From positions 1-64,000 of the forward strand of contig NZ_JAOQNX010000021.1 in NCBI RefSeq assembly GCF_025961575.1: a DNA stretch of 64,000 nucleotides, read 5' to 3'. Positions 1 to 64,000 of the stretch are shown piece by piece (positions within the stretch are counted from its first letter, which is position 1; the number at the start of each line of letters is the position of its first letter). The stretch is from Rhodoblastus acidophilus (GTDB taxonomy: Bacteria > Pseudomonadota > Alphaproteobacteria > Rhizobiales > Beijerinckiaceae). Both the position numbers and the translations under genes were made by a program. The notes below the pieces were generated by a model. The model saw nothing but the letters and a program-made list of their open reading frames with translations. It made no database searches and was not told the DNA's origin.

Positions 1-119
1 GGGATTCCTCCCTCGCAATCACGAAGAAAGAATCGCATTGTTCAAGCCAGTTGGGAATCCCCCATTGAATCTGAAGCCGCCGAACGCGCTCTAATGAATT
101 GTTCTAGCTAAAATAAACT
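1..119. other. Window-edge stretch without a recognisable gene
   Basis: This short AT-richer stretch lies downstream of the leftward CorA-type gene. I see no start codon with a ribosome binding site and no coding pattern. It may hold the terminator of the corA-like gene, but no strong hairpin with a T-run is obvious. Confidence 0.4.
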
Positions 120-1082
120 CTAGAGCCATTTGGCGCGCTTGAACCGGATGTAGAGCGCGAGGCAGGTTGTCGCGATCACCGCGATGACGACGAAATAGCC
201 GTATTCCGTCTTCAGCTCCGGCATGTTCTGAAAATTCATGCCATAAATGCCGGCCACCGCCGTCGGCACCGCCAGGATCGCCGCCCAGGCGGCGAGCTGG
301 CGGGTGATCGCGCCGGTGCGCTGCTGCTCCAGCAGGTTGCTGAATTCGAACACCGAGGTCAGCACTTCGCGCAGATCGTCGACCATGGTTTGGACCCGGC
401 GCACATGGTCCAGGACATCGTTGAAATAGGGATGCGCGTCCACGTCGATGCAGGGCAGGTCGCTGCGTAAAAGTTTGGCGGCGACCTCGCGCATCGGGAC
501 GAGCACGCGCTGGAAGCGGATGAGTTCGCGGCGCAGCGAGAAAATGCGGGTGATCTCTTCCCGCCCCAAAAAATGGTCGACGGTGCTCTGCTCCATCGCC
601 AGCACTTCGTCCTCGATCGTTTCGATCAGCGGGAAATAGCCGTCGACGATGTAATCGAGGATGGCGTGGAGCACATAGTCGACGCCTTGCCTCAGCAGCG
701 TCGGCGCCGCCTCGAGCGCGTGACGCAGTTCGATGTGCGAGCGCGCCGATCCGCTGCGGACGCTGATGATGTGGTTGCGGCCGACGAACATCGCGGTTTC
801 GCCATAGGCGATCATATTGTCTTCCAGATGCGCCGTCATGGCGACGACGAACAATTGCTCGCCATAGATGTCGATCTTGGGCAACTGGCCCGCCTTCAGC
901 GCATCCTCGATCGCCAGGGGATGCAGATCGTAGGTCCGCTGGAGTTCGCGCATCTCCTCGTGGGTGGGATCGGCGAGGCCGATCCAGACAAAATCATCCT
1001 GCGCGCACGCCACCTTTTCGTCGATGGACACCTCGCGCACGCGCTGGCCGTCCCGGTAGAGATATGCGGCGACAATCGTCAT
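120..1082 (-). CDS. corA: CorA-family divalent cation transporter
   Basis: A 320-residue CorA-type magnesium/cobalt transport protein of the inner membrane. The N-terminal two thirds is the soluble cytoplasmic funnel. Near the C-terminus the signature Gly-Met-Asn (YGMN) ends a first membrane helix, a second helix follows (FVVIAVIATTCLALYI), and the protein ends with a basic tail, as usual in this family. I start it at the ATG at 1082, which is preceded by GAGG at good spacing and begins MTIVAAYLYRDG; an upstream in-frame start would add residues without similarity to the family. It is transcribed away from nifE, so the 180 bases between them hold both promoters. Whether it has any role in nitrogen fixation is unknown. 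Confidence 0.9.
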   Translation of the reverse strand: MTIVAAYLYRDGQRVREVSIDEKVACAQDDFVWIGLADPTHEEMRELQRTYDLHPLAIEDALKAGQLPKIDIYGEQLFVVAMTAHLEDNMIAYGETAMFVGRNHIISVRSGSARSHIELRHALEAAPTLLRQGVDYVLHAILDYIVDGYFPLIETIEDEVLAMEQSTVDHFLGREEITRIFSLRRELIRFQRVLVPMREVAAKLLRSDLPCIDVDAHPYFNDVLDHVRRVQTMVDDLREVLTSVFEFSNLLEQQRTGAITRQLAAWAAILAVPTAVAGIYGMNFQNMPELKTEYGYFVVIAVIATTCLALYIRFKRAKWL

Positions 1083-1174
1083 GACACCCCTCGCAAGAGT
1101 CGCGCTCGTGGGCGACTCCTGGTCGATCCTTAGCAGGTCTGGGCGCGCCGCGGTACGGGCTTGCCGGCCTGTTC

Positions 1175-1188
1175 GGCACGACACTTGC
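1175..1188 (+). promoter_or_regulatory. Sigma-54 (-24/-12) promoter of nifE operon
   Basis: The sequence CGGCACGACACTTGCT carries GG (1175-1176), ten bases, then GC (1187-1188), nearly identical to the sigma-54 consensus TGGCACG-N4-TTGC. It lies about 76 bases before the nifE ATG. I found no TGT-N10-ACA NifA site in the preceding 200 bases, so an activator site, if used, is further upstream inside the corA-like gene or is degenerate. Confidence 0.85.
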
Positions 1189-1264
1189 TGCCCTTCCCGT
1201 CAAAGAGTTTTGCGCGCGGCGGAAACACGACAAACCCGCTGTGCCGAACGCGACAGGAGGACTT

Positions 1265-2944
1265 ATGTCCCTTTCCTCAAAGATTCAGGACGTGTTCAAC
1301 GAGCCCGGCTGCGGCAAGAACGCCAACAAGTCGATGAAGGAGAAAAAGAAGGGCTGCACCAAGCAGTTGGTGCCCGGCGGCGCCGCCGGCGGCTGCGCCT
1401 TTGACGGCGCCAAGATCGCCTTGCAGCCTTTCGCCGATGTCGCCCATCTCGTCCATGGCCCGATCGCCTGCGAGGGCAATTCGTGGGACAATCGCGGTTC
1501 CGCCTCCTCCGGCCCGACGCTGTGGCGCACCTCGTTCACCACCGACATGAGCGAACAGGATGTCGTGTTCGGCGGCGAGAAGAAACTGTTCAAGGCCTGC
1601 AAGGAGATTTTTGAGAAATACGATCCGCCGGCGATTTTTGTCTATCAGACCTGCGTGCCCGCGATGATCGGCGACGACATCGGCGCGGTGTGCAAGGCGG
1701 CCTCGCAAAAGTTTGGCAAGCCGGTCATTCCGGTGAATGTGCCGGGCTTTGTCGGCTCCAAGAACCTGGGCGCCAAGCTCGCCGGTGAGGCTTTGCTCGA
1801 TTACGTCATCGGCACGGTCGAGCCCGAATACACCACCCCTTACGACATCAACATTATCGGCGAATTCAATCTCGCCGGCGAGTTCTGGCAGATCAAACCG
1901 ATCCTTGATGAACTCGGCATCCGCATCGTCTCCTGCATTTCCGGCGACGGCCGTTTCAACGAAGTCGCCTCCGCGCATCGCGCCCGCGCTTCGATGATGG
2001 TCTGCTCCAAGTCGATGATCAATGTCGCGCGGAAAATGGAGGAGCGTTGGGGAATCCCGTTCTTTGAAGGCTCGTTCTACGGCATTGAGGATTCCTCGGA
2101 TTCGCTGAAGGAGCTGGCGCGTCTGCTGATCGAGCGCGGCGCCGATCCCGAATTGATGGACCGCGTCAATGCGGTGTGCGAGCGCGAGGAAAAGCGCGCT
2201 TACGCCGCCATCGCCAAGCTGAAACCGCGGGTGCAGGGGAAAAAGGTTTTGTTGATCACCGGCGGCGTCAAGAGCTGGTCGGTGGTGGCGGCTTTGCTCG
2301 AAGCCGGCTTTGAAATGGTCGGCACGTCCGTGAAAAAATCGACGCGCGAGGACAAGGAGCGCATCAAGGAGATCATGGGCCAGGACGCCCATATGATCGA
2401 GGATATGAAGCCGCGCGACATGTACAAAATGCTGAGGGACGCGCGCGCCGACATCATGCTGTCCGGCGGACGCTCGCAATTCGTGGCGCTGAAGGCGACC
2501 ATGCCCTGGCTCGACATTAACCAGGAACGGCATCACTGCTACATGGGCTATGTCGGCATGGTGAACCTGGTCAAGGAGATCGACCGCACGCTCTCCAATC
2601 CGGTGTGGAAACAGGTGCGCAAGCCCGCGCCCTGGGCCAAGCCCGGCGAGAGCTGGCAGGAAAAGGCGCTGGCGCAAATTGCCGCCGAGCAGGCCGAGCT
2701 GGCCGCCGATCCCGTCAAGGCTGAGGAGACGCGGCGCGCCAAGCCGGTGTGCATGTGCAAGGGCGTGACGCTCGGCGCCATCGAGGACGCCATTCGCGAC
2801 GGCGCCGCCACCCCGGAAGCGGTGAAGGAGAAGACCGCGGCCTCGGGCGGCTGCGGCGCCTGCGCCGTGCGCATCCAGGAAATCCTGGATCAGGGCGCGA
2901 TTGTCGGACAGCCGACACAACAGATCAATGTCGCGGCGGAGTGA
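1265..2944 (+). CDS. nifE: NifE, FeMo-cofactor scaffold subunit with C-terminal BFD-like [2Fe-2S] domain
   Basis: NifE forms the NifEN scaffold on which the NifB-cofactor is converted to FeMo-co. Cluster-ligand cysteines are visible in GGCAFDGA, PIACEGNSW and YQTCVPA. The protein is 559 residues, longer than the roughly 470 of Azotobacter NifE, because of a C-terminal extension from about residue 490. This carries CMCKG and, 30-odd residues later, GGCGACA: a C-x-C...C-x2-C pattern typical of the BFD-like [2Fe-2S] domain. I recall longer NifE forms in other alphaproteobacteria. I chose the ATG at 1265 over the GTG at 1241 because AGGAGG (1255-1260) sits just before it. nifN follows after 4 bases. 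Confidence 0.97.
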   Translation: MSLSSKIQDVFNEPGCGKNANKSMKEKKKGCTKQLVPGGAAGGCAFDGAKIALQPFADVAHLVHGPIACEGNSWDNRGSASSGPTLWRTSFTTDMSEQDVVFGGEKKLFKACKEIFEKYDPPAIFVYQTCVPAMIGDDIGAVCKAASQKFGKPVIPVNVPGFVGSKNLGAKLAGEALLDYVIGTVEPEYTTPYDINIIGEFNLAGEFWQIKPILDELGIRIVSCISGDGRFNEVASAHRARASMMVCSKSMINVARKMEERWGIPFFEGSFYGIEDSSDSLKELARLLIERGADPELMDRVNAVCEREEKRAYAAIAKLKPRVQGKKVLLITGGVKSWSVVAALLEAGFEMVGTSVKKSTREDKERIKEIMGQDAHMIEDMKPRDMYKMLRDARADIMLSGGRSQFVALKATMPWLDINQERHHCYMGYVGMVNLVKEIDRTLSNPVWKQVRKPAPWAKPGESWQEKALAQIAAEQAELAADPVKAEETRRAKPVCMCKGVTLGAIEDAIRDGAATPEAVKEKTAASGGCGACAVRIQEILDQGAIVGQPTQQINVAAE

Positions 2945-2948
2945 GACA

Positions 2949-4340
2949 ATGGCCAAGATTTCGCACGCGAAAAAGAGCTGCGCCGTCAATCCGCTGAAGA
3001 TGAGCCAGCCGATTGGCGCGGCTCTGGCCTTCATGGGCTTGCGCGGCTGCATGCCGCTGCTGCACGGCTCGCAGGGCTGCACCTCGTTCGGGCTGGTGCT
3101 GTTCGTGCGGCATTTCAAGGAAGCCATTCCGATGCAGACCACCGCCATGTCGGAAGTGGCGACGGTGTTGGGCGGCTTTGAAAATGTCGAACAGGCGGTG
3201 CTCAACATCATCAGCCGCACCAAGCCTGAGGTGATCGGCATCGCCACCACCGGCGTCACCGAGACCAAGGGCGACGACCTCGGCGGTTTTATCAAACTGA
3301 TCCGGCAGCGGAATCCCGAACTGGAAAACTTTCCGCTGGTGCATGTCTCCACGCCCGATTTCGCCGGCGCCTTTCAGGACGGGTTCGAGAAGGCGGTGGT
3401 GCGTCTGGTCGAGGAGTTGGTGCGCAAGCCGGAGGGCGACGCGAAAAACATGAAGGCGGTGAATGTGCTGCCGGGCAGCCATCTCAGCCCCGGCGACATC
3501 GAGGAGCTGCGCACCATCATCGAGGATTTTGGCCTGACGCCGACCTTCCTGCCGGATATCGGCCAGTCGCTCGACGGTCATATCCCCGACGATTTCACCC
3601 CGACCACGATCGGCGGCGTCGGCGTCGATGAGGTCGCTGTCATGGGCGAGGCCGGCTGGACCCTTGCGGTCGGCGAGCACATGCGCGCGTCCGCGGAAGC
3701 GCTTCAGGCGAAGACGGGCGTCCCCTACCGGCTGTTCGAACGGCTGTGCGGGCTCGAGGCCAGCGATGAATTGATCGGCTTCCTGATGGAGATTTCGGGA
3801 CGCGAGGCGCCGGCCAAATATCGGCGGCAGCGCGGACAGCTGGTTGACGCCATGCTCGACGGTCATTTCCATCTTGGCGGACGCAAACTGGCGATCGGCG
3901 CCGAGCCCGATCTGCTGCACGACATCGGCTCGTTCCTGAGCGAGATGGGCGCGCGCATCGAGGCGGCGGTGACGACGACCTCTTCGCCGGTTCTGCAAAA
4001 GCTCGACACGGAAGAAGTCGTCATCGGCGATCTCGAGGATTTGGAGCGGCTGGCGGCGGAAAAGGACTGCGACCTGCTCGTCACCCATTCGCATGGGCGC
4101 CAGGCGGCGGAGCGTCTGAAAATTCCGTTCCATCGCATGGGCATTCCGATGTTCGATCGCATCGGCGCCGCGCATGAGGTTTCCGTTGGTTATCGCGGGA
4201 CGCGCGACCTGATTTTCAAGATCGCCAATCTCGTCATCGCCCATCGCGAGGCCAATACGCATGTCACGCCGGACACGTGGCGCAATCCTTGGGCCGCCGA
4301 TGAAAATGGCGCCGCGATTGCAACGTCCTTGTCACACTGA
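2949..4340 (+). CDS. nifN: NifN, FeMo-cofactor scaffold subunit
   Basis: The second subunit of the NifEN scaffold, related to NifK. The N-terminal region shows the conserved MPLLHGSQGC with HFKEAIPMQTTAMSE, where a cysteine ligates the shared [4Fe-4S] cluster, and the length of 463 residues is normal for NifN. The start at 2949 lies four bases after the nifE stop; the in-frame start at 2901 lies inside nifE and is unlikely. The pair is surely co-transcribed and probably translationally coupled. nifX follows after 21 bases. Confidence 0.96.
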   Translation: MAKISHAKKSCAVNPLKMSQPIGAALAFMGLRGCMPLLHGSQGCTSFGLVLFVRHFKEAIPMQTTAMSEVATVLGGFENVEQAVLNIISRTKPEVIGIATTGVTETKGDDLGGFIKLIRQRNPELENFPLVHVSTPDFAGAFQDGFEKAVVRLVEELVRKPEGDAKNMKAVNVLPGSHLSPGDIEELRTIIEDFGLTPTFLPDIGQSLDGHIPDDFTPTTIGGVGVDEVAVMGEAGWTLAVGEHMRASAEALQAKTGVPYRLFERLCGLEASDELIGFLMEISGREAPAKYRRQRGQLVDAMLDGHFHLGGRKLAIGAEPDLLHDIGSFLSEMGARIEAAVTTTSSPVLQKLDTEEVVIGDLEDLERLAAEKDCDLLVTHSHGRQAAERLKIPFHRMGIPMFDRIGAAHEVSVGYRGTRDLIFKIANLVIAHREANTHVTPDTWRNPWAADENGAAIATSLSH

Positions 4341-4361
4341 GACCCAGAGAAAGGGCGAGCC

Positions 4362-4757
4362 ATGAAAGTCGCGTTTGCTACACAAGACCTGAAAAGGGTG
4401 GACGCCCATTTCGGCTGGGCCAAGCAAATCTCGATCTATGAATTGGACGAGAACGGCTACAGTTTTGTCGAGACCGTCACCTTTTCCGGCGATCTTCAGG
4501 AGGACGGCAACGAGGACAAGCTCGCGCCGAAGATCGAGGCGATCAAGGACTGCGCCATTCTCTATGTGGCGGCCATCGGCGGCTCCGGCGCGGCGCGCGT
4601 CGTCGCCAACAACATTCATCCGATCAAGGTGCCTGAGCCCGAGGACATCGAGTCGCTGCTGAAGAAGCTGCAGGCGATGCTCAACGGCAATCCGCCGCCC
4701 TTCATCCGCAAGGCGATGGGCAAGGGCAAGGAACGCGTGTTCGATTTCGAGGATTGA
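4362..4757 (+). CDS. nifX: NifX, NifB-co/FeMo-co precursor carrier
   Basis: A 131-residue dinitrogenase iron-molybdenum cofactor-binding protein. NifX holds FeMo-co intermediates between NifB and NifEN. The sequence starts [20 protein letters not shown], the typical NifX/NifY fold start with the HFG motif, and length agrees with the family. It lies directly after nifN in the usual E-N-X order. The next gene starts three bases after its stop. Confidence 0.95.
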
Positions 4758-4759
4758 GA

Positions 4760-5230
4760 ATGACTGAAGCCGCCGCACTCGACGACGACGCCCTGGTTGC
4801 GTCCAATCCCTTCCTCAAGACGCTCGCCAAGGTCTGGCGGGCGCAGGACGCCCACGGGACCTGGGAGCGCAAGAGCGACGCCAAGCTCTTGGGCGAGTAC
4901 ATCGTCACCAAGGAAGAGCGCAAGAAAATCCCGATCATCGCCGATCCCGATCCGGACACGATCTGGCGCCTCGAGCTTTTTTATAACGCCATCGGCCTGT
5001 CGATCGAGGCCGAGAGCAAGGTGATGATCACGCCGATGCTGAAGATGAGCCATGAAGGCTTTGGCCGCATGGTCCTGATTGGCGGGCGTCTGATCGTCGT
5101 CAACAAGCAACTGCGCGACATCCATCGCTTCGGCTTCGAATCCTACGCGAAGCTCGCCGAGGAAGGCGAGAAAATGGTCAAGGCCGGCGTCGAGATGATC
5201 GACAAATTCCCCGAAGCCGCCCGCTACTGA
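4760..5230 (+). CDS. NifX-associated nitrogen fixation protein (DUF269 family)
   Basis: A 156-residue protein of the DUF269 family, found immediately downstream of nifX in most proteobacterial nif clusters; its biochemical role is not established. Family features include [23 protein letters not shown], a phrase I associate with this family. I start at ATG 4760, since the alternative TTG at 4754 lies inside the nifX stop region. It overlaps nothing and is followed after 30 bases by the DUF683 gene, the conserved order. Confidence 0.92.
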
Positions 5231-5260
5231 AATAAGCCCGTCAGAGGCAGTGAGGAAAGC

Positions 5261-5464
5261 ATGAGCGACGTTGAAGCCTTGAAGGCGGAGATCAAAAAAC
5301 TCTCCGCTCGCGCCATGAACGCGAAAATGAACCTGCACGATCTCTCCGAAGAACTCCCCATCGGCTGGGAGACCATCATGGAGGTCGCGCAAAAAACCCA
5401 GGACGCCTTCGCCATTCTGGAGGCGAAGCGCGCCGAGCTGAAAGCGGCGGAAGCCGCGGCCTGA
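5261..5464 (+). CDS. DUF683 / CCE_0567-type small metalloprotein
   Basis: A 67-residue, almost entirely helical protein with the pattern expected of a helical hairpin: a helix ([19 protein letters not shown]), a turn at ELPIGWE, and a second helix rich in Ala, Lys and Glu. The DHDL-like [13 protein letters not shown] centre is the hallmark of the DUF683 family, members of which have been reported to bind metal through histidines. It is conserved between the DUF269 gene and fdxB in many nif operons. Function in fixation is unproven. Confidence 0.88.
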
Positions 5465-5511
5465 CAAGCGCGTTTAAGGCGAAGCTTGATCGGCCCGAGA
5501 GGAGAGAGAGT

Positions 5512-5799
5512 ATGGCGAGCACACGTGACGGCCGCGATTGGAAGCCGGAATACCTTGTTGCGATCGACCCCGCCAAATGCATCGGCTGCGGCCGTTGCTT
5601 CAAGGTGTGTGGACGCGACGTGATGACCCTCAAGGGCATCAACGACGAAGGCGAATACATTGACGATGACGATGAGGACGCCGACGAGATCGAGAAGAAG
5701 GTGATGGTGATGGCCGACGGCGGCGCCTGCATCGGCTGCGGCGCCTGCGCTCGCGTCTGCCCGTCCAACTGTCAAAAACATGAGGCGGTCGCCGCATGA
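5512..5799 (+). CDS. fdxB: FdxB, nif-specific ferredoxin III
   Basis: A 95-residue ferredoxin with two cysteine motifs: [12 protein letters not shown] in the N-terminal half and [15 protein letters not shown] near the C-terminus, consistent with two [4Fe-4S] clusters. Between them is an acidic stretch ([13 protein letters not shown]). The N-terminal [10 protein letters not shown] matches nif ferredoxin III. It probably supplies electrons for cofactor synthesis rather than directly to nitrogenase, which is inferred from the family's usual place beside nifENX and nifQ. A purine-rich ribosome binding site (GAGAGGAG) precedes it, and nifQ starts inside its stop codon. Confidence 0.94.
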
Positions 5800-6407
5800 G
5801 CCCCGAACGGACCTATCGCTGGTTGATGGAGGCCGCTGCGCCCGAAATTGGCGACGGGTCCTTCGATGCGCATGTTTGCGCCTCCATTCTCGCGCTTGCG
5901 CTGGCGCAGGCGCGGGAAGACAATGTGGGTCTCGCCGCCACCAGCGGCCTCGACGCGGACGCTCTGCTGGCGCTGGGCGAGCGCTTGTTTCCGGGCGTCG
6001 CCGACGGGCTCGCGGCGTTGGCCGGCGCGGCGCCCGCGCCCTCCACGGAAGAAGACTCCGCGCGCGACCTGCTGCTGATGTATGGCAATGGCGACTACGC
6101 CTTTTTGCATCCGCTGGCGACCATGATCGCGCGGCGCTGCCAGGAGCCGCATCATCTCTGGCAGGATTTGGGGCTGCGCAATCGCGGTGAATTGTCCGAG
6201 CTGATGACGCGGCATTTCACCCGGCTGAAGCTCAAAAATTCGGCCGACATGAAGTGGAAGAAATTTATCTATCGCATGGTCTGCGCTTCAGAGGGTTTTT
6301 CTCTTTGCCCGGCGCCGGTGTGCAGCGATTGCGACGATTTCGCCTCGTGCTTCGGCTCGGAGGAGGGGATTTCGCGGCTCGCGCATTTTTTCGAGCAGCG
6401 GGCGTAA
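5796..6407 (+). CDS. nifQ: NifQ, molybdenum donor for FeMo-co
   Basis: A 203-residue NifQ. The C-terminal cysteine motif is [15 protein letters not shown], exactly the C-x4-C-x2-C-x5-C family signature for the Fe-S cluster that carries molybdenum to NifEN. The N-terminal part is less conserved, as usual. The ATG overlaps the fdxB stop by four bases (ATGA), so translation is coupled. It is the last gene of the nifE operon, facing the leftward gene ending at 6410. Confidence 0.94.
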
Positions 6408-6409
6408 AT

Positions 6410-6625
6410 TCAGCACGTCCCGCTCCAGCTCCAGGTTTTTGACACGCCCCATGGGAACAGCGGTCTGATCGTGGAGGCGCCGCATGCGCCTTCCGTTCGT
6501 GTGGTCGCGAGGAACGACCAGATCACCAGAGCCAGCGCCGCGCCCGAGAGCGCAAAATAAACGGCGCTGCGGAAAAACACCTTTTTGATCCGGGCTTTCT
6601 CGCCTACCGCAGGAGCCGGGCTCAT
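6410..6625 (-). CDS. Small hypothetical membrane protein
   Basis: A possible 71-residue protein with one clear membrane helix (VYFALSGAALALVIWSFLA) after a basic N-terminus. Its ATG overlaps the stop of the upstream 176-aa membrane protein gene by four bases (ATGA), the main reason to believe it. The C-terminal third is rich in Trp, Cys and Thr and does not look well conserved; the stop is only two bases from the nifQ stop on the other strand. Function unknown. Confidence 0.45.
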   Translation of the reverse strand: MSPAPAVGEKARIKKVFFRSAVYFALSGAALALVIWSFLATTRTEGACGASTIRPLFPWGVSKTWSWSGTC

Positions 6626-7152
6626 GGCCTTGCGCGGCGCTTCTTGAACAGCAGCGCATGAAAGAGGTCGGGGCCGATCGTCTCCGACAGCACGCGATAG
6701 GCGAAGAACGGGACCAGCGCGAAGAACATCATCAGGCTGACCATCAACAGGCCGAGCCAGCCGCCGCCGCCGAGGTCCTGGGTGATGTCGAACGCGCCGG
6801 TGTGGAAATAGGAGAGCAGCGCGTGCTCGAGGAAGTGCGACGCCACCAGCAGCAGCGTGAACAGAAAACTTTGCCAGGCGATCAGGGTGACCAGGCGGGC
6901 GCTGCGGAGCTGGCGGCCGAACTCGACCTGCTCGGCGATGAGGATGATCTTGCCGAACACAGCCGCATTGATCGCGGCGAAGCCATGCGAGACCGAGCCC
7001 ATGCCATCCTGGCGATGCGCAATGCCGACTGCGAGCGTGTAGAAGCCGAAGGCGATGTAAAGATAGAGAAATATCCAGAAGAAGCTTTTCATTTCCTTCC
7101 AGATCTTGGCTTTGAGCCCGCTCTCCCGATTCTCGTCGACGCTTGCGCTCAT
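6622..7152 (-). CDS. Hypothetical multi-pass membrane protein
   Basis: A 176-residue integral membrane protein with about four hydrophobic helices: FFWIFLYLYIAFGFYTLAVG, an INAAVFGKIILIAEQ segment, LVTLIAWQSFLFTLLLVASHF and LGLLMVSLMMFFALVPFFAY. The start at 7152 (MSASVDENRESG) is chosen because the longer in-frame extension runs into the neighbouring gene and is Arg/Pro-rich frame noise. I do not recognise the family with confidence. It is translationally coupled to the small gene downstream. Confidence 0.75.
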   Translation of the reverse strand: MSASVDENRESGLKAKIWKEMKSFFWIFLYLYIAFGFYTLAVGIAHRQDGMGSVSHGFAAINAAVFGKIILIAEQVEFGRQLRSARLVTLIAWQSFLFTLLLVASHFLEHALLSYFHTGAFDITQDLGGGGWLGLLMVSLMMFFALVPFFAYRVLSETIGPDLFHALLFKKRRARP

Positions 7153-7195
7153 GTCGGCCGATCTCCCCCGCGCATGCAAGTTCGCGCCTTTAGAG

Positions 7196-8260
7196 TTACC
7201 TGACCTTGCGGTCGAAGGCCACACAGGATTGCGCGACCTCGGCGAGATCGGCCGCGAGCGCATCGACCTGCGCGGGATCGGCGTCCCAGGCGAACATGAA
7301 GCGCGCGGCGCCGCCGATGAATGTGTAGAAACGCCAGCCTTTTTGCCGCAAGGCGTCGAGCACGGTTTCGGGCGCGTTGAGGAACACGGCGTTGGCCTCG
7401 ACCGGAAAGGCCAGGGATACGCCGGGCAGGTCTCGGACTTTGTCGGCAAGCCTACGGGCGCAAAAATTCGCGTGGCGGGCGTTGCGCAGCCAGGCGCCGC
7501 TGGCGAGCAGGCCGAACCAGGGGGCGGCGAGATACCGCATTTTCGAGGCGAGCTGGCCCGCCTGCTTGCAGCGATATTCAAAATCCTTGGCCAGCGCCTT
7601 GTCGAAGAAAATGACGGCTTCGCCGAGGCCGAGGCCGTTCTTGGCGCCGCCGAAACACAGCACGTCGACGCCCGCCCGCCAGGTGATGTCGGCGGGCGCG
7701 CAGTTCAGCGCCGCGCAGGCGTTGGCGAACCGCGCGCCGTCCATGTGCAGTTTCAGGTCGAGTTCGCGACAGACGAAGGAAATGGCGCGCACCTGCTCGA
7801 CGGAATAGACCAGCCCCGTCTCGGTCGCCTGGGTGATCGAGGCGGCGCTCGGCTTGGGAAAATGGATGTCGCTGCGGCTGGTGGCGAGCGCGCGCAAACT
7901 TTCGGGCGTGAGCCGGCCGTCTGCGCTTGGAGCGGTCAAGAGTTTGGCGCCGTTGGAAAAGAATTCGGGCGCGCCGCATTCGTCGGTTTCGACATGGGCG
8001 GCGGACGAGCAGATCACGCTGTGAAAGCTTTGGCACACCGAGGACAAAGCGAGGGAGTTGGCGGCGGTGCCGTTGAAGACGAAAAAAACTTCGCATTCGG
8101 CCTCGAACAGGTCGCGGAACGCGTCCGCGGCCTTTTTCGTCCAGAGATCCTCGCCATAGGCGGGCGCCGAACCTGCGTTGGCTTTGGCCATGGCGGCCCA
8201 GGCTTCGGGGCAGATGCCGGCGTAATTGTCGCTGGCGAATTGCTGGGGTCTTTCAGTCAT
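7196..8260 (-). CDS. ltaE: Low-specificity L-threonine aldolase
   Basis: A 354-residue PLP-dependent enzyme of the threonine aldolase/beta-eliminating lyase family, cleaving L-(allo-)threonine to glycine and acetaldehyde. The N-terminal SDNYAGICPEAW and APAYGEDLWTKKA, the His motif SSAAHVETDECGAPEFF, the aspartate in LHMDGARFANA and the PLP lysine region FGGAKNGLGLGEA are all family landmarks. It starts at an ATG behind GGGG. A 104-aa hypothetical gene lies 55 bases upstream on the same strand, so the two may form an operon. A link to nitrogen fixation is not evident. Confidence 0.9.
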   Translation of the reverse strand: MTERPQQFASDNYAGICPEAWAAMAKANAGSAPAYGEDLWTKKAADAFRDLFEAECEVFFVFNGTAANSLALSSVCQSFHSVICSSAAHVETDECGAPEFFSNGAKLLTAPSADGRLTPESLRALATSRSDIHFPKPSAASITQATETGLVYSVEQVRAISFVCRELDLKLHMDGARFANACAALNCAPADITWRAGVDVLCFGGAKNGLGLGEAVIFFDKALAKDFEYRCKQAGQLASKMRYLAAPWFGLLASGAWLRNARHANFCARRLADKVRDLPGVSLAFPVEANAVFLNAPETVLDALRQKGWRFYTFIGGAARFMFAWDADPAQVDALAADLAEVAQSCVAFDRKVR

Positions 8261-8315
8261 GGACCCCAGTTTACGGCAGTTTGGCGAAACGACCAGCCCG
8301 CCGGCGCCGCGCCCG

Positions 8316-8630
8316 TCAATCCAGGCCGGGGTCTTTCGCGCGCTTCCACATCAGGCGGCGAAACCGCTCCTCGATCAGTTTGGGGTCGGTGAGATGCCTG
8401 GTCTCGGCGTCATCCAGCGCCTTTTGCGCGATTTCGGCCTCGGCGGCGTTGAGCGGGACACGACCCGCCATGAAAACCGCGTCGGGCGCGACTTCGAGGA
8501 TTTTGGCGCGATTGGGATGTTCGGCGACCGGGATGAGGTCGCGCGCCTCCAGCTTGCCGCCCAGGGTCAGGCCCTGGTCGAACACTTCCAGCTTGCGGCC
8601 GTCGAGCGTGGTTTTGACGAGAACCGGCAT
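8316..8630 (-). CDS. Hypothetical protein, 104 aa
   Basis: A soluble protein I do not recognise. It starts MPVLVKTTLDGRKLEVFDQG behind an AGGAGG ribosome binding site and is predicted alpha/beta, with an acidic-basic C-terminal helix (IEERFRRLMWKRAKD). No cysteines, no signal peptide and no membrane segment. It precedes the threonine aldolase gene by 55 bases on the same strand. The longer in-frame start 12 residues upstream lacks a ribosome binding site. Confidence 0.65.
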   Translation of the reverse strand: MPVLVKTTLDGRKLEVFDQGLTLGGKLEARDLIPVAEHPNRAKILEVAPDAVFMAGRVPLNAAEAEIAQKALDDAETRHLTDPKLIEERFRRLMWKRAKDPGLD

Positions 8631-8679
8631 GGTCCCTCCTGATGTCATCAAGGCATAAATTTTCAAGACTCATGCCATG

Positions 8680-8707
8680 CTGGACCCTGATGCGCATCAG
8701 GGTCCAG
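8680..8707. repeat. Perfect 14-bp inverted repeat (hairpin)
   Basis: Positions 8680-8693 and 8694-8707 are perfect reverse complements (arms CTGGACCCTGATGC / GCATCAGGGTCCAG), followed on the plus strand by CTTTTCT. No loop bases separate the arms, so it is a cruciform-type palindrome. It lies between the divergent 104-aa gene and the Rieske gene, so it is unlikely to be a terminator of either; operator or repeat remnant are alternatives. Confidence 0.6.
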
Positions 8708-8720
8708 CTTTTCTGTTGGC

Positions 8721-8766
8721 GCATGATCTTGTCCAAAAACCGGCTCCCAATTTTTTGGGATCATGC
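8721..8766. repeat. Palindromic intergenic repeat element
   Basis: Ends GCATGATC (8721-8728) and GATCATGC (8759-8766) are inverted, with AAAACCGGCTCCCA and TTTTTTGGGATC inside. This layout resembles a dispersed palindromic element common between genes of Hyphomicrobiales. A second element of similar internal design lies at 21377-21425. Confidence 0.6.
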
Positions 8767-8769
8767 TTT

Positions 8770-8783
8770 AGCTCGGTTCTTGC
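8770..8783 (+). promoter_or_regulatory. Weak sigma-54-like promoter before Rieske gene
   Basis: TAGCTCGGTTCTTGCT has the right -12 element (TTGCT) and spacing, but the -24 dinucleotide is AG instead of GG. It sits 31 bases before the ATG at 8814. It is a candidate only. Confidence 0.3.
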
Positions 8784-8813
8784 TATCCTTGTCGGAGAAG
8801 AACGGAGTTGCGC

Positions 8814-9203
8814 ATGTCTGAAGAGGCTTTTGTTGTCTGCGCGCTGAGCGACATTCCCAGCCAGAAGGCCAAGGGATTTCACCTCGGAATCATCAATGAG
8901 GCCGGCGAGAAGGAGTCGTATCCCATTGTCGTCGTGCGCTGGGGCAAGCAGGTTTTTGGCTATCGCAACAAATGCCCGCACCACGGTTCGCATCTCGACT
9001 GGGAGCGCAACAGTTTTCTGGACGATTCGGGACAGCGGCTGCTGTGCGGCAAGCATGGCTCGCTGTTCGAGATCGGGTCGGGGCGCTGTTCCTCGGGGCC
9101 GTGCAAGGGCGAGTTTCTGGAGAAGGTGCGCCTCGAGGTGATCGACGGCGATATTTGCGTGCTGGGGCTGACGCTGATCGAGGATGAGGACGAGGAGGCG
9201 TGA
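8814..9203 (+). CDS. Rieske [2Fe-2S] domain protein
   Basis: A 129-residue Rieske-type protein. The cluster motifs are C-P-H-H-G (NKCPHHGSHLDW) and C-G-K-H-G (LLCGKHGSLFE), giving two Cys and two His ligands, followed by the GPCKGEFL strand typical of ferredoxin-type Rieske proteins. It probably acts as a soluble electron carrier; no oxygenase domain is attached. The ATG at 8814 follows GGAG at good spacing. A paralogue (25042-25482) lies in the sigma-54 globin operon, so this copy may also serve nitrogen fixation. Confidence 0.85.
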   Translation: MSEEAFVVCALSDIPSQKAKGFHLGIINEAGEKESYPIVVVRWGKQVFGYRNKCPHHGSHLDWERNSFLDDSGQRLLCGKHGSLFEIGSGRCSSGPCKGEFLEKVRLEVIDGDICVLGLTLIEDEDEEA

Positions 9204-9468
9204 CAGCGCCGGGGAGGGGCGTCCGCAGGTGTTCGATTTGAAGGGGTGGGGGGCGGCCATCGGCTCAAAAGAATCGCAGAATGCGCGTTCGAACATCGGC
9301 CATGGCGGCTCAAGGGGCATTGTCGCTTGAAGCTCCGCCCCTGCTCATGGGCGCGGATTTGAGGGTTGTTACAGCCTGGCGCAAGGCATCGGCGGGATAA
9401 AATCAATCAGAAATAAGAATAACCGCTCCGTGTCGATCGCGGCGCAATGTCTACATTGGGAGTTTCGC

Positions 9469-10809
9469 TTGACGTCCGACCGTGGGGCCGACAACTGCGC
9501 GCGACTGAAATTCTTCGACATCCGTCCGGAGGAGCGGCGGGTGCTTCCCGAAATCTGGACGCTCGTCAAGCCGAAGCTGCCGGAAATCATCGATGGATTT
9601 TACGCCCACGTCAGCACCGTCGATCACCTTGACCGGATGGTCGCCGGCAAGTGCCCGCATCTCAAGAGGGCGCAGACTGGCCATTGGATGCAGTTGTTTT
9701 CCGGACGATTCGACGACGCCTATTTCGACGCGGTGCGCCAGATCGGCATGGTGCATTTCCGGATCGGCCTGGAGCCGCGCTGGTATGTCGGCGGCTACCA
9801 GTTCATCCTGCGGCGGCTGTTCGACATCGCGGTGGACTCCAATCGCTGGTCGCCGCGGAAACTCAGGGATGTGCTGCGGGCGATCTCGACCGCGGTGATG
9901 CTGGACATGGAAACCGCGATTTCGGTTTACCAGGAGGCTTTGCTGTCGGAGCGCGAGCAGAAATGTCAGGGTCTCGACGCCCTGCTCAAGGGCTTGAACG
10001 CCAAGACGCAGGAGTCGCTTGCGGACCTCGCCGCGGCCTCCGTGCAATTGCAGACGACCGCTCGCGACATGACCGAAACCGCCACGAATACGCGCGCCCG
10101 CTCCGCGAGCGTGGCCTCCGCCTCTGAACAGACCAGCGTCAATGTGCAGACGGTGGCCTCCGCAGCCGAGGAATTGACGCGCTCCATCACCGAAATTCAT
10201 ACGCAGGTCGCTAAGTCAGCCGAGGCGGCCGACCGCGCCGTTGCCGAATCCGAGACCGCAAATGGGCTGGTCCGCACGCTGCGCGACAATGCCGAGAAGA
10301 TCAACGGCATTGTCCAGCTGATCCAGACGATCGCCGGACAAACCAACCTGCTGGCGCTCAACGCCACCATCGAGGCGGCGCGCGCCGGCGATGCCGGCAA
10401 GGGGTTCGCCGTTGTCGCCAACGAGGTCAAGACGCTGTCGAGCCAGACCGCGCGGGCCACAAACGAGATTACAGCGGCGATTGGCGAAATCCAGAACGCC
10501 AGCCGCGACGCCAGCCTGGCGATCGAGGCCATAGCCGCGCGCATTGGCGACCTCAGCCAAAATACCGGGACCATCTTCCAGAGCGTCGAGCAGCAGGGAG
10601 AGGCCACGCGCGAGATCGCACGCAACATTCACGAGGCAGCCGCCGGCGCTCGCGAAGTCGCCGCAAATGTCGTGGGCGTCAACACGGCCGCAGAAAAAAC
10701 CGACCTCTCGGCGCATCAGGTGATCGACGCAGCGTCGGCGCTGACGCGGCAGACCGCGCGACTTGGCGAGGATTTGAAGGCTTTCGCCGCGAAGGCGCAG
10801 GCGGTGTAG
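9469..10809 (+). CDS. Globin-coupled methyl-accepting chemotaxis protein (HemAT-like)
   Basis: A soluble O2/redox sensor for aerotaxis. The N-terminal ~160 residues are a protoglobin domain ([17 protein letters not shown]; proximal His in [20 protein letters not shown]). The remainder is a chemoreceptor signalling domain whose hairpin tip [17 protein letters not shown] and [14 protein letters not shown] is clear. There is no membrane segment, as in HemAT. I prefer the TTG at 9469, which has GGGAG six bases before it; a GTG at 9430 gives 13 more residues but has no ribosome binding site. Its partner CheA/CheW are not nearby. It could steer cells to low O2 suitable for nitrogenase. Confidence 0.88.
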
Positions 10810-10880
10810 CCTGCGACTTGGCGCGGTTGACGTTTCGATGGCGCAATTCCGCTTCCCGCCGGCAGGGGCCGGCAATCGCA

Positions 10881-10913
10881 GGGTGGATTGCTTCGCTTCG
10901 CTCGCAATGACGG
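10881..10913. repeat. Half copy of TTGCGAGC-type dispersed repeat
   Basis: GGTGGATTGCTTCGCTTCGCTCGCAATGACGG matches the right half of the full element at 16932-17016. It lies in the 260-base gap after the chemoreceptor gene, in which I see nothing else except the terminator of the leftward gene. Confidence 0.7.
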
Positions 10914-11013
10914 TTACCGAACAGTGACCAGTGTCCGCCGGGCTTGAAGCGTTTTCATCGCGAAAAACCTGATGCCGCCGGTTCGCGCGGGGGCGCTATC
11001 CCCACCGGCCAAC

Positions 11014-11046
11014 AAAAAACCCTTTCGCGGGCGGACCGCGAAAGGG
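11014..11046 (-). terminator. Intrinsic terminator of the 195-aa gene
   Basis: On the minus strand an 11-bp stem (CCCTTTCGCGG / CCGCGAAAGGG, loop of five) is followed directly by six T's. It ends transcription of the gene at 11072-11659. Confidence 0.85.
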
Positions 11047-11071
11047 TGAAGGCGCGACGATCGGGGAAAAA

Positions 11072-11659
11072 TCAGACCGGGCGGTTCTCGTTGCGGTTGC
11101 GCACCGGCAGGGCCTTGGTGAGGAAATCCTCAAAGCTGATCTTTTCGTGGACGCCCTTGGTTTCAGCGGCCTTGTCGAGGATCAGCTGCACCTTGCCGCC
11201 GCCGTCGAGCTTCTTGAAATCGTTCTTGTCGAGGCCGGAGAGGTCCGACAGCTCTTTCCACACGGTGGATTCTTCCAGCGGGAACACGGTGAGGGTCGCG
11301 TCGCCGAAGGTGACCGTATATTTGGCCAGGAAGTCGATGTTGCCGGCGAAAATAACGTAATTGCCGGTCGACGACAGCAGCGGGCCGACGATGTCCTTGA
11401 ACGTCTTGAGGTTGTTGATGTCGTGGATGTAGCCGGCCAGCGCGTCGATGGTGGTTCCGCCGTCCTTGACGATGGCGAGGGCCTGCTCCAGGCAATATTC
11501 CGGCGGGCGCTTTTCGTCGGCCAGGGCCTCCTGGAATTTCAGCGCGAAATCGCCACGGAACGCCAGGTAACCGCTCTTGTCGCTCGGGCCCTTGTAGACG
11601 GCGTTGAGCAGGCGGCCCGCCGTTTCAAGGCCGGCGAGGGCGGTCGTCTCGTATGTCAT
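11072..11659 (-). CDS. Unknown 195-aa protein, sigma-54 associated
   Basis: A soluble protein of 195 residues that I cannot assign to a family. It is mixed alpha/beta, starts MTYETTALAGLETAGRLLNA, has one cysteine (PPEYCLEQ) and no signal peptide or membrane helix, and ends in a polar tail (RNRNENRPV). The ATG at 11659 has GGAG seven bases upstream. A sigma-54-like promoter lies 50 bases upstream (11710-11723) and a strong terminator downstream, so it is a monocistronic unit. It is divergent from the AAA+ ATPase gene, which has its own sigma-54-like promoter, within the nif region; a shared role as ATPase and substrate or adaptor is my inference. Confidence 0.8.
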   Translation of the reverse strand: MTYETTALAGLETAGRLLNAVYKGPSDKSGYLAFRGDFALKFQEALADEKRPPEYCLEQALAIVKDGGTTIDALAGYIHDINNLKTFKDIVGPLLSSTGNYVIFAGNIDFLAKYTVTFGDATLTVFPLEESTVWKELSDLSGLDKNDFKKLDGGGKVQLILDKAAETKGVHEKISFEDFLTKALPVRNRNENRPV

Positions 11660-11709
11660 TTCACACTCCGCATAAAATCTTCGCGCATCGTCGCGCTGAA
11701 AACAGCCAT

Positions 11710-11723
11710 GCAAATGGTTTGCC
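11710..11723 (-). promoter_or_regulatory. Sigma-54-like promoter of the 195-aa gene
   Basis: On the minus strand CGGCAAACCATTTGCA carries GG (11723-11722), ten bases and GC (11711-11710), with a good TTTGCA -12 element. It is 50 bases from the ATG at 11659. Confidence 0.6.
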
Positions 11724-11746
11724 GAAAATTTCGCCACAAAATGTAT

Positions 11747-11760
11747 GGCCTGTTCCCTGC
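11747..11760 (+). promoter_or_regulatory. Sigma-54-like promoter of the AAA+ ATPase gene
   Basis: TGGCCTGTTCCCTGCT carries GG (11747-11748), ten bases and GC (11759-11760). The -12 is CTGC rather than TTGC. It lies 40 bases before the ATG at 11801 and back to back with the leftward promoter at 11710-11723. No TGT-N10-ACA site was seen between them. Confidence 0.55.
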
Positions 11761-11800
11761 TTGTCGCAAAACCGGATGTTTTCGGTGAACGGAAGGCGAC

Positions 11801-13504
11801 ATGAGCGTCAAAATTCACATCGCGCGCCCCTTTGTGGAGGCTCTGGCGGACGATTTCCCCGAACTTGAATCGCTCAAACAGCAATTGCTGTTCGGCGACA
11901 AGGTCGAGGTCTCGTTTCTCGATCTTTCCGCGCCCCAGATCGAGCGCCTGCACGCGCTTTATGGCGCGGCCGGGCCGGCGCTGCAGAGCCAGCAGGCGCA
12001 AATCGCCACGTTGCGCCGCGCCTTTTCCGGCGACGGTCCCAAATTCGCCGCCGACGATCTCGAAGCCGTGGTTCCCGCGCTGGCGCGCTTTCTCGTCGAG
12101 GGCGGAGAGCGGGGCTGGCTGTTCACGCTGACGGCGCGCGGGCGGCCGCTGCCCTATGTGGTCTCGCGCATCGACTATACGCCGGCCAATAATGACGAGA
12201 CCGGGCGCATTTTCGTCGAGCTGAAAGCCAATTCCAAGGGCGAGCTGGCCACGGCGCAATTGCGCATCTCCGCCGGCGACGTCGAGGGCAAGACCGTCGC
12301 GGAGATTTTGGCGTCCAAAGGGTTTTTGCACGAGACGCCCGAGTTGATCGCGGCCTATGACGCCAATGCGGAGCGATATTTCGAATGGCGCGCGCATTAT
12401 GGCGCGCAATTTTCCGGCGTGGGCCTGGGCTATTTCGCCGAGGATCCCGCCTCCACCCACCGCAACACCGACTGGGCGCGCAAGGATAGCGTCATTCTCT
12501 CCTCAGGCGGCGCGCCCGCGCGTCTGGTGAATGATGAAAGCCTGCTCGCCAATCGCGCGCTGACCTTGGAGCTGACCGGCGATCTGCTCGGCTCCTATTT
12601 GCGCAAGGCGGCCAAGAGCAACGCCTTTTTCGAGGAGGACGAGGTCGCCGAGGTCAATGAAAACAAGGGCGCGGATCTGTTTCGCAGGATTCCCGTGCAT
12701 CCCTTCATCCTGATGTTCCATCTCGACCTGCACCATTATGTCTGGGCGCATGTCGAGGATTTGACGCCCTACGCCTATCAGCCCGACCTGAAACAGAAAC
12801 TGGTGCTGCCGGAGGAGCAGACCGATCTCATCGACATTCTCACCGCCGAAATGGACGTGCTGATGGACGACATTGTCGCCGGGAAATCCGGCGGCACCAC
12901 CGTTTTGTGCGCGGGACCGCCCGGCGTCGGCAAGACGCTGACGGCCGAAGTCTATTCCGAGATCGTTCGGCGGCCGTTGTATCGCGTTCACTCAGGGCAA
13001 TTGGGTCTGAATGTCGCGGCCATGGAGACCGCGCTCAAGGAGGCGCTGTTGCGCGCGCAGCGCTGGGGCGCGGTGATGCTGATCGACGAGGCCGACGTCT
13101 ATATCAAGCGGCGCCAGGACGACATGACCATGAATGCGGTGGTCGGCGTGTTTCTGCGTGTGCTCGAATATTTCAACGGGCTGCTGTTCCTGACCACGAA
13201 CCGCATCGACGACATTGACGAGGCCATTGTCTCGCGCTGCATCGCTTTGATCCGTTTTCATGCGCCTGACGCCGAGGCGCGGCGAAAAATCTGGGGCGTG
13301 ATGGCCGGGCAGTTTGCGCTCGACCTCGACGAGGCGCTGATCGGCGCGCTGGTCGACCTCTATCCCCAGACCAGCGGCCGCGACATCAAGGGGCTGGCGA
13401 AACTGGTCTCGAAATATTGTCGGCATCGCGACATCGCGCCCGATCTCGAGGTGTTCAAGCGCTGCGCCGTGTTCCGCGGCCTCGATCAGGCCGGCGCCGC
13501 CTGA
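11801..13504 (+). CDS. AAA+ ATPase of unknown role in nif region
   Basis: A 567-residue ATPase. The C-terminal half is a classical AAA module: Walker A GPPGVGKT (about residue 370), Walker B VMLIDEADVYIKRR, sensor-1 LFLTTNRIDDID and an arginine-bearing SRCIALIRF. The N-terminal ~330 residues (with TLTARGRPLPYVVSRIDYT) is a substrate or adaptor region I do not recognise. It is not NtrC-like (no GAFTGA loop) and lacks the MoxR/CbbX layout, so it is probably a protein-remodelling ATPase. It is divergent from the 195-aa gene and both have sigma-54-like promoters. The nif iscA gene follows after the terminator/promoter at 13580-13608. Confidence 0.88.
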   Translation: MSVKIHIARPFVEALADDFPELESLKQQLLFGDKVEVSFLDLSAPQIERLHALYGAAGPALQSQQAQIATLRRAFSGDGPKFAADDLEAVVPALARFLVEGGERGWLFTLTARGRPLPYVVSRIDYTPANNDETGRIFVELKANSKGELATAQLRISAGDVEGKTVAEILASKGFLHETPELIAAYDANAERYFEWRAHYGAQFSGVGLGYFAEDPASTHRNTDWARKDSVILSSGGAPARLVNDESLLANRALTLELTGDLLGSYLRKAAKSNAFFEEDEVAEVNENKGADLFRRIPVHPFILMFHLDLHHYVWAHVEDLTPYAYQPDLKQKLVLPEEQTDLIDILTAEMDVLMDDIVAGKSGGTTVLCAGPPGVGKTLTAEVYSEIVRRPLYRVHSGQLGLNVAAMETALKEALLRAQRWGAVMLIDEADVYIKRRQDDMTMNAVVGVFLRVLEYFNGLLFLTTNRIDDIDEAIVSRCIALIRFHAPDAEARRKIWGVMAGQFALDLDEALIGALVDLYPQTSGRDIKGLAKLVSKYCRHRDIAPDLEVFKRCAVFRGLDQAGAA

Positions 13505-13529
13505 ACGGGCGCCCTGTCGCCTTGCCGAC

Positions 13530-13545
13530 TGTCGGGATGCTGACA
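13530..13545. promoter_or_regulatory. NifA upstream activator site for iscA operon
   Basis: TGT-CGGGATGCTG-ACA is an exact TGT-N10-ACA site. It ends 49 bases before the -24 element at 13595, closer than average but workable for an enhancer-binding protein. Confidence 0.65.
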
Positions 13546-13579
13546 CGCCGAAGAATAAACATTGAAATCAATGTGTTAC

Positions 13580-13606
13580 AAAAGCCGCGCCTCTGGCGCG
13601 GCTTTT
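13580..13606 (+). terminator. Hairpin terminator of the AAA+ gene, overlapping a promoter
   Basis: A perfect 12-bp stem (AAAAGCCGCGCC / GGCGCGGCTTTT) with a TCT loop. The right arm ends in TTTT, giving a plausible intrinsic terminator 75 bases after the AAA+ stop. The right arm is also the sigma-54 promoter of the next operon. Confidence 0.75.
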
Positions 13607-13608
13607 GC
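13595..13608 (+). promoter_or_regulatory. Sigma-54 promoter of iscA-nifU-cysE-nifW operon
   Basis: TGGCGCGGCTTTTGCT has GG (13595-13596), ten bases, GC (13607-13608) and matches the -24/-12 consensus well. A NifA site lies upstream at 13530-13545 and the iscA ATG is 41 bases downstream. Confidence 0.75.
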
Positions 13609-13648
13609 TTCCTTGATGTCCAAAGGCTTCTACTCCCTGGAGGACGAC

Positions 13649-13969
13649 ATGATCCATCTCACCGACAGCGCGCTTGACGCTGTGCGCAACGCGATCGCCA
13701 AGGCGCCGGAGCCGGTGCAGGGGCTGCGCCTCAAGGTCGAGTCCGGCGGCTGCGCCGGCAACAAATATCTGATGGGTCTGGTTCGCGCCGCCGAAGAGGA
13801 TGACGAGGTCGTCGAGCGCGACGGCGTCAAAGTGTTCCTCGAACATGACAGCCTGCCGCTGCTCTATGGCACGACCATCGATTTCGTCGTCGCCATCGAG
13901 GGCGCCGGCTTCACGTTCGACAATCCCAACGCCAGCCACGCCTGCTCCTGCGGCAAGAGTTTTGGCTGA
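13649..13969 (+). CDS. A-type Fe-S carrier (IscA/HesB) of nif system
   Basis: A 106-residue HesB/IscA-family protein that transfers [Fe-S] clusters. The three conserved cysteines are present: SGGCAGNKY and the C-terminal CSCGKSFG, here in HACSCGKSFG. I start at ATG 13649 because GGAGG sits six bases before it; an in-frame start at 13562 would lie across the hairpin. It is first in an operon with a NifU-C-domain gene, cysE and nifW, and is one of three A-type genes in this window. Confidence 0.92.
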   Translation: MIHLTDSALDAVRNAIAKAPEPVQGLRLKVESGGCAGNKYLMGLVRAAEEDDEVVERDGVKVFLEHDSLPLLYGTTIDFVVAIEGAGFTFDNPNASHACSCGKSFG

Positions 13970-13993
13970 TCCAGATCAGAGAGGGGAATCGTT

Positions 13994-14293
13994 ATGACCA
14001 TGCACACCGGAACCATTGTCGCCGAGGCGCCCGTGACCGTCGAAGACCAACGTGAAAAGCTCGTGCGCGAAGCCATCGAGGAAATTCGTCCGGCGCTGAA
14101 GCGCGATGGCGGCGACTGCGAGCTTTTGTCGATCGAAGGCAAGGTGGTGAACGTCAAGCTGACGGGCGCCTGCATCTTCTGCAGCCTCGCCAGCGCCACG
14201 CTGGAAGGCATCCAGGCGCGCATCGTCGAAAAGCTCGGCGAATTCGTGCGCGTCGTTCCCGCCCCGACCGGCTTCAAGCGTCCGGGACATTGA
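13994..14293 (+). CDS. nifU: NifU C-terminal-domain protein
   Basis: A 99-residue protein equal to the C-terminal (Nfu) domain of NifU, with the cluster motif C-IF-C in [19 protein letters not shown] and the preceding [15 protein letters not shown]. It lacks the N-terminal IscU-like and central [2Fe-2S] domains of full NifU, so it acts as a cluster carrier rather than a full scaffold. It sits 24 bases after iscA and 4 bases before cysE. A full-length nifU is not in the window. Confidence 0.92.
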
Positions 14294-14297
14294 GGGG

Positions 14298-15044
14298 ATG
14301 AAAGACGCGGTCATGCCGGCGGTCAACGCTGAGGCGGAGCGCGTCAGCCTTTGGTCGCGGTGGCGGGACGATATCGCTTGCGTCAAGGCGCGCGATCCCG
14401 CCGCGCGCAATGCGGTCGAAATCCTGCTCACCTATCCCGGCGTCCACGCCATCATCTGGCATCGGTTCTCCCACCGACTCTGGACCTCGGGCGCCAAATT
14501 TCCCGCGCGGTTCTTCGCCTGGGTGGCGCGCCTGCTCACCAATGTCGACATCCATCCCGGCGCGACCATCGGCCGCGAATTCTTCATCGATCATGGCGCG
14601 GGCGTGGTGATCGGCGAAACCGCCGAGATCGGCGACGGGGTCACGCTTTATCATGGCGTGACGCTTGGCGGCGTCAGCTGGACGCCGGGCAAGCGCCACC
14701 CCACGCTGGAAGACGGGGTGCTGGTCGGCGCCGGCGCGAAGATTTTGGGGCCGATCCGGATCGGCACCGGCGCGCGGATCGGCGCCAATTCGGTGGTGGT
14801 CGAAGAGGTGCCGCCGGGCGTCACCGCGGTCGGCATTCCCGCCCGCATCGTGCGCGCCATGGATCGCCGGGCGCTCGGCAATGGCCGGGTCAATCTCGAC
14901 CATCACCTGATCCCCGATCCCGTCGGCGAAGTGCTGTCGATGCTGCTCGACCGCGTCGAATTTTTGGAGGCCCGGCTCAACCATATGCAGGGTCGGGTTC
15001 AACGACACGAAGAAGAAAGGTTTGACGATGAGCGCGCTGGATGA
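14298..15044 (+). CDS. cysE: Serine O-acetyltransferase (CysE/NifP type)
   Basis: A 248-residue hexapeptide-repeat acetyltransferase making O-acetylserine for cysteine, the sulfur source for NifS. The [22 protein letters not shown] and [12 protein letters not shown] segments are CysE landmarks. Dedicated cysE copies in nif clusters are called nifP. The ATG is 4 bases after the NifU-C-domain gene. Its 3' end overlaps the nifW start, so the operon is tightly coupled. Confidence 0.93.
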
Positions 15045-15375
15045 TTTGGGCCGCCTGTCCTCGGCGGAAGATTTTTTCAATCACCTCGGGGTGGCGTTCG
15101 ACCCGGCGGTGGTGCGCGTGTCGCGCCTGCACATCATGCGGCGCATGGGCCAATATCTGAAGGGGCTGCAACTCGACGGCTCCTTCGAGGGCAAAAGCGA
15201 CGACGAGATCAAGGCCTTGTGCGCCGAACATCTGGAGCAGGCCTATCAGGATTTTGTCGAGAGCTCGCCCATTCAGGAGCGGCTGTTCAAGGTCCACAAG
15301 GATGCGGTGGCGCCCAAGGAAGAGGTGAAGCCGCAAAAGCCCTTCGTGCCGCTTTCTGATCTGACCGTCGGCTGA
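15028..15375 (+). CDS. nifW: NifW, nitrogenase stabilising/protective protein
   Basis: A 115-residue NifW, a small protein linked to protection or maturation of MoFe protein. [20 protein letters not shown] and [15 protein letters not shown]-like ([15 protein letters not shown]) stretches are typical. The ATG at 15028 lies 17 bases inside the end of cysE, after an AGAAAGG ribosome binding site. The C-terminal [16 protein letters not shown] is a common NifW tail. Confidence 0.92.
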
Positions 15376-15390
15376 CGACGACGACAAAAC

Positions 15391-15406
15391 TGTGCGATTT
15401 CCCACG
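15391..15406. promoter_or_regulatory. Degenerate NifA site before fdxN
   Basis: TGT-GCGATTTCCC-ACG differs from TGT-N10-ACA by one base. It ends 20 bases before the -24 element at 15427, which is close, so its use is uncertain. Confidence 0.3.
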
Positions 15407-15426
15407 ATTTCGTACGGAAATCCCAT

Positions 15427-15440
15427 GGCACACCGCTTGC
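15427..15440 (+). promoter_or_regulatory. Sigma-54 promoter of fdxN-nifT-SIR2 operon
   Basis: TGGCACACCGCTTGCT: GG at 15427-15428, ten bases, GC at 15439-15440. The -24 half TGGCAC is perfect. It lies 56 bases before the fdxN ATG. Confidence 0.85.
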
Positions 15441-15496
15441 TCCGTTTGATCGCGTTGAATGCTCAGCCGCGTGCGGCTGAATGAGGAGAGAAGACC

Positions 15497-15691
15497 ATGG
15501 CCTACAAAATCATCGCTTCGCAGTGCACGGGCTGCTCGGCCTGCGAGTTCGAGTGCCCCAATGCGGCGATTTCGATGAAGGGCGACACCTTCGTGATCGA
15601 CCCCAAGAAGTGCACCGAATGCGAAGGTCAAAATGACGGCGCCAAATGCGCCGAAGTCTGCCCGGTGCCGAAGACCTGCGTGAAGGCCTGA
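15497..15691 (+). CDS. fdxN: FdxN-type 2[4Fe-4S] ferredoxin (copy 1)
   Basis: A 64-residue bacterial-type ferredoxin with [12 protein letters not shown] and CTECEG...CAEVCP motifs, enough for two [4Fe-4S] clusters. nif ferredoxins of this type donate electrons in nitrogenase or NifB reactions. It is closely related to the copy after nifB (18762-18980). A ribosome binding site GAGGAG precedes it. A GC-rich hairpin (15709-15729) separates it from nifT. Confidence 0.94.
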
Positions 15692-15708
15692 GCCTTCTTC
15701 AACTGAAG

Positions 15709-15729
15709 CGCCGGCGCCTGGCGCCGGCG
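15709..15729. repeat. GC-rich hairpin between fdxN and nifT
   Basis: Arms CGCCGGCG (15709-15716) and CGCCGGCG (15722-15729) form a stem with a five-base loop. There is no T-run, so it is more likely to stabilise or process the mRNA, or partly attenuate, than to terminate fully. Confidence 0.5.
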
Positions 15730-15754
15730 TCCCTCCCAGTCCCCCGAGGTTTCC

Positions 15755-15967
15755 ATGAAAGTCATGATCCGCAAGTCCGCCGACTTCGGCCTTTCGATTT
15801 ACGTCCCGAAAAAGGATCTCGAAGAGCCGATTGTCGAGAAGGAGCATGAGACCCTCTGGGGAGGCTGGATCAAGGTCGCCAACGGTTGGATTCTCGACCT
15901 TCCCGAAATGCCTGCGGACACCCGTCTGCCCATCACGGTCGAGGCCAAGAAGCGCGCGGAGGATTGA
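15755..15967 (+). CDS. nifT: NifT/FixU
   Basis: A 70-residue NifT. MKVMIRKSADFGLSIYVPKK and the conserved WGGWIKVANGWILDLPEMP tract are diagnostic. Its function is unproven. It is followed two bases later by the SIR2-like gene, an unusual partner, and lies behind fdxN in the same direction. Confidence 0.93.
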   Translation: MKVMIRKSADFGLSIYVPKKDLEEPIVEKEHETLWGGWIKVANGWILDLPEMPADTRLPITVEAKKRAED

Positions 15968-15969
15968 GC

Positions 15970-16854
15970 ATGGCGACAGCGGCCCTTCTTTCCGACGCGA
16001 TCGCCGAAGAGGCGATTCTTTCCGGCCCCGAGGCGGAAAAGATTTTGGGCGAAGTCGCCGCGAAACTGCGCGGCGGAGACATCGTCCCCTATCTCGGCCC
16101 CGCCATTGTGGGGATGACCGAGCCTGCGATTCCGCTGGGTCCCGAGGGGCTGGCCGAGTTCTTCGGCAAGAAGGTGGCGCTGCCGCGCCGCGCCCGCGGC
16201 AACGCCTGGGCGTCCGCGCAATATATCGAAGGCTACAAGCTGCGGCCGACCGTTGTCCTGTTCATGACGGAAGCCTTTTCGGCGCCGGTGGCGCCTGCGC
16301 CGCTGCAGACGTTTCTGGCCGGGCTGAACCTGCCGCTGATCGTCGACACCTGGTATGACGGCGCGATGCGAAAAGCGCTCGCCGACAAGGGAGAGTGGGG
16401 CGAAGTGCAGGGCATTTCGCGCGCCGGCATTGGCGAAGACCGCTGGTTCCGCTTTTATGACGCCGCCGGCGGCGAGGCCAAGGCTGCGGATGCGGCGGGT
16501 TGGAAGACGCTGCTCTACAAGCCGCATGGCTCGGTGACGCCGGCGAAGAATTATCTGATCTCCGACGCCGATTATGTCGAGGTTCTGACCGAGATCGACA
16601 TTCAGACGCCGATCCCCGATGCGGTGAAGGATCGTCGCGGCGATCGCGGTTTCCTGTTCATCGGTTGCCGCTTCCATGACCAGATGCTGCGCACCTATGC
16701 GCGGCAGGTTTCGAAACGGTCGGCGCCGCCGCATTATGCGGTGATCGAGCCCGACCAGGAATTGACGCTCAATGAAAAGCGTTTCTTTGCGGCGGAGAAT
16801 ATCGTGCCGCTCGCCATTCCATTGGCGCGCGCCTGCGAGATCATCATGGCGTGA
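15970..16854 (+). CDS. SIR2-like domain protein in nif operon
   Basis: A 294-residue soluble protein that I place tentatively in the divergent SIR2-like (SIR2_2) group. Supporting points: a gly-rich turn after a hydrophobic strand (GGDIVPYLGPAIVG), KPHGSVTPAKNYLIS, where HG may match the catalytic His of SIR2 enzymes, and near the end FLFIGCRFHDQMLRTYARQ, like the FIGYS-x-D-x-x-LR motif of SIR2_2. The usual GAG-[IL]-S NAD-binding start is altered to LGPAI, so NAD chemistry is unproven. It starts two bases after nifT and precedes nifB. No zinc-cysteine module is present, unlike the CobB at 45580. Confidence 0.65.
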   Translation: MATAALLSDAIAEEAILSGPEAEKILGEVAAKLRGGDIVPYLGPAIVGMTEPAIPLGPEGLAEFFGKKVALPRRARGNAWASAQYIEGYKLRPTVVLFMTEAFSAPVAPAPLQTFLAGLNLPLIVDTWYDGAMRKALADKGEWGEVQGISRAGIGEDRWFRFYDAAGGEAKAADAAGWKTLLYKPHGSVTPAKNYLISDADYVEVLTEIDIQTPIPDAVKDRRGDRGFLFIGCRFHDQMLRTYARQVSKRSAPPHYAVIEPDQELTLNEKRFFAAENIVPLAIPLARACEIIMA

Positions 16855-16931
16855 AACGAACCTGTCTGCGGCCCTTGCGGCGCGACTTGAGGGAGCCTCC
16901 GGGCTCCCATTTTTTTTGTCGTGGCGTTGAG

Positions 16932-17016
16932 CGTCATTGCGAGCGGAGCGAAGCAATCCACCTTGCGTGCAAGTCGCAGCGTGGATTGCTTCGTCGCTGC
17001 GCTCCTCGCAATGACG
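16932..17016. repeat. Dispersed inverted-end repeat (TCATTGCGAGC type)
   Basis: Ends CGTCATTGCGAG (16932-16943) and CTCGCAATGACG (17005-17016) are perfect inverted repeats, with further complementary GAAGCAATCCA / TGGATTGCTTC inside. This is a common intergenic element type in alphaproteobacteria. It lies between the SIR2-like gene and the nifB control region. A half copy is at 10881-10913. Confidence 0.8.
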
Positions 17017-17027
17017 GACGGTTTTAT

Positions 17028-17043
17028 TGTCAGCTTTGCAACA
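17028..17043. promoter_or_regulatory. NifA upstream activator site 1 for nifB
   Basis: TGT-CAGCTTTGCA-ACA is an exact TGT-N10-ACA site, 103 bases before the -24 element. A second site lies 40 bases downstream, about four helical turns, so both can face the same side. Confidence 0.8.
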
Positions 17044-17067
17044 GGTCGAAAATGGCGTCTTGATTTC

Positions 17068-17083
17068 TGTGACCTCTACGACA
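17068..17083. promoter_or_regulatory. NifA upstream activator site 2 for nifB
   Basis: TGT-GACCTCTACG-ACA is an exact TGT-N10-ACA site, 63 bases before the -24 element. Together with site 1 it gives a textbook NifA enhancer. Confidence 0.8.
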
Positions 17084-17111
17084 ATTGTCTTTGTCAATCC
17101 GTATTAAATAA

Positions 17112-17125
17112 CTGTTTTAAAACAG
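17112..17125. promoter_or_regulatory. Palindrome between NifA sites and nifB promoter
   Basis: CTGTTTTAAAACAG is a perfect 14-bp palindrome lying between the second NifA site and the -24 element, where an IHF or repressor site would be expected. Its binder is unknown. Confidence 0.4.
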
Positions 17126-17146
17126 GAAGTCGTCTTGGCGCGCTCT

Positions 17147-17160
17147 GGCGCGGCCCTTGC
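17147..17160 (+). promoter_or_regulatory. Sigma-54 promoter of nifB operon
   Basis: TGGCGCGGCCCTTGCT: GG at 17147-17148, ten bases, GC at 17159-17160. It is 42 bases before the nifB ATG, with two NifA sites upstream. Confidence 0.88.
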
Positions 17161-17201
17161 TACCAATGGCGCAGGATTGAATTCGCTGGAGAGGCTGGTC
17201 A

Positions 17202-18752
17202 ATGGAATCTTTGACGCATCAAGCGGGCGCCGATGGCGTGGATATGGACGCGATCATGCAGCAGATGGCCGAGCACAAGGGCTGCGGCACATCGGGCGGT
17301 TCGGGCAAATCGAGCTGCGGCTCGTCGGCCGGACCGAGCGACATGCCGGCGGAAATCTGGGAGAAGGTGAAAAACCATCCCTGCTATTCCGAAGAGGCGC
17401 ATCACCATTTCGCCCGCATGCATGTCGCCGTGGCGCCTGCGTGCAACATCCAGTGCAATTACTGCAATCGCAAATATGACTGCGCCAATGAATCGCGTCC
17501 CGGCGTGGTCTCCGAGCGTCTGACGCCGGAACAGGCGGCGAAGAAAGTGGTGGCCGTCGCCGCGACCATTCCGCAGATGACGGTGTTGGGCATTGCCGGC
17601 CCCGGCGACCCGCTCGCCAATCCGGCGAAGACGTTCAAAACCTTCGAGCTGATCGCCAAGACCGCGCCGGATATAAAACTCTGTCTGTCGACCAATGGTC
17701 TGGCGCTGCCGGAGCACATCGACACAATCTCGAAATACAATATCGATCACGTCACCATCACCATCAACATGGTCGATCCCGAGGTCGGCGCGAAAATCTA
17801 TCCGTGGATTTTTTGGGATCACAAGCGCATCGAGGGCGTGGAAGCCGCGCGCATTCTCTCCGAGAACCAGCTTCGCGGTCTGGAAATGCTGACTGAGCGC
17901 GGCATCCTCTGCAAGGTCAATTCGGTGATGATCCCTGGCGTCAACGACCAGCATCTCGTTGAGGTCAACAAGGCGGTGAAGTCGCGCGGCGCCTTCCTGC
18001 ACAACATCATGCCGCTGATCTCGGCTCCTGAGCATGGCACCGTGTTTGGGTTGACCGGGCAGCGCGGCCCGACGGCGCAGGAGCTGAAGGCGCTGCAGGA
18101 CGCCTGCGAAGGCGAAATGAACATGATGCGCCACTGCCGCCAGTGTCGCGCCGACGCGGTGGGTCTGTTGGGCGAGGATCGCTCGGCGGAATTCACCACC
18201 GACAAGATCATGGACATGGAGGTCAATTACGACCTCGAGTCGCGCAAGGCCTATCAGGCCGCGGTCGAGCAGGAGCGCGTCGCCAAGGTCGAAGCCAAGA
18301 ACGAAGAAATGGCTGCGCTTGCCGGCGAGGAGAGCGACGTCAAGGTTTTGGTCGCCGTGGCGACCAAAGGCAACGGTCTGATCAACGAGCATTTTGGTCA
18401 CGCGAAAGAATTCCAGATCTACGAACTCTCGACGTCTGGTTCGAAATTCGTCGGTCACCGCCGCGTCGACATGTATTGCCAGGGCGGCTTTGGCGAAGAG
18501 GACACGCTGGGCACGGTGATCCGCGCCATCAACGATTGCCATGCGGTATTCGTCGCCAAGATCGGCGGCTGTCCGAAGAACGACCTGATCAAGGCGGGCA
18601 TCGAGCCGGTGGATGAGTTCGCCCATGAGTTCATCGAGAAATCGGCGATCTCCTGGTTCAAGGCCTATCTCGAGAAGGTGAAGTCCGGCGAGGTTTCGCA
18701 TGTCGCGCGCGGCGATGCCGAAATCCGTCAAGGCGCGCTGATCGCGGAATAG
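17202..18752 (+). CDS. nifB: NifB, radical SAM FeMo-co core synthase
   Basis: NifB builds NifB-co, the 8Fe-9S-C core of FeMo-co. The 516-residue protein has the radical SAM motif C-NIQ-C-NY-C (residues 81-88), followed by [14 protein letters not shown], and a C-terminal NifX-like domain from about residue 380 ([25 protein letters not shown]). The N-terminal Ser/Gly/Cys-rich stretch is common in alphaproteobacterial NifB. The start at 17202 is an ATG after GGAGAGG. fdxN2 follows after 9 bases. Confidence 0.98.
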
Positions 18753-18761
18753 GAGTTCGTC

Positions 18762-18980
18762 ATGGCGTACAAGATCGTTGCATCGCAATGCACGTCCTGT
18801 TCGGCGTGCGAGGCGGAATGTCCGAACATGGCCATTTCGGAAAAGGGCGGGACCTTTGTGATTGATCCCGCCAAATGCACGGAGTGCATCGGGCATTTCG
18901 ACACCGCGCAATGCGTCGCGGTGTGCCCGGTGGACAAGACCTGCATCATCGATCCGAGCTACCCGCGCTACCAGGCGTGA
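18762..18980 (+). CDS. fdxN: FdxN-type 2[4Fe-4S] ferredoxin (copy 2)
   Basis: A 72-residue ferredoxin paralogous to the one at 15497: both begin MAYKI-ASQCT-CSACE-ECPN-AIS. The cysteine motifs [12 protein letters not shown] and CTECIG...CVAVCP bind two [4Fe-4S] clusters. Its position nine bases after nifB matches ferredoxins that support NifB radical chemistry. It ends with an extra PSYPRYQA tail. The following 237 bases hold only a repeat element. Confidence 0.94.
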
Positions 18981-18988
18981 CGCGCCTG

Positions 18989-19190
18989 TCCCCTCTCCCC
19001 GCAAGCGGGGAGAGGGTTAGGGTGAGGGGCTGGGGCGTTGGCCTCGGCGCCATCAGGACAACCCCACGCGGCTGCTTTCCTGACGACATTGAAGCCAACG
19101 CCCCAGCCCCTCATCCCCCGCCTTCTCCCCGCATAGCTCGTCGAAAGACGGGCGTCCTCGCGGACGCCCTTTCGGGGAGAAGGAGCCAGA
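18989..19190. repeat. Mirrored intergenic repeat within nifB operon
   Basis: The left part (CCCCTCTCCCCGCAAGCGGG and GGTTAGGGTGAGGGGCTGGG) is repeated in inverted form further right (CCCCAGCCCCTCATCCC). Parts can fold into long hairpins. The same type occurs at 60295-60418. It separates fdxN2 from the next gene, so it may affect mRNA processing. Confidence 0.7.
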
Positions 19191-19217
19191 GCCCGCCCTT
19201 CATCGAGAGCCCCCTCC

Positions 19218-19532
19218 ATGACCAATTTTGTCCTCACCCCGAAAGCCAACCGTTTCATGCGCATGATGGTGATGACCGATGGCGGACCCGGCGCCGGCTT
19301 CCGGCTCGCCGTGTCGCCCGGCGGCTGTTCCGGTCTGTCCGCCGACATTTCCGTGATCGCCGAACCGCTGCCCGGCGACGCCACTGTCATCCAGGACGGC
19401 GTAAAATTGTTCCTGCCGGCGGAAAGCCGCCTGCTGTTGCAGGACGTCACCATCGACTTCGCGGATACGCCGACCTCGACCGGCCTCGTCTTCCACGACC
19501 CGAAGCAACAGGCTTGCTGCAGCACGAAGTGA
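19218..19532 (+). CDS. A-type Fe-S carrier (HesB/IscA family), nif-associated
   Basis: A 104-residue A-type protein. It has the first conserved cysteine in SPGGCSGLSADIS, and the C-terminal pair is CC in QQACCSTK rather than the usual C-x-C-G. This modified tail is typical of the HesB-like proteins that follow nifB. It is probably a cluster or iron carrier for nitrogenase maturation. The next gene starts 2 bases after its stop. Confidence 0.85.
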   Translation: MTNFVLTPKANRFMRMMVMTDGGPGAGFRLAVSPGGCSGLSADISVIAEPLPGDATVIQDGVKLFLPAESRLLLQDVTIDFADTPTSTGLVFHDPKQQACCSTK

Positions 19533-19533
19533 C

Positions 19534-20079
19534 ATGATCCAGTCCGCGTCGCGTCAGAGTGATGTGATCTTCGCCGAAGAGGGGGTGCTGTCGCATCCGC
19601 TGTTCGGCGGCGGCCTCGCAGCGGAGGCCGAACGCGCGCTGGAACAGGCGGGTTTGAGCTACGCGGACCCCGAGCAAGCCGAAGCTTTTTTGCGCGCGGC
19701 GGAGTGTTTCGCGCCCGACCATTTCGCCGTGTTGATTGGTTGGTACCGGTACTATTTCTACAAGGGCCGTTTGGCCGAAGCGCTCGCGATCGGCCGGCGC
19801 TGCCTGATCAAAACCGCGCGCGAAAAGAATTTCGCCGTCGACTGGCGCGACGTGCGCGCGGGCGACGCCGACTTCGGCTCCTATGACGATGTGATGGCGC
19901 GCTTCTTCATGTTCTGCCTCAAGGGCTATGCCTATCTGCACCTGCGTCTCGGCGATCTCGAGGAGGGGCGCGAGGCTTCGCTCAAATTGCTCGAACTCGA
20001 TCCCACCGACCGCATCAATGCGCGTCTGCTGCTCGACGTGCTCGCGCGCGCAAAAACTGCGGAGGCCGGCGATGAATGA
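19534..20079 (+). CDS. Nif-associated TPR-like protein
   Basis: A 181-residue, helix-rich soluble protein. The pattern AEAFLRAAECFAPDHFAVLIGWYRYYFYKGRLAEALAIGRRCL and the later KGYAYLHLRLGDLEEGREASLKLLELDP look like two tetratricopeptide-type helix pairs. Its gene is fused by overlap to the LRV Fe-S gene (stop and start share eight bases), a pairing I recall from other nif clusters. Role unknown; a protein-interaction scaffold is the simplest guess. Confidence 0.75.
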   Translation: MIQSASRQSDVIFAEEGVLSHPLFGGGLAAEAERALEQAGLSYADPEQAEAFLRAAECFAPDHFAVLIGWYRYYFYKGRLAEALAIGRRCLIKTAREKNFAVDWRDVRAGDADFGSYDDVMARFFMFCLKGYAYLHLRLGDLEEGREASLKLLELDPTDRINARLLLDVLARAKTAEAGDE

Positions 20080-20824
20080 CGAGATTGTCGAAACCATCGA
20101 CTGGCGCGGCGAACCGATCGATTGTCGCACGTGTCGGCATCAGGACATGCTGGCCCAGGGCAAATGTCAGCTTTCCCACGCCTGCGTGAACGACCGTTAC
20201 GCGCGCCGCATCGACCGGTTTTTTCACTGGAATCCGGAACTGTCGAACGACTATCTCAAGCACGAATATTTCGAGATCCGCGCCATCGCCGCCAAGCGCG
20301 CGGCGGTGTTCGGGCTCATTCCGCTGCTTGACGATCCTGAGGAAACCGTGCGCTGGAATGCGGCGCGCCGGCTGCCGACGAAGCATATTTTGAAGCTGCG
20401 CCACGACCCGCATCGCGAGGTGCGCATCCGCATCGTCTCGCTGCTGGACGGCGCCGATCTCGTCCCGATGTTGCGGGATGAAGACTATTATGTCCGACAG
20501 GTGATTGCGCGAAAACTGGCGCCAAACCTGCTGGAGTGGCTTGTGAGCGATCCCGAGCCGGAAGTGCGGCGGGTGGTGGCACAGCGCGCGGAAAAGAACG
20601 TGCTGTTGCGCATGATGACCGACCCGGAGCCACGCGTGCGGGTCGAGGTGGCAAAACGTCTGGCACCGGAATTTCTGGCGCGGATGCGTGGGGATGAGGA
20701 CTGGCGCGTACGCTATGAGGCGGCCTGCCGGATCGAGACGGACCTGCTGGCGGAGCTGGCGGAGGACGAGGATGAAATGGTGCGCGAAACGGTTCGCGCA
20801 CGGTTGAACGGGGACCGGACATGA
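20072..20824 (+). CDS. LRV protein with N-terminal [4Fe-4S] domain
   Basis: A 250-residue leucine-rich-repeat-variant protein. The N-terminus carries four cysteines (DCRTCRHQDMLAQGKCQLSHAC) that match the [4Fe-4S] domain of the LRV protein found beside nifB in Azotobacter. The remainder is a run of ~24-residue repeats with the pattern D-PE-VRR-VA-R-A (e.g. VSDPEPEVRRVVAQRAEKN, MTDPEPRVRVEVAKRLAPE). The Fe-S cluster and repeats suggest a redox-sensitive interaction protein. ATG 20072 overlaps the upstream gene. Confidence 0.88.
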   Translation: MNDEIVETIDWRGEPIDCRTCRHQDMLAQGKCQLSHACVNDRYARRIDRFFHWNPELSNDYLKHEYFEIRAIAAKRAAVFGLIPLLDDPEETVRWNAARRLPTKHILKLRHDPHREVRIRIVSLLDGADLVPMLRDEDYYVRQVIARKLAPNLLEWLVSDPEPEVRRVVAQRAEKNVLLRMMTDPEPRVRVEVAKRLAPEFLARMRGDEDWRVRYEAACRIETDLLAELAEDEDEMVRETVRARLNGDRT

Positions 20825-21141
20825 GCAACATCGTTCGCGACAGCGAGGTCAACGAACTCGTGAATCAGCCGTATTTCAATTACGGCGCGAAGGTGCGAGC
20901 CAAACGTCTGGTGCGCAATGACGGCACCTATGCCGGCAAGGAGATCGGCGACCTTCTCGTGAAGAAGGGCGAGGTCGGCTATGTCGTCAGCATCGGCACC
21001 TTCCTGCAGCAGTTCTATATTTACGGCGTCGAGTTTCTCGACAGCGGCAATCGCGTCGGCATGAAGCGCCGCGAACTCGAATGGGCCGACGCCTCCAACG
21101 ACGACGATGACCTTCCCCTGCCTCAGGAGCTTGACGCATGA
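20821..21141 (+). CDS. nifZ: NifZ (first of two)
   Basis: A 106-residue NifZ, which helps form the second P-cluster of MoFe protein. It contains the family core YFNYGAKVRAKRLVRNDGTY and KGEVGYVVSIGTFLQQFYIYGVEF. The ATG overlaps the LRV stop by four bases, and its own stop overlaps the next nifZ start by four, so the genes are tightly coupled. Confidence 0.93.
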   Translation: MSNIVRDSEVNELVNQPYFNYGAKVRAKRLVRNDGTYAGKEIGDLLVKKGEVGYVVSIGTFLQQFYIYGVEFLDSGNRVGMKRRELEWADASNDDDDLPLPQELDA

Positions 21142-21377
21142 TCGATCCGCGCGAACCGAAATATCAATGGGGCATGCGCGTGCGGTGCCTGACCGATCTG
21201 GTCAATGACGGCTCCTTCCCCGACGCGCCCGAGGATGCGGTGCTGGCGGCGGAAGGGGCGCTGGGCGAGATCGTCCAGGTCGGCGCCCATGTCGAGAGCA
21301 ACACGCCCGTTTACATGGTCGAGTTCGAACAGAAATATGTGGTCGGCTGCCTCGAAGAGGAAATCGAGCCGGTCTAG
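21138..21377 (+). CDS. nifZ: NifZ (second, short copy)
   Basis: A 79-residue second NifZ-domain protein: YQWGMRVRCLTDLVNDGSFPD and LGEIVQVGAHVESNTPVYMVEF mirror the first copy but diverge in detail, and it lacks the acidic tail. The ATG overlaps the first nifZ stop (ATGA). Two NifZ-like proteins in tandem could act as a heteromer, as inference. Confidence 0.9.
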   Translation: MIDPREPKYQWGMRVRCLTDLVNDGSFPDAPEDAVLAAEGALGEIVQVGAHVESNTPVYMVEFEQKYVVGCLEEEIEPV

Positions 21378-21425
21378 CGCATAGCCCCGAAACGTGGCTC
21401 CCGGTTTTCGGGCGGGGCTATGCGC
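21377..21425. repeat. Palindromic intergenic element
   Basis: Perfect 12-bp arms GCGCATAGCCCC and GGGGCTATGCGC enclose AACGTGGCTCCCGGTTTTCGGG. It starts at the stop codon of the second nifZ and resembles the element at 8721-8766. It could stabilise the upstream mRNA. Confidence 0.65.
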
Positions 21426-21450
21426 CAACGAGACGTTCTGGAGTTTGATC

Positions 21451-21708
21451 ATGGGCATCGACGAAGCGGTCCTGAGCGACATCGAGGCGACGGTTGCGGC
21501 GGCGCAATCGCCGGCCGTGCTGGCGGAATTGCGGCAAAAATATCCGCGGATGGCTTGGTTGCGCTGCGACGCTTCCGATGTCGCGGAGACGCCGTGGAAG
21601 ACAGTCGGTTTGTTCGACCTGCATCTGGTCGGCGGCGACCATTGTCCGCAGGTGGTGCCCGATCCGACCCAGGCCACCGGCTTCATTCTCGCGCGGCGGG
21701 CCGGCTGA
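21451..21708 (+). CDS. Small nif-associated protein, 85 aa
   Basis: An 85-residue soluble protein starting MGIDEAVLSDIEATVAAAQS, with two conserved-looking cysteine/histidine spots (WLRCDASDV and GGDHCPQVV). Small proteins of this kind (I believe DUF6129-like) accompany nifZ in related clusters, but I cannot confirm the family here. GGAG is seven bases before the ATG, and the stop overlaps the following DegT-like start (TGATG), so it is a genuine operon member. Function unknown. Confidence 0.75.
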   Translation: MGIDEAVLSDIEATVAAAQSPAVLAELRQKYPRMAWLRCDASDVAETPWKTVGLFDLHLVGGDHCPQVVPDPTQATGFILARRAG

Positions 21709-22904
21709 TGACCGAATATGATTATTCCGACGAAGGCGAAGGCCAATATATCGAAATTCCGGACGAGCCGATTCCGCTCTCCGATCCCGATCTGACCGCC
21801 GCCGAGCTGAAGGCGGTGGAGGCGGTGCTGCGTTCGCCGTTTCTGGGGGCGGGGCCTGTCGTCGACGAGTTCGAAAAAGCCTTCGCGAAATATCTGGGGC
21901 GGCGCTACGCCATTGCGGTTCCCAGCGGAACGATCGGTCTTGCGCTGATCCTGCTGGCGCAGGGCGTGGGGCCGGGCGACGAGGTGATCGCGCCCTCCTA
22001 TTCGTTCCGCGAATGCGCCCAGGCCATTGCGGCGATCGGCGCGACGCCCGTCTTCATCGACATCGACTATTGGTCGGGCTGCGTCGCCGCCTCCAAGGCG
22101 GAAGCCAAGATTTCGGAAAAGACCCGCGCCATTGTCGTGCTCAACAGCAATGGTCATCCCGCCAATTGGACCGCGTTCCGCGCTCTGGCGGAAAAGACCA
22201 AGCTGCCGCTGATCGAGGATTGTTCGGAGTCCATTGGCTCGCGCTATCAGGGGGCTTTGGTCGGCACGTTTGGCGACGCCAGCTTTTTTGATTTCTCGCA
22301 GCCGTCGCCGCTGGTCTGCGGCGAGGGCGGCATGATCGTCACCGACGATGTCGATCTGGCCATGGCGGTGCGGCGGCGCCGGTCCCATGCGCTGGAGGAG
22401 CGCGGCTCGGTGGCCGTCACCAGCGCGCCTGCGCTTCAGGCGAAGATGAGCGATCTGACCGCCGCGCTCGGGCTCGTGCAATTGTCCCGGATCGACGAGA
22501 TTTTGGAGAAGCGGCGCGAGACCGAACAGACCTATTCGAAATTCATCCAGGCTTTCGAAGGCATCAAGCCGCCCTATGTCGGGCCTGAGGTCACGGAGCT
22601 GCATTGGTTCGTCTATGTCGTGCATCTGGGCACGCGCTACGACCGCAAGACGCGCGATTCCATCATTGAGGAATTGGTTCTCGAACAGGTGGAGGGCTCG
22701 CCCTATTGCACGCCGCTGCATTTGCAGCGCCATTACTTTGAACGCGGCTGGCGTCGCGGCGATCTGCTGGTCACCGAAAAGGTGGCCGATCGCGCCGTCG
22801 CCCTGCCGTTCCACTCACACCTGAGCCCGGAGCAGATCGAATTCATCATGGCCACCGCGAAGGACGCGCTGGTCTCGGCGAATACCGGCGCCGCCCCTCT
22901 CTAG
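21708..22904 (+). CDS. DegT/DnrJ-like fold-type I protein without the PLP lysine
   Basis: A 398-residue member of the DegT/DnrJ/EryC1/StrS family of sugar aminotransferases. Preserved are LGAGPVVDEFEKAFAKYLGRRYAIAVPSGTIGL, the PLP-ring aspartate in LIEDCSESIGSRYQG, and the C-terminal GEGGMIVTDD. The lysine that forms the Schiff base normally lies six residues before GEGG; here the stretch is FDFSQPSPLVCGEGG with Ser at that place. The codon is TCG, with no frameshift nearby. It might use PMP, as ColD-type dehydratases do with His, or be non-enzymatic. Overlapping the 85-aa gene, it is inside the nif operon. Confidence 0.85.
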   Translation: MTEYDYSDEGEGQYIEIPDEPIPLSDPDLTAAELKAVEAVLRSPFLGAGPVVDEFEKAFAKYLGRRYAIAVPSGTIGLALILLAQGVGPGDEVIAPSYSFRECAQAIAAIGATPVFIDIDYWSGCVAASKAEAKISEKTRAIVVLNSNGHPANWTAFRALAEKTKLPLIEDCSESIGSRYQGALVGTFGDASFFDFSQPSPLVCGEGGMIVTDDVDLAMAVRRRRSHALEERGSVAVTSAPALQAKMSDLTAALGLVQLSRIDEILEKRRETEQTYSKFIQAFEGIKPPYVGPEVTELHWFVYVVHLGTRYDRKTRDSIIEELVLEQVEGSPYCTPLHLQRHYFERGWRRGDLLVTEKVADRAVALPFHSHLSPEQIEFIMATAKDALVSANTGAAPL

Positions 22905-22971
22905 GGGCGGAGTCGGAGAATAACGATCGACGGCCAAAAGAGCCGCGACGTAAAATTTTGGAGTTGGAAAC

Positions 22972-23271
22972 ATGGCATCTGTGACTTTGGCCCCGACGGG
23001 CCAGGTGGTGGAGGCGGCTGAAGGCGAGTCGCTTCTCTCCGTCATCTTGAAAGCGATCCCTGGATTTTCGCACAAGTGCGAGGGCAAGGCGCAATGCGGC
23101 TCTTGCCACATCTTCGTGCTTGAAGGACGAAAAGGCCTGACCAAGACCACGCGGGAAGAGAATTCCAAGCTCGACGAACTCGTCGGCGTCGGCTCGAAAT
23201 CGCGACTGGCCTGCCAGACCAAGGTCTTGGGCGCCGAAGACATCAAGGTGGAAATTCTGAGTTTCGTCTGA
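22972..23271 (+). CDS. [2Fe-2S] ferredoxin, nif-associated
   Basis: A 99-residue adrenodoxin-like [2Fe-2S] ferredoxin: C-EGKAQ-C-GS-C in HKCEGKAQCGSCHIF and a fourth cysteine in LACQTKVLG. It is acidic and soluble. Its role as an electron carrier for nitrogen fixation or Fe-S assembly is inferred from the location after the DegT-like gene. A GGAG precedes the ATG. No nif-type promoter was seen in the 67-base gap, so it is likely co-transcribed. Confidence 0.9.
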   Translation: MASVTLAPTGQVVEAAEGESLLSVILKAIPGFSHKCEGKAQCGSCHIFVLEGRKGLTKTTREENSKLDELVGVGSKSRLACQTKVLGAEDIKVEILSFV

Positions 23272-23319
23272 TCCGTTTTTCAGGATCGGATGGAAGCCCG
23301 CGCGGATGGGGTTCGCGCG

Positions 23320-23458
23320 GGAGAGGCGCCGGCTTGCCTTTTTTCAGCAAGCGGCGCCGCGCGCGAAGGGGACCGCCCCCGGTCTTCGCGCGGAAAAACC
23401 TGGCGCTCTCCGGGATTCGGGCGAAGCGGGAGAGCGTTGGGGAGGGGGCGTTTTCGTC
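23320..23458. repeat. Stem-loop-rich gap between ferredoxin and small gene
   Basis: Two inverted repeats are visible: GCGCGAAGGGGACCG / CGGTCTTCGCGC and CGCTCTCC / GGGAGAGCG. Neither has a T-run. They may be mRNA processing sites within a long operon. I see no gene here. Confidence 0.4.
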
Positions 23459-23471
23459 AGGGAGTCACAAC

Positions 23472-23681
23472 ATGACGCAAGTGATCGTTCACGCCTGCTA
23501 CTATCCCGATGGCACGATCAAGGAGATCGGCGAGCGTCCCAGCACTATGTCGGGGCAGCAATGGTTCAATTTCCTCTGCCAGAAAGTTCCGCACGCCGGC
23601 GCGGCTCTGTCGGGCGGTCGGCATGTTTTCAGGCTGTCGGCAGGGGATCTCGATGCGCTCAAGGCGGAGGCCGGAGCGTAA
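23472..23681 (+). CDS. Small hypothetical protein, 69 aa, end of nifB operon
   Basis: A 69-residue soluble protein, MTQVIVHACYYPDGTIKEIG..., with SGQQWFNFLCQ and one C-terminal helix. Not recognised. GGGAG lies seven bases before the ATG. It is probably the last gene of the nifB operon; a GC hairpin follows at 23695-23720. Confidence 0.7.
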   Translation: MTQVIVHACYYPDGTIKEIGERPSTMSGQQWFNFLCQKVPHAGAALSGGRHVFRLSAGDLDALKAEAGA

Positions 23682-23694
23682 TCGTCAAATTGAA

Positions 23695-23720
23695 GCCCGC
23701 CGGCGTCGCAACCGGCGGGC
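23695..23720. terminator. Hairpin at end of nifB operon
   Basis: Stem GCCCGCCGG / CCGGCGGGC (9 bp) with a short loop, 14 bases after the 69-aa gene. It lacks a run of T's, so termination may be Rho-assisted. A dispersed repeat follows. Confidence 0.5.
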
Positions 23721-23725
23721 TCACG

Positions 23726-23782
23726 CGTGGTCCGCCCTCGTGCTTCGAGACGGCCTTTCGGCCTCCTCAGCATGAGGGCTCA
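23726..23782. repeat. Dispersed repeat family A, copy 1
   Basis: Contains TGGTCCGCCCTCGTGCTTCG, an inner hairpin GGCCTTTCGGCC and TCCTCAGCATGAGGGCT. Four further copies of the same plan lie at 31302, 36662, 44851 and 50223, each just outside a gene end. Confidence 0.75.
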
Positions 23783-23798
23783 TTTTTTGGCGGTTCGC

Positions 23799-24224
23799 TT
23801 ATGCCGCCGCCAGAGCGGCGGCCGCGTCGCGCTTGATGCGCTCGACCATGGAGCGCAGGCCGTTGGAGCGCTGCGGCGTCAGGTGTTGTTCGAAGCCGAG
23901 CCGCTTGAACAGGGCCGGCGCGTCGGCCGCCAAAATGTCCTTCGCCGTATGGCCGGAGAAAAAGGCCAGCGTCAGCGCCACCAGGCCGCGCACGATATGG
24001 GCGTCGCTGTCCCCCAAAAAGTTCAGGACCGGAACGCCGTCGGCGTTGCGCTCCACTGTCGTCTGCAGCCAGACCTGGCTGGCGCAGCCGCGCACCTTGT
24101 TCTCGTCGGTGTGGGCCTCTTCCGGCAGCGGGTCGAGGCTGCGGCCGAGCTCGATCAGATAGCGGTACCGGTCGTCCCAATCGTCGAGGAACTCGAAACT
24201 TTCGATGATTTCGTCCAGCGTCAT
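23799..24224 (-). CDS. sufE: SufE-like sulfur acceptor
   Basis: A 141-residue SufE, which stimulates a cysteine desulfurase by accepting sulfur on a cysteine. The active cysteine lies in VRGCASQVWLQT. FLDDWDDRYRYLIELGRSL and GLRSMVERIKRDA are typical start and end. It is leftward, convergent with the nifB operon and separated from the GST gene by 105 bases. A weak sigma-54-like match near 24262 has a mutated -24. It may serve nif Fe-S assembly or general Suf metabolism. Confidence 0.9.
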   Translation of the reverse strand: MTLDEIIESFEFLDDWDDRYRYLIELGRSLDPLPEEAHTDENKVRGCASQVWLQTTVERNADGVPVLNFLGDSDAHIVRGLVALTLAFFSGHTAKDILAADAPALFKRLGFEQHLTPQRSNGLRSMVERIKRDAAAALAAA

Positions 24225-24329
24225 ACCAAAACCTTCCCGGTCGCGTTTTCCGCGCGGCCATGCAAGAAACGCGCAGCCTCTATTTCGCCCTTTGTCGCAA
24301 GTCAGACAAGCCCTCAGGCGCCCTTGCCC

Positions 24330-24974
24330 TCAGGCGCCCTTGGCCAGCGTTTCCGGCCTATACCCTTCCTCGCGCAAAACCTGGTTCACCGCCGGGCGCG
24401 CCAGCATGGCGCGATAATGGCGCAGCAGGTTGGCCGGCAGTTTCATCCCCACTTTGTCGGCCCAGAATACGACGTAAAACAGCACGGGATCGGCCGCCGA
24501 AAAATTTTGGGCGATCCAGTCGCGGCCCTCCAGCTGTCGGTCCACCAGCGCCAAAGCCTTTTGCGCCAGCGCGAGGCCCTGCGCCTTGATGCTCTCGTGC
24601 AGCGACGAATCCGGGCAAAAATTGCCCGGCGCGAAATAGCGGGCGAAGCCCTGGCCGTGGATCGCCGAGGCGACAAAAATCATCGTCTCCAGCGCCCGCG
24701 TCTCCTCCTCGGGATCGGTGGGCCAGAAGCGTCCCTTGCGCCGGGTCTTCGCCAGCCAGAAGGCGATGGCGGGAACTTCCGTCAGCACCGAGCCGTCCGG
24801 GCGCACCAGAGCGGGGATATTCGCCTTGGGATTGATGGCGAGATAGTCCGGCTTGAACTGATCGCCCGCCGGCAGGTTGACGATATGCGCTTCAAAAACC
24901 TCCTCCAGCTCCTCCAGCAGGATGTGGATGGAGGTCGAGCAGGATCCGGGCGTCATGTAGAGTTTCATCGGCAT
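24330..24974 (-). CDS. Glutathione S-transferase family protein
   Basis: A 214-residue GST. The N-terminal thioredoxin-like domain has KLYMTPGSCSTSIHILLEEL, with Ser/Cys at the usual activating site, and NPKANIPALVRPDGSVLTEVPAI. The C-terminal helical domain is GST-like. I start at ATG 24974, with GGAG seven bases before it. It is divergent from the sigma-54 Rieske operon and shares its control region; a weak leftward sigma-54 match (TTGCA at -12, GT at -24) overlaps that promoter. GST genes occur in other nif clusters, so a link to fixation is plausible. Confidence 0.85.
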   Translation of the reverse strand: MPMKLYMTPGSCSTSIHILLEELEEVFEAHIVNLPAGDQFKPDYLAINPKANIPALVRPDGSVLTEVPAIAFWLAKTRRKGRFWPTDPEEETRALETMIFVASAIHGQGFARYFAPGNFCPDSSLHESIKAQGLALAQKALALVDRQLEGRDWIAQNFSAADPVLFYVVFWADKVGMKLPANLLRHYRAMLARPAVNQVLREEGYRPETLAKGA

Positions 24975-24991
24975 GTGCGTTCTCCGACACT

Positions 24992-25005
24992 GGCTCGTTT
25001 CTTGC
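24992..25005 (+). promoter_or_regulatory. Sigma-54 promoter of Rieske-globin operon
   Basis: TGGCTCGTTTCTTGCA: GG at 24992-24993, ten bases, GC at 25004-25005. It lies 37 bases before the preferred ATG at 25042. A TGT-N10-ACA match at 24974-24989 is only two bases upstream and too close to act as an enhancer site. Confidence 0.75.
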
Positions 25006-25041
25006 AATTTCCGTGACCGTTCAGGAGACATGAGAGCCGTC

Positions 25042-25482
25042 ATGAGCGTCAGTGCGGAAAGCCCGCGCGAATATTTCGCCATTTGCGAGGTCGAGGAGAT
25101 TCCGCGCGGCGGCGCGCGCGCCTTCGATCTCGCCGAGCCCGACGGCGAGGGGCAGAAACCGTTTCGCATCGTCATCGCCCGCAACGCCAGGGGCGACCAT
25201 TTCGCCTATCGCAACGCCTGCCCGCACCAGGGCGTGTGGCTGAATGTCGGGTCCGGGACGTTTTTTGACGAAAGCGGCGCGCTGCGCTGCGGTCGGCATG
25301 GCTCCCGGTTTGATCTGGAAAGCGGGACCTGCGTGTCCGGGCCTTGCGAGGGCGCGCAGCTGCAAAAAATCGGCGTGGCCGTGGTCACCGGCGACGTCTG
25401 CATCCATGGCGTCAGGCTGGTCGAGGACGACCGCGCCTGGGACGACGACGACACCATGGACATTACGGTTCCGCCGGGTTGA
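25042..25482 (+). CDS. Rieske [2Fe-2S] protein (sigma-54 operon)
   Basis: A 146-residue Rieske protein with C-P-H-Q-G (NACPHQGVWLNV) and C-G-R-H-G (LRCGRHGSRFDL) cluster motifs and GPCEGAQLQ. It is a paralogue of the protein at 8814. Of two in-frame ATGs (25030 and 25042) I prefer 25042, since the predicted transcript starts around 25017 and the first ATG would leave almost no leader. The likely role is an electron carrier or redox partner for the globins encoded downstream. An acidic C-terminus DDDDTMDI is unusual. Confidence 0.85.
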   Translation: MSVSAESPREYFAICEVEEIPRGGARAFDLAEPDGEGQKPFRIVIARNARGDHFAYRNACPHQGVWLNVGSGTFFDESGALRCGRHGSRFDLESGTCVSGPCEGAQLQKIGVAVVTGDVCIHGVRLVEDDRAWDDDDTMDITVPPG

Positions 25483-25484
25483 GC

Positions 25485-25751
25485 ATGACGACACGCTATT
25501 TTCTGTCCACCAGCGGCATCAAATTGCCGCTGCGCATGGTCAATGAGATCGAACAGGACGCCTTGTCCAACCGCAACACCTATATTCGCGCCGATTACGA
25601 TGGCGATGGCCGGTTGCTGCGCTTCGAAAAGCTGGTCTATGGCGACATCGAGCTGACCCACGCCTATGAATATGACGCGGAGGGGGCGCTGCGCCGCGCG
25701 GAAATCGCGCTGGCCGACGAGGACCCGATGGTGCTGGATTTCCCGGCATGA
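25485..25751 (+). CDS. Small conserved-looking protein upstream of globin, 88 aa
   Basis: An 88-residue soluble protein, MTTRYFLSTSGIKLPLRMVNEIE..., predicted mostly beta strands (YIRADYDGDGRLLRFEKLVYGDIELTHAYEYDAEG). I believe similar proteins (DUF6156-like) are found next to nif globins, but cannot verify. It starts two bases after the Rieske stop and overlaps the globin start by four. No cysteine or metal motif. Confidence 0.72.
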   Translation: MTTRYFLSTSGIKLPLRMVNEIEQDALSNRNTYIRADYDGDGRLLRFEKLVYGDIELTHAYEYDAEGALRRAEIALADEDPMVLDFPA

Positions 25752-26122
25752 GCCTTTATGAGCGCATCGGCGGCGCCGTGACCATCGATCGCGTGGTCGA
25801 GAGTTTTTATCGCGCCATGGACGAATTGCCGCAGGCGAAGACGATCCGCGCCATGCACGCCGACAATCTCGCCGGCGTGAAAGTGGTGCTGAAGAAATAT
25901 CTGAGCGAATGGACCGGCGGGCCCGCGCTCTATTCGCCGGTCAAGGGGCATCCGCGCATGCGCCAGCGCCATATGGGTTTCGCCATCGACAATGCCGCCC
26001 GCGACGCCTGGATGGCCTGCATGGACCAGGCGCTGGCGGAGCATGTGTCGGACCCCGAGGCGCGCGACACCTTGCGCGACAATATGAAAAAGCTCGCGGA
26101 TTGGATGCGCAACAGCGAATGA
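25748..26122 (+). CDS. Truncated hemoglobin, group II type (copy 1)
   Basis: A 124-residue 2/2 globin: SLYERIGG start, VESFYRAMDELP, then WTGGPALYSPVKGHPRMRQRH (GHP...RH with the proximal histidine region) and AWMACMDQAL, as in group II truncated globins. Group II globins bind O2 and NO tightly and often detoxify NO. It is translationally coupled to the 88-aa gene and is under the sigma-54 promoter at 24992, tying it to nitrogen fixation. Confidence 0.9.
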   Translation: MSLYERIGGAVTIDRVVESFYRAMDELPQAKTIRAMHADNLAGVKVVLKKYLSEWTGGPALYSPVKGHPRMRQRHMGFAIDNAARDAWMACMDQALAEHVSDPEARDTLRDNMKKLADWMRNSE

Positions 26123-26249
26123 GCTCCGTCGCTTCCGCAGGGATGAGGGTGACATCGCGTTGACGCGCGGCTACGATCAACAAAGGCGCCTGGGCGCGCC
26201 AAAGATTTTTCGCCGGATGAAGGTCCGGTCCTGATGGAGTTTGGATGTC

Positions 26250-26642
26250 ATGAGTGAGTCGGCTGCGGGCAGCATTTATGAGCGCATCGGCGGCGTCGAG
26301 ACGATCAACAAGGTGGTCGATAGTTTTTACCGCCACATGAGCCTGTTGCCGCAGGCGCAGACCATTCGCGCCATGCATGGCGACGGCCTGATCGCCATGA
26401 AGAGCGTGCTGAAGAAATATCTCACCGAACAGACCGGCGGACCCGATCTCTATTCGTCGGAAAAGGGCCATCCGCCCATGCTCCAGCGCCACCAGGCCTT
26501 TCCCATCGACAATTACGCCGCCGACGTCTGGATGGAATGCATGGATCTCGCGCTGTCGGAGCATGTCGCCGACGCCGATGTCCGCACGCAATTGCACGCC
26601 AAGATCCGGTCGCTCGCCGACATGATGCGCAATACCAAATAA
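26250..26642 (+). CDS. Truncated hemoglobin, group II type (copy 2)
   Basis: A 130-residue paralogue of the globin at 25748: SIYERIGGVETINKVVDSFY, EQTGGPDLYSSEKGHPPMLQRHQAF and VWMECMDLAL. The group II landmarks are kept, though the sequence differs at many positions. It lies 127 bases after the first copy; I saw no sigma-54 or sigma-70 promoter in the gap, so both may share a transcript. ATG 26250 (GGAG ten bases before) is preferred to the TTG at 26241. Two globin genes side by side suggest separate O2 and NO tasks, as inference. Confidence 0.9.
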   Translation: MSESAAGSIYERIGGVETINKVVDSFYRHMSLLPQAQTIRAMHGDGLIAMKSVLKKYLTEQTGGPDLYSSEKGHPPMLQRHQAFPIDNYAADVWMECMDLALSEHVADADVRTQLHAKIRSLADMMRNTK

Positions 26643-26653
26643 GCCAGAAGTCG

Positions 26654-26684
26654 TTGACAGGCGCGAGGAGTGTTATGTTATAAC
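26654..26684 (+). promoter_or_regulatory. Sigma-70-type promoter of the CopC-like operon
   Basis: TTGACA at 26654-26659 with TATAAC at 26679-26684 (19-base spacing) or GTTATA at 26677 (17-base spacing). A palindrome overlaps the -10. Confidence 0.6.
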
Positions 26685-26686
26685 AT
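26675..26686. promoter_or_regulatory. Operator-like palindrome over the -10 element
   Basis: ATGTTATAACAT is a perfect 12-bp palindrome covering the -10 region of the promoter at 26654. This is the usual place for a repressor such as a MarR, ArsR or CsoR-type regulator. The regulator is not identified. Confidence 0.55.
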
Positions 26687-26707
26687 TCAGGTTCCTCTGG
26701 AGGCCTG

Positions 26708-27658
26708 ATGCGATATCCCCGCGCCGTCACTGTCGCGCTCTGCGCTTTTTCCCCGTCTCTCGCCGAGGCTCATTGTGTCGCGGGCGGGCGCTCCTTCCCG
26801 GCGACGCTCGCCGTTGAGGAGCCCTGCGTCCACGAAGCCCTGGCCTTGCCGGATTTTGTCGCCTCCAGCACCGGCGATCCCGCCGGACAGGGATTTGATA
26901 TCGGCGGCCATTACTCCAAGCGGTTGTTCGAAAACCTGTCGGTCGAGCTCGGCCGCCATTGGGGCTGGCTGGGAACGCCGCAGGGGGCCACATTCGGGCC
27001 CGGCGCGGTCGAGACCGGCGTCAAATACCAATTCGTCACCCTGCCGGAGCAGGAGCTGATGGTGTCCGCCCTGTTTTCCGTCGAATGGGGAAACACCGGC
27101 GCTTTGGCCCTTGGCGCGCCCACCTATCATGTCTACACGGCGGGTCTGGCGTTCGGCAAAGGGTTTGGCGATCTGCCCTTCGCGCTCAACCTGCTGCGTC
27201 CCTTCGCCGTGACCGGCGATATCGGCTATTCCGTCCCGGCGCGGTCCAGCACGATCGGACCCGGGTTCGAGGTCGAACGCAATCCCCAGCTGCTCAGCAC
27301 CGGCGTGACCCTGCAATATTCCATGCCCTATCTGCGCCAGCATGTCGTCGACTTCGACCTGCCGCGATTCGTGAACCGGCTGGTTCCGCTGGTCGAACTG
27401 GCGTTGGAGACGCCGGTGGCGAACACGTTTTCCTCCGGGCGCGCCACGGTCGGGACCGTGAATCCCGGCGTGATCTATACCGACAAAGCCTGGCAGTTCG
27501 GCGTCGAAGCGATGATCCCGATCAACCGGCTGAGCGGCCGGGATGTCGGCGTGCGCGCGCAATTGCATCTCGCTCTGGACGAGATTTTGCCGCCGCAACT
27601 GTCGCGGCCGCTGTTCGCCGGGGGACCGCCGATGATCGGCGGCGGAGGCGCGCCATGA
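26708..27658 (+). CDS. Probable exported beta-rich protein, copper-operon-like
   Basis: A 316-residue exported protein with an N-terminal signal-like stretch (MRYPRAVTVALCAFSPSLAEA followed by HCVAGG). The remainder has alternating hydrophobic/polar strands (YSKRLFENLSVELGRHWGW, FEVERNPQLLSTGVTLQYSMP) as in outer-membrane barrels. The C-terminus is Gly/Pro-rich (GGPPMIGGGGAP). I do not recognise the family. It overlaps the CopC-like start by four bases, so the two work together. The ATG follows CTGGAGG. Confidence 0.72.
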   Translation: MRYPRAVTVALCAFSPSLAEAHCVAGGRSFPATLAVEEPCVHEALALPDFVASSTGDPAGQGFDIGGHYSKRLFENLSVELGRHWGWLGTPQGATFGPGAVETGVKYQFVTLPEQELMVSALFSVEWGNTGALALGAPTYHVYTAGLAFGKGFGDLPFALNLLRPFAVTGDIGYSVPARSSTIGPGFEVERNPQLLSTGVTLQYSMPYLRQHVVDFDLPRFVNRLVPLVELALETPVANTFSSGRATVGTVNPGVIYTDKAWQFGVEAMIPINRLSGRDVGVRAQLHLALDEILPPQLSRPLFAGGPPMIGGGGAP

Positions 27659-28023
27659 GCGCCGCGCGGGTTTTGGCCCTCAGCGCCGCGCGGGTTTTGG
27701 CCCTGCTGGCCTTGCTGCCGGCTTCGGCCTCGGCGGCCGTCGAACTCGACCGCGCCGCGCCGCGCGTCGGATCGACCATCGCCGCCGCGCCTGACCGTGT
27801 CGTGCTGGATTTTTCCGAGGCGCCCGAGGGCGCGTCCGGCGAAGTGCGCGACGCCGCGGGCGCGCGCGTCGATGTCGGCGGGCTGACAATCACCAAAGAC
27901 TCGCCGCGGGCGACGCTGATGGTGCGGCCGCTGGGGCCGGGGGATTATAGCGTGCGCTGGTGGGCGAAGTCCGACGACGGCGACGAGACCCAGGGGCGTT
28001 TCTTCTTTCGCGTCGTCCGCTGA
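27655..28023 (+). CDS. CopC-like periplasmic protein lacking copper ligands
   Basis: A 122-residue protein with an N-terminal signal peptide (LALLALLPASASAA) and the CopC fold: RAAPRVGSTIAAAPDRVVLDFSEAP and YSVRWWAKSDDGDETQGRFFFRVV. In copper-binding CopC the mature protein starts with His and the late motif is SADGHPVxG; here the start is AVELD and the motif is SDDGDETQG, so both key His are missing. It probably does not bind Cu(II) in the classic way. It overlaps the upstream gene by four bases. Confidence 0.82.
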   Translation: MSAARVLALSAARVLALLALLPASASAAVELDRAAPRVGSTIAAAPDRVVLDFSEAPEGASGEVRDAAGARVDVGGLTITKDSPRATLMVRPLGPGDYSVRWWAKSDDGDETQGRFFFRVVR

Positions 28024-28027
28024 CCGG

Positions 28028-28267
28028 TTACAGCGGCGCGCCGAAAAAATCCTCGTCCTCGCCGCCAGCGATGCAGTGCAGGCCGCGCGCGTTTTCAAAA
28101 ATGACGCGCTCGGCCTCGTCGGCTTCGCGATGGCTGAGCGTTCCCTCGGGCGCGCCCGCCAGAAGCCAGGGTTTTCCGGTGCGCAAAAATCGCTGCAAAT
28201 GTTTCAGATCGTTGGGGCGGACCACGCATTTCGGTTTTTCGTCGACGAGAACGGTGATCGGAACCAA
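28028..28267 (-). CDS. Small hypothetical protein at end of nifS-nifV operon
   Basis: A 79-residue protein, probably starting at TTG 28267 (AGGAGG five bases upstream) as MVPITVLVDEKPKCVVRPND. It has two cysteines (KCVV and LHCIAGG), a mixed-charge middle (SHREADEAERVIFENARG) and an acidic end (EDEDFFGAPL). Not recognised. Its stop is four bases from the CopC-like stop on the other strand. It follows the 78-aa gene by 14 bases. Confidence 0.65.
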   Translation of the reverse strand: MVPITVLVDEKPKCVVRPNDLKHLQRFLRTGKPWLLAGAPEGTLSHREADEAERVIFENARGLHCIAGGEDEDFFGAPL

Positions 28268-28281
28268 GCGGACCTCCTGAA

Positions 28282-28518
28282 CTAAAAACCTTCCTTGGGG
28301 CTGCCCCAGGATTTTGAGCCGGGAACCAGTGTCGCCTTGATCTTCGCCTTGTCGAGGTCGGCCTGGTTTCGGTACAGCGTCGCCTCGTGGATGGTGACGC
28401 CGTTCTTGTTCTTCACCGCGACATAGCGCACGGGCAAATCCACTTCGCACGTGTAGCCGCCGCCGGGATCGTCGGTCGCGCGCAAATCGCCGTTCCAATC
28501 GACGAAAAAGCCGCTCAT
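28282..28518 (-). CDS. Small hypothetical protein downstream of nifV
   Basis: A 78-residue protein (MSGFFVDWNGDLRATDDPGGGYTCEVDLPVRYVAVKN...) with predicted beta strands, one cysteine and a basic C-terminus. Not recognised. Its ATG overlaps the nifV stop by four bases, so it is translated with nifV. Confidence 0.7.
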   Translation of the reverse strand: MSGFFVDWNGDLRATDDPGGGYTCEVDLPVRYVAVKNKNGVTIHEATLYRNQADLDKAKIKATLVPGSKSWGSPKEGF

Positions 28519-29699
28519 GGATGCAACCTCAGTTCCGCGCGGGCGGGGGCCATGTCGCGGGTTTCGGCGCCTTCGAGCTCCTGACGCGCGACGCTGCGCA
28601 CGCGGGCGTCGGGCACCAGGGTTTTGGTGGTCTTGGCGATGTTTTTGACGCGCGCCAGCACGCGGGCGGCGACGGAATTGTCGAGGTCGAGGCCGACGGC
28701 GGCGCAGACCGAGCGCACTGCGGCGAGGCCGGAATGCTTGCCGATCACCACCTTGTGGCGGCGCCCGAGCATGGCGGGGTCGAGGCCCTGGTAGGTGCGC
28801 ACGTCATGGAGCAGGCCGGCGACGTGGATGCCGGATTCATGCGTAAAAATATCGGCGCCGACGATGGGTTTGGCGCGGGGGATCGAATCCCTGGACGCCT
28901 TGGCGACGAGGTCGCAGAGCTCCATCAGTCTGGTCGGGTCGACGCCGGTGCGGGCGTCGGCGGTGCGGGGCAGGGCGACCGCCACTTCCTCCAGCGGCGC
29001 ATTGCCGGCGCGCTCGCCCAGGCCCAGAACGGTGACGCTGGCCGCGCTGGCGCCGGCGCGAATCGCGGCCAGGGTGTTGGCGGTGGCGAGGCCCAAATCA
29101 TTGTGGCCGTGGAATTCGATCGGCAAATCCGTCTCGTCGCGCAGGCGCTTGATATATTCATAGGTCGAGAACGGGTCGAGCAGGCCGAGGGTGTCGGCGA
29201 AGCGGAAGCGGAACACGCCGAGTTTTGCCGCCGCGCCGGCGATCAGGCCGATGTCGCGCAGGTCGGCGCGGGACGAATCCTCGCCGCCCAGCGCAACCTC
29301 AAGGCCTTTTTCGCGGGCGTAGCCGATCACGCGGGTGACGCGGGCCGCCACTTCATCCGGTTCGGCCTTGAGTTTGACGCGCATTTGCAGCCGCGACATG
29401 GGGGCTGAAATATTGACGTGTTTGACGCCCGCACGAAGCGCGGCGTCCACGTCGGTTTCGCTGAGCCGGCACCATGCCGTGACGCGCGTACAAAAATTTT
29501 GGGAGACGACGGCGGCTATGCCTTCCACTTCCTCGTCGCCCATGGCGGGGGTGCCCGCCTCGATTTCATCGACGCCGGCGGCGGCTAGTTCGCGGGCGAT
29601 GGCGACCTTTTCGGCGAGGGTGAAGACGACGCCCGGCGCCTGTTCGCCGTCGCGAAGCGTGGTGTCGTTGATCTGGATGTGCGAGCCGGTTTTGAGCAT
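28515..29699 (-). CDS. nifV: NifV, homocitrate synthase
   Basis: A 394-residue homocitrate synthase that supplies the organic ligand of FeMo-co. It belongs to the DRE-TIM metallolyase family: NDTTLRDGEQAPGVVFTL at the start, EFHGHNDLGLATAN with metal-binding HGHND, and GLGERAGNAPLEE. The start at 29699 (MLKTGSHIQIND) has a GTGAG site. It lies 8 bases after the nifS stop, in the same operon. Confidence 0.95.
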   Translation of the reverse strand: MLKTGSHIQINDTTLRDGEQAPGVVFTLAEKVAIARELAAAGVDEIEAGTPAMGDEEVEGIAAVVSQNFCTRVTAWCRLSETDVDAALRAGVKHVNISAPMSRLQMRVKLKAEPDEVAARVTRVIGYAREKGLEVALGGEDSSRADLRDIGLIAGAAAKLGVFRFRFADTLGLLDPFSTYEYIKRLRDETDLPIEFHGHNDLGLATANTLAAIRAGASAASVTVLGLGERAGNAPLEEVAVALPRTADARTGVDPTRLMELCDLVAKASRDSIPRAKPIVGADIFTHESGIHVAGLLHDVRTYQGLDPAMLGRRHKVVIGKHSGLAAVRSVCAAVGLDLDNSVAARVLARVKNIAKTTKTLVPDARVRSVARQELEGAETRDMAPARAELRLHP

Positions 29700-29707
29700 G
29701 GTTGATC

Positions 29708-30877
29708 TCACGCGGTCTTTTTGAGCATTTCGCCCCACAGCGGCGATTTCTCGCGCACTGAAGAGACGATTTCGGGAAGGTTTTGCAACACGAGGTCGAT
29801 TTCGGCCTCTGTCGTTTCATGCGACAGCGAAAAGCGCAGCGCGCCCTGCAGATAGAGCGGGGGCACGCGCATGGCGCGCAGCACGTGGCTCGGCTCCATC
29901 GTCCCGGAGGCGCAGGCCGAGCCCGAGGAGGCGGCGACGCCCGCGCGGTCGAGCTTGTGCAGCAGCGCCTCGCTGTCGGCGCAGGCGAAGGCGATGTTGA
30001 GCGTATTGGGCAGGCGCGCGCCGGCGCCGTTCACCCGCGCCTGCGGAATGGCGGCGAGCAGGCCTTTTTCCAGGCGGTCGCGCAGCGTGGCGATGCGGGC
30101 GAGATCGGTGTTCTGGGCGAGTTTGGCGGCGACGCCGAGGCCGACAATGCCGGGGGCGTTTTCGGTGCCGGCGCGGCGGCCGCGCTCCTGCTTGCCGCCG
30201 CGAAACAGGGCTGAGAATTTTGTCCCCTTCTTCACATAGAGCGCGCCAATCCCCTTGGGGCCGCAAATCTTGTGGCCGGACAGCGACAGCATGTCGATGG
30301 CCGTGTCTTTCACGTTCAGCGCCAGTTTGCCGGCGGCCTGCACGGCGTCGCTGTGGAACAAAGCGCCGGCTTCATGCGCCAGCGCCGCGAGTTCGGCGAC
30401 CGGGAAAATCTTGCCGGTCTCGTTATTGGCCCACATGATCGAGACCACCGCCGTTTTTTCAGACAGCGCGGCGCGATAGGCGTCCATGTCGAGAGCGCCG
30501 GTCTCGTCGACCGGGATGATGTGGATTTTGGCGCGGCCGGTCTTTTCCAGGTGCTGGCAAAAATTCAGCACGGCGGGGTGCTCGACCGCGCTGGTGACGA
30601 TTTCCGCGCGGGGGGCTTGGGTCTCAAGGGCCGAGAGAATCGCGGTGGCGTCGGATTCGGTGCCGCCGCTGGTGAAGAGGATCTCGTGGTCGAATTCGGC
30701 GCCGATCAGGGTTTGCACCGACTGCCGCGCCGCCTTCAGGGCCGGGGCGACCGCCGCGCCAAACTCGTGGGTGGACGAGGCGTTGCCGAAATTTTCGGTG
30801 AAGAACGGCAGCATGGCCGCCACCACCTCAGCCGCGACCCGCGTGGTCGCGTTATTGTCGAGATAGGCCGGCGCCAT
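29708..30877 (-). CDS. nifS: NifS, cysteine desulfurase
   Basis: A 389-residue PLP cysteine desulfurase that gives sulfur for Fe-S clusters. Landmarks are YLDNNATTRVAAEV at the N-terminus, the PLP lysine in SLSGHKICGPKGIGALYV and the active cysteine in SSGSACASGTMEPSHVL. The start at 30877 overlaps the stop of the upstream A-type gene by one base. Length is normal for NifS. Confidence 0.96.
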   Translation of the reverse strand: MAPAYLDNNATTRVAAEVVAAMLPFFTENFGNASSTHEFGAAVAPALKAARQSVQTLIGAEFDHEILFTSGGTESDATAILSALETQAPRAEIVTSAVEHPAVLNFCQHLEKTGRAKIHIIPVDETGALDMDAYRAALSEKTAVVSIMWANNETGKIFPVAELAALAHEAGALFHSDAVQAAGKLALNVKDTAIDMLSLSGHKICGPKGIGALYVKKGTKFSALFRGGKQERGRRAGTENAPGIVGLGVAAKLAQNTDLARIATLRDRLEKGLLAAIPQARVNGAGARLPNTLNIAFACADSEALLHKLDRAGVAASSGSACASGTMEPSHVLRAMRVPPLYLQGALRFSLSHETTEAEIDLVLQNLPEIVSSVREKSPLWGEMLKKTA

Positions 30878-31194
30878 CAGGCGAAACTCTTGCCGCAGCC
30901 GCAGGAGGCGGTGGCGTTGGGGTTGTTGAAGACGAAGCCGGACTGTTCGAGCGAGCTGGCGTAATCGACCACCATGCCCGCCACCATGGGCTGCGAAATG
31001 TCGTCGATGAAGATTTTCACGCCATCCGCGTCAATGACGGCGTCGCCCGCTTGTTCGCTGGCCAGCTCCATCTTGTACATGAAGCCGGAGCAGCCGCCGG
31101 CTTCGACCATGATGCGCAGGCCGGAGGCGGGCGTCTTGGCGGTCTCCACAATGGTTTTCGCGGCGGAAACGGCGCTGGGCGTCAGTTCGATCAT
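30877..31194 (-). CDS. A-type Fe-S carrier (IscA-nif), first gene of nifS-nifV operon
   Basis: A 105-residue IscA/HesB protein with the full set of cysteines: EAGGCSGFMYKME and C-terminal SCGCGKSFA. It transfers Fe-S clusters. ATG 31194 follows GGAG by eight bases. It overlaps nifS by one base and is behind a sigma-54 promoter, giving the common iscA-nifS-nifV arrangement. Confidence 0.93.
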   Translation of the reverse strand: MIELTPSAVSAAKTIVETAKTPASGLRIMVEAGGCSGFMYKMELASEQAGDAVIDADGVKIFIDDISQPMVAGMVVDYASSLEQSGFVFNNPNATASCGCGKSFA

Positions 31195-31223
31195 GGCGAT
31201 GCTCCACATTGCGCTGATGTGGA

Positions 31224-31237
31224 GCAAGGACGGCGCC
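31224..31237 (-). promoter_or_regulatory. Sigma-54 promoter of iscA-nifS-nifV operon
   Basis: On the minus strand TGGCGCCGTCCTTGCT: GG at 31237-31236, ten bases, GC at 31225-31224. It lies 30 bases before the ATG. A near NifA site, TGT-CGCATTTGCG-ACG (31246-31261), is one base from consensus but very close to the -24. Confidence 0.75.
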
Positions 31238-31301
31238 AGGGGCCTTGTCGCATTTGCGACGCTGAGCCCGCTCAGTGCGGCGGACGGTCTGCTGAAAGAC
31301 G

Positions 31302-31363
31302 CGTGGACCGCCCCCGCCCTTCGAGACGCCCGCTCGCGCGGGCTCCTCAGGGTGAGGGCTAAT
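31302..31363. repeat. Dispersed repeat family A, copy 2
   Basis: GTGGACCGCCCCCGCCCTTCG, an inner CCCGC...GCGGG hairpin and CTCCTCAGGGTGAGGGCT, closely like the copy at 50223. Confidence 0.8.
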
Positions 31364-31413
31364 CTATTGGTTTTAAAACGGAATTTCGCGTTTTTTGGCG
31401 GTCCGCCAGAATT

Positions 31414-31446
31414 AAAAAAGCCCCGCGGACCAAGAGTCCGCGGGGC
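31414..31446 (-). terminator. Intrinsic terminator of small membrane protein gene
   Basis: On the minus strand an 11-bp GC stem (GCCCCGCGGAC / GTCCGCGGGGC, five-base loop) is followed by six T's. It lies 24 bases after the stop of the gene at 31470. Confidence 0.9.
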
Positions 31447-31469
31447 TTCCCTTCACGCCGGGGAGGAGG

Positions 31470-31718
31470 TCAGCCGGCAGTCAAGAGGAGGCAGATGACG
31501 ATCATGGCGGCGGCTGCGACAATGGCGATCATGCCGACGCCGGCGAGGCCGACGGTCGCGGCGGTCAGCAGCGTCGCGCCGAGCAGGGCGAAGAAGCCGA
31601 TGAAAAACAGGACGGCGTCGCGGCGCTCGGTGTTGGCCGGGACGGCGGCGACGACGGGGGCAACGGCTTCGGCTTCGACGAAATCGAAGGGGCTGGCGAT
31701 ATCGATGTTCAGGGTCAT
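31470..31718 (-). CDS. Small membrane protein with FNR-type upstream boxes
   Basis: An 82-residue membrane protein: a soluble N-terminus (MTLNIDIASPFDFVEAEAVA), then two hydrophobic helices (AVLFFIGFFALLGATLLTAA and GMIAIVAAAAMIVICLLLTAG) joined by a short Gly turn. Not recognised. GAGG precedes the ATG. Two FNR-type boxes lie 105-140 bases upstream and a strong terminator follows, so it is a self-contained, probably low-oxygen-regulated gene. Confidence 0.78.
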   Translation of the reverse strand: MTLNIDIASPFDFVEAEAVAPVVAAVPANTERRDAVLFFIGFFALLGATLLTAATVGLAGVGMIAIVAAAAMIVICLLLTAG

Positions 31719-31822
31719 GGCATCCTCATGTCTTCTGTGCCGACCAGGGTTGACGCTGCGGTGGACGGACAGCGCCAACCCTCTGAATCGAAAGCGCAAG
31801 CATTCGAGTCTCGCGGCGACCT

Positions 31823-31836
31823 TTGATCTGCATCAA
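31823..31836. promoter_or_regulatory. FNR/FixK-type box 1
   Basis: TTGATCTGCATCAA matches TTGAT-N4-ATCAA exactly. It is the box nearer the leftward gene at 31718. Confidence 0.75.
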
Positions 31837-31845
31837 AGTCGGCCG

Positions 31846-31859
31846 TTGATCTAGATCAA
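31846..31859. promoter_or_regulatory. FNR/FixK-type box 2
   Basis: TTGATCTAGATCAA matches TTGAT-N4-ATCAA exactly and is itself a perfect palindrome. Centre-to-centre spacing to box 1 is 23 bases. Confidence 0.75.
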
Positions 31860-32005
31860 TTACGAGGCGAGCGCAAGCCCTGTCGTTCGCCTGCCGAAAA
31901 GGCAGGCGCGCGTCGTGATGAGCAATCGCTTAAGGGCGCTATCTGCTTGGCGCGGCGGCGTCATTCCCGCGCATTCGCCAGCGCGTTCCGTGGCGAAAAC
32001 AGCCG

Positions 32006-32030
32006 AAAACTCCTCCTAAAGAAGGAGGAG
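32006..32030 (-). terminator. Terminator of esterase-like gene
   Basis: On the minus strand an 8-bp stem (CTCCTCCT / AGGAGGAG, five-base loop) followed by four T's, 34 bases after the stop at 32064. Confidence 0.7.
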
Positions 32031-32063
32031 CGCCGGGCTGTACTTAAGGAGGAGGGGTTTTCC

Positions 32064-32939
32064 TTACGCGCCGCTGTGCTGCAGGAAATCCCAGACGGTG
32101 CGGTTGGCGTCGAAATAATCCGAGGCTTCGCCGTTGTCGGGGGCGCGGCCGGGCGTGTGATGGGCGCCGGCGTCGAGGCGGATCAGCTCGGTCGGCGCCT
32201 TGCAGCCGGAGAAGCTGGCGATGGCGCCGCGGGTGCGCGCGTCCTTGACGTCGCGGCGCGCGCCGCAGCTGTTGATTTTCGCAAAGGTTTGCAGGGTCTG
32301 CTCGGCGCCGAACGCGTCGAACACCGTGTCGCCCGCCGTCGCCTTGCCGCCGGCGAAGGGGATTTTGGCGTCCTGCGCGCTGTTGACGGCGATATAGGCG
32401 AGCGGGGCGGCGGGTTCGCAGGCGGTCAGGTCCTGCGGCATGGCCGAGGCGACGGTGGCGAGGCCGGCGATGGGGCGGCCGACGCCCGCGCAGGCCGCGC
32501 GAAAGGCGAGGGGGCCGCCGGAGCCGACGCCGACGACGAAAATGCGGCGCGGGTCGACCCGGCCCTGGGCGATCAGGTGCTCGGTAAGCTGGCGCAGAAA
32601 GGCGAGTTCGCGATCGGAATCCGGTCCGGCGGTCACCGGCCAATGGCCGCCGAGCGCCTCGGGATAGACGAAGATCGGCTTGGCGCCGGCGAATTGTTCG
32701 AGCCCGTGGTGGCGCCGGCCGCGCGCGACCACGCCGCCGGAGCGCTGCAGCACGATGATCAGCGGACGGCGCCGCAATTTGAGGCGTTCGCGCTCGACGA
32801 TCACCGCGGCGCGCGAGACGCCGCCGGAGGACAGGGTGAGTCGCGCCGCCGCTTCCGCGGGCGCTGCGTCCAGGAGGAACAGGGCGAGGCCCAAGGCGGC
32901 GGCTGCGCGCCCGGCGCGGAACAGGTCTGTCGAAATCAA
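32064..32939 (-). CDS. Exported esterase/PHB-depolymerase-like protein
   Basis: A 291-residue exported alpha/beta-hydrolase-like protein. It starts at TTG 32939 (GGAGA seven bases upstream) with a signal peptide (RAAAALGLALFLLDAAPAEAAA). RRPLIIVLQRSGG, PRRIFVVGVGSGGPLAFRAAC and a late GAHHTPG correspond to the oxyanion, nucleophile and His regions of the PHB-depolymerase esterase family. The nucleophile box reads GVGSGG, whereas GLSAGG is usual, so the Ser seems shifted by one and activity is doubtful. No ATG start gives a signal peptide. Confidence 0.7.
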   Translation of the reverse strand: MISTDLFRAGRAAAALGLALFLLDAAPAEAAARLTLSSGGVSRAAVIVERERLKLRRRPLIIVLQRSGGVVARGRRHHGLEQFAGAKPIFVYPEALGGHWPVTAGPDSDRELAFLRQLTEHLIAQGRVDPRRIFVVGVGSGGPLAFRAACAGVGRPIAGLATVASAMPQDLTACEPAAPLAYIAVNSAQDAKIPFAGGKATAGDTVFDAFGAEQTLQTFAKINSCGARRDVKDARTRGAIASFSGCKAPTELIRLDAGAHHTPGRAPDNGEASDYFDANRTVWDFLQHSGA

Positions 32940-33184
32940 GCGCAAGTCTCCAAATCGGGTCGAGCTTGCCGTCCCGCCGGGGCGAAAACATGGCGGCCGC
33001 ACGAAATTCCACCGCAATCCTTGCCGCTCCCTCCGCGCGTTCGCAAGCCTTATTGTCAGTCTAAGGGCTGACTTGCATTGCATTGCGCCGGCGGCGGCTT
33101 TCGATTATCGAAACTTCAACTTTCAAAGCCGGCGCCGCGCCCAATCGTCGCAGCCGGCTCTGCGGTCCAACAGAAAGGCGTCCC

Positions 33185-33595
33185 ATGGCCGAGGCCAAAT
33201 CCAGCCCGCTGCCGATCGCGCAGCGCCGTCCGCTCTCGCCGCATGTCCAGATCTATCGCTGGTCGGCGACCATGGCGATGTCGATCCTGCATCGCGTGAC
33301 CGGCGTCGCGCTCTATCTCGGCACGATCCTGCTCACCGTCTATCTGTTCACGGCGGCCAGCGGCGGCGTCGCCTTCGCCGAGGTCTCCCGCTTCTTCGGC
33401 TCGCCGCTCGGCCTCGTCATCCTGTTCGGCTACACGTTCGCGCTGATGCTGCATGTCTGCGGCGGTCTGCGTCACGCCGTCTGGGAGGCCGCGCGCGGCT
33501 TCGATCCCGTCAGCCGCAGTCTGCTGGCCTGGGGCTCGCTGATCGGCGCCGTCATCCTCACCGCGCTGGCCTGGGCCGGCGCCTTCCTGCTCTGA
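33185..33595 (+). CDS. sdhC: Succinate dehydrogenase cytochrome b556 subunit
   Basis: A 136-residue SdhC with three membrane helices and the family start [29 protein letters not shown], where the SPH...SI-HR region contributes to quinone binding, and a heme-ligand His in [16 protein letters not shown]. It is first in the sdhCDAB operon and is followed 11 bases later by sdhD. Confidence 0.96.
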
Positions 33596-33606
33596 GGAGT
33601 CGCTCC

Positions 33607-34002
33607 ATGCCCAAAGCCGACCCGAACCTCCAGACGCCCCGCGCCCGTGTCAAACATCTTGGCACCGCCCGCGCCGGCACCCGCGACCTCTGGGAAATCC
33701 GCTTCACCTCCTTCGCGCTGCTGCCGCTGACCGTCGGCTTCGTCGTGATCGTCGCCATGCTGGCGAAATCCGATCTGGCGGAGGCGCGCGCGCTGCTCGG
33801 CACGCCGATCCCCGCCATGACCATGATCGTGTTCGTGCTCGCCAGCATCTGGCACATGGCGGTCGGCCTGCGCTCGGTGATCGTCGACTACATCCGCCAC
33901 CAGCACATGCGCGAACTCGCGCTGATGGCGAACCTGTGCTTCTCGACCGGCATCGGCTTCGTCTGCACCTATTCGGTGCTGCGCCTCAGCTTCCTTCAGT
34001 AA
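33607..34002 (+). CDS. sdhD: Succinate dehydrogenase membrane anchor subunit
   Basis: A 131-residue Sdh[23 protein letters not shown] is the alphaproteobacterial SdhD start, followed by three membrane helices; [14 protein letters not shown] contains the heme/quinone-site His and Asp-Tyr. It completes the membrane anchor of Complex II with SdhC. Confidence 0.95.
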
Positions 34003-34040
34003 CGCGCCTTGGCGCTGTTCCAGACTTCAAGGGTTTAGAC

Positions 34041-35843
34041 ATGGCTTCTCACAAGGCCTATCCGATCACTGACCACACGTTCGATGTGGTGGTGGTCGGC
34101 GCCGGCGGCGCCGGCTTGCGCGCCACTGTCGGCTGCTCGCAGGCGGGCTTGCGCACCGCGTGCATCTCCAAAGTGTTTCCGACGCGCTCGCATACGGTTG
34201 CGGCGCAGGGCGGCGTCGCCGCCTCGCTGGCCAATATGGGGCCGGACAATTGGAAATGGCACATGTACGACACCGTCAAGGGGTCGGATTGGCTCGGCGA
34301 CCAGGACGCCATCGAATATCTGTGCCGCAACGCGCCGCAGGCGGTGTACGAGCTTGAGCACTGGGGCGTGCCGTTTTCGCGCACCGCCGAGGGCAAGATC
34401 TACCAGCGTCCGTTCGGCGGCATGACCACCGATTTCGGCAAGGGCCCGCCGGCGCAGCGCACCTGCGCCGCCGCCGACCGCACCGGTCACGCGATGCTGC
34501 ACACCCTCTACGGGCAGGCGCTGAAGAACGAGACCGAGTTTTTTATTGAATATTTTGCGATCGACCTGATCATGGATGCGGAAGGCAAGTGCCGCGGCGT
34601 GGTCTGCTTGAAGATGGACGACGGCACCATCCATCGCTTCCGCTCGCAACTCGTGATCCTGGCGACCGGCGGCTATGGCCGCGCTTACTTCTCCGCGACC
34701 TCGGCGCACACCTGCACGGGCGACGGCGGCGGCATGATTCTTCGCGCCGGCCTGCCGATCCAGGATTTGGAATTCGTGCAGTTCCATCCGACCGGCATTT
34801 ATGGCGCGGGCTGCCTGATCACCGAGGGCGCGCGCGGCGAAGGCGGCTATCTCACCAACGCCAAGGGCGAGCGCTTCATGGAGCGCTATGCGCCGTCGGT
34901 GAAAGACCTGGCGCCGCGCGACATGGTCTCGCGCGCCATGACCATGGAAATCCGCGAGGGCCGCGGGGTTGGCAAGGGCGCGGATCATATCTATCTGCAC
35001 CTCGATCACCTCGATCCCGCCATCCTGCACGAGCGTCTGCCCGGCATTTCGGAAAGCGCCAAAATCTTTGCTGGCGTCGATGTGACCCGCGAGCCGATCC
35101 CGGTGCTGCCGACCGTTCACTACAATATGGGCGGCATCCAGACGAACTATCATGGCGAAGTGCTGACCAAGCGGGGCGACGATCCCGATGTGGTGGTGCC
35201 CGGCCTGATGGCGCTCGGCGAAGCCGCCTGCGTGTCGGTCCATGGCGCCAACCGCCTCGGCTCGAACTCGCTGATCGATCTCGTCGTGTTCGGCCGCGCC
35301 GCCGGTCTGCGCGCCGCGGAGCTGGTCAAGGCCGGCGCCAAGCAGGCGGAGCTGCCGGCCGACTCGGCCGATCTGTCTCTGTCGCGTCTCGACCATTACC
35401 GAAACGCCAATGGCGGCACGCCCACCGCCGAGCTGCGTCTGAAGATGCAGAAGGTGATGCAGAACAATTGCGCCGTGTACCGCACCGGCGAGGTTTTGCA
35501 GGAAGGCGTGCAGCTGATCCACGACGTGTGGGGCGGCCGCGACGATCTAAAGGTCACCGACCGCTCGCTGGTGTGGAATTCCGACCTGATCGAGACCCTG
35601 GAATTCGACAATCTCATCGTCCAGGCGGTGGTCACCATGGTCGGCGCGGAAAACCGCAAGGAATCGCGCGGCGCCCATGCCCGCGAGGATTTCTCCGAAC
35701 GCGACGACGTCAACTGGATGAAGCACACGCTGGCCACCATCGACGACACAGCCAAAAAGGTGTCGATCGATTACCGCCCGGTCCACAGCTACACCATGAC
35801 CGACGAGGTTTCGTATATCGAGCCCAAGGCTCGCGTGTACTGA
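34041..35843 (+). CDS. sdhA: Succinate dehydrogenase flavoprotein subunit
   Basis: A 600-residue SdhA. FAD-binding [20 protein letters not shown], the FAD-attaching His in [12 protein letters not shown], and active-site [21 protein letters not shown] are present. It oxidises succinate to fumarate in the TCA cycle. sdhB follows 13 bases downstream. Confidence 0.97.
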
Positions 35844-35856
35844 TCGAGGATTTACA

Positions 35857-36636
35857 ATGGTCGAACTCGCCCTGCCGAAAAACTCGGTCTATGGACCCGG
35901 AAAAGTCTGGCCCGCGCCCGCCAATGCGCGCCTGCTCACCGAGTTCCGCATCTATCGCTGGAATCCGGATGACGGCAACAATCCGCAGATCGACACCTAT
36001 TTTGTCGATCGCGACGATTGCGGTCCGATGGTTCTCGATGCGCTGCTCTACATCAAGAACAAGATCGATCCGACGCTGACGCTGCGCCGCTCCTGCCGCG
36101 AAGGCATTTGCGGCTCCTGCGCCATGAACATCGACGGCCAGAACACGCTTGCGTGCACCAAAGCCATCGACGACGTGAAATGGCCGGTCAAAATCTTCCC
36201 GCTGCCGCATATGCCGGTGGTCAAGGATCTGGTGCCGGACCTCACCCACTTTTATGCGCAACATGCGTCCATTGAGCCCTGGCTCAAGACCGAGACGCCG
36301 GCACCGGAAAAGGAATGGCTGCAGTCGCCTGCGGATCGTTCAAAACTCGATGGCCTGTACGAGTGCATTTTGTGCGCGTGCTGCTCGACGTCCTGTCCGT
36401 CCTATTGGTGGAACGGCGATCGCTATCTCGGGCCGTCCGCTCTGTTGCAGGCCTATCGCTGGCTGATCGACTCGCGCGACGAAAGCACCGGCGAGCGTCT
36501 GGACGATCTGGAAGACCCGTTCCGGCTCTATCGCTGCCACACCATCATGAACTGCGCCCGCGCTTGCCCCAAGGGGTTGAACCCCGCCAAGGCCATTGCG
36601 GAAATCAAGAATTTGATGATCGCGCGGCAGGCGTAA
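35857..36636 (+). CDS. sdhB: Succinate dehydrogenase iron-sulfur subunit
   Basis: A 259-residue SdhB with the [2Fe-2S] motif [15 protein letters not shown]...C, the [4Fe-4S] motif [16 protein letters not shown] and the [3Fe-4S]/second cluster region [21 protein letters not shown]. It carries electrons from SdhA to the quinone. Last gene of sdhCDAB. Confidence 0.97.
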
Positions 36637-36661
36637 GTTGAGGGCGACGCGGCTGACAGAG

Positions 36662-36724
36662 CCGTGGACCGCCCTTGTGGTTCGAGACGGAGGCTTCGCC
36701 TCCTCCTCACCATGAGGGCTAATT
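36662..36724. repeat. Dispersed repeat family A, copy 3
   Basis: CCGTGGACCGCCCTTGTGG, inner GGAGGCTTCGCCTCC hairpin and TCCTCACCATGAGGGCTAA. Lies between convergent sdhB and the aminotransferase gene. Confidence 0.8.
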
Positions 36725-36752
36725 TTGGGCGCGCCCGGTTGGGCGCGCTTTT

Positions 36753-37904
36753 TTATTGCGGGGCGCCCCAGTTCGCCAGTTTTTGCAGGGCGCGTTCGAG
36801 CGTTGTCTGCTGCTTGGCGAAACAGAAGCGGATGTGGCTGCGCAGGTCGCGGTTTTCGTAAAAGGCGGTGAGCGGAATCGCGGCGACGCCGGCTTCCTCG
36901 ACCATGCGCTTGCAAAAGGCGAGGTCGTCGCCGTCGCTGTCGAAGGCGGAAAAATCGGCCACGGCAAAATAGGTCGCTTGCGCCGGGCGGACCTTGAACC
37001 CCAGTGTGTTCAGACCGTTGGTGAGAAAATCGCGGCGGGTTTGCAGCGCCTGTTTCAGGGCGTCAAAATAGGCTTGCGGCATGTTCAGGCCCGCCGCCAC
37101 CGCCGCTTGCAGGGCTGGCGGGGTCGTAAAAGTGACGAACTGGTGGGCGCGGGCGATGGGGCCGAGCAGTTTTGGATCGGCCATGACATAGCCAACCTTC
37201 CAGCCGGTGACCGAAAAGGTTTTGCCGGCCGAGCCGATGCGCGCCACGCGATCGCGGATCTCCGCGATGCCGAACAGGCTTTTGTGCGCGCCTTCAAAGA
37301 CAAGGTGCTCATAAACCTCGTCGCAGATGGCGACGAGATCGTGCTTCAGCATGAGCTCGGCGAGGAAGCCGAGTTCTTCGGTATCAAAAATTTTTCCAAC
37401 GGGGTTCATCGGCGTGTTGACGACCAGCGCGCGGGTGCGCGGCGTGATCGCGGCTTTCAGGCGTTCGAAGGGCAGGCGCCAGTCGGGCGGCGTCAGTTTG
37501 ACAGCGACCGGGACCGCGCCGCCGCGGCGGATGATCGGCGCGTAGGAATCGTAGACCGGCTCGAACACGATCACTTCATCGCCGGGGTTGAGTAGGGCGA
37601 GAAAACAATCCGATAGCGCCTCTGTGGCGCCGGAGGTGATCATGACCTCGTCCGGAGCGGCCTCCAGGCCCAGGAAACGGCGGGCATTGTCGGCCACCGC
37701 TTTTCGCAGCGCGGGCAGGCCCATCATTGGTGGGTACTGGTGCGAGCCCTCGCGCAGGGCTTTTACGGCCGCCTCGATCAGTTCGGGCGGCTCCAGCCCT
37801 TCCGGAAAGCCCTGGCCAAGGTTTTCCGCGCCTTTTTCCCGCGCCAGCGTCGACATGATCTCGAAAATCGAGGTCGAAACCTGGGAAAATGTGGCGTTGG
37901 CCAT
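36753..37904 (-). CDS. Class I/II aminotransferase
   Basis: A 383-residue PLP aminotransferase of fold type I. FSQVSTSIFEIMSTLAREKGAENLGQGFPE is typical of the kynurenine/methionine aminotransferase-like group, NTPMNPVGKIFD holds the PLP-binding Asn-Pro, and the Schiff-base lysine is in SAGKTFSVTGWKVGY. The exact substrate cannot be read from the sequence. It lies upstream-adjacent to purK on the same strand, one base apart, so it may be co-transcribed with purEK. Confidence 0.9.
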   Translation of the reverse strand: MANATFSQVSTSIFEIMSTLAREKGAENLGQGFPEGLEPPELIEAAVKALREGSHQYPPMMGLPALRKAVADNARRFLGLEAAPDEVMITSGATEALSDCFLALLNPGDEVIVFEPVYDSYAPIIRRGGAVPVAVKLTPPDWRLPFERLKAAITPRTRALVVNTPMNPVGKIFDTEELGFLAELMLKHDLVAICDEVYEHLVFEGAHKSLFGIAEIRDRVARIGSAGKTFSVTGWKVGYVMADPKLLGPIARAHQFVTFTTPPALQAAVAAGLNMPQAYFDALKQALQTRRDFLTNGLNTLGFKVRPAQATYFAVADFSAFDSDGDDLAFCKRMVEEAGVAAIPLTAFYENRDLRSHIRFCFAKQQTTLERALQKLANWGAPQ

Positions 37905-37905
37905 C

Positions 37906-38988
37906 TCAGACCTTTAGGAAGGTGACGTGGCCCATTTTCCGACCGGGGCGCGCTTCGGTCTTGCCGTAAAGATGCAGGCAGGCGCCGGGCTGGCGCAGCA
38001 GATCGCGCCATTCCTTGATGTCGTCGCCGATCAGATTGCGCATGACGACTGGACCGTGAGCGCGCGGCGAGCCCAGAGGAAAGCCGCAGACGGCGCGGAT
38101 GTGCTGCTCGAATTGCGAGGTGACCGAACCGTCGAGCGTCCAGTGGCCGGAATTGTGCACGCGCGGCGCGATTTCGTTGACCAGCAGGGTCTGGCCTTGC
38201 GGCCCGTTGACCAGAAACATTTCCACCGCGAGCACGCCGACATAGTCGAGGGCTTCGGCGATCTTTTGCGCCTTTTCCGTGGCGCGGCGGAGCAGGTCGG
38301 GCGACATGCGCGCGGGCACGGTGGTGGTGTCGAGAATGTGGTTGTCGTGGACGTTCTCGCCGACGTCCCAGGCCAAAAATTCGCCGTCGAGGCCGCGCGC
38401 CGCCACCACCGAGACTTCCATGGCGAAAGGCACAAAACCTTCGAGAATGGAGGGCTGTCCGCCGAGCGAGCGGAAGGCGACCGCGAGGTCCGCGCCTTCC
38501 TTGATCGTGGTCTGGCCCTTGCCGTCATAGCCGAAGCGCCGGGTTTTGAGGATCGACGGGCGGCCGATCCGCGCCACCGCGCGGGCGAGCGCGCCGGCGT
38601 CGTCGACTTGCGCATAGGGCGCGACGCCGATTCCGAGTTTTGCGACAAAATCCTTCTCGACCAGGCGGTCCTGGGTGAGCGCCAGCACGCGCGGCGACGG
38701 GCGCACCGGCTTCAGCTTTTGCAGGAATTCCGCTGTAGCCGCCGGGATGTTCTCGAATTCATAGGTGATGACGTCGACGCTCGCGGCGAAGCGGGCGAGC
38801 GCGGCCTGATCGTCATAGGGGGCGATGGTGGATTTGGCCGCGACTTCATAGGCCGGCTCGCCCTCGCCGGGCGAATAAATGTGGCAGGACAGGCCGAGGC
38901 GCGCGGCGGCGAGCGCCAGCATCCGGCCGAGCTGGCCGCCGCCGACAATGCCGATTTTGGCGGTGGGGGCCAGGGCCCGTTCAGTCAT
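37906..38988 (-). CDS. purK: N5-carboxyaminoimidazole ribonucleotide synthase
   Basis: A 360-residue ATP-grasp Pur[21 protein letters not shown] is the N-terminal Rossmann motif, [10 protein letters not shown] is typical, and [12 protein letters not shown] and [13 protein letters not shown] are PurK active-site stretches. It makes N5-CAIR in purine synthesis, the substrate of PurE. The ATG at 38988 overlaps the purE 3' end by eight bases. Confidence 0.95.
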
Positions 38989-39472
38989 GCGGCCGCTCCG
39001 CGACATTTTCCGTCTGGCGGGCGCGGAACGCCTCGAGGCGCTTTGCCAGCTCCGGGTCGGTGAGGGCGAGGATGGAGGCGGCGAGCAAAGCGGCGTTGAT
39101 CGCGCCGGCCTTGCCGATCGCCAGCGTGCCCACCGGAATGCCGCCGGGCATCTGCACGATGGACAACAGCGAGTCCTTGCCCGACAAGGCCTTGGATTCC
39201 ACGGGAACGCCGAGAACGGGCAGGGAGGTCATGGCGGCGGTCATGCCCGGCAGATGCGCGGCGCCGCCCGCTCCGGCGATGATCACCTTGAAGCCGGCGT
39301 CCCGCGCGCCCTTGGCGAAGGTGATCAGGCGGTCCGGGGTGCGATGCGCCGAGACGATGCGCGCGTCGGAGGAGACGCCCAGCTCTTCCAGGGTTTCGGC
39401 GGCGTGACGCATGGTCGACCAATCGGACTGGCTGCCCATGATAATGGCGACGGGACTGTTTGGGTTCGACAC
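38981..39472 (-). CDS. purE: N5-carboxyaminoimidazole ribonucleotide mutase
   Basis: A 163-residue class I Pur[30 protein letters not shown] with the catalytic His, and [11 protein letters not shown]. The GTG at 39472, with a GGAA site, is the preferred start; a longer in-frame start would add arginine-rich residues foreign to the family. Coupled to purK. Confidence 0.92.
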
Positions 39473-39544
39473 GGCGGATTCCGGCAAAAAAACAAGCCGT
39501 CCTCCTATCGCGCCGCGCCGCGAAGGCAAAGCGGAATTTGGCGT

Positions 39545-39763
39545 TTAAGCGATAATATCCGGCGTCAGCGCGTCTTCCAGAAAGGTGATGCGGTCGCGCA
39601 GCGCGAGCTTGCGCTTTTTCAAACGTTGAAGTTGCAGCCTGTCATAGGCGCCAACGGAGGTCAGCGCCTCGATGGCGGCGTCGAGATCGCGGTGTTCTTC
39701 CCGCAAACGCTCCAGTTCGGCAGTGAATTCGGCCCGCTCTTCTTCACTCATGTCTTTGGTCAT
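39545..39763 (-). CDS. DUF465/YdcH-like small coiled-coil protein
   Basis: A 72-residue helical protein with the DUF465 core (LREEHRDLDAAIEAL, LQRLKKRKLALRDRITFLED). An ATG at 39796 would give 11 more residues, and neither start has a strong ribosome binding site. It is divergent from a second DUF465 gene at 39944. Function unknown; a role in nitrogen metabolism is not implied. Confidence 0.82.
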   Translation of the reverse strand: MTKDMSEEERAEFTAELERLREEHRDLDAAIEALTSVGAYDRLQLQRLKKRKLALRDRITFLEDALTPDIIA

Positions 39764-39943
39764 CGACCGATCTGCCGCCCGTTCATCCACCGCCATTTCG
39801 GCGCGGATTATGGGGGTTTGCGCCGTCAAGGGCAAGATCAATGATGCTTATCCTAATAGCTTGAGCCCCGCCGTGAATTACCGCTTGCAGTCGGCGCCAG
39901 CCGTGTCATGATTCAGTCGTCAAAACATCGACAGGAGTTGTGC

Positions 39944-40132
39944 ATGTCCATGCAAGCCCATCTCGCCGAACTCGAGCGCCGGCATCAGGCGCTGCAACGG
40001 GAAATCGAGAAGGAAGAGACCCTCCCGGGGACGGACGAACTGAAATTGCACGAACTCAAGCGACGCAAGCTCATTCTCAAGGACGAAATAACCCGGCTCA
40101 AGGGTGAAAAGGTCGACGCCACGGTCCATTGA
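39944..40132 (+). CDS. DUF465/YdcH-like small coiled-coil protein
   Basis: A 62-residue, helical DUF465 protein: HLAELERRHQALQREIEKE and LKLHELKRRKLILKDEITRLK. AGGAG lies six bases before ATG 39944. A strong terminator follows. It is divergent from the paralogue at 39545-39763. Confidence 0.9.
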   Translation: MSMQAHLAELERRHQALQREIEKEETLPGTDELKLHELKRRKLILKDEITRLKGEKVDATVH

Positions 40133-40152
40133 ACTCCGTTGTCGGCAAACTG

Positions 40153-40180
40153 AAATCCCCGCCCCTCCGGCGGGGATTTT
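40153..40180 (+). terminator. Terminator of DUF465 gene
   Basis: An 11-bp stem (AAATCCCCGCC / GGCGGGGATTT, five-base loop) ends with TTTT, 20 bases after the stop. Confidence 0.85.
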
Positions 40181-40378
40181 CATTTGGGGCTTTCGTTCGC
40201 GCCGCGCGTCCCTCCTTTGCGCGGCGAGGCCCGTTCGCGGACGAAGCGCATGGCGGCGAAAGCGCTTTGCCCGCCTGCCATTAGCCTAAGGTTGAGCGGC
40301 CGCCGTTCTGGACTTCTGCGACGCGGCGTCGCACTTTCCGCGCGACATGTTCAGCCAAAAATCACGGGGAGGGAGCCC

Positions 40379-42283
40379 ATGGCGAGCAAATATCACGACG
40401 TCTACGCCCATTGGAAAGACAAGCCGTTCGAATTCTGGGGCGAGGCCGCCAAGGCGGTCGACTGGATCAAGGCGCCGCAGACCGTGTTCGATCCGAATGC
40501 CGGCGTCTATGGCCGCTGGTTCCCGGACGGCACGCTCAACACCTGCTACAACGCCGTCGACCGTCATGTGAAGAACGGGCGCGCCGAGCAGGCCGCGCTG
40601 ATCTATGACAGCCCCGTCACCGGCATCAAGCGCACCTACACCTATGCGCAGCTGCTCGCGGAAGTGAATGCGGTGGCCGCCGTCCTGAAGGATTTCGGCG
40701 TCGGCAAAGGCGACCGCGTGCTCGCCTATATGCCGATGATCCCGGAAGCGGTGATCGGCGTGCTGGCCTGCGCCCGCATCGGCGCCATTCATTCGGTCGT
40801 GTTCGGCGGTTTCGCCGCCAAGGAGCTCGCGACCCGCATCAACGATTCCGAGCCCAAGGTGATTTTGACCGCGTCCTGCGGCATCGAGCCGAACCGCGTC
40901 GTCAAATACAAGCCGCTGCTCGACGAAGCCATCAGCCTCGCCGCGGTCAAGCCGGAAAAAGTGCTTCTGCTGCAGCGGCCGCAACAGCCCGCCGACATGA
41001 TCGCCGGTCGCGATTTCGACTGGTCGACGCTGGTGACCGCCGCGCTCGCCGAGCGCCGCACCGTCGAGCCGGAAGAGATGAAGGCGACCGATCCGCTCTA
41101 CATCCTCTACACCTCGGGCACGACCGGCATTCCCAAGGGCGTGGTGCGCGACAATGGCGGTCATGCCGTCGCGCTGATGTGGACCATGAAAAACCTCTAT
41201 GGCATCGAGCCCGGCGAGGTGTTTTGGGCGGCCTCCGACGTGGGCTGGGTGGTTGGCCATTCCTACATTCTCTACGGCCAGTTGCTCTATGGCGCGACCA
41301 CCGTCGTCTACGAGGGCAAGCCGATCGGCACGCCCGACGCCGGCGCGTTCTGGCGCATGATCGAGGAATATAATGTCGCGGCTCTGTTCACCGCGCCTAC
41401 GGCCTTCCGCGCCGTGCGCAAGGAGGACCCGAACGCCGATCACCTCAAGCGCTACAATGTGAAGAAGAGCCTGCGCACCCTGTTCCTGGCCGGCGAGCGC
41501 GCCGACCCGGACACCGTCGCCTGGGCCGAGCAGATCCTGGGCGTGCCGGTGATCGACCATTGGTGGCAGACCGAAACCGGCTGGGCCATCGCCGGCAATC
41601 CCGTGGGGCTCGGCGCGCTGCCGGTGAAACACGGCTCGCCGACCGTCGCCATGCCCGGCTATGACGTGCAGATCGTCGACGAGGCGGCGCATCCGGTCCC
41701 CGCGGGCAAGATGGGCTCGATTGTCGTGAAACTGCCGCTGCCTCCCGGCAACTTGCCGACGCTGTGGAAGCAGGACGAGCGGATGAAGGAGAGCTATCTC
41801 ACCGACTTCCCCGGCTTCTACAAGACCGCGGACGCCGGCTTCATCGACGCGGACGGCTATCTCTACATCATGGGCCGCACCGACGACATCATCAATGTCG
41901 CGGGCCATCGGCTCTCCACCGGCGGCATGGAGGAGGTTTTGGCCTCGCATCCGGATGTCGCGGAATGCGCGGTGATCGGCGTCAAGGATGAGCTGAAGGG
42001 CGAACAGCCCTGCGGCTTCATCGTGCTCAAATCGGGCGTCAGCCGATCGCCGATCGAGATCGAGCAGGAAATCGTCAAGCTGGTGCGCGACAAGATCGGC
42101 CCGGTGGCTGCGTTCAAGATCGCCATCACCGTGAACCGTCTGCCCAAGACGCGTTCCGGCAAAATCCTGCGCGGCACGATGAAGAAGATCGCCGACCACG
42201 ATCCCTGGACCATGCCCGCCACCATCGACGATCCCGCCATCATGGACGAGATCATGGCCGCCCTGGAAAACAAGGGCGTTTGA
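40379..42283 (+). CDS. prpE: Propionyl-/acetyl-CoA synthetase
   Basis: A 634-residue AMP-forming acyl-CoA synthetase, closer to propionyl-CoA synthetase (PrpE) than to Acs: N-terminal YHDVYAHWKDKPFEFWGEAAKAVDWIK, the ATP-binding loop LYTSGTTGIPKGVVRDNGGH and the C-terminal catalytic lysine in PKTRSGKILRGTMKKI. It activates short-chain acids to CoA thioesters. GGGAGGGAG lies before ATG 40379. It appears monocistronic. Confidence 0.93.
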   Translation: MASKYHDVYAHWKDKPFEFWGEAAKAVDWIKAPQTVFDPNAGVYGRWFPDGTLNTCYNAVDRHVKNGRAEQAALIYDSPVTGIKRTYTYAQLLAEVNAVAAVLKDFGVGKGDRVLAYMPMIPEAVIGVLACARIGAIHSVVFGGFAAKELATRINDSEPKVILTASCGIEPNRVVKYKPLLDEAISLAAVKPEKVLLLQRPQQPADMIAGRDFDWSTLVTAALAERRTVEPEEMKATDPLYILYTSGTTGIPKGVVRDNGGHAVALMWTMKNLYGIEPGEVFWAASDVGWVVGHSYILYGQLLYGATTVVYEGKPIGTPDAGAFWRMIEEYNVAALFTAPTAFRAVRKEDPNADHLKRYNVKKSLRTLFLAGERADPDTVAWAEQILGVPVIDHWWQTETGWAIAGNPVGLGALPVKHGSPTVAMPGYDVQIVDEAAHPVPAGKMGSIVVKLPLPPGNLPTLWKQDERMKESYLTDFPGFYKTADAGFIDADGYLYIMGRTDDIINVAGHRLSTGGMEEVLASHPDVAECAVIGVKDELKGEQPCGFIVLKSGVSRSPIEIEQEIVKLVRDKIGPVAAFKIAITVNRLPKTRSGKILRGTMKKIADHDPWTMPATIDDPAIMDEIMAALENKGV

Positions 42284-42297
42284 TGTGAAAAAAACGC

Positions 42298-42327
42298 GGC
42301 GCGCGAAATTGAATTTTTTCGCGCGCC
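42298..42327. terminator. Hairpin after acyl-CoA synthetase gene
   Basis: An 11-bp stem (GGCGCGCGAAA / TTTCGCGCGCC) with an eight-base loop, 14 bases after the stop. No following T-run, so strength is uncertain. Confidence 0.55.
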
Positions 42328-42415
42328 AGCCTTTCGGTCGATGCGGCAAAAAAGCAAATTTGTTTGATCATTCCTTTAAGTTAAGCAGAGGGTTGAATTC
42401 TCTGGACTCTGCTTC

Positions 42416-44227
42416 ATGACCTTCTCGTTTCCCGTTTCGATTTCGACAGACCCCAATGCGCTCTCCGAGATATCCTATCTCTCCGGCTTGACCGCGACGG
42501 ACGGCGTCGCCGCCCGGAGTTACTGGTCGGATTACGGGTTGATTCCCCACAAATGGCAGAACGGCGGCGGCGACGCCGTCGTGGGAACGGGCGGCGGGGT
42601 GGTGACCTATGCCTTCGACGCGTCCCAGGGGAATTGGACGTCCGCCCAGAAGACCATGGTCGTCGCCGCGCTGAAACTTTGGTCCGGCATCGCCGACATC
42701 ACATTCGTGGAGTCGGCGGGCGCGCCCGACGTGGTCTTCGTCAGCGATCCCTCCGGCGATGTCCACGAATATGACACCTACACGCCCGGCCCTCAGATCG
42801 GAAAGATCGACCCCGGCCAGGGGGGCGCCTCGGTCGGGATCGTGATCAACACCGATCCGAACAGTCCCTATGGCGACATCGCCTCGTTTTCGGCCCTGGG
42901 CGGTTATGGCGTCGGCACGCTGGTCCACGAAGCCGGGCACCTGCTCGGCCTCGGCCATGGCGGCGACTACAATGGCGCGGGGGACAATCAATACACGGTT
43001 TATGACGACCGTCTGTACACGGTCATGTCCTATATTTCGCCTGCGGACGCCGCCAAGACCACCAGCGACACGCGCGCGGTCGCGTGGGGCGCCTCCGACG
43101 GGGTGGACCGCCAGACGCCTTACACACCGATGGCCTTCGACATTCTCGCCGTGGAGCAGATGTACGGGGCGTCGCGCAGCGGGGTCTATGGCGGCGGGCA
43201 GATCTTCGGCTTCAACTGCAACATCGGCGACGAGTCGCGCGTGTTCTTCGACTTCACCGTCGACACCGCGCCGATCGCGACCCTGTTCGACCACGGCTTG
43301 AACAACACCCTGGATCTCTCCGGCTACAATATGTCGTGCACGGTGAACCTGAACCAGGGCGCGTTCAGCAGCGTCGGCGGGCTCACCAACAATATCTGCA
43401 TCGCTTATGGCACCCATATCGAGACCGCGATCGGCGGCAGCGACGACGACGTTTTCTATGTGAACCAGGACGCGGACACGATCAGGGGCGGCGCCGGGCG
43501 CGACACGGTCGTGTTCGCCGGCCTGCGCGCCAATTACACGATCACTTACGAAACCGGCGGAGTCGTCATCGCCGACGCCGACACCGTCTACACGCTGTCC
43601 GACGTCGAGACCGCGCAATTCTCCGACACGAGCGAAACCCTCTGCTTCCTGGCGGGCACGCGCATCCGCACGCCCTCGGGCGAGGCCGCCATCGAAACGC
43701 TGCGGCCGGGCGATCTGGCGCTCACGGCGGATGGCGAGGCCCGGCCTGTCGTCTGGCTCGGCCGGCTGAAGGTTGCGGCGCGGTTCGTCGATCCGGTGCG
43801 CAGCCATCCGATCCGCATCCGGGCGGGCGCGCTGGGCGATACTCTCCCCACGCGCGACCTGCTGGTGTCTCCCGACCACGCGCTGCTGGTCGAGGGCCTG
43901 CTGATCCAGGCGGGCGCGCTGGTCAATGGAACGTCGATCGTTCGCGAGACCAGGGTTCCCGAATTTTTCGTCTATTACCACGTCGAACTGGACGATCATG
44001 CGCTGGTGCTGGCGGAAGGCGTTCCGGCGGAAACTTTTGTCGACAATGTCGACCGCATGAATTTCGACAATTGGGCGGAGCATGAAGCGCTCTATCCCAA
44101 GGGCCGGGTTCTCGAGGAAATGCCTTTGCCGCGCGCAAAATCGCGGCGTCAGGTTCCCGCCCGTATCCGGGCGGCGCTGGATCGCCGCGCCGAAGGGATG
44201 GGCGCGGCGCTGGCGGCTTGCGCATAG
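42416..44227 (+). CDS. Serralysin-like metalloprotease with C-terminal Hint domain
   Basis: A 603-residue protein. The N-terminal part is a metzincin protease: HEAGHLLGLGH at residues 171-181 with Met-turn VMSY. The middle has RTX-like GGSDDDVFYVNQDADTIRGGAGRD, a calcium-binding repeat remnant suggesting type I export. From about residue 410 a Hint-type module follows (CFLAGTRIRTPSGEAAIETLRPGD, LLVSPDHALLVEGLLI), a self-splicing or autoprocessing fold. No classic signal peptide is seen, in line with C-terminal secretion. ABC exporter genes are not in the window. Confidence 0.9.
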   Translation: MTFSFPVSISTDPNALSEISYLSGLTATDGVAARSYWSDYGLIPHKWQNGGGDAVVGTGGGVVTYAFDASQGNWTSAQKTMVVAALKLWSGIADITFVESAGAPDVVFVSDPSGDVHEYDTYTPGPQIGKIDPGQGGASVGIVINTDPNSPYGDIASFSALGGYGVGTLVHEAGHLLGLGHGGDYNGAGDNQYTVYDDRLYTVMSYISPADAAKTTSDTRAVAWGASDGVDRQTPYTPMAFDILAVEQMYGASRSGVYGGGQIFGFNCNIGDESRVFFDFTVDTAPIATLFDHGLNNTLDLSGYNMSCTVNLNQGAFSSVGGLTNNICIAYGTHIETAIGGSDDDVFYVNQDADTIRGGAGRDTVVFAGLRANYTITYETGGVVIADADTVYTLSDVETAQFSDTSETLCFLAGTRIRTPSGEAAIETLRPGDLALTADGEARPVVWLGRLKVAARFVDPVRSHPIRIRAGALGDTLPTRDLLVSPDHALLVEGLLIQAGALVNGTSIVRETRVPEFFVYYHVELDDHALVLAEGVPAETFVDNVDRMNFDNWAEHEALYPKGRVLEEMPLPRAKSRRQVPARIRAALDRRAEGMGAALAACA

Positions 44228-44289
44228 CGCAAAGTGAACTTCCGGCGGCGGCGGGCATGGGCTATGGTCCGACGCAACAGGAGCGGTTC

Positions 44290-44826
44290 ATGCAAATTCA
44301 TCTGGTTCTGACCGTGATCGGCCCGGATCGTCCCGGTCTGGTGAGCGCGGTTTCCGACACGATCGCCGCCGGCGGCGGCAATTGGCTCGACACGCGCATG
44401 GCCAGCCTGTCCGGCCAGTTCGCCGGCATGGTGCTGGTCGCCATCGACGCCGAAAAGGCCGATGCGCTGGTCGCCGCGCTGCGCGCGCTGGATGCCCAGG
44501 GCTTGCGCATCATCGTGCAGCGCACCGATCCGCATCCGGCCGTGGTCGGGCGCACCGTGCGTCTGGAAACCATCGGGCTCGACCGGCCCGGCATCATCCG
44601 CGACATCTCCCATGTGCTCGCCCAGGCGCATGTCAGCATTATCGAACTGGAGAGCGAGCTAACCAGCGGCGCCTTCTCCGGCGAAGCCATGTTCAAGGCG
44701 CGGGCGCGGCTGCTGCTGCCCGAGGGGCTCAGCATGGTCAATCTGTGCCAGGCGCTCGAGGACATCGCCGGCGAGCTGATGGTCGATCTGACTCTGGACG
44801 AGGCCGCCGAGGCGGTTCACGTGTGA
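44290..44826 (+). CDS. ACT-domain protein, GcvR-like
   Basis: A 178-residue protein with two ACT domains: VLTVIGPDRPGLVSAVSDTIAAGGGNWLD and LETIGLDRPGIIRDISHVLAQAHVSIIELE. This matches the glycine-cleavage repressor-like GcvR family, though its ligand is unknown. ATG 44290 is chosen over an upstream start that extends across the previous stop. Confidence 0.88.
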   Translation: MQIHLVLTVIGPDRPGLVSAVSDTIAAGGGNWLDTRMASLSGQFAGMVLVAIDAEKADALVAALRALDAQGLRIIVQRTDPHPAVVGRTVRLETIGLDRPGIIRDISHVLAQAHVSIIELESELTSGAFSGEAMFKARARLLLPEGLSMVNLCQALEDIAGELMVDLTLDEAAEAVHV

Positions 44827-45059
44827 GTTTTTGGCGGGCTCGGACAAAGCCGTGGCCCGCCCTCTCCTTCGAGACGGCCCCTGCGGGGCCTCCTCAGGAT
44901 GAGGGCTACTTTATTGTATGTAGAGAGATTTTTTTGGGTGGGGATGCGGGTTTACTGTCTGTTAGGGATAAAGCCCAAGATGTCTTCAAGCATAATCATC
45001 GTTAATCCTTTGGACAGCGCCGGCGCTTAACGTCCTTCCATCGATGGGAAGGATAAACC
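44827..45059. other. Intergenic gap with repeat
   Basis: The left part is a copy of repeat family A (44851-44909). The remainder (TTATTGTATGTAG..., GTTTACTGTC...) is AT-richer than its surroundings and probably holds the promoter of the gene at 45060, but no single element is clear. Confidence 0.5.
44851..44909. repeat. Dispersed repeat family A, copy 4
   Basis: CGTGGCCCGCCCTCTCCTTCG, inner GGCCCCTGCGGGGCC hairpin and TCCTCAGGATGAGGGCT. Confidence 0.8.
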
Positions 45060-45521
45060 ATGACCTCCGGCACGCTCATTGCTCTCGACCTCGCGCCGCA
45101 GATTTGTGCGGCCATCTCCCGGCGCGGCCAGATCCTGGCCGATGACGTCGGCATGCTCTCCAATCTGCCCAAGCTGGAGGACGGTCTGACCGAAAGCGAG
45201 ATCGATGCGCTCGGCGCGCTGGCCCGCGCCCGTCTGCCCGCTTGTCCCGATTGGGGCCGGTTCTTCGCCGACAAGGTCGGCGGCTGGTTTCTCGAGGATT
45301 TCGCCGGCCGCCGGCCGAGCCTCGAGCAGGCGCATTGGCTGATCGACTATCTCGGCGGCGAAGGCGCCGATCTCACCACCGCGCAGTTCCGGCTGCTGAT
45401 GCAGGTGCTGGAAAATCTCGAATCCTGCCCCGACGAGCTGCTCGCCTTCGCCCGCGCCTGTCTGGTGCGCGCCATGGGCGCCGAAATCGAGGCGCGCCGC
45501 GGGCAGGTCGGGACCGCCTGA
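45060..45521 (+). CDS. Hypothetical protein, 153 aa
   Basis: A soluble, helix-rich protein I do not recognise. MTSGTLIALDLAPQICAAIS starts it, and it holds a DWGRFFADKVGGWFLEDFAGRRPS stretch and a tail of helices. Three cysteines (ICAA, ACPDW, SCPDE) are scattered. GGAAGGA precedes the ATG. It is convergent with the cobB-like gene, with a hairpin between (45546-45564). Confidence 0.75.
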   Translation: MTSGTLIALDLAPQICAAISRRGQILADDVGMLSNLPKLEDGLTESEIDALGALARARLPACPDWGRFFADKVGGWFLEDFAGRRPSLEQAHWLIDYLGGEGADLTTAQFRLLMQVLENLESCPDELLAFARACLVRAMGAEIEARRGQVGTA

Positions 45522-45545
45522 GGCGTCAAAGTTTGGGGAGGAACC

Positions 45546-45564
45546 CGGCGGGCTTCGCCCGCCG
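45546..45564. terminator. Hairpin between convergent genes
   Basis: CGGCGGGC-TTC-GCCCGCCG, an 8-bp stem with no T-run. It could weakly end transcripts from both sides. Confidence 0.45.
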
Positions 45565-45579
45565 CTGTCTCCTGCCGGC

Positions 45580-46293
45580 CTAATCCAGGATTTTCTTGAC
45601 CAGTTCGTCGAGCTGCGGGGCGAGCTCCGCGGCGCGGCCGTGGATCACATGATCAAAATAGCGCTCGGGGATGGTCGGTTCGGGTTCGAGGTTGGACAGA
45701 ATCGTCACGGCGCGGGTGTGGCGCGCAATGCCGGCGATCGGCAGGACGTTGCCCGACGTGCCGATCACCATCAGCAGATCCTCGTGGCTGAGCGAATCCA
45801 GCCGCTCCCATAATCGCTGATAGAGCGGCGCGCTTTCGCCGAAAAACACCACATCCGGCTTGACCTCGTGCAGCCCGCCGCAATTGGGGCAGCGATGCTC
45901 CGCCGGATTGAACGGGCGATAGCCCCAGTCCCATTGCGCCTCGCAGCTCAGGCAGCGCAGGCCGGTGAGGCGGCCGTGGACATGGACCACGTCGCGGGCG
46001 CCGGCGCGCTCGAAGAGGTCGTCGACATTCTGGGTGATCAGCTCGGCGCCGTAGCGTTTTTGCCATTCCGCCGCCATTTTGTGCGCTGCATTCGGTTCGA
46101 CGCCGGCCAGTTCGACGCGGCGCTTCGAATAGAACTCGTGCACGAGTTCGAAATTCTCCTCCCACACCTCATAGTTGCAGACGATGTCGGGATCATAAAG
46201 CGCCCAAAGGCTCTGTCCGCCTGAGGATCGGAAGGTGTCGAGACCGGAATCGGCGGATATGCCGCTGCCGGTCAGCAGTATCATTTGCGGCAT
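45580..46293 (-). CDS. cobB: Sir2-family NAD-dependent protein deacylase
   Basis: A 237-residue sirtuin. LTGSGISADSGLDTFRS is the NAD motif, TQNVDDLFERAGA and HVHGRLTG contain the catalytic His, and four zinc cysteines are in CLSCEAQ and CPNCGG. It removes acyl groups from lysines and regulates, for example, acyl-CoA synthetases such as PrpE (known for the family). ATG 46293 has GAGG eight bases before it. It is a true enzyme-type sirtuin, in contrast to the protein at 15970. Confidence 0.93.
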   Translation of the reverse strand: MPQMILLTGSGISADSGLDTFRSSGGQSLWALYDPDIVCNYEVWEENFELVHEFYSKRRVELAGVEPNAAHKMAAEWQKRYGAELITQNVDDLFERAGARDVVHVHGRLTGLRCLSCEAQWDWGYRPFNPAEHRCPNCGGLHEVKPDVVFFGESAPLYQRLWERLDSLSHEDLLMVIGTSGNVLPIAGIARHTRAVTILSNLEPEPTIPERYFDHVIHGRAAELAPQLDELVKKILD

Positions 46294-46519
46294 CAATGGG
46301 CGCCTCGAATTTTCTGCCTCATTTTATACCCTTCGCCGCGAAACTCCACGTCCATTTCGCATGTGCGAACAATTGTTCGGCTCGCGCTGCATGTCGCGCG
46401 CTTTTTGCCGCACTGCGTCCCAGGCGGAAACGTGCGACCTTGAGGTAGACTGTTGCCGCAGAGGGAGCATTGGCGCATTCTGGCGCCGGCGTTTCACGGC
46501 TTGATTTCAGGAGGCGCGG

Positions 46520-48916
46520 ATGCTCGCGCGTGTTTGGCGAAAATGTGTGCTGCTCGCGCGATTGCTCGCCGCCTGCCGTTTTTCCCTGATTTCGGTCGTC
46601 GCCGGCTTTTTCCTGCTGTTCGGCGTGGTCCAGGCGCAAAACCTGTTCGCGGATCTGGCCTTTTCCAGCACATTGGCGCAGATCGGCCATTGGCTCGGGT
46701 TTTTGGCCGCCGTGTTCCTGCTCTGGGCCTGGCCGGTCCATTATGGCGCGCGCCGCGTGCTGGAGGAGCCGCATTGGCTGATTCCCGTCGCCGTGCGGCG
46801 GAGACTGTCGGAGACGGAGCGCGCGGCTTTGCAGGAGGAGCTGCGCCAGGAGCTGGACTGGGCGATCCGCTGGACGCCGCGCCTCCTCGGACTCATCCCG
46901 TTCATCGCCGTCGGATTCGGCCTGTATTTCTGCGACGCCGCCATGGATGCCGCGCGCGACCTCGAGGAGGTCAGGCGCGCGCAGAGCCAGATCCTGTGGC
47001 TCGCACTGGGCGACGCTGTCGCAGCGCTGCTGTTCATCATCTTCGTCATCGGGCGGCGGCGGCTGCTCGGCTGGATCGAGCGGCGCGCCGATCTGCGCGC
47101 CTCCGACGGCGCCGCGCGGGTGAAGCGGCGGCTCACCCTGTTCGCCCGCGCCTCGCTGGTGTTCACCTTCGCTTTGTTCGTCGTCGCTTATGCCGCGCCG
47201 CACCGGCTCTCCCTGTGGTTTGATCGCGCGCTGCTGATTCCGCTCCTGTTCGGCGCGCTGGTGCTGGTGCTGAGCGAATTGGCGCGGCGCGGTCATCGAA
47301 AAGGGTGGCCGGTGCTGATTCCGCTGGTCGCGGTCGCCGTGGGGGTGACCGCGACCAACACCCATTTGAACGACGTGCGGCTGTTGCCGCAAAAGCCGGT
47401 GGAGCAGCTTGCGGGCCGGCAGATCGAACTCAAGCGCGCCGTCGACAAATGGCGGGCCGCCAATGGCTGTGCGGACGATGCCGGCAAGTGCCCCTATGCG
47501 CTGGTGATCGCGGCCGAAGGCGGCGCCAGCCGCGCCGCCTTCATGGCCGCGACTTTCGCCGGCGAGATTTTGGATCGCACCAAGGGCGAGGGCGCGCCTG
47601 GCCGAAAGATTTTCGCGATTTCGGGCGTGTCCGGCGGGGCGTTCGGGGCGGCGACCATCCGCGCGGCGCTTGCCGATGCGGCCGAGCGCGGCGGCGCTCC
47701 GCCTTGCGTGATGAGCGCGCCGCTGTGGTTCGGCGCGGCCGCGCGCGCCCCCGATCCGCAAACCTCGTGGCGCTCCTGCCTGCAGCTGCTGGTCTCAGGC
47801 GATTATCTGTCGAGCGGGTTTATTGGGCTGGGCTTTCGCGACAATTTCGCGCCGCGCGCGATCCCGCCCGAGACGGGGTCGATGATCCTCGATCGCGCCG
47901 CTCTGTTGGAGCAGAGCTGGGAGCGCCATTACAGCTATATTTCCGGGCGCAGCCGCGCGCCGCAAAATTGCAGCGCCCAGCCGGGCAAGGGACTGTGTCG
48001 CGCCATGGGCTATGCCGATGGCGAGGGATGGCTGCCGCTGTTGCTGCTCAACGGCACGTCGGTTTCGACGGGGCGCCGCATCATCGCTTCGGACCTGATC
48101 TCGACCTATGCCAGCCCGGACGGGGCCAACGGGCGCATTGCGCTCTATTCGCAGGCCTATGACGTGTTCGAGCTGATGTCGCGGCCCTGTCCGACCGACG
48201 GCGGCGATTGCCCCGCCGCCCATGACGGCGCCGCCGACCGGCCGCTGTTGCGCGATGCGCCGGACCTGCGCCTGTCCACCGCCGCTCTGCTCAGCGCCCG
48301 CTTCCCCGTGATTTCGCCGGCCGGCGTGCTGCGCAACGAGGCCGACGCCGGCTTTGGCGACCGTGTGGTCGATGGCGGCTATTTCGAGAATTCCGGGCTG
48401 AGCACGGCGATCGATCTCGCCCGGGCGCTGAGCGGTCTTGGCGTCAAGCCGGCGCTGGTCTGGGTGCAGAACGATCCCGATGTCGTGGGCGCCGATCGCA
48501 AAACGCCGCCGCGCGCGGCCGCCACGCCGAAATTCGGGCGGATTGATGAAGGGTTTTGGACCGAGGCGCTGGGCATGCTGGCGGCGCCGGTGAACACTTT
48601 GCTCGCCACGCGCGGCGGCCATGGCGAGGAGGCGGCCGATCTCGCCGTGCACGAGCTTGCGCGCATCAATGGCGTGGAGCAGATGGGCTTTTTCAAAATC
48701 GTGATGAAGGAGAAGCCGCAGATCGGCCCGGCGGCGAACGATCCTTTGTTCGACGCGCAATGCGCTGCGCTCCGCAACAAGACGCCGGCCATGTCCAAGG
48801 TTTCGATGAGCTGGTGGTTGTCGGCCTCGGTGCAAGCCGAACTCGATGCGCAATTCTGTGACGCCGCCAATCGCGGCTCAATCGCCGATATCGTCAAATA
48901 TGTGGGGGGCAATTAG
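46520..48916 (+). CDS. Patatin-like phospholipase with N-terminal membrane domain
   Basis: A 798-residue membrane protein. About seven hydrophobic segments lie in the first ~310 residues (e.g. SLISVVAGFFLLFGVVQAQ, LTLFARASLVFTFALFVVAYA). From about residue 340 comes a patatin fold: EGGASRAAFMAA (oxyanion loop-like), nucleophile elbow SGVSGGAFG (near residue 370), and the dyad Asp in RVVDGGYFENSG (near 615). It probably hydrolyses lipids at the membrane; large patatin proteins with such N-termini are uncharacterised. ATG 46520 follows AGGAGG. Confidence 0.82.
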   Translation: MLARVWRKCVLLARLLAACRFSLISVVAGFFLLFGVVQAQNLFADLAFSSTLAQIGHWLGFLAAVFLLWAWPVHYGARRVLEEPHWLIPVAVRRRLSETERAALQEELRQELDWAIRWTPRLLGLIPFIAVGFGLYFCDAAMDAARDLEEVRRAQSQILWLALGDAVAALLFIIFVIGRRRLLGWIERRADLRASDGAARVKRRLTLFARASLVFTFALFVVAYAAPHRLSLWFDRALLIPLLFGALVLVLSELARRGHRKGWPVLIPLVAVAVGVTATNTHLNDVRLLPQKPVEQLAGRQIELKRAVDKWRAANGCADDAGKCPYALVIAAEGGASRAAFMAATFAGEILDRTKGEGAPGRKIFAISGVSGGAFGAATIRAALADAAERGGAPPCVMSAPLWFGAAARAPDPQTSWRSCLQLLVSGDYLSSGFIGLGFRDNFAPRAIPPETGSMILDRAALLEQSWERHYSYISGRSRAPQNCSAQPGKGLCRAMGYADGEGWLPLLLLNGTSVSTGRRIIASDLISTYASPDGANGRIALYSQAYDVFELMSRPCPTDGGDCPAAHDGAADRPLLRDAPDLRLSTAALLSARFPVISPAGVLRNEADAGFGDRVVDGGYFENSGLSTAIDLARALSGLGVKPALVWVQNDPDVVGADRKTPPRAAATPKFGRIDEGFWTEALGMLAAPVNTLLATRGGHGEEAADLAVHELARINGVEQMGFFKIVMKEKPQIGPAANDPLFDAQCAALRNKTPAMSKVSMSWWLSASVQAELDAQFCDAANRGSIADIVKYVGGN

Positions 48917-49065
48917 TTCGCCTTGCGAGCGCAGCCGGTTCGAGAGCTGCTGGGGGTCAGCACGCCTCTCCGACACTGCGCCCGCTGGATCAGGGTTCCG
49001 CTTGCCTCCTTGCGTTGGGTCGCGCGCCGCGCTGCGGCCATGGAGCAAGCGCGGCGCGGACGATG

Positions 49066-49155
49066 TTAAGAAAGGGCGTAAGGAACCAGCGGACCCAGCG
49101 TCATCGCCGTCGCCAGAGCCGCCGCAGTCCATTCGGAGGGGGTCAGCTTGATCAT
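49066..49155 (-). CDS. Candidate 29-aa small protein
   Basis: A short open frame with GGAG eight bases before its ATG. It encodes 29 residues starting MIKLTPSEWTAAALATAMT and ending VPYALS, and is hydrophobic in its C-terminal part. It is divergent from the LysR-type gene. Coding potential is plausible but unproven. Confidence 0.35.
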   Translation of the reverse strand: MIKLTPSEWTAAALATAMTLGPLVPYALS

Positions 49156-49304
49156 AATATGATCTCCGTGCAGTGATTTTGTGGGGGACCATCCCCTCAC
49201 GTCTGTTATAAATCTATGTTAACGCTTTGGATTTGCAATTCAGTTCTGGTTATACGTGTATAAGCGCGGCTTGGCTTGCGCCGGTTTCAGCGGGAGGTGG
49301 TCGG

Positions 49305-50216
49305 ATTAACATCACGCTTCGCCAGTTGATCATTTTTGAAGCCGTGGGACGCCTGGGGTCGATCTCGCGCGCGGCCGGCGAACTCAATCTGACGCAACCC
49401 GCCGTGTCCATGCAGGTGAAGCAGCTCGAGGAGCAGGTCGGCCTGCCGCTGATCGACCATGCCGGCAAGAAACTGGTTCTGACCGAGGCCGGCGAGGAGC
49501 TTTCGCGCCATGCGCGCGAGATGATGGCGAAAATGGCGGATCTCAAATCCGCGATGAAGCAATATGTCAGTCTGGAATGCGGGATTTTGCGCATCGCGCT
49601 GATCTCGACCATGAGTTTTTTCCTGCCGCGCATCGTCTCCGATTATGTGAAGCGCCACCCTTCCGTGCGCATCAGCCTGCAGGTCGACAATCATGATTCC
49701 GTGCTGGCGGCGCTTTTGGAAAAACGCACCGATCTCGCCATTATGGGCCGGCCGCCCGAGGACGCCAGCGTGGTGGCGCATCAGTTCATGGACAATCCGC
49801 TGGTCGTGGTCGCCCGGCCCGATCACCCGCTGACGAAACTGGCGCGCGTTCCCGTCGATCTCCTGGGGGAGGAGGCGATGATCGCGCGCGAGCCGGGATC
49901 GGGCACGCAGGCCAATATCGAGCGGTTTTTCGCCGAAAAGGGCCTGGAATTCCGCTCGAGCTGCGACGTCAACACCAATGAGGCGGTGAAACAGGCGGTC
50001 GCGGCCGGGCTGGGCCTGGGGATCGTGCCGCTGAAGACGATCGCGCTCGAACTGGAGACCAGGCGCTTGTCCGTTCTGCCGGTCGACGGGTTTCCGCTGA
50101 TGAAACATTGGTTTTTGCTGCACCGGGCCGACAGGCGCCTGCCGCTGGCGGCGCGCGCCTTTTGCGATCTGTTTTTGGGGCAGGCGTCCGCGGGCGAGTT
50201 GGAGCGGAAGAGCTAG
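49305..50216 (+). CDS. LysR-family regulator, probable ATT start
   Basis: A 303-residue LysR regulator: N-terminal helix-turn-helix TLRQLIIFEAVGRLGSISRAAGELNLTQPAVSMQVKQLEE, then the effector-binding domain. The N-terminus NITLRQL fits the CbbR-like subgroup. The in-frame TTG at 49227 adds unlike sequence without a ribosome binding site, while GGAGG (49293-49297) lies seven bases before the ATT at 49305. So the start may be the rare ATT. The target is not certain. Confidence 0.85.
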   Translation: MNITLRQLIIFEAVGRLGSISRAAGELNLTQPAVSMQVKQLEEQVGLPLIDHAGKKLVLTEAGEELSRHAREMMAKMADLKSAMKQYVSLECGILRIALISTMSFFLPRIVSDYVKRHPSVRISLQVDNHDSVLAALLEKRTDLAIMGRPPEDASVVAHQFMDNPLVVVARPDHPLTKLARVPVDLLGEEAMIAREPGSGTQANIERFFAEKGLEFRSSCDVNTNEAVKQAVAAGLGLGIVPLKTIALELETRRLSVLPVDGFPLMKHWFLLHRADRRLPLAARAFCDLFLGQASAGELERKS

Positions 50217-50222
50217 CAACAT

Positions 50223-50284
50223 TCGTGGGCCGCCCCCGCCCTTCGAGACGCCCGCTAAGGCGGGCTCCTCAGGGTGAGGGCTAC
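50223..50284. repeat. Dispersed repeat family A, copy 5
   Basis: TCGTGGGCCGCCCCCGCCC, inner CCCGC...GCGGG hairpin and CTCCTCAGGGTGAGGGCTA. Lies in the 233-base gap between two regulator genes; the remainder of the gap shows nothing clear. Confidence 0.8.
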
Positions 50285-50449
50285 TTATTGGCGTCCCACT
50301 TCATTGGTGGCCGAAAACATCCCTGCTTCGCCTCATCTGACCGCCACCGCGAAGTTGTGGCCGAACCCTTCGGAATGTGGTGATCTGGACAGGAGCGATC
50401 CCGGGAGACCGGTCGGCTCGATCAAGCGTTTCGCTCGGAGGGCTTGGAT

Positions 50450-51535
50450 TTGGGACGCTTCGAGGCCCTGACGGATCAGATTTATGAAGCCGCAATCGTT
50501 CCCGAATTGTGGCCCAATGTCTTGCAGTCGTTCTGCCGGGCGAGTTCTTCCTTTGGCGGCGCGCTGTTCGCGACAAACCCGCATTTTTCCGGATGGGTGT
50601 CGTCGCCGCAAATGGTCGACCTGGTCCAAGCCTTTTTCGAGCAGGGCTGGGCGGAGAAAAATCTCAGGACGGCGCGGGCGGTGCAGCGCGGCCTGTTCGG
50701 CTTTGTCAGCGATCACGACCTCCTCTCGCCGGCCGAGATGGAAACCGATCCCACCTACCGTTTTCTTCGTGAAAATGGCGGCGGATGGTGCGCCGGCATC
50801 GTCACGCCGGTCCCCTCCGGCGACAATATCGTGTTCAGCTGGGAGCGGCCCTATGTCGACGGTCCGTTCAGCCGGGAGGAGATCGAATCCTTCAACGCCG
50901 TCGCCGGGCCGCTGCGTCGCGCCGCGCTGGTCGCCGCCCGGCTGGGCCTGGAGAAGGCCAGGGCCGCCGCCGAAACCCTGCGCGCCCTGGGGCTGCCCGC
51001 CGCCGTTCTGTCGCGGTCGCACAAAATCCTGCTGACCAATGATCTGTTCGAGCGATTCATGCCTTCGCTGTTTCAGGACGGCGCGCAACGCTGCCTGATG
51101 ACGGATCAGCGGGCGGACGCCTTGCTCAAAGCCGTTCTCGAACGGCTGAAGGCCCGCCATTGGGATTCGGGCGTCCTGCATTCGCTGCCGGTGACCGGCC
51201 GTCTCGACCGCCCGCCGATGGTCGTCCATGTCGTGCCGATCCTGCGCGCGGCGCAGGACGTGTTCAGCTCCGCCGCCTGCCTGCTGGTCGTCACCGAGCT
51301 TTCCAGAAACGCGGCGCCGGAGGCGACGATCCTGCGCGGGCTGTTCGACCTGACGCCGGCCGAGGCGCGGGTCGCCCAGGCCGTGGCGGAGGGCATGGCC
51401 CCCGTGGAGATCGCGGCCGAACAGGATGTTTCCATCGGCACGGTGCGCACGCATCTCAAAAGCGCCTTCGCCAAGACCGGAACCACGCGCCAGGCGGAGC
51501 TGGCGGTGCTGTTGTCGCGGACGAGGCTGCCTTGA
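50450..51535 (+). CDS. LuxR-type transcription regulator
   Basis: A 361-residue regulator with a C-terminal LuxR helix-turn-helix: FDLTPAEARVAQAVAEGMAPVEIAAEQDVSIGTVRTHLKSAFAKTGTTRQAEL. The N-terminal ~280 residues are an unknown sensing domain. I start at TTG 50450 because GGAGG is eight bases before it; TTG 50444 is too close to that site. No partner histidine kinase is next to it. Confidence 0.82.
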   Translation: MGRFEALTDQIYEAAIVPELWPNVLQSFCRASSSFGGALFATNPHFSGWVSSPQMVDLVQAFFEQGWAEKNLRTARAVQRGLFGFVSDHDLLSPAEMETDPTYRFLRENGGGWCAGIVTPVPSGDNIVFSWERPYVDGPFSREEIESFNAVAGPLRRAALVAARLGLEKARAAAETLRALGLPAAVLSRSHKILLTNDLFERFMPSLFQDGAQRCLMTDQRADALLKAVLERLKARHWDSGVLHSLPVTGRLDRPPMVVHVVPILRAAQDVFSSAACLLVVTELSRNAAPEATILRGLFDLTPAEARVAQAVAEGMAPVEIAAEQDVSIGTVRTHLKSAFAKTGTTRQAELAVLLSRTRLP

Positions 51536-51590
51536 CGAGAGCGGGCGGCGCACGACGCTTGGGCCGTGCGCCGCGATGATCTGGACGCGC

Positions 51591-52439
51591 TCAGGCGCCG
51601 AGCGCCTGTTTCACGCTTGCGGCGATCGGCGTGGTCGGATGGCCGAGCAGGGTCGAAAGCGCGCGGCCCTCGTCGAACAAGGCGCCTTGCGCCGCCGCGA
51701 CATCCCAGCTGGCGATGGCGCGCGCGAAAAATTCGGGCAAGCCGGCGCCGACCAAAGCGGCGGCATAGTCCGCTTCCGGCAAGTTCTTGTAGGGAATGGC
51801 CTTGCCGGTTTGCCGGCTGATCTCGGCGGCGAGCTCGGTCAGCGTATAGGCGGCGTCGCCGGCCAGTTCGTAGACGCGGCCGGAGTGCCCGGCGGAGGTG
51901 AGGACGATCGCCGCGGCCTCGGCATAATCCTTTCGCGCGGCGGAGGCGATGCGTCCGTTCCCGGCGCTGCCGATGAAGGCGCCGGCGGCCACGGCCGGGC
52001 CGACCGATCCGGTGTAGTTCTCGCTATACCAACCGTTGCGCAGAATCGTGAAGTCGAGGCCGGAGGCCTTGATCGCCTGCTCGGTGTCGCGATGTTCCTC
52101 CGCAAGGCTCAGGGGCGAGCTGTCGGCGCGCAGCAGGCTGGTGTAGACGAGGCGCGACACGCCGGCCGCCTTGGCCGCGGCGATCACATGGCGATGCTGC
52201 GCGGCGCGCTGGCCGATTTCGCTGGAGGAAATCAGCAGCAGCGTGTCGACGCCCGCGAGCGCGGCGGTCTGGGCGTCGGGCTTGGAATAATCGAAGGCGC
52301 GCGTTTCGACGCCCAGATCGGCGGCCTTTTCCGGCGAACGCGCCAGCGCGATGGTTTGGGCGGCGGGCGATCTGGTCTTGAGGGCGGCGATGACGAGACG
52401 GCCGAGCTGTCCGGTGGCCCCGGTGATGGCGATGGTCAT
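51591..52439 (-). CDS. NAD(P)H:quinone oxidoreductase-like / NmrA-type SDR protein
   Basis: A 282-residue atypical SDR: AITGATGQLGRLVIAAL at the N-terminus binds the dinucleotide, with a LVYTSLLRAD segment and LRNGWYSENY. It resembles QorB (YtfG). It is divergent from the LysR gene at 52559 with 119 bases between, the usual arrangement of a LysR regulator and its target. AAGGAGAG precedes the ATG. Confidence 0.88.
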   Translation of the reverse strand: MTIAITGATGQLGRLVIAALKTRSPAAQTIALARSPEKAADLGVETRAFDYSKPDAQTAALAGVDTLLLISSSEIGQRAAQHRHVIAAAKAAGVSRLVYTSLLRADSSPLSLAEEHRDTEQAIKASGLDFTILRNGWYSENYTGSVGPAVAAGAFIGSAGNGRIASAARKDYAEAAAIVLTSAGHSGRVYELAGDAAYTLTELAAEISRQTGKAIPYKNLPEADYAAALVGAGLPEFFARAIASWDVAAAQGALFDEGRALSTLLGHPTTPIAASVKQALGA

Positions 52440-52558
52440 GAAACTCTCCTTGCTTTGGCGCTGGCGGTCGAAACGCCCGCCTTGACTCCGGTATAGATTT
52501 TCTCTCCAGAAATGATAATGCGCTCTCGGGTTGTTTGAGTTTCTACTGAGAGGATGAA

Positions 52559-53467
52559 ATGGCGGATCGCTTGACCGGCATGGAGGTGTTTGTGCGCGCC
52601 ATGCGGCTTGGCGGCCTTTCCGCGGCGGCGCGGGACTTGCGCATGTCGCCGGCGATGGCGGCCAAGCATCTCGACGGCTTGGAAGCGCGGCTGGGCACGA
52701 CGCTGGTGCGCCGCACCACGCGAAAACTGTCGCTGACGGAGGCCGGCGCCGCCTATCTGGACAAAGCCGAGCGCATTCTCGGCGAGATCGGCGAGGCGGA
52801 AGCCGAGGCCTCGTCGCGCGCGCTCGCCCTCGAAGGCGTGTTGCGCGTCAGCGCGCCCGCGACCTTCGGCCTTCTGCACATCGCGCCGCTCGCGCCGCTG
52901 TTCCATGAGCTTTATCCCGGCGTGACCCTGGAATTCGGCTTCAGCGACCGTTTCGTCGACCTGCTCGAAGAGCGTTGGGACATGGCGATCCGCATCGGTC
53001 GTCTCGCCGACAGCAGTTTGGTTGCGCGCAAACTCGCGCCGATGCGCACCGTGATCTGCGCCTCGCCCGCCTATCTGGCGCGGCGGGGAAGGCCGCGGCT
53101 GCTGTCGGATTTGATCGCGCATGATTGCCTTGGCTACACGTTTACCGAGCAGGCGGGCACGTCGACCTGGAGCTTTGGCGAGGATGGCGCGATCAAGGCG
53201 CCCGTGCGCGGATGGTTGCGCGCCAACAATGGCGAGGCGTTGTTGCGCGCCGCGCTGGCGGGGCAGGGGGTGGTGTTCGGGCCTCGCTATATCGCGGCGC
53301 AGGCGCTGGCGGAGGGGGCGCTGGTCGAACTGACGCTCGACCAGCCGCCCATGCCGGTCGGCGCGGTCCATGCGCTCACCCATCCCGACCGGCGCCCGGC
53401 CGCCAAGACCCGCGCCTGGATCGAGTTTTTGGCGGAGACGCTGCCCCGCCGCGCCGCGGACTGGTGA
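52559..53467 (+). CDS. LysR-family regulator
   Basis: A 302-residue LysR regulator: RLTGMEVFVRAMRLGGLSAAARDLRMSPAMAAKHLDGLEARLG is the DNA-binding start; the C-terminal part is the effector domain. It is divergent from the QorB-like gene, which it probably regulates in response to redox or quinone-type effectors. Confidence 0.9.
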   Translation: MADRLTGMEVFVRAMRLGGLSAAARDLRMSPAMAAKHLDGLEARLGTTLVRRTTRKLSLTEAGAAYLDKAERILGEIGEAEAEASSRALALEGVLRVSAPATFGLLHIAPLAPLFHELYPGVTLEFGFSDRFVDLLEERWDMAIRIGRLADSSLVARKLAPMRTVICASPAYLARRGRPRLLSDLIAHDCLGYTFTEQAGTSTWSFGEDGAIKAPVRGWLRANNGEALLRAALAGQGVVFGPRYIAAQALAEGALVELTLDQPPMPVGAVHALTHPDRRPAAKTRAWIEFLAETLPRRAADW

Positions 53468-53990
53468 TCGTCTTTTTGGGGGGCGAGCTGTTTTTGCAAG
53501 TCTGGGTTGTGGCGATGGCTTCGAAACTTTGTCGAATCCTCGCATTTGCTGTGAATTTCACGTCATTTTCTGCGAAAAATCGCGCGATTCTTGCGTGTGC
53601 AACTCTTGGGTTGCGTACGACATCTATGGTCTGCCGGCCGGGGCGGCGCGGGGCGGGGTTTTGGCGCCAAAATTATGGTTGTGAAACAATGTGTTGCGAG
53701 GGGGCGTTTCACGTGGAACATATAGTGAACAAAATCTTGTGTCGGCGTCGTTTTCACTTTTTTGCGCAACATTGCCGGGGGCGGTGGGCGGGGCCCCAAA
53801 ACTGCTGGAGAAATCTCCAATAGCTCGCATTGCGGCGCCGCGTGGATGGCCGGGACGACGCCCGGCCATGACGACATGAAGTTGCATCGTCATGCGGACA
53901 TTCGCGCATCTGTAGAACCGACTTCTCCCCGGACAGCCGTGCGCGAGCGGGGCGAGGGCGTGCGCTCGTGGCGTCACCACATCGCCTGGG
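53468..53990. other. Long intergenic region with parS-like site
   Basis: A 520-base gap with no convincing gene on either strand. It is rather AT-rich and contains poly-T tracts, and its main distinct element is GTTTCACGTGGAAC (53706-53719). I see no DnaA box array, tRNA or obvious sRNA, but a small RNA cannot be excluded. Confidence 0.6.
53706..53719. promoter_or_regulatory. parS-like ParB binding site
   Basis: GTTTCACGTGGAAC matches the bacterial parS core (GTTYCACGTGRAAC) at all 14 positions. Chromosomal parS sites usually lie near the replication origin. A single copy is seen in this window. Confidence 0.6.
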
Positions 53991-55574
53991 CTAGGTCCAG
54001 AACGGTTTGGCGGCCTTGAACCCCTTCCAGGCCTTCGAAAGATGTTCGTCGGCGGTGAGGGCTTCGCGGGCGTGCCAGCCGAGCACGACGCCCGCCGCGC
54101 GCGTCGCCTTTTCGTCGTGGGGTTCGCTCAAAAAATGTTCGGCGGTGGCGACGTCGTTGTGCGCGCCCAAAATGTTTTGCGCATGCGCCGTGGCGCGGAC
54201 GAAATCCGAGGCTGCGTCCTCGTCGAAGGCGCCGGCGAAAAACTCCGCGCCGTAGCGCAGATTCTTGAGCGCGATGCGGCATTCGTGGCGCTGTTCGTCC
54301 GGCAGGCTGGTCAGCTTGCGGCCTTTTTTGAGCGCGCGCTTGTGCAGCCGCTCCAGCGCCTCCGCGGCGAAGGCGCCGACCGGGCCGGTCAGGCCGCTCA
54401 GGCCCTCGGCGGTGAGCGCGTTGCGCCAGCCGCGCCGGGCGACGAAACCGCCGAGATCGAGCGCGAACAGGGTGGGCTCCGCGCTTTCGATCAGCAGGCG
54501 CGCCTGGGTGTAGGCGTCGGCCCGCCGCCGCTCCAGCACGGCGAGCAGCGGGTCGAAGGCGTGTTCGGGGAAATGCGGCTTCGGGCCGGCTTCGACGAGA
54601 TCGCGCAGCACGTCGCAATCGCGCGCGGCGCCGAACGCCGTCGCCAGCACTTTGGCGCGCGCGCGAAAAGCTTCCAGCTCGGGGCAGGGGACGGCGCGCT
54701 TGAACATGGCGAGCGCGGCGCGCAGCCGGCGCAGCGCCACGCGCATCTGGTGGATGGATTCGGGATCGTCGCTCTCGCGCAGGCTCGCCCAATTGCTGAG
54801 GAAATGGTCGCGGGTGGTGAGGATGACCTGGGCGATGGCGGCGTCGAGGTTGAGCTCGCCCGACAGCGCGGCGATCTTCGCCTTGACCGGGGTGGGCGCG
54901 CTGCCGAGCGCCAGATGGCTGGCGCGCTCGGCCTTGCTGACCGCGTCGAGGCGCAGGGGCAGGGCGCTCGCGAGCGTGCTGGCGAAGGCGTAGAAATCGG
55001 TCTCCGGGCCGCTTTTCAGTTCGAGTTCGAGCTCGCGCAATCTTGTGGTTTTTTCGCCGGCGACGATCTCGCCCTCGTCGAAGGCGGCCTCGATGGTCGC
55101 GGCGCCGGCGGTCAGCAGCCTTGTGGTGCGGGCGATGCGGGTTTCGTATTTGGCGACCAGCGGCTTGTCGCCGACCAGGGCGCGCAGGGCGTCGCCGGGC
55201 TCGCCCTCGAACAGGGTGATGTCGGGGTCGAGGCTGCGCACCCGGTGCTCGATCTCGCCGCGGGAAAAAATGCTCTCGGCCTCGGGGCGCCATTTGAGCG
55301 TCATCACCGCCGGGCTGCGGCCGGAGCGGCGCACGCGCAGCGCCGTCTTCTGGCGCAGCAGGTCCCAGTCGGGCGTGTCGTAATAGACCGAGACCAGTTT
55401 TTTCGGCGCGGCCTTGTCGCCGTCGCGGCGCAGCAGCGGCGCGTTCAGCGCGGCGGCGAAGCCCGCGGCGCTCAGGGTGAATTTCAGTTCGATTTCGCGG
55501 CCCTCGGCGGTCGCGGGGGCGTCTTGCGCGGCGGCGGCCTCGCCGGCGGGCGTCTCGGGGGAAATGTCGGTCAC
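53991..55574 (-). CDS. CYTH-CHAD domain protein
   Basis: A 527-residue protein with an N-terminal CYTH triphosphatase domain (EIELKF, the ExExK motif, at about residue 27; VYYDTPDWDLLRQK; ELELKSG) and a C-terminal CHAD domain (HQMRVALRRLRAALAMF, HECRIALKNLRYGAEFF), which is His/Arg/Lys-rich and probably binds polyphosphate. Together they suggest inorganic tri-/polyphosphate handling. Confidence 0.92.
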   Translation of the reverse strand: MTDISPETPAGEAAAAQDAPATAEGREIELKFTLSAAGFAAALNAPLLRRDGDKAAPKKLVSVYYDTPDWDLLRQKTALRVRRSGRSPAVMTLKWRPEAESIFSRGEIEHRVRSLDPDITLFEGEPGDALRALVGDKPLVAKYETRIARTTRLLTAGAATIEAAFDEGEIVAGEKTTRLRELELELKSGPETDFYAFASTLASALPLRLDAVSKAERASHLALGSAPTPVKAKIAALSGELNLDAAIAQVILTTRDHFLSNWASLRESDDPESIHQMRVALRRLRAALAMFKRAVPCPELEAFRARAKVLATAFGAARDCDVLRDLVEAGPKPHFPEHAFDPLLAVLERRRADAYTQARLLIESAEPTLFALDLGGFVARRGWRNALTAEGLSGLTGPVGAFAAEALERLHKRALKKGRKLTSLPDEQRHECRIALKNLRYGAEFFAGAFDEDAASDFVRATAHAQNILGAHNDVATAEHFLSEPHDEKATRAAGVVLGWHAREALTADEHLSKAWKGFKAAKPFWT

Positions 55575-55638
55575 GCTCAGGTCTGTCGCAGAAGGAGTTT
55601 GGCCATATTACCGGACTTTGCGGCAAACGGCAGCGATT

Positions 55639-56637
55639 TTATCCTTTCGGAAAATCCAGGACCCCCGCCGCGCCGCCGCGCGCGCCAAAAGCGAGGCGGG
55701 CGCCCTTGGAATCGAAGGCCAGCGCCGAAATGGCGCCGCCGTCCGCCGTGTCGCGCACCAGAATTTCGGCGGCGTCGGTCAGCCGAACCAGAAGAATCAT
55801 GCCGTCGTCATAGCCCATGGCGACCACCAGCGCGCCCGGATGGAAGGCCACGGCGCTGACCAGCACGTTGGAGCGTACGCCGCATTCGCGCGGGGCCTTG
55901 CCCATCGGGCCGTCTTTTCCCGCGAAGGGCCAGACGATGCAGCCGTCGGCGCCCGAGGTCGCCAGCCACTGGCCGTCGTGCGACCAGGCGAAGCTGCGGG
56001 TCTTGGCGGGATAGCCGGTCATGCGCATGTCGTTCTTGTCGGCGAGGCGCCAGCCGTGCAGGGCGTTTTCCTGCATGGAGGTGACGACGAAGCGCGCATC
56101 GGGGGTGACGGTGACGTCGAGATGCGAGCCCTTCCAGTTCAGCGGCTCCGGCTGGCCCTGGACATTGGGGAACCACAGCGAGGCGCCGCCGTAATGGGCG
56201 ATGGCGAGGCGATAGCCTTTTGGAAACCAGGCGAGGCCGCGCACCGAAGAGGGCGCCGTGAGCGTCTTGATCTCGCCCTTGGCGTCGCGGGCGCGCACCG
56301 TCTTGCCCGAGGACCAGGCGAGCGCGCCGTCGCTTTCGCGGGCGGCGAGGGCGTCGATCCAGCCCTTTTCCTGGGCGATCGCCTCGATTTTTCCGGCGGC
56401 GTCGATTGAAAAAACCTTGCCGTCGTCGCCGCCGGTGTAAACCCGCTTGCCGTCGCTGGCGGCGGTGAGGATCGCGCCGTCCTCGTGGATTTTCAGGCGC
56501 GTTTCCGCGCCGATTTCGGCGAGCACGACCTCGCCATTGGCCAGCACGAGGACCGGCAGGCGGCCGAGGAAGAAGGCGCCGACGACTTCGGCTTTCGCGT
56601 CGATGGGGGAGACGTGCTGGGTCAGGGAAGTGGTCAT
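55639..56637 (-). CDS. WD40-repeat protein
   Basis: A 332-residue beta-propeller protein with WD40-like blades (FAWSHDGQWLATSGADGCIVWPF, ALAFDSKGARLAFGARGG, LAWFPKGYRLAIAHYGG). Cytoplasmic, no signal peptide. No catalytic residues; a protein scaffold by fold. Separate from the flanking genes in function as far as can be read. In many alphaproteobacteria a similar protein occurs near zinc-homeostasis genes, which I cannot confirm here. Confidence 0.8.
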   Translation of the reverse strand: MTTSLTQHVSPIDAKAEVVGAFFLGRLPVLVLANGEVVLAEIGAETRLKIHEDGAILTAASDGKRVYTGGDDGKVFSIDAAGKIEAIAQEKGWIDALAARESDGALAWSSGKTVRARDAKGEIKTLTAPSSVRGLAWFPKGYRLAIAHYGGASLWFPNVQGQPEPLNWKGSHLDVTVTPDARFVVTSMQENALHGWRLADKNDMRMTGYPAKTRSFAWSHDGQWLATSGADGCIVWPFAGKDGPMGKAPRECGVRSNVLVSAVAFHPGALVVAMGYDDGMILLVRLTDAAEILVRDTADGGAISALAFDSKGARLAFGARGGAAGVLDFPKG

Positions 56638-56665
56638 GAGGGAGTCCGGATCTGCGCGAAAACGT

Positions 56666-57289
56666 TCAAACGGGGTTTTGCGCCGCTTGGCAAGGGGCCC
56701 GGAAGATCAGGCTCAAATTGTTGGCCGGCATTTCGATGATCTCGGGCGGGCCGAAGCCGTGTTGCGCGGCTGTCTCCACCAAAGCTTCGAGGTCGCGGAC
56801 GCCGAATTCCGGGTTTTGCGCGCGCAGCCAATTGTCGAAGGCGACATTGCTTGGCGCGGTGTGGGCGCCGCCGCGCTTGTAGGCGCCATAGAGATAGAGC
56901 GGGGCGCCGGCCGGCAGGAGTCTTCGGGCTTGGGCGAACAGGCCGAGCGTCGCCGCCCAGGGCGAGATGTGGACCATGTTGATGCACAGCAGCGCGTCGG
57001 CGCGCGCGATCGGCCAGTCCGGGGCGGAGGCGTCGAGGGCGAGCGGCGGCGCGACATTTTTCAGGTTTTCGGCCGCGATCCACGCCGCGATGTTTTTGCG
57101 CGCGAAGGGGTCCGGGTCCGAGGGCTGGAAGGTGAGGTCGGGGAAATTTTTTGCGAAATGGACGGCGTGCTCGCCCGTGCCGCTGGCGATTTCCAGCACG
57201 AGGCCTGTTTGCGGAAGAATGCCGCGCAGCACGGCGAGGATGGCGTCGCGGTTGCGGGCGACGGCGGGGGCGGTTTGGCGAGGCTCCAT
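56666..57289 (-). CDS. DUF938 SAM-dependent methyltransferase-like protein
   Basis: A 207-residue class I methyltransferase-fold protein: VLEIASGTGEHAVHFAKNFP is the SAM-binding motif I, and FQPSDPDPFARKNIAAW and INMVHISPWAAT fit the DUF938 family. Substrate unknown. ATG 57289 starts MEPRQTAPAVARNRD; the stop is 28 bases from the WD40 gene start. Confidence 0.88.
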   Translation of the reverse strand: MEPRQTAPAVARNRDAILAVLRGILPQTGLVLEIASGTGEHAVHFAKNFPDLTFQPSDPDPFARKNIAAWIAAENLKNVAPPLALDASAPDWPIARADALLCINMVHISPWAATLGLFAQARRLLPAGAPLYLYGAYKRGGAHTAPSNVAFDNWLRAQNPEFGVRDLEALVETAAQHGFGPPEIIEMPANNLSLIFRAPCQAAQNPV

Positions 57290-57320
57290 GGCGCCAGTAT
57301 AGCGCCATGGAGCGAATTTT

Positions 57321-58046
57321 TTAGTGCGACGGGGCGCCGAATTTGTACATGAGGCCGAGCAGGGCCGCGTTCGAGTCGAAGCGGGTCTTGTCGGACACGC
57401 CCGTCGCCGCATTGAAATGCGTGGCCGAGCCGAGATCGGTGTAGCGGTATTCCGCGCGTCCGATGATGGTGTTGGTGAAGGCGTATTCCATGCCGCCGCC
57501 GACCGTCCAGCCGACGCGGTCGGAATTGAAGGTTGCGCCGCCGGGCAGGGCCGGCCCGGCATAGCCCATATTGACATTGCCGAAGGCGACGCCGCCCGCG
57601 GCGAACAGCAGGGCGCGGTCGATGGCGAAGCCGAGGCGGCCGCGCAGATCGGCGTCATAGCTGTGCGTGGCGCTGACGGCATAGGGGTTGCCGAGCGCGT
57701 CCGTGGCCGTGGTCGTGTGCTTGCCGCCGAGAATGGCGTCGCCATTGGCTTCGACGCCGAGGACCACCGACCCGAGCTGCTGGTTGTAGCCGACCATGCC
57801 GCCGAGCATCCCGGCGGTCGCGTTCTTGCCATAGGACGCCGGGACGCCATTGGCGTTCAAGTCGCCGCGGGCGTTCATGAAACTGGCGCCGCCCTCAATG
57901 CCCGCGTAAAAGCCGGTCCAGCTGAACGCGACCGGGACGGCCGTGAAAACGGGCGGCGGCGGCGGCGCCTTGGCCGAGGGAAGATCGGCCGCGCAGGCCT
58001 GACCCGCCCAAGCGGCAAAGGCGACGGAAACGAGAATTTTGCGCAT
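57321..58046 (-). CDS. Outer-membrane beta-barrel protein (Omp25/31-like)
   Basis: A 241-residue outer-membrane protein with a signal peptide (ILVSVAFAAWAGQACAADL), a Pro-rich linker (KAPPPPPVF) and an eight-strand barrel: FSWTGFYAGIEGGASF, VVGYNQQLGSVVLGVEANG-like strands, ending YRYTDLGS and a final aromatic segment. It is typical of Hyphomicrobiales surface porin-like proteins. Confidence 0.92.
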   Translation of the reverse strand: MRKILVSVAFAAWAGQACAADLPSAKAPPPPPVFTAVPVAFSWTGFYAGIEGGASFMNARGDLNANGVPASYGKNATAGMLGGMVGYNQQLGSVVLGVEANGDAILGGKHTTTATDALGNPYAVSATHSYDADLRGRLGFAIDRALLFAAGGVAFGNVNMGYAGPALPGGATFNSDRVGWTVGGGMEYAFTNTIIGRAEYRYTDLGSATHFNAATGVSDKTRFDSNAALLGLMYKFGAPSH

Positions 58047-58133
58047 GTGGCTCTCTGTTTTGACTGCCTGGGCGCGGGGGTCTAAGCCCCGCGTTCGACG
58101 GAAATATGGCGGTTAACAGAGGGTTAGTTTCGG

Positions 58134-58562
58134 TCAGCGCAGCGAAATGACGAGACCGCTCAGGTCGAGATTGGCGATCAGGCCGATCTGGCGGCCCTGC
58201 AATTCCAGCACGGCGCCCTTTTCGTTGGTGAGCGCGATCACCCGCGCGCCGACGACCAGGGCAGCTCCGGCGCCGCCGGCGCCATAGACGCCCGCGACAT
58301 CCGAAGGCGTGCGGATGTGGGTGACCCGACCATGAAAATCGGTCTTGGACAGGCCGAACACCAGGCCGGCGTCGACGCCGCCGACCGAGAGCGGGTAACG
58401 CCGGCCGTGGAAAACCAGGACGCCCGATCCGCCATGCGCGCCGAGGAACCAGCCGCCCTTGACGATGGTGAGGCGAATGGCGCCGCTGTCGGCGAGGGCG
58501 GGCGCAACGCCCAGGCCCATCGCCACGGTGGCGGCGCTCCAGAATCGACGCCAATTCCGCAT
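58134..58562 (-). CDS. Hypothetical exported protein, 142 aa
   Basis: A 142-residue protein with a signal peptide (AATVAMGLGVAPALA) and a Gly-rich body (GAHGGSGVLVFHGRRYPLSVGG, VYGAGGAGAALVVGA), predicted beta-rich and periplasmic. I do not recognise the family with certainty. Leftward, 87 bases from the outer-membrane protein gene. Confidence 0.75.
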   Translation of the reverse strand: MRNWRRFWSAATVAMGLGVAPALADSGAIRLTIVKGGWFLGAHGGSGVLVFHGRRYPLSVGGVDAGLVFGLSKTDFHGRVTHIRTPSDVAGVYGAGGAGAALVVGARVIALTNEKGAVLELQGRQIGLIANLDLSGLVISLR

Positions 58563-58765
58563 GCCATGGTCTCCCTGTATCCCAATGCGCGACCATAGCC
58601 GTCAAACCGGGCGGCATTGAGGTTCTTGGAGGTTCTTGACGCGCTATTCACCCTGTCTCGGAGGGGTGGGGCGTTGCGTAAAATCCAACCGAATTTTTTC
58701 CGCGGGCGGCAAGGCCCTCTTCATCACTCTGGCGTCGAAAACCACAGCCGGCGCCGGAGCCGAAC

Positions 58766-59368
58766 ATGTCGTTACGTCTTGTCATCGCCACAGTGCTGCT
58801 GATCGCGGGCGTCCCGGCCGCGCAGGCGGCGAGTGCTCTGCCGCATGCGAGCGCCGCGAAGACGCTGGGCGAGACCTCCATTCCCTATGGCTGGGTGGAT
58901 TTCTGCGGCCGGCGGCCGAGCGAATGCGAGCAGCCGGCGCTTCCCGCGCGCGATGTCAAACTGACGGATGCGTCGTGGAAGGCGCTGGATCGCGTCAACC
59001 GGCAGGTCAATGCCTCGATCGAGCCGGTGTCGAACCTCGACCATTGGGGCACGATCCTCGACCACTGGGATTATCCGACCGACGGCAAGGGTGACTGCAA
59101 GATTTTTGCGCTCGCCAAGCGCAAGCAGCTCATCGACGCGGGCTTTCCCCGTCAGGCGCTGCTGATGACCATTGTCCGGGACCTGGAGGGGCAGGGTCAC
59201 GCCATCCTAACGGTCGCCACCGACCGCGGCGATTTCGTTCTCGACAATCTCAGCGACGACATCCGCCCCTGGACCGCGACCGGCTATCGTTTTGTCAAGC
59301 GCCAGTCGCGCGAGGACCCGAATGTCTGGGTGGCGATCGACATGCCGGATCGGGTGTCTTCGCGCTGA
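58766..59368 (+). CDS. Bacterial transglutaminase-like cysteine proteinase (BTLCP)
   Basis: A 200-residue exported protein: signal peptide (LVIATVLLIAGVPAAQA), then the papain/transglutaminase-like core with catalytic Cys in GKGDCKIFALAKRKQLIDAG, His in GQGHAILTVATDRGDFVLDN and Asp after it. This is the DUF920/BTLCP family found in Hyphomicrobiales. Substrate unknown. Confidence 0.88.
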   Translation: MSLRLVIATVLLIAGVPAAQAASALPHASAAKTLGETSIPYGWVDFCGRRPSECEQPALPARDVKLTDASWKALDRVNRQVNASIEPVSNLDHWGTILDHWDYPTDGKGDCKIFALAKRKQLIDAGFPRQALLMTIVRDLEGQGHAILTVATDRGDFVLDNLSDDIRPWTATGYRFVKRQSREDPNVWVAIDMPDRVSSR

Positions 59369-59371
59369 AAA

Positions 59372-60130
59372 TCAACCGGCCCGGGCGCAGGCGCTCGCCT
59401 GATCGTCGAACGCCTCGATCATTTTGCGCGCCCGCGAAAGATTTTCCGGCGACAGCGCCTGCTCGGTGGCGCCCCAAAAGATTTTTTCGCGCGCCAGCAG
59501 CAGGGTGTCGGGAAAACTCCGGCGCACCATATCAAAATCGTGGAGAACGGCGATGATGGTGCGACCCTCGTCGCGCCAGCGCCCGATCAGGGCGAGCAGG
59601 TCGCTCACGGTGCGCTCGTCGATCGCCGAAAAAGGTTCGTCGAGCAGGATGACCGGGGCGTCCTGGAGCATCAGGCGCGCAAACAGCAGGCGCTGGGTTT
59701 GGCCGCCCGACAGCGCACCGATCTGGCGTCGTTCAAAACCGGTGAGGCCCACCGCCGCCAAAGCCTGACGCACCTTTTGGGAGTCCGCCTTGCTGAGGCC
59801 GCCGAACATGCCGATGCCGCGCCACAGACCCATGGCGGCCATGTCGAAGACGTCGATGGGAAAGCTGAGATCGATCTGCGCGGCTTGCGGCAGATAGGCG
59901 ATTTTTTTCTTTTCGCGGCCGCCGCCGAATTCAATCGCGCCACCCATCGGCTTGACCACGCCGACCAGCGCCTTGATGAGCGTGGACTTGCCGGCGCCAT
60001 TGGGGCCGCAGATGGCGAGCAGCGCGCCGGGCGGGATGGTCCCGTCGAGGTGATGCACGGCGGGATGGCGGTCGTAGCCGAGGGTGAGATCGCGAATTGT
60101 TATCGCCGGGGGAGTCAGGACAGCGCCCAA
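59372..60130 (-). CDS. ABC transporter ATPase, zinc/manganese type
   Basis: A 252-residue ABC ATPase of the ZnuC/MntB group: Walker A GPNGAGKST, Q-loop YLPQAAQIDLSF, signature LSGGQTQR, Walker B VILLDEPFSAID and H-loop VLHDF. I place the start at TTG 60130 because GGGGAGG lies six bases before it; this start lies inside the His-rich upstream gene. No permease or binding protein gene is adjacent, so this is an orphan ATPase here. Confidence 0.85.
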   Translation of the reverse strand: MGAVLTPPAITIRDLTLGYDRHPAVHHLDGTIPPGALLAICGPNGAGKSTLIKALVGVVKPMGGAIEFGGGREKKKIAYLPQAAQIDLSFPIDVFDMAAMGLWRGIGMFGGLSKADSQKVRQALAAVGLTGFERRQIGALSGGQTQRLLFARLMLQDAPVILLDEPFSAIDERTVSDLLALIGRWRDEGRTIIAVLHDFDMVRRSFPDTLLLAREKIFWGATEQALSPENLSRARKMIEAFDDQASACARAG

Positions 60131-60282
60131 AACACGCCTCCCCACAGCAGGGTTACGACGATCAGCGTGAGGCCGATGCGCTGCAGGGCGGACAGGCGAA
60201 GCAGCGAGAAGCTGGCCTCGCGCGGGGCGGGGGCGTGGTTGTGGGAATGCGCGTGCGCGTGTCCGTGAGAGTCCGATGCCAT
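60115..60282 (-). CDS. His-rich small membrane protein
   Basis: A 55-residue protein: MASDSHGHAHAHSHNHAP at the N-terminus carries six alternating His, suggesting Zn(II)/Ni(II) binding; then basic residues and one membrane helix (IGLTLIVVTLLWGGVFWAL). It ends 16 bases inside the ABC ATPase gene, so the two are translated together. It fits a metal sensor, chaperone or accessory for the transporter, as inference. Confidence 0.7.
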   Translation of the reverse strand: MASDSHGHAHAHSHNHAPAPREASFSLLRLSALQRIGLTLIVVTLLWGGVFWALS

Positions 60283-60294
60283 GCCGCTTGTCCC

Positions 60295-60418
60295 CTTCTC
60301 CCCTTGCGGGAGAAGGTGGCTCGCGGCGAAGCCGCGAGACGGATGAGGGGTTCGTCACACGGAGGCGCCCCCTCATCCGGCGCTGACGCGCCACCTTCTC
60401 CCGCAAGGGGAGAAGGAA
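60295..60418. repeat. Mirrored intergenic repeat
   Basis: CCCCTTCTCCCCTTGCGGGAG and its inverted partner CTCCCGCAAGGGGAGAAGG enclose GGATGAGGGG / CCCCTCATCC. It resembles the element at 18989-19190 and lies upstream of the His-rich gene and downstream of opgG, both leftward. Confidence 0.75.
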
Positions 60419-60425
60419 GTCTCCC

Positions 60426-62033
60426 TTACGTTCCCGGTTGCAGCGGATGATACTGGAACATCCAGGTTTCCGACAGCACGCGGTCGCCGAGTTTCAGATA
60501 GGCGCGCAGTTCCACGGGGTCGTTGCCCTCGACATTGGCGAGATCGAACTGCACGCGCCAATGGCCGGGCACGTCGTCGGGCACCGCCTCCATCAGGCGG
60601 TACTCGCCAAAGGTTCCGCGCGAGGCCTGGACCTCGAGCTCCGGCATGGTCCCCTTGGGCAGATCGACCAGCGGCCCGCCCAAAAATTCGACCAAAAATT
60701 TGCGCACGCCCGGCGGGCGCGGCTGGCCGGGCTGGCCGCCTCGGCCAAGCCGCGTCGCCACAACGCGAGCGAGATTGGCGGGGAAGAAGGGTTCGTCCGC
60801 CTGCCAGTGCAGCCGGTAGGAGAAATGGAATTCGGAGCCGGCGACCGCCGGAGCGTCCGGAACCCACATGGCGACGATATTGTCGTGAATCTCGTCATCG
60901 GTGGACAGCTCCACCAGATGGATCGCCCCCTTGCCCCACTCGCCCTTGGGCTCGACCCACAGGCTTGGGCGTTTTTCGTAATTCACGCCGTCGATGTAAT
61001 GGTCGAACACGCGGTCGCGTTGCAGCAGGCCGAACCCCTTGGGGTTCATGTCGGAAAAGGCCGAGGCCATGATGTGCGGCGGATTGTTGAGCGGGCGCCA
61101 GAGCCGGCCGCCCCAGCCCGTCCACATGGCGAGGCCGTCGGAATCGTGCACCTCCGGGCGCCAGTCAATGGCGGTCGGCTTCGCGGTTTCGGAGAACCAG
61201 TACATCGAGGTGAGCGGCGCGACGCCGAAACGCACCACATTGCCGCGCAGGCAGAAGGACTGGTCGATGTCCATCACCACGCCTTCGCTGCGCGTCATGA
61301 TGAATTTGACCGCGCCGACGATTTTGGGGCCTTCGAGCAAAGCGTAGACGGTGACGGAATCGCCCTGCTGCGGCCCGATCCAGATTTTGGTGAAATCCGG
61401 GAATTCCTCGTTGCGGTCGGCGACCGCCGTGTCGAGAGCCACGCCGCGCGCGGAAAGGCCGTATTGGTGCAGGGCGCCGATGGCGCGGAAATAGGAGGCG
61501 CCGAGAAAGGCCACCCAGTCATTGGTATGCCAGTCGTATTTGCTCCCGTCCTTCGGCTCCTGGAAGCGGAAGCCGGCGAAGCCAACGCCCTTCGGCAGTT
61601 GGCGCGCGGGGGAATCGGCGGGCATGTCGAAATAGGACTGGTCGTAGATGATCTCGCGCGCCTTGCCGTTCTCGACGACATGGATCGCCACCGCCTTCTT
61701 GAAGAAGCGGCCGAGATGGAAAAACGTCACCGGAAACCGGTTCGGCCCCGTGGCGTTGAGGGCGTAGTCGTTGTTGAAACGAATCTTGCCCCAGGCCTCG
61801 TAGTCGATCTTTTGCAGCACGTCCGGCGCGGGCGTTTCCGGGCCGACATAGGCCTCGCCGGCCATTTTCTTGGCCTGCGCCTGGAGCGCCTCGAAGGTGA
61901 ACGGCTTTTCCGGGCCGAGTTTCAGCCCGGGCGCGGCGGCGATCGCGGCGCCGCCTCCCAGACCCGCGAGGCCGGCGGCGGCGGACAAAGCAAAGTTCTT
62001 GCAGAACGTCCTGCGATCGAAGGGAGATGTCAT
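60426..62033 (-). CDS. opgG: Glucan biosynthesis protein OpgG/MdoG
   Basis: A 535-residue periplasmic protein for osmoregulated glucan synthesis. It starts with a twin-arginine signal (DRRTFCKNFALSAAAGLAGL), unlike the Sec signal in E. coli MdoG. Family landmarks are FNNDYALNATGPNRFPVTFFHLG, EVHDSDGLAMWTGWGGRLWRPL and FSDMNPKGFGLLQRDR. The opgH partner is not in the window; a small membrane protein gene lies upstream. Confidence 0.94.
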   Translation of the reverse strand: MTSPFDRRTFCKNFALSAAAGLAGLGGGAAIAAAPGLKLGPEKPFTFEALQAQAKKMAGEAYVGPETPAPDVLQKIDYEAWGKIRFNNDYALNATGPNRFPVTFFHLGRFFKKAVAIHVVENGKAREIIYDQSYFDMPADSPARQLPKGVGFAGFRFQEPKDGSKYDWHTNDWVAFLGASYFRAIGALHQYGLSARGVALDTAVADRNEEFPDFTKIWIGPQQGDSVTVYALLEGPKIVGAVKFIMTRSEGVVMDIDQSFCLRGNVVRFGVAPLTSMYWFSETAKPTAIDWRPEVHDSDGLAMWTGWGGRLWRPLNNPPHIMASAFSDMNPKGFGLLQRDRVFDHYIDGVNYEKRPSLWVEPKGEWGKGAIHLVELSTDDEIHDNIVAMWVPDAPAVAGSEFHFSYRLHWQADEPFFPANLARVVATRLGRGGQPGQPRPPGVRKFLVEFLGGPLVDLPKGTMPELEVQASRGTFGEYRLMEAVPDDVPGHWRVQFDLANVEGNDPVELRAYLKLGDRVLSETWMFQYHPLQPGT

Positions 62034-62049
62034 GGGAGGCCTTGAAGGA

Positions 62050-62283
62050 TCAGCGGCGGAACGGTTCGTGCTCGACAGCTTGGCGCATGAAATAATAAAG
62101 ACCGATGAAGCCGATCACGATGAAGACCACCTCCATCACGCGGCCGACGGTCGCGCCGAGCTGGAACAGGCCGCTGAGCGCCCATCCGGCGGCCCAGGAG
62201 GCGCCGACGAGTTCGGTGCCGACGAGGATCGCCAGGGCGATCAGGGTTCGGGCGTTGGTCCAGTCTATCTTTTTCTCGGCCAT
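62050..62283 (-). CDS. Small membrane protein, 77 aa
   Basis: A 77-residue protein with two hydrophobic segments (TLIALAILVGTELVGASWAAGWALSG and VMEVVFIVIGFIGLYYFM). Not recognised. GGAG lies six bases before ATG 62283. It is 16 bases upstream of opgG on the same strand, so probably in the same transcript. Confidence 0.75.
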   Translation of the reverse strand: MAEKKIDWTNARTLIALAILVGTELVGASWAAGWALSGLFQLGATVGRVMEVVFIVIGFIGLYYFMRQAVEHEPFRR

Positions 62284-62414
62284 GTCGCACTCCATCCCCT
62301 TCGTCTAGACCATAGCAAGGTCCCGCGCAATCGCTCGCTGACCTCACAGAACTTGTGACGGCGCGCGATTTCAGGCACAACGTCCGCGCCATTCACTCTT
62401 GGAGTTTGCACCCT

Positions 62415-63233
62415 ATGGCTTTTCCCTTCGTCGCCGGCCTGCGCCGCGCCGCTTTCGCCCTTCCGCTGTGCGCGCTCGCGCTGAACCCCGCCGCCGCAAA
62501 GGTATTGGCCACGGTGAACGGCGTCGAGATCACCGACGCAGATCTTGCCACGGCGGCCGAGGATGTCGGCAGCTCCCTGCCCAAGCAGATGGACGAGGCG
62601 GCCCGCCAGAAGGCGCTGTTGGATTATCTGATCGACGTCACGCTGGTGAACCAGAAGGCCGTGGCCGACAAGCTCGACCAGACCCCGGAATTCGCCAAAA
62701 AACTTGCTTATTTCCGTCAAAAATTGCTGATGGAGACCTATCTGGCCAAGGTGACCAAGGAAGGCGTGACCGAAGCGGCGGAAAAGCAGGTCTATGACGA
62801 CGCCGCCAAAGCGCAGAAGCCCGAAGAGGAAATCCACGCCCTGCACATCCTCGTGCCCACCGAGGACGAGGCGAAAAAGGTCGAGGAGCGGCTGAAGAAG
62901 GGCGAGGATTTTGGCAAACTCGCCGACGAATTGTCCAAGGACCCGGGTTCGAAGGGCGGCGATCTCGGCTGGTTCACCAAAGACCGCATGGTGCCGGAAT
63001 TCGCCGAGGTCGCCTTCAAGACCAAGCCCGGCGACGTCTCCGATCCGGTCAAGACCCAGTTCGGCTGGCATGTGATCAAGGTCTTGGACAAGCGCCAGAA
63101 GCCGTTCCCCACCTTTGCCGAAGTCAAGCCGCAGGTCGAGCATTTCGTGCAACAGAAGGTGCAGAGCGAAGCCATCATGAAGCTGCGCGACGGCGCCAAG
63201 ATCACCCGCACGGACGAACCGGCGAAAAAGTGA
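62415..63233 (+). CDS. PpiC-type peptidyl-prolyl isomerase
   Basis: A 272-residue exported parvulin-type foldase: signal peptide (FALPLCALALNPAAA), an N-terminal SurA-like helical region, and the PpiC rotamase domain with HALHILVPTEDEAKKVEERLKKGEDFGKLADELSKDPGSKGGDLGWF and PVKTQFGWHVIKV. Located before argJ, a conserved order in alphaproteobacteria. It aids periplasmic folding. Confidence 0.92.
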   Translation: MAFPFVAGLRRAAFALPLCALALNPAAAKVLATVNGVEITDADLATAAEDVGSSLPKQMDEAARQKALLDYLIDVTLVNQKAVADKLDQTPEFAKKLAYFRQKLLMETYLAKVTKEGVTEAAEKQVYDDAAKAQKPEEEIHALHILVPTEDEAKKVEERLKKGEDFGKLADELSKDPGSKGGDLGWFTKDRMVPEFAEVAFKTKPGDVSDPVKTQFGWHVIKVLDKRQKPFPTFAEVKPQVEHFVQQKVQSEAIMKLRDGAKITRTDEPAKK

Positions 63234-63246
63234 TTTCGCCCCGAAA

Positions 63247-63264
63247 GCCCCGCTTCGGCGGGGC
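63247..63264 (+). terminator. Hairpin 1 after ppiC
   Basis: GCCCCGC-TTCG-GCGGGGC, a 7-bp stem with a stable tetraloop, 14 bases after the stop; followed by GTCTTGTT. Confidence 0.6.
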
Positions 63265-63280
63265 GTCTTGTTGAGCAAAC

Positions 63281-63305
63281 AGCCCCGCTTCGGTGGGGCT
63301 TTTTG
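63281..63305 (+). terminator. Intrinsic terminator 2 after ppiC
   Basis: AGCCCCGC-TTC-GGTGGGGCT with a following TTTTT. Together with the preceding hairpin it ends ppiC transcription. Confidence 0.85.
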
Positions 63306-63467
63306 TTGAGCATCTTCGCGGATGCGCGGTCATCCTATTGTCATGCAAGCGCGCAAAACGCCGTCGCGCAGGTTCCTGCTTGACGGCGCCGCTCAGGCGA
63401 CGCAAACGAGGACGAATTTGCGCCGCCTTGTCCTTGAGAGGCGGCGCGAACAGCCCGAGGATTTACG

Positions 63468-64000
63468 ATGGCCGCGCCCGCCCCGCTTTCCCCCCTTGCG
63501 CCCACGATCTTTGCCGAATTGCCGCCGATCGACGGCGTGCGCCTCGCCGCCGGCGCCGCCGGCATCCGCTACCAGGGGCGCACCGACGTGGTGCTCGCCG
63601 TGTTCGACAAGCCGGCTTCCGTCGCCGGCGTCTTCACCACCTCCAAATGCCCGTCGGCGCCGGTGGATTGGTGCCGCGACATGCTCAAGGGCGGCAAGGC
63701 CCGCGCGCTCGTGGTCAATTCCGGCAACGCCAATGCTTTCACCGGCAAGGTCGGCAAGGATGCGACGGAATTGACGGCGAAACTGGCGGCCAAGGCGATC
63801 GGCGCCGACGAGAGCGAGATTTTCCTCGCCTCGACCGGCGTGATCGGCGAACCGCTGGACGCGTCGAAATTCGAGGGCGTGCTCGATCGGCTCGCCGCCG
63901 ACGCGCGCGCCGACGCCTGGCTGGACGCCGCCCGCGCCATCATGACCACCGACACCTTTCCGAAAGTCGCCACCGCGAAGGCCATGATCGGCGACGTCGA
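63468..64000 (+). CDS. argJ: ArgJ, glutamate N-acetyltransferase (5' part)
   Basis: The first 177 residues of ArgJ, which transfers acetyl between ornithine and glutamate in arginine synthesis. [40 protein letters not shown] and [17 protein letters not shown] are family marks; the autoprocessing Thr (xTMTTD-like ...MTTDTFPKV) is seen near the edge. The gene runs off the window, so the C-terminal part is missing here. Confidence 0.94.

Follow-up and report, generated by a model that had tools for sequence, protein, structure and literature searches.

A nif-associated AAA+ ATPase and a 195-residue protein with conserved divergent sigma-54-type promoter elements

Introduction

Two divergent genes, one for a 567-aa AAA+ ATPase and the other for a 195-aa protein (O195), adjoin nitrogen-fixation genes in a Rhodoblastus-like bacterium. 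Do they serve nitrogenase, and do they form one system? The initial annotation proposed a nitrogenase-linked system of ATPase plus adaptor or substrate; no published description of either protein was found in open-licence PMC papers.

Results

The divergent locus

Gene calls in the window (the whole stretch of DNA analysed, 64 kb) reproduced the annotated coordinates, lengths and orientations of the two genes; the gap between them is 141 bp and contains no further called gene. The GG-N10-GC element reported toward each gene is present in both cases. The features of the region are as follows.

8814..9203, plus strand: Rieske-type ferredoxin gene (Pfam PF00355)
11072..11659, minus strand: O195, nif-associated protein of 195 aa; ATG start at 11659; C-terminal tail ...NRNENRPV
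11708..11724, minus strand: −24/−12 (sigma-54-type) element toward O195, CGGCAAACCATTTGCAT; GG-N10-GC is CGGCAAACCATTTGCA at 11710-11723
11746..11761, plus strand: −24/−12 (sigma-54-type) element toward the ATPase, TGGCCTGTTCCCTGCT; GG-N10-GC at 11747-11760; ATG 39 bp on
11801..13504, plus strand: AAA+ ATPase, 567 aa, single AAA module (gene call and family match)
11801..12835, plus strand: N-terminal domain (residues 1-345) of the same protein; no family matched
13530..13609, plus strand: TGT-N10-ACA at 13530 and −24/−12 element TGGCGCGGCTTTTGCT at 13594, preceding the iscA-like gene (13616), where the following nif operon probably begins
13616..15375, plus strand: genes called downstream of the ATPase, which we take to be iscA-like, nifU C-terminal-like, cysE-like and nifW-like (names assigned from the sequences themselves)

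Distribution among genomes

Full-length copies of the ATPase were found in 15 of 100 relatives. Twelve of these 15 genomes have nifD over the cut-off, compared with 10 of the other 85 (Fisher P = 2e-7); two of the remaining three carry nifD fragments, and the third (G051) has nifB and nifA homologues but no nifD or nifH over the cut-off. Since ten nifD-positive relatives have no full-length copy, the ATPase is not essential for nitrogenase.

Outside the genus, nifD over the cut-off was present in 61 of 73 ATPase genomes and any NifD-family match in 70, a count that reflects close relatives because these genomes were reached through named relatives (L081-L154) from the best 80 of 333 found by two short motifs, one of them within a His-rich stretch; no fewer than two of the 73 seem to repeat genomes already present in the relatives set. 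The three genomes with no NifD-family match (G480, G520 and G881) are all named as MAGs, and in G480 the contig with the ATPase carries nifB.

The phylum and relatives samples were free of that motif selection. An even sample of Pseudomonadota (n = 398) gave five close copies of the ATPase, own genome included, four of them with nifD over the cut-off, where the nifD search covered part of the genomes of this sample and of the class sample; the fifth (G583) is an interrupted ATPase in a genome with no nifD over the cut-off. In the even class sample (n = 385) the ATPase was detected in the own genome only. The phylum sample also gave three distant cousins with the same architecture (G744, G750 and G844), in genomes with no NifD-family match; thus, the architecture itself is not nif-specific. 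A core nif gene was found in the examined flanks of only 18 of 80 ATPase loci at the thresholds used.

O195 had been taken for an orphan; homologues exist in other genomes, and 13 of its 14 phylum matches lie in genomes with nifD over the cut-off. Both genes thus reside mainly in nif genomes, rather than in genomes lacking nif genes, and the proposed link to nitrogen fixation is supported. They occur almost exclusively in nitrogen-fixing Proteobacteria.

O195 and its association with the ATPase

No Pfam or NCBIfam family was found for O195. Its AlphaFold2 model is confident (pLDDT 89.4, pTM 0.86; residues 191-195 below 50) but has no clear match among solved structures, and RPV at the C-terminus is invariant across the family. 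The protein is small and rich in beta structure, and its conserved C-terminal tail is exposed. A shorter paralogue was considered as an alternative-nitrogenase partner and rejected for its housekeeping setting: in the own genome its neighbours include CTP synthase, secG, triosephosphate isomerase, SurA-like and anthranilate-synthase-like genes, and in G006 it sits among the same gene clusters.

The O195 family is present in 44 of 50 ATPase genomes, with the long form in 42 of those among the matches listed. In the phylum sample O195 occurs in 4 of 5 ATPase genomes and in 9 of the 393 others (P = 3e-6), although both follow nif; within nif-positive relatives the association is weak (14 of 15 versus 5 of 10, P = 0.02). 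The divergent arrangement was observed in 11 of the 80 fetched relatives and in the window. These loci belong to one supported part of the ATPase tree comprising 20 rows, eight of which do not have the arrangement. The examined flanks of 62 of the 80 ATPase loci contain no O195, as judged by a simple gene caller that missed or mis-oriented some genes (e.g. at L076, L080 and L098), and each gene can occur without the other.

The nif link and the divergent promoter elements of the initial proposal are thus supported, while one system formed by the two proteins is only a possibility, the genes being mostly apart and each able to occur alone. The strongest competing explanation, to which we assign a little less than an even chance, is that the two are independent accessories of nif and that their common intergenic region in one lineage is fortuitous, O195 acting with a truncated haemoglobin and the Rieske ferredoxin in oxygen or NO management and the ATPase acting elsewhere. 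It agrees with the confinement of the divergent pair to one part of the tree, with the solitary copies of each gene and with the company of O195: a truncated-haemoglobin gene is its same-strand neighbour in 21 of 55 locus records, which correspond to 18 of 48 distinct places as seven places were fetched twice (globin identity was confirmed by Pfam in L055 and L148), and by neighbourhood comparison a Rieske-type ferredoxin is a frequent neighbour in alphaproteobacterial nif regions. The co-occurrence in 44 of 50 ATPase genomes and in the phylum sample speaks against full separation; O195 may be a partner or client of the ATPase.

Neighbours in other lineages raise a further possibility. In several of them the upstream gene ends about 30 bases or less from the ATPase start. 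In Bradyrhizobium this gene encodes an FAD amine-oxidase-like protein, in Methylocystis a nitroreductase-family protein of 551 aa and in Thiobacillus-type genomes a 126-aa protein with no Pfam match. Instead of a Nif protein, the ATPase could then maintain a redox enzyme (FAD amine-oxidase-like or nitroreductase-like) by which nitrogenase is supplied or protected. We consider this unlikely: the upstream partner varies between lineages, and in the window the ATPase has no neighbour of this kind.

Motor and N-terminal domain of the ATPase

The AAA module (PF00004) was matched with 60 bits against a cut-off of 21.2 (E = 4e-16), and the Walker A, Walker B and sensor-1 motifs expected of an AAA ATPase accompany it. 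Invariant in 63 of 63 ATPases are G372, P373, G375, G377, K378 and T379 of Walker A, D429 and E430 of Walker B, N467 of sensor 1 and R479, the candidate arginine finger. Profile alignment shows pore loop 1 to be L-N-V-A where a VCP-like ATPase has K-W-V-G, with residue 404 being Asn in 57 of the 63 sequences and Ser in the other 6; the loop lacks an aromatic residue. An apparent deletion in this loop was discarded, the same alignment indicating substitution rather than shortening. In AAA+ machines the pore-loop aromatic serves threading.

The initial annotation recognised nothing in the first 330 or so residues, and searches of this part against Pfam, NCBIfam and PDB sequences likewise gave no match at the thresholds applied. 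Residues 1-210 are well predicted in the structure model, while the AAA core is poorly modelled (pLDDT below 50 over residues 328-487). Five His residues of this domain (300, 307, 311, 312 and 317) are invariant, an invariance that reflects close relatives because one of the motifs that selected the sequences lies inside this stretch.

Comparison with known ATPases sets the family apart. The best PDB sequence relatives are VCP-like ATPases, and the AAA module is common to the classic CDC48/VCP, PAN and Rix7 proteins; unlike them, the present ATPase has an N-terminal domain of its own, the L-N-V-A pore loop and an S-R-C triplet at the candidate arginine finger. Sigma-54 activators such as NifA are likewise nif-linked AAA+ ATPases, but here GAFTGA and matches to PF00158 (Sigma54_activat), GAF and HTH domains are absent. 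The absence of the activator loop had been noticed earlier, and a role as sigma-54 activator is ruled out. A defence ATPase was rejected too: similarity to the anti-phage proteins IetA (PADLOC, E = 2e-12) and TRIP13 (E = 9e-9) is limited to the AAA module, the matched stretches beginning at residue 329 or later, and the NCBIfam anti-phage ATPase model scored 33 against a cut-off of 510.

ClpX control of NifB and NifEN in Azotobacter vinelandii is reportedly the subject of a 2011 title by Martinez-Noel. According to PMC3916325, a ClpX of this species is reported to regulate NifB and NifEN levels under nitrogen fixation, and PMC9866876 places clpX2 at the end of the iscA-nifUSV-cysE1-nifWZM group. 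The present ATPase, also nif-linked, resembles ClpX2 in its neighbourhood, as it stands just before iscA-, nifU-, cysE- and nifW-like genes, and it might similarly unfold nitrogenase-related proteins and pass them on to a protease. We find this quite improbable. The two proteins belong to different AAA+ families: neither the ClpX family model nor its zinc-binding N-terminal domain was matched in Pfam/NCBIfam at E up to 1, the NCBIfam scores for FtsH (11.3 against 1008) and Lon (12.3 against 608) are far below cut-off, and a Pfam search found no protease or peptidase domain. Membership in ClpX or the AAA+ proteases was therefore rejected. The unmatched N-terminal domain and pore loop 1, with Asn or Ser at residue 404, also differ from ClpX2.

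Divergent promoter elements

Each of the two elements scores 9/12 against TGGCACG-N4-TTGCW. The 64-kb window has 33 sites scoring at least 9/12 on both strands, so that 0.036 such sites per strand would be expected by chance over 141 bp; for a divergent pair the expectation is about 0.0013. Eleven divergent loci were aligned: the window, five from Rhodoblastus, one Beijerinckiaceae MAG, two Rhizobiales MAGs, and one each from Afipia and Azorhizobium. The two elements span 33 of the 141 intergenic columns and contain 19 of the 21 that are invariant (P = 9e-13, indicative only because the aligned rows are related), and GG-N10-GC precedes both genes in 11 of 11, as is characteristic of sigma-54/NifA-dependent genes. 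The O195-facing element also persists at O195 copies that have no intact ATPase alongside (L050, L054 and L059) and at L060, whose genome has no intact ATPase. Sites scoring at least 9 precede 34 of 81 ATPases, compared with 119 of 675 other genes at these loci (P = 3e-6); shuffled controls for promoter sites preserved base, not dinucleotide, content.

Exact TGT-N10-ACA (NifA) sites are absent from the pair region of the window and 250 bp on each side; in L128, L131, L135, L146 and L154 (Azonexus, Dechloromonas, Zoogloea and kin) one lies about 128 bp upstream of the ATPase. Neither the NifA site alone (15 of 80 ATPases, 78 of 673 other genes; P = 0.07) nor promoter and NifA site jointly (8 of 80 and 30 of 673; P = 0.05) shows a clear excess. 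That the GG-N10-GC pair is fortuitous and both genes are transcribed from other promoters, as the modest scores, the 33 equally good sites and the lack of an exact adjacent NifA site in the window might suggest, is extremely improbable and effectively ruled out by conservation of the elements across 11 loci whose spacers diverge. The comparison supports the view that the divergent sigma-54-type elements are maintained by selection.

Discussion

Near-restriction to diazotrophs together with the common conserved divergent promoter region suggests that the ATPase and O195 probably serve nitrogenase. As to how, we see about an even chance that the ATPase is a nif-dedicated, non-proteolytic AAA+ remodelling machine with O195 as a possible partner. 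The ATPase would be co-produced with nitrogenase under sigma-54 control, the activator presumably being NifA, and its motifs suggest assembly as an ATP-hydrolysing ring. The family-specific N-terminal domain would select a nitrogenase-related client, whether a component of nitrogenase, a form of it damaged by oxygen or a Nif assembly factor. This client would be altered or dismantled at the expense of ATP; remodelling without degradation is suggested by the lack of a protease domain and of the threading aromatic in the pore loop. O195, whose promoter adjoins the ATPase promoter divergently in the pair-bearing lineage, may be the partner or client, but truncated haemoglobin and Rieske ferredoxin genes are found near it as well. 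A bolder version, which we hold to be rather unlikely, is a hitherto unrecognised nitrogenase-remodelling ‘activase’ widespread in Proteobacteria that opens or resets a nitrogenase component or an assembly scaffold, O195 (possibly a new fold) bringing the client by means of its conserved disordered tail.

A gene of Azoarcus sp. BH72 may be pertinent. In PMC3916325, azo3791 is a ‘conserved hypothetical ATPase’ outside the nif cluster. It is among eight genes for which RpoN and NifA sites were both predicted, drawn from gene sets with altered expression under nitrogen fixation and with NifA. The likeness is that of an ATPase with predicted RpoN and NifA sites, and that azo3791 is an orthologue of the Rhodoblastus ATPase is our guess.

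Transfer of nitrogenase to other organisms requires a full list of accessory factors. Two gene families that track nif over alpha-, beta- and gammaproteobacteria look like missing accessory parts, one of them an ATP-driven machine, and both are distributed such that their deletion in amenable diazotrophs (e.g. Azorhizobium or BTAi1-type Bradyrhizobium) would be a direct test.

Divergent sigma-54-type promoter of the O195–ATPase pair

The pair is bounded in the window by a chemotaxis receptor gene and an iscA-like gene, with nif genes on either side; window gene names are mostly our own presumptive readings of the sequence. The nifD gene of the same genome is located on a separate contig of the assembly.

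9430-10809: globin-coupled chemotaxis receptor gene (Protoglobin and MCP signal domains)
11072-11659, minus strand: O195, 195 aa (gene call)
11801-13504, plus strand: AAA+ ATPase, 567 aa (gene call)
from 13616: iscA-like gene, the far boundary of the O195–ATPase pair

The initial annotation placed one GG-N10-GC element facing each gene, and a site scan of the window found both. Taken singly, by score, the two elements are unremarkable: 33 sites in the window score the same or higher, with 0.036 expected per strand in 141 bp. Divergent O195–ATPase pairs were detected in 12 loci (the window and 11 of 80 fetched relatives), and one more in genome G006. In the intergenic alignment of 11 of the 12 (L084, with a gap of 727 bp, was omitted), 19 of the 21 invariant columns (out of 141) fall in the two elements, which occupy 33 columns. 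Since conservation across loci, not score, decides, we consider the elements real. The O195-facing element is kept in four loci with no intact ATPase alongside (L050, L054, L059 and L060); it was not found upstream of most O195 copies in other genera, where a globin gene is frequently first. For 34 of the 81 ATPases of the 80 relatives and the window, the best site within 250 bp upstream scored at least 9 (out of 12, against TGGCACG-N4-TTGCW); among the other genes of these loci this was so for 119 of 675, and in shuffles for 6%.

No exact TGT-N10-ACA (NifA activator site) occurs in the pair region of the window. Such a site lies ∼128 bp upstream of the ATPase in L128, L131, L135, L146 and L154 (Azonexus, Dechloromonas, Zoogloea and kin). 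Taking all loci together, neither the NifA site alone (15/80 ATPases versus 78/673 other genes, p 0.07) nor its combination with a −24/−12 element (8/80 versus 30/673, p 0.05) is clearly enriched. We therefore only infer the activator in Rhodoblastus. The gene downstream of the ATPase has TGT-N10-ACA at 13530 and a good −24/−12 element at 13594.

Several other window genes are worth recording. The receptor with a globin domain (9430-10809) sits in the nif region, adjoining O195. The nif region also has a second Rieske-like gene (25042), and the two genes adjacent to it, at 25748-26122 and 26250-26642, we take to be truncated haemoglobins; relatives of the latter adjoin O195 in other genera. 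The protein encoded at 15970-16854 has a SIR2-like domain (PF13289), and its relatives occur in nif regions of several genera.

Distribution of the ATPase and O195

The suggested link with nif held for the ATPase. Full-length copies were found in 15 of 100 relatives, and nifD scored over the cut-off in 12 of these 15 versus 10 of the 85 without the ATPase (p 2e-7; 22 of 100 overall). The other three genomes include G009 and G059, with nifD fragments (G009 also has nifH over the cut-off), and G051, with neither nifD nor nifH over the cut-off and with nifB and nifA homologues close to its O195. Scanning the named genomes yielded 333 ATPase relatives, of which the best 80 were kept; among these the nearest are Rhodoblastus (the N-terminal domain stands at 93% against that of Rhodoblastus acidophilus DSM 142), and the genera include Bradyrhizobium (BTAi1), Azorhizobium, Derxia, Methylococcus, Methylocystis, Beijerinckia, Sulfuriferula, Ferrovum, Thiobacillus, Azonexus and Dechloromonas. 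The 74 non-Rhodoblastus loci among the best 80 come from 73 genomes; nifD is over the cut-off in 61 and a NifD-family match of any strength exists in 70, the three genomes with none (G480, G520 and G881) all being named as MAGs. Thus the ATPase was not seen mainly in nif-lacking genomes.

In an even sample of Pseudomonadota, the N-terminal profile matched 8 of 398 genomes. Close relatives with nifD over the cut-off were four (the window's own genome, G534, G537 and G590); G583 has an interrupted copy and a NifE-level match only, and the genomes of three distant cousins (G744, G750 and G844) have no NifD-family match. In the class sample (n = 385), the profile matched only the window's own genome. 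The distant cousins share the architecture of the nif-group ATPase, with Trp315 in all three and, of five conserved His, four kept in two and three kept in one, and lie on long branches outside the nif group of the ATPase tree; the architecture is therefore older or wider than nif. One ATPase clade has turned nearly diazotroph-restricted. The N-terminal domain is similarly His-rich in the nif-negative ATPase cousins L203, L204 and L205.

Two broken copies were observed. In one congener (genome G007, a further member of the 100 relatives; L050 on contig G007:C128, ∼7749-8047) a two-fragment ATPase remnant lies between an intact O195 and iscA, apparently a recent loss. The interrupted frame in G583:C7 (L206) fits loss along with nif, or a sequencing fault.

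O195 represents a family that the searched libraries do not contain. It was found in 19 of 100 relatives, with nifD over the cut-off in 16 of 19 versus 6 of 81 without O195 (p 4e-11), and in the phylum sample nifD was over the cut-off for 13 of 14 matches, the exception (G751) being the weakest (E 9e-4). O195 is present in 44 of 50 ATPase genomes; in at least 16 of these, no more than 3 kb separates it from nifD. Of 55 O195 locus records, 21 have a truncated-haemoglobin gene adjoining O195 on the same strand (18 of 48 when each place is counted once); many remaining loci have Rieske ferredoxin and iscA-like neighbours. A shorter paralogue exists in 13 of the 19 O195-bearing relatives; the six that were aligned have neither the tail nor an internal segment of ADEKRPPE type. 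In the window's own genome a short copy without the C-terminal tail (L061:8816-9334, G000:C14) has the genes for triosephosphate isomerase, secG and a SurA-like protein as neighbours; the same gene clusters flank the short paralogue of G006 (L069).

Anatomy of the ATPase

The ATPase has a single AAA module (PF00004 at 368-486) and is a distinct clade inside the AAA family. All 63 aligned sequences keep the catalytic residues of Walker A and B, the sensor-1 residue N467 and R479; residue 374 is either Pro or Ala, and 62 of the 63 have Val at 376. Pore loop 1 is without an aromatic residue, as L-N-V-A replaces K-W-V-G of VCP-like ATPase. Protease, ClpX, sigma-54 and DNA-binding domains were not found in family libraries, in agreement with the view that this is not a usual sigma-54 regulator. 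His 300, 307, 311, 312 and 317 are invariant in the 63 sequences, collected with a motif overlapping some of them, and likewise in a 15-row alignment from a motif-free search. In the AF2 model residues 1-210 are good (block means 75 to 94) and the AAA core is poor; structure searches with this model probed mainly the AAA part.

Relation of O195 to the ATPase

Co-occurrence of O195 and the ATPase is strong but largely tracks nif. When G009, G059 and G051 are counted as nif-positive besides the 22 relatives in which nifD passed the cut-off (25 in all), O195 accompanies the ATPase in 14 of 15 and is present in 5 of 10 without it (p 0.02). The proposed pairing stands in part: the divergent promoter is conserved, but the association inside nif-positive relatives is weak and the arrangement is confined to a single part of the ATPase tree, with good support and 20 rows, eight of which have no pair. 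O195 is absent from retrieved flanks at 62 of 80 ATPase loci. Elsewhere the ATPase gene often begins where another gene ends, namely an FAD amine-oxidase-like, a nitroreductase-family or a family-less 126-aa gene; examples that reach the start of the ATPase gene come from Bradyrhizobium (L082:6385-8001, FAD amine-oxidase-like) and Methylocystis (L125:6352-8004, nitroreductase-family, 551 aa). In four same-family relatives (L042, L044, L046 and L047) the ATPase lies among genes like that for exonuclease VII small subunit, with adenine glycosylase in three. A shared task of O195 and the ATPase is plausible.

In the open-licence PMC literature the closest published trace, and a possible member of the family, is azo3791 of Azoarcus sp. 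BH72, a 'conserved hypothetical ATPase' listed in PMC3916325 among eight genes with both predicted RpoN and predicted NifA sites. The same paper, like the title of Martinez-Noel 2011, reports that ClpX2 of A. vinelandii controls NifB and NifEN levels. The ClpX2 gene, according to PMC9866876, is the last of the iscA-nifUSV-cysE1-nifWZM group, while the ATPase gene is upstream of iscA-, nifU-, cysE- and nifW-like genes. We regard ClpX2 as the functional analogue of the ATPase. Identity of the ATPase with ClpX was rejected, as no ClpX match appeared in Pfam or NCBIfam.

O195 and the ATPase are a real conserved, uncharacterised pair, nearly restricted to diazotrophs, with a conserved divergent sigma-54-type promoter. 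In the most interesting reading, the two may form one nitrogenase-remodelling machine.
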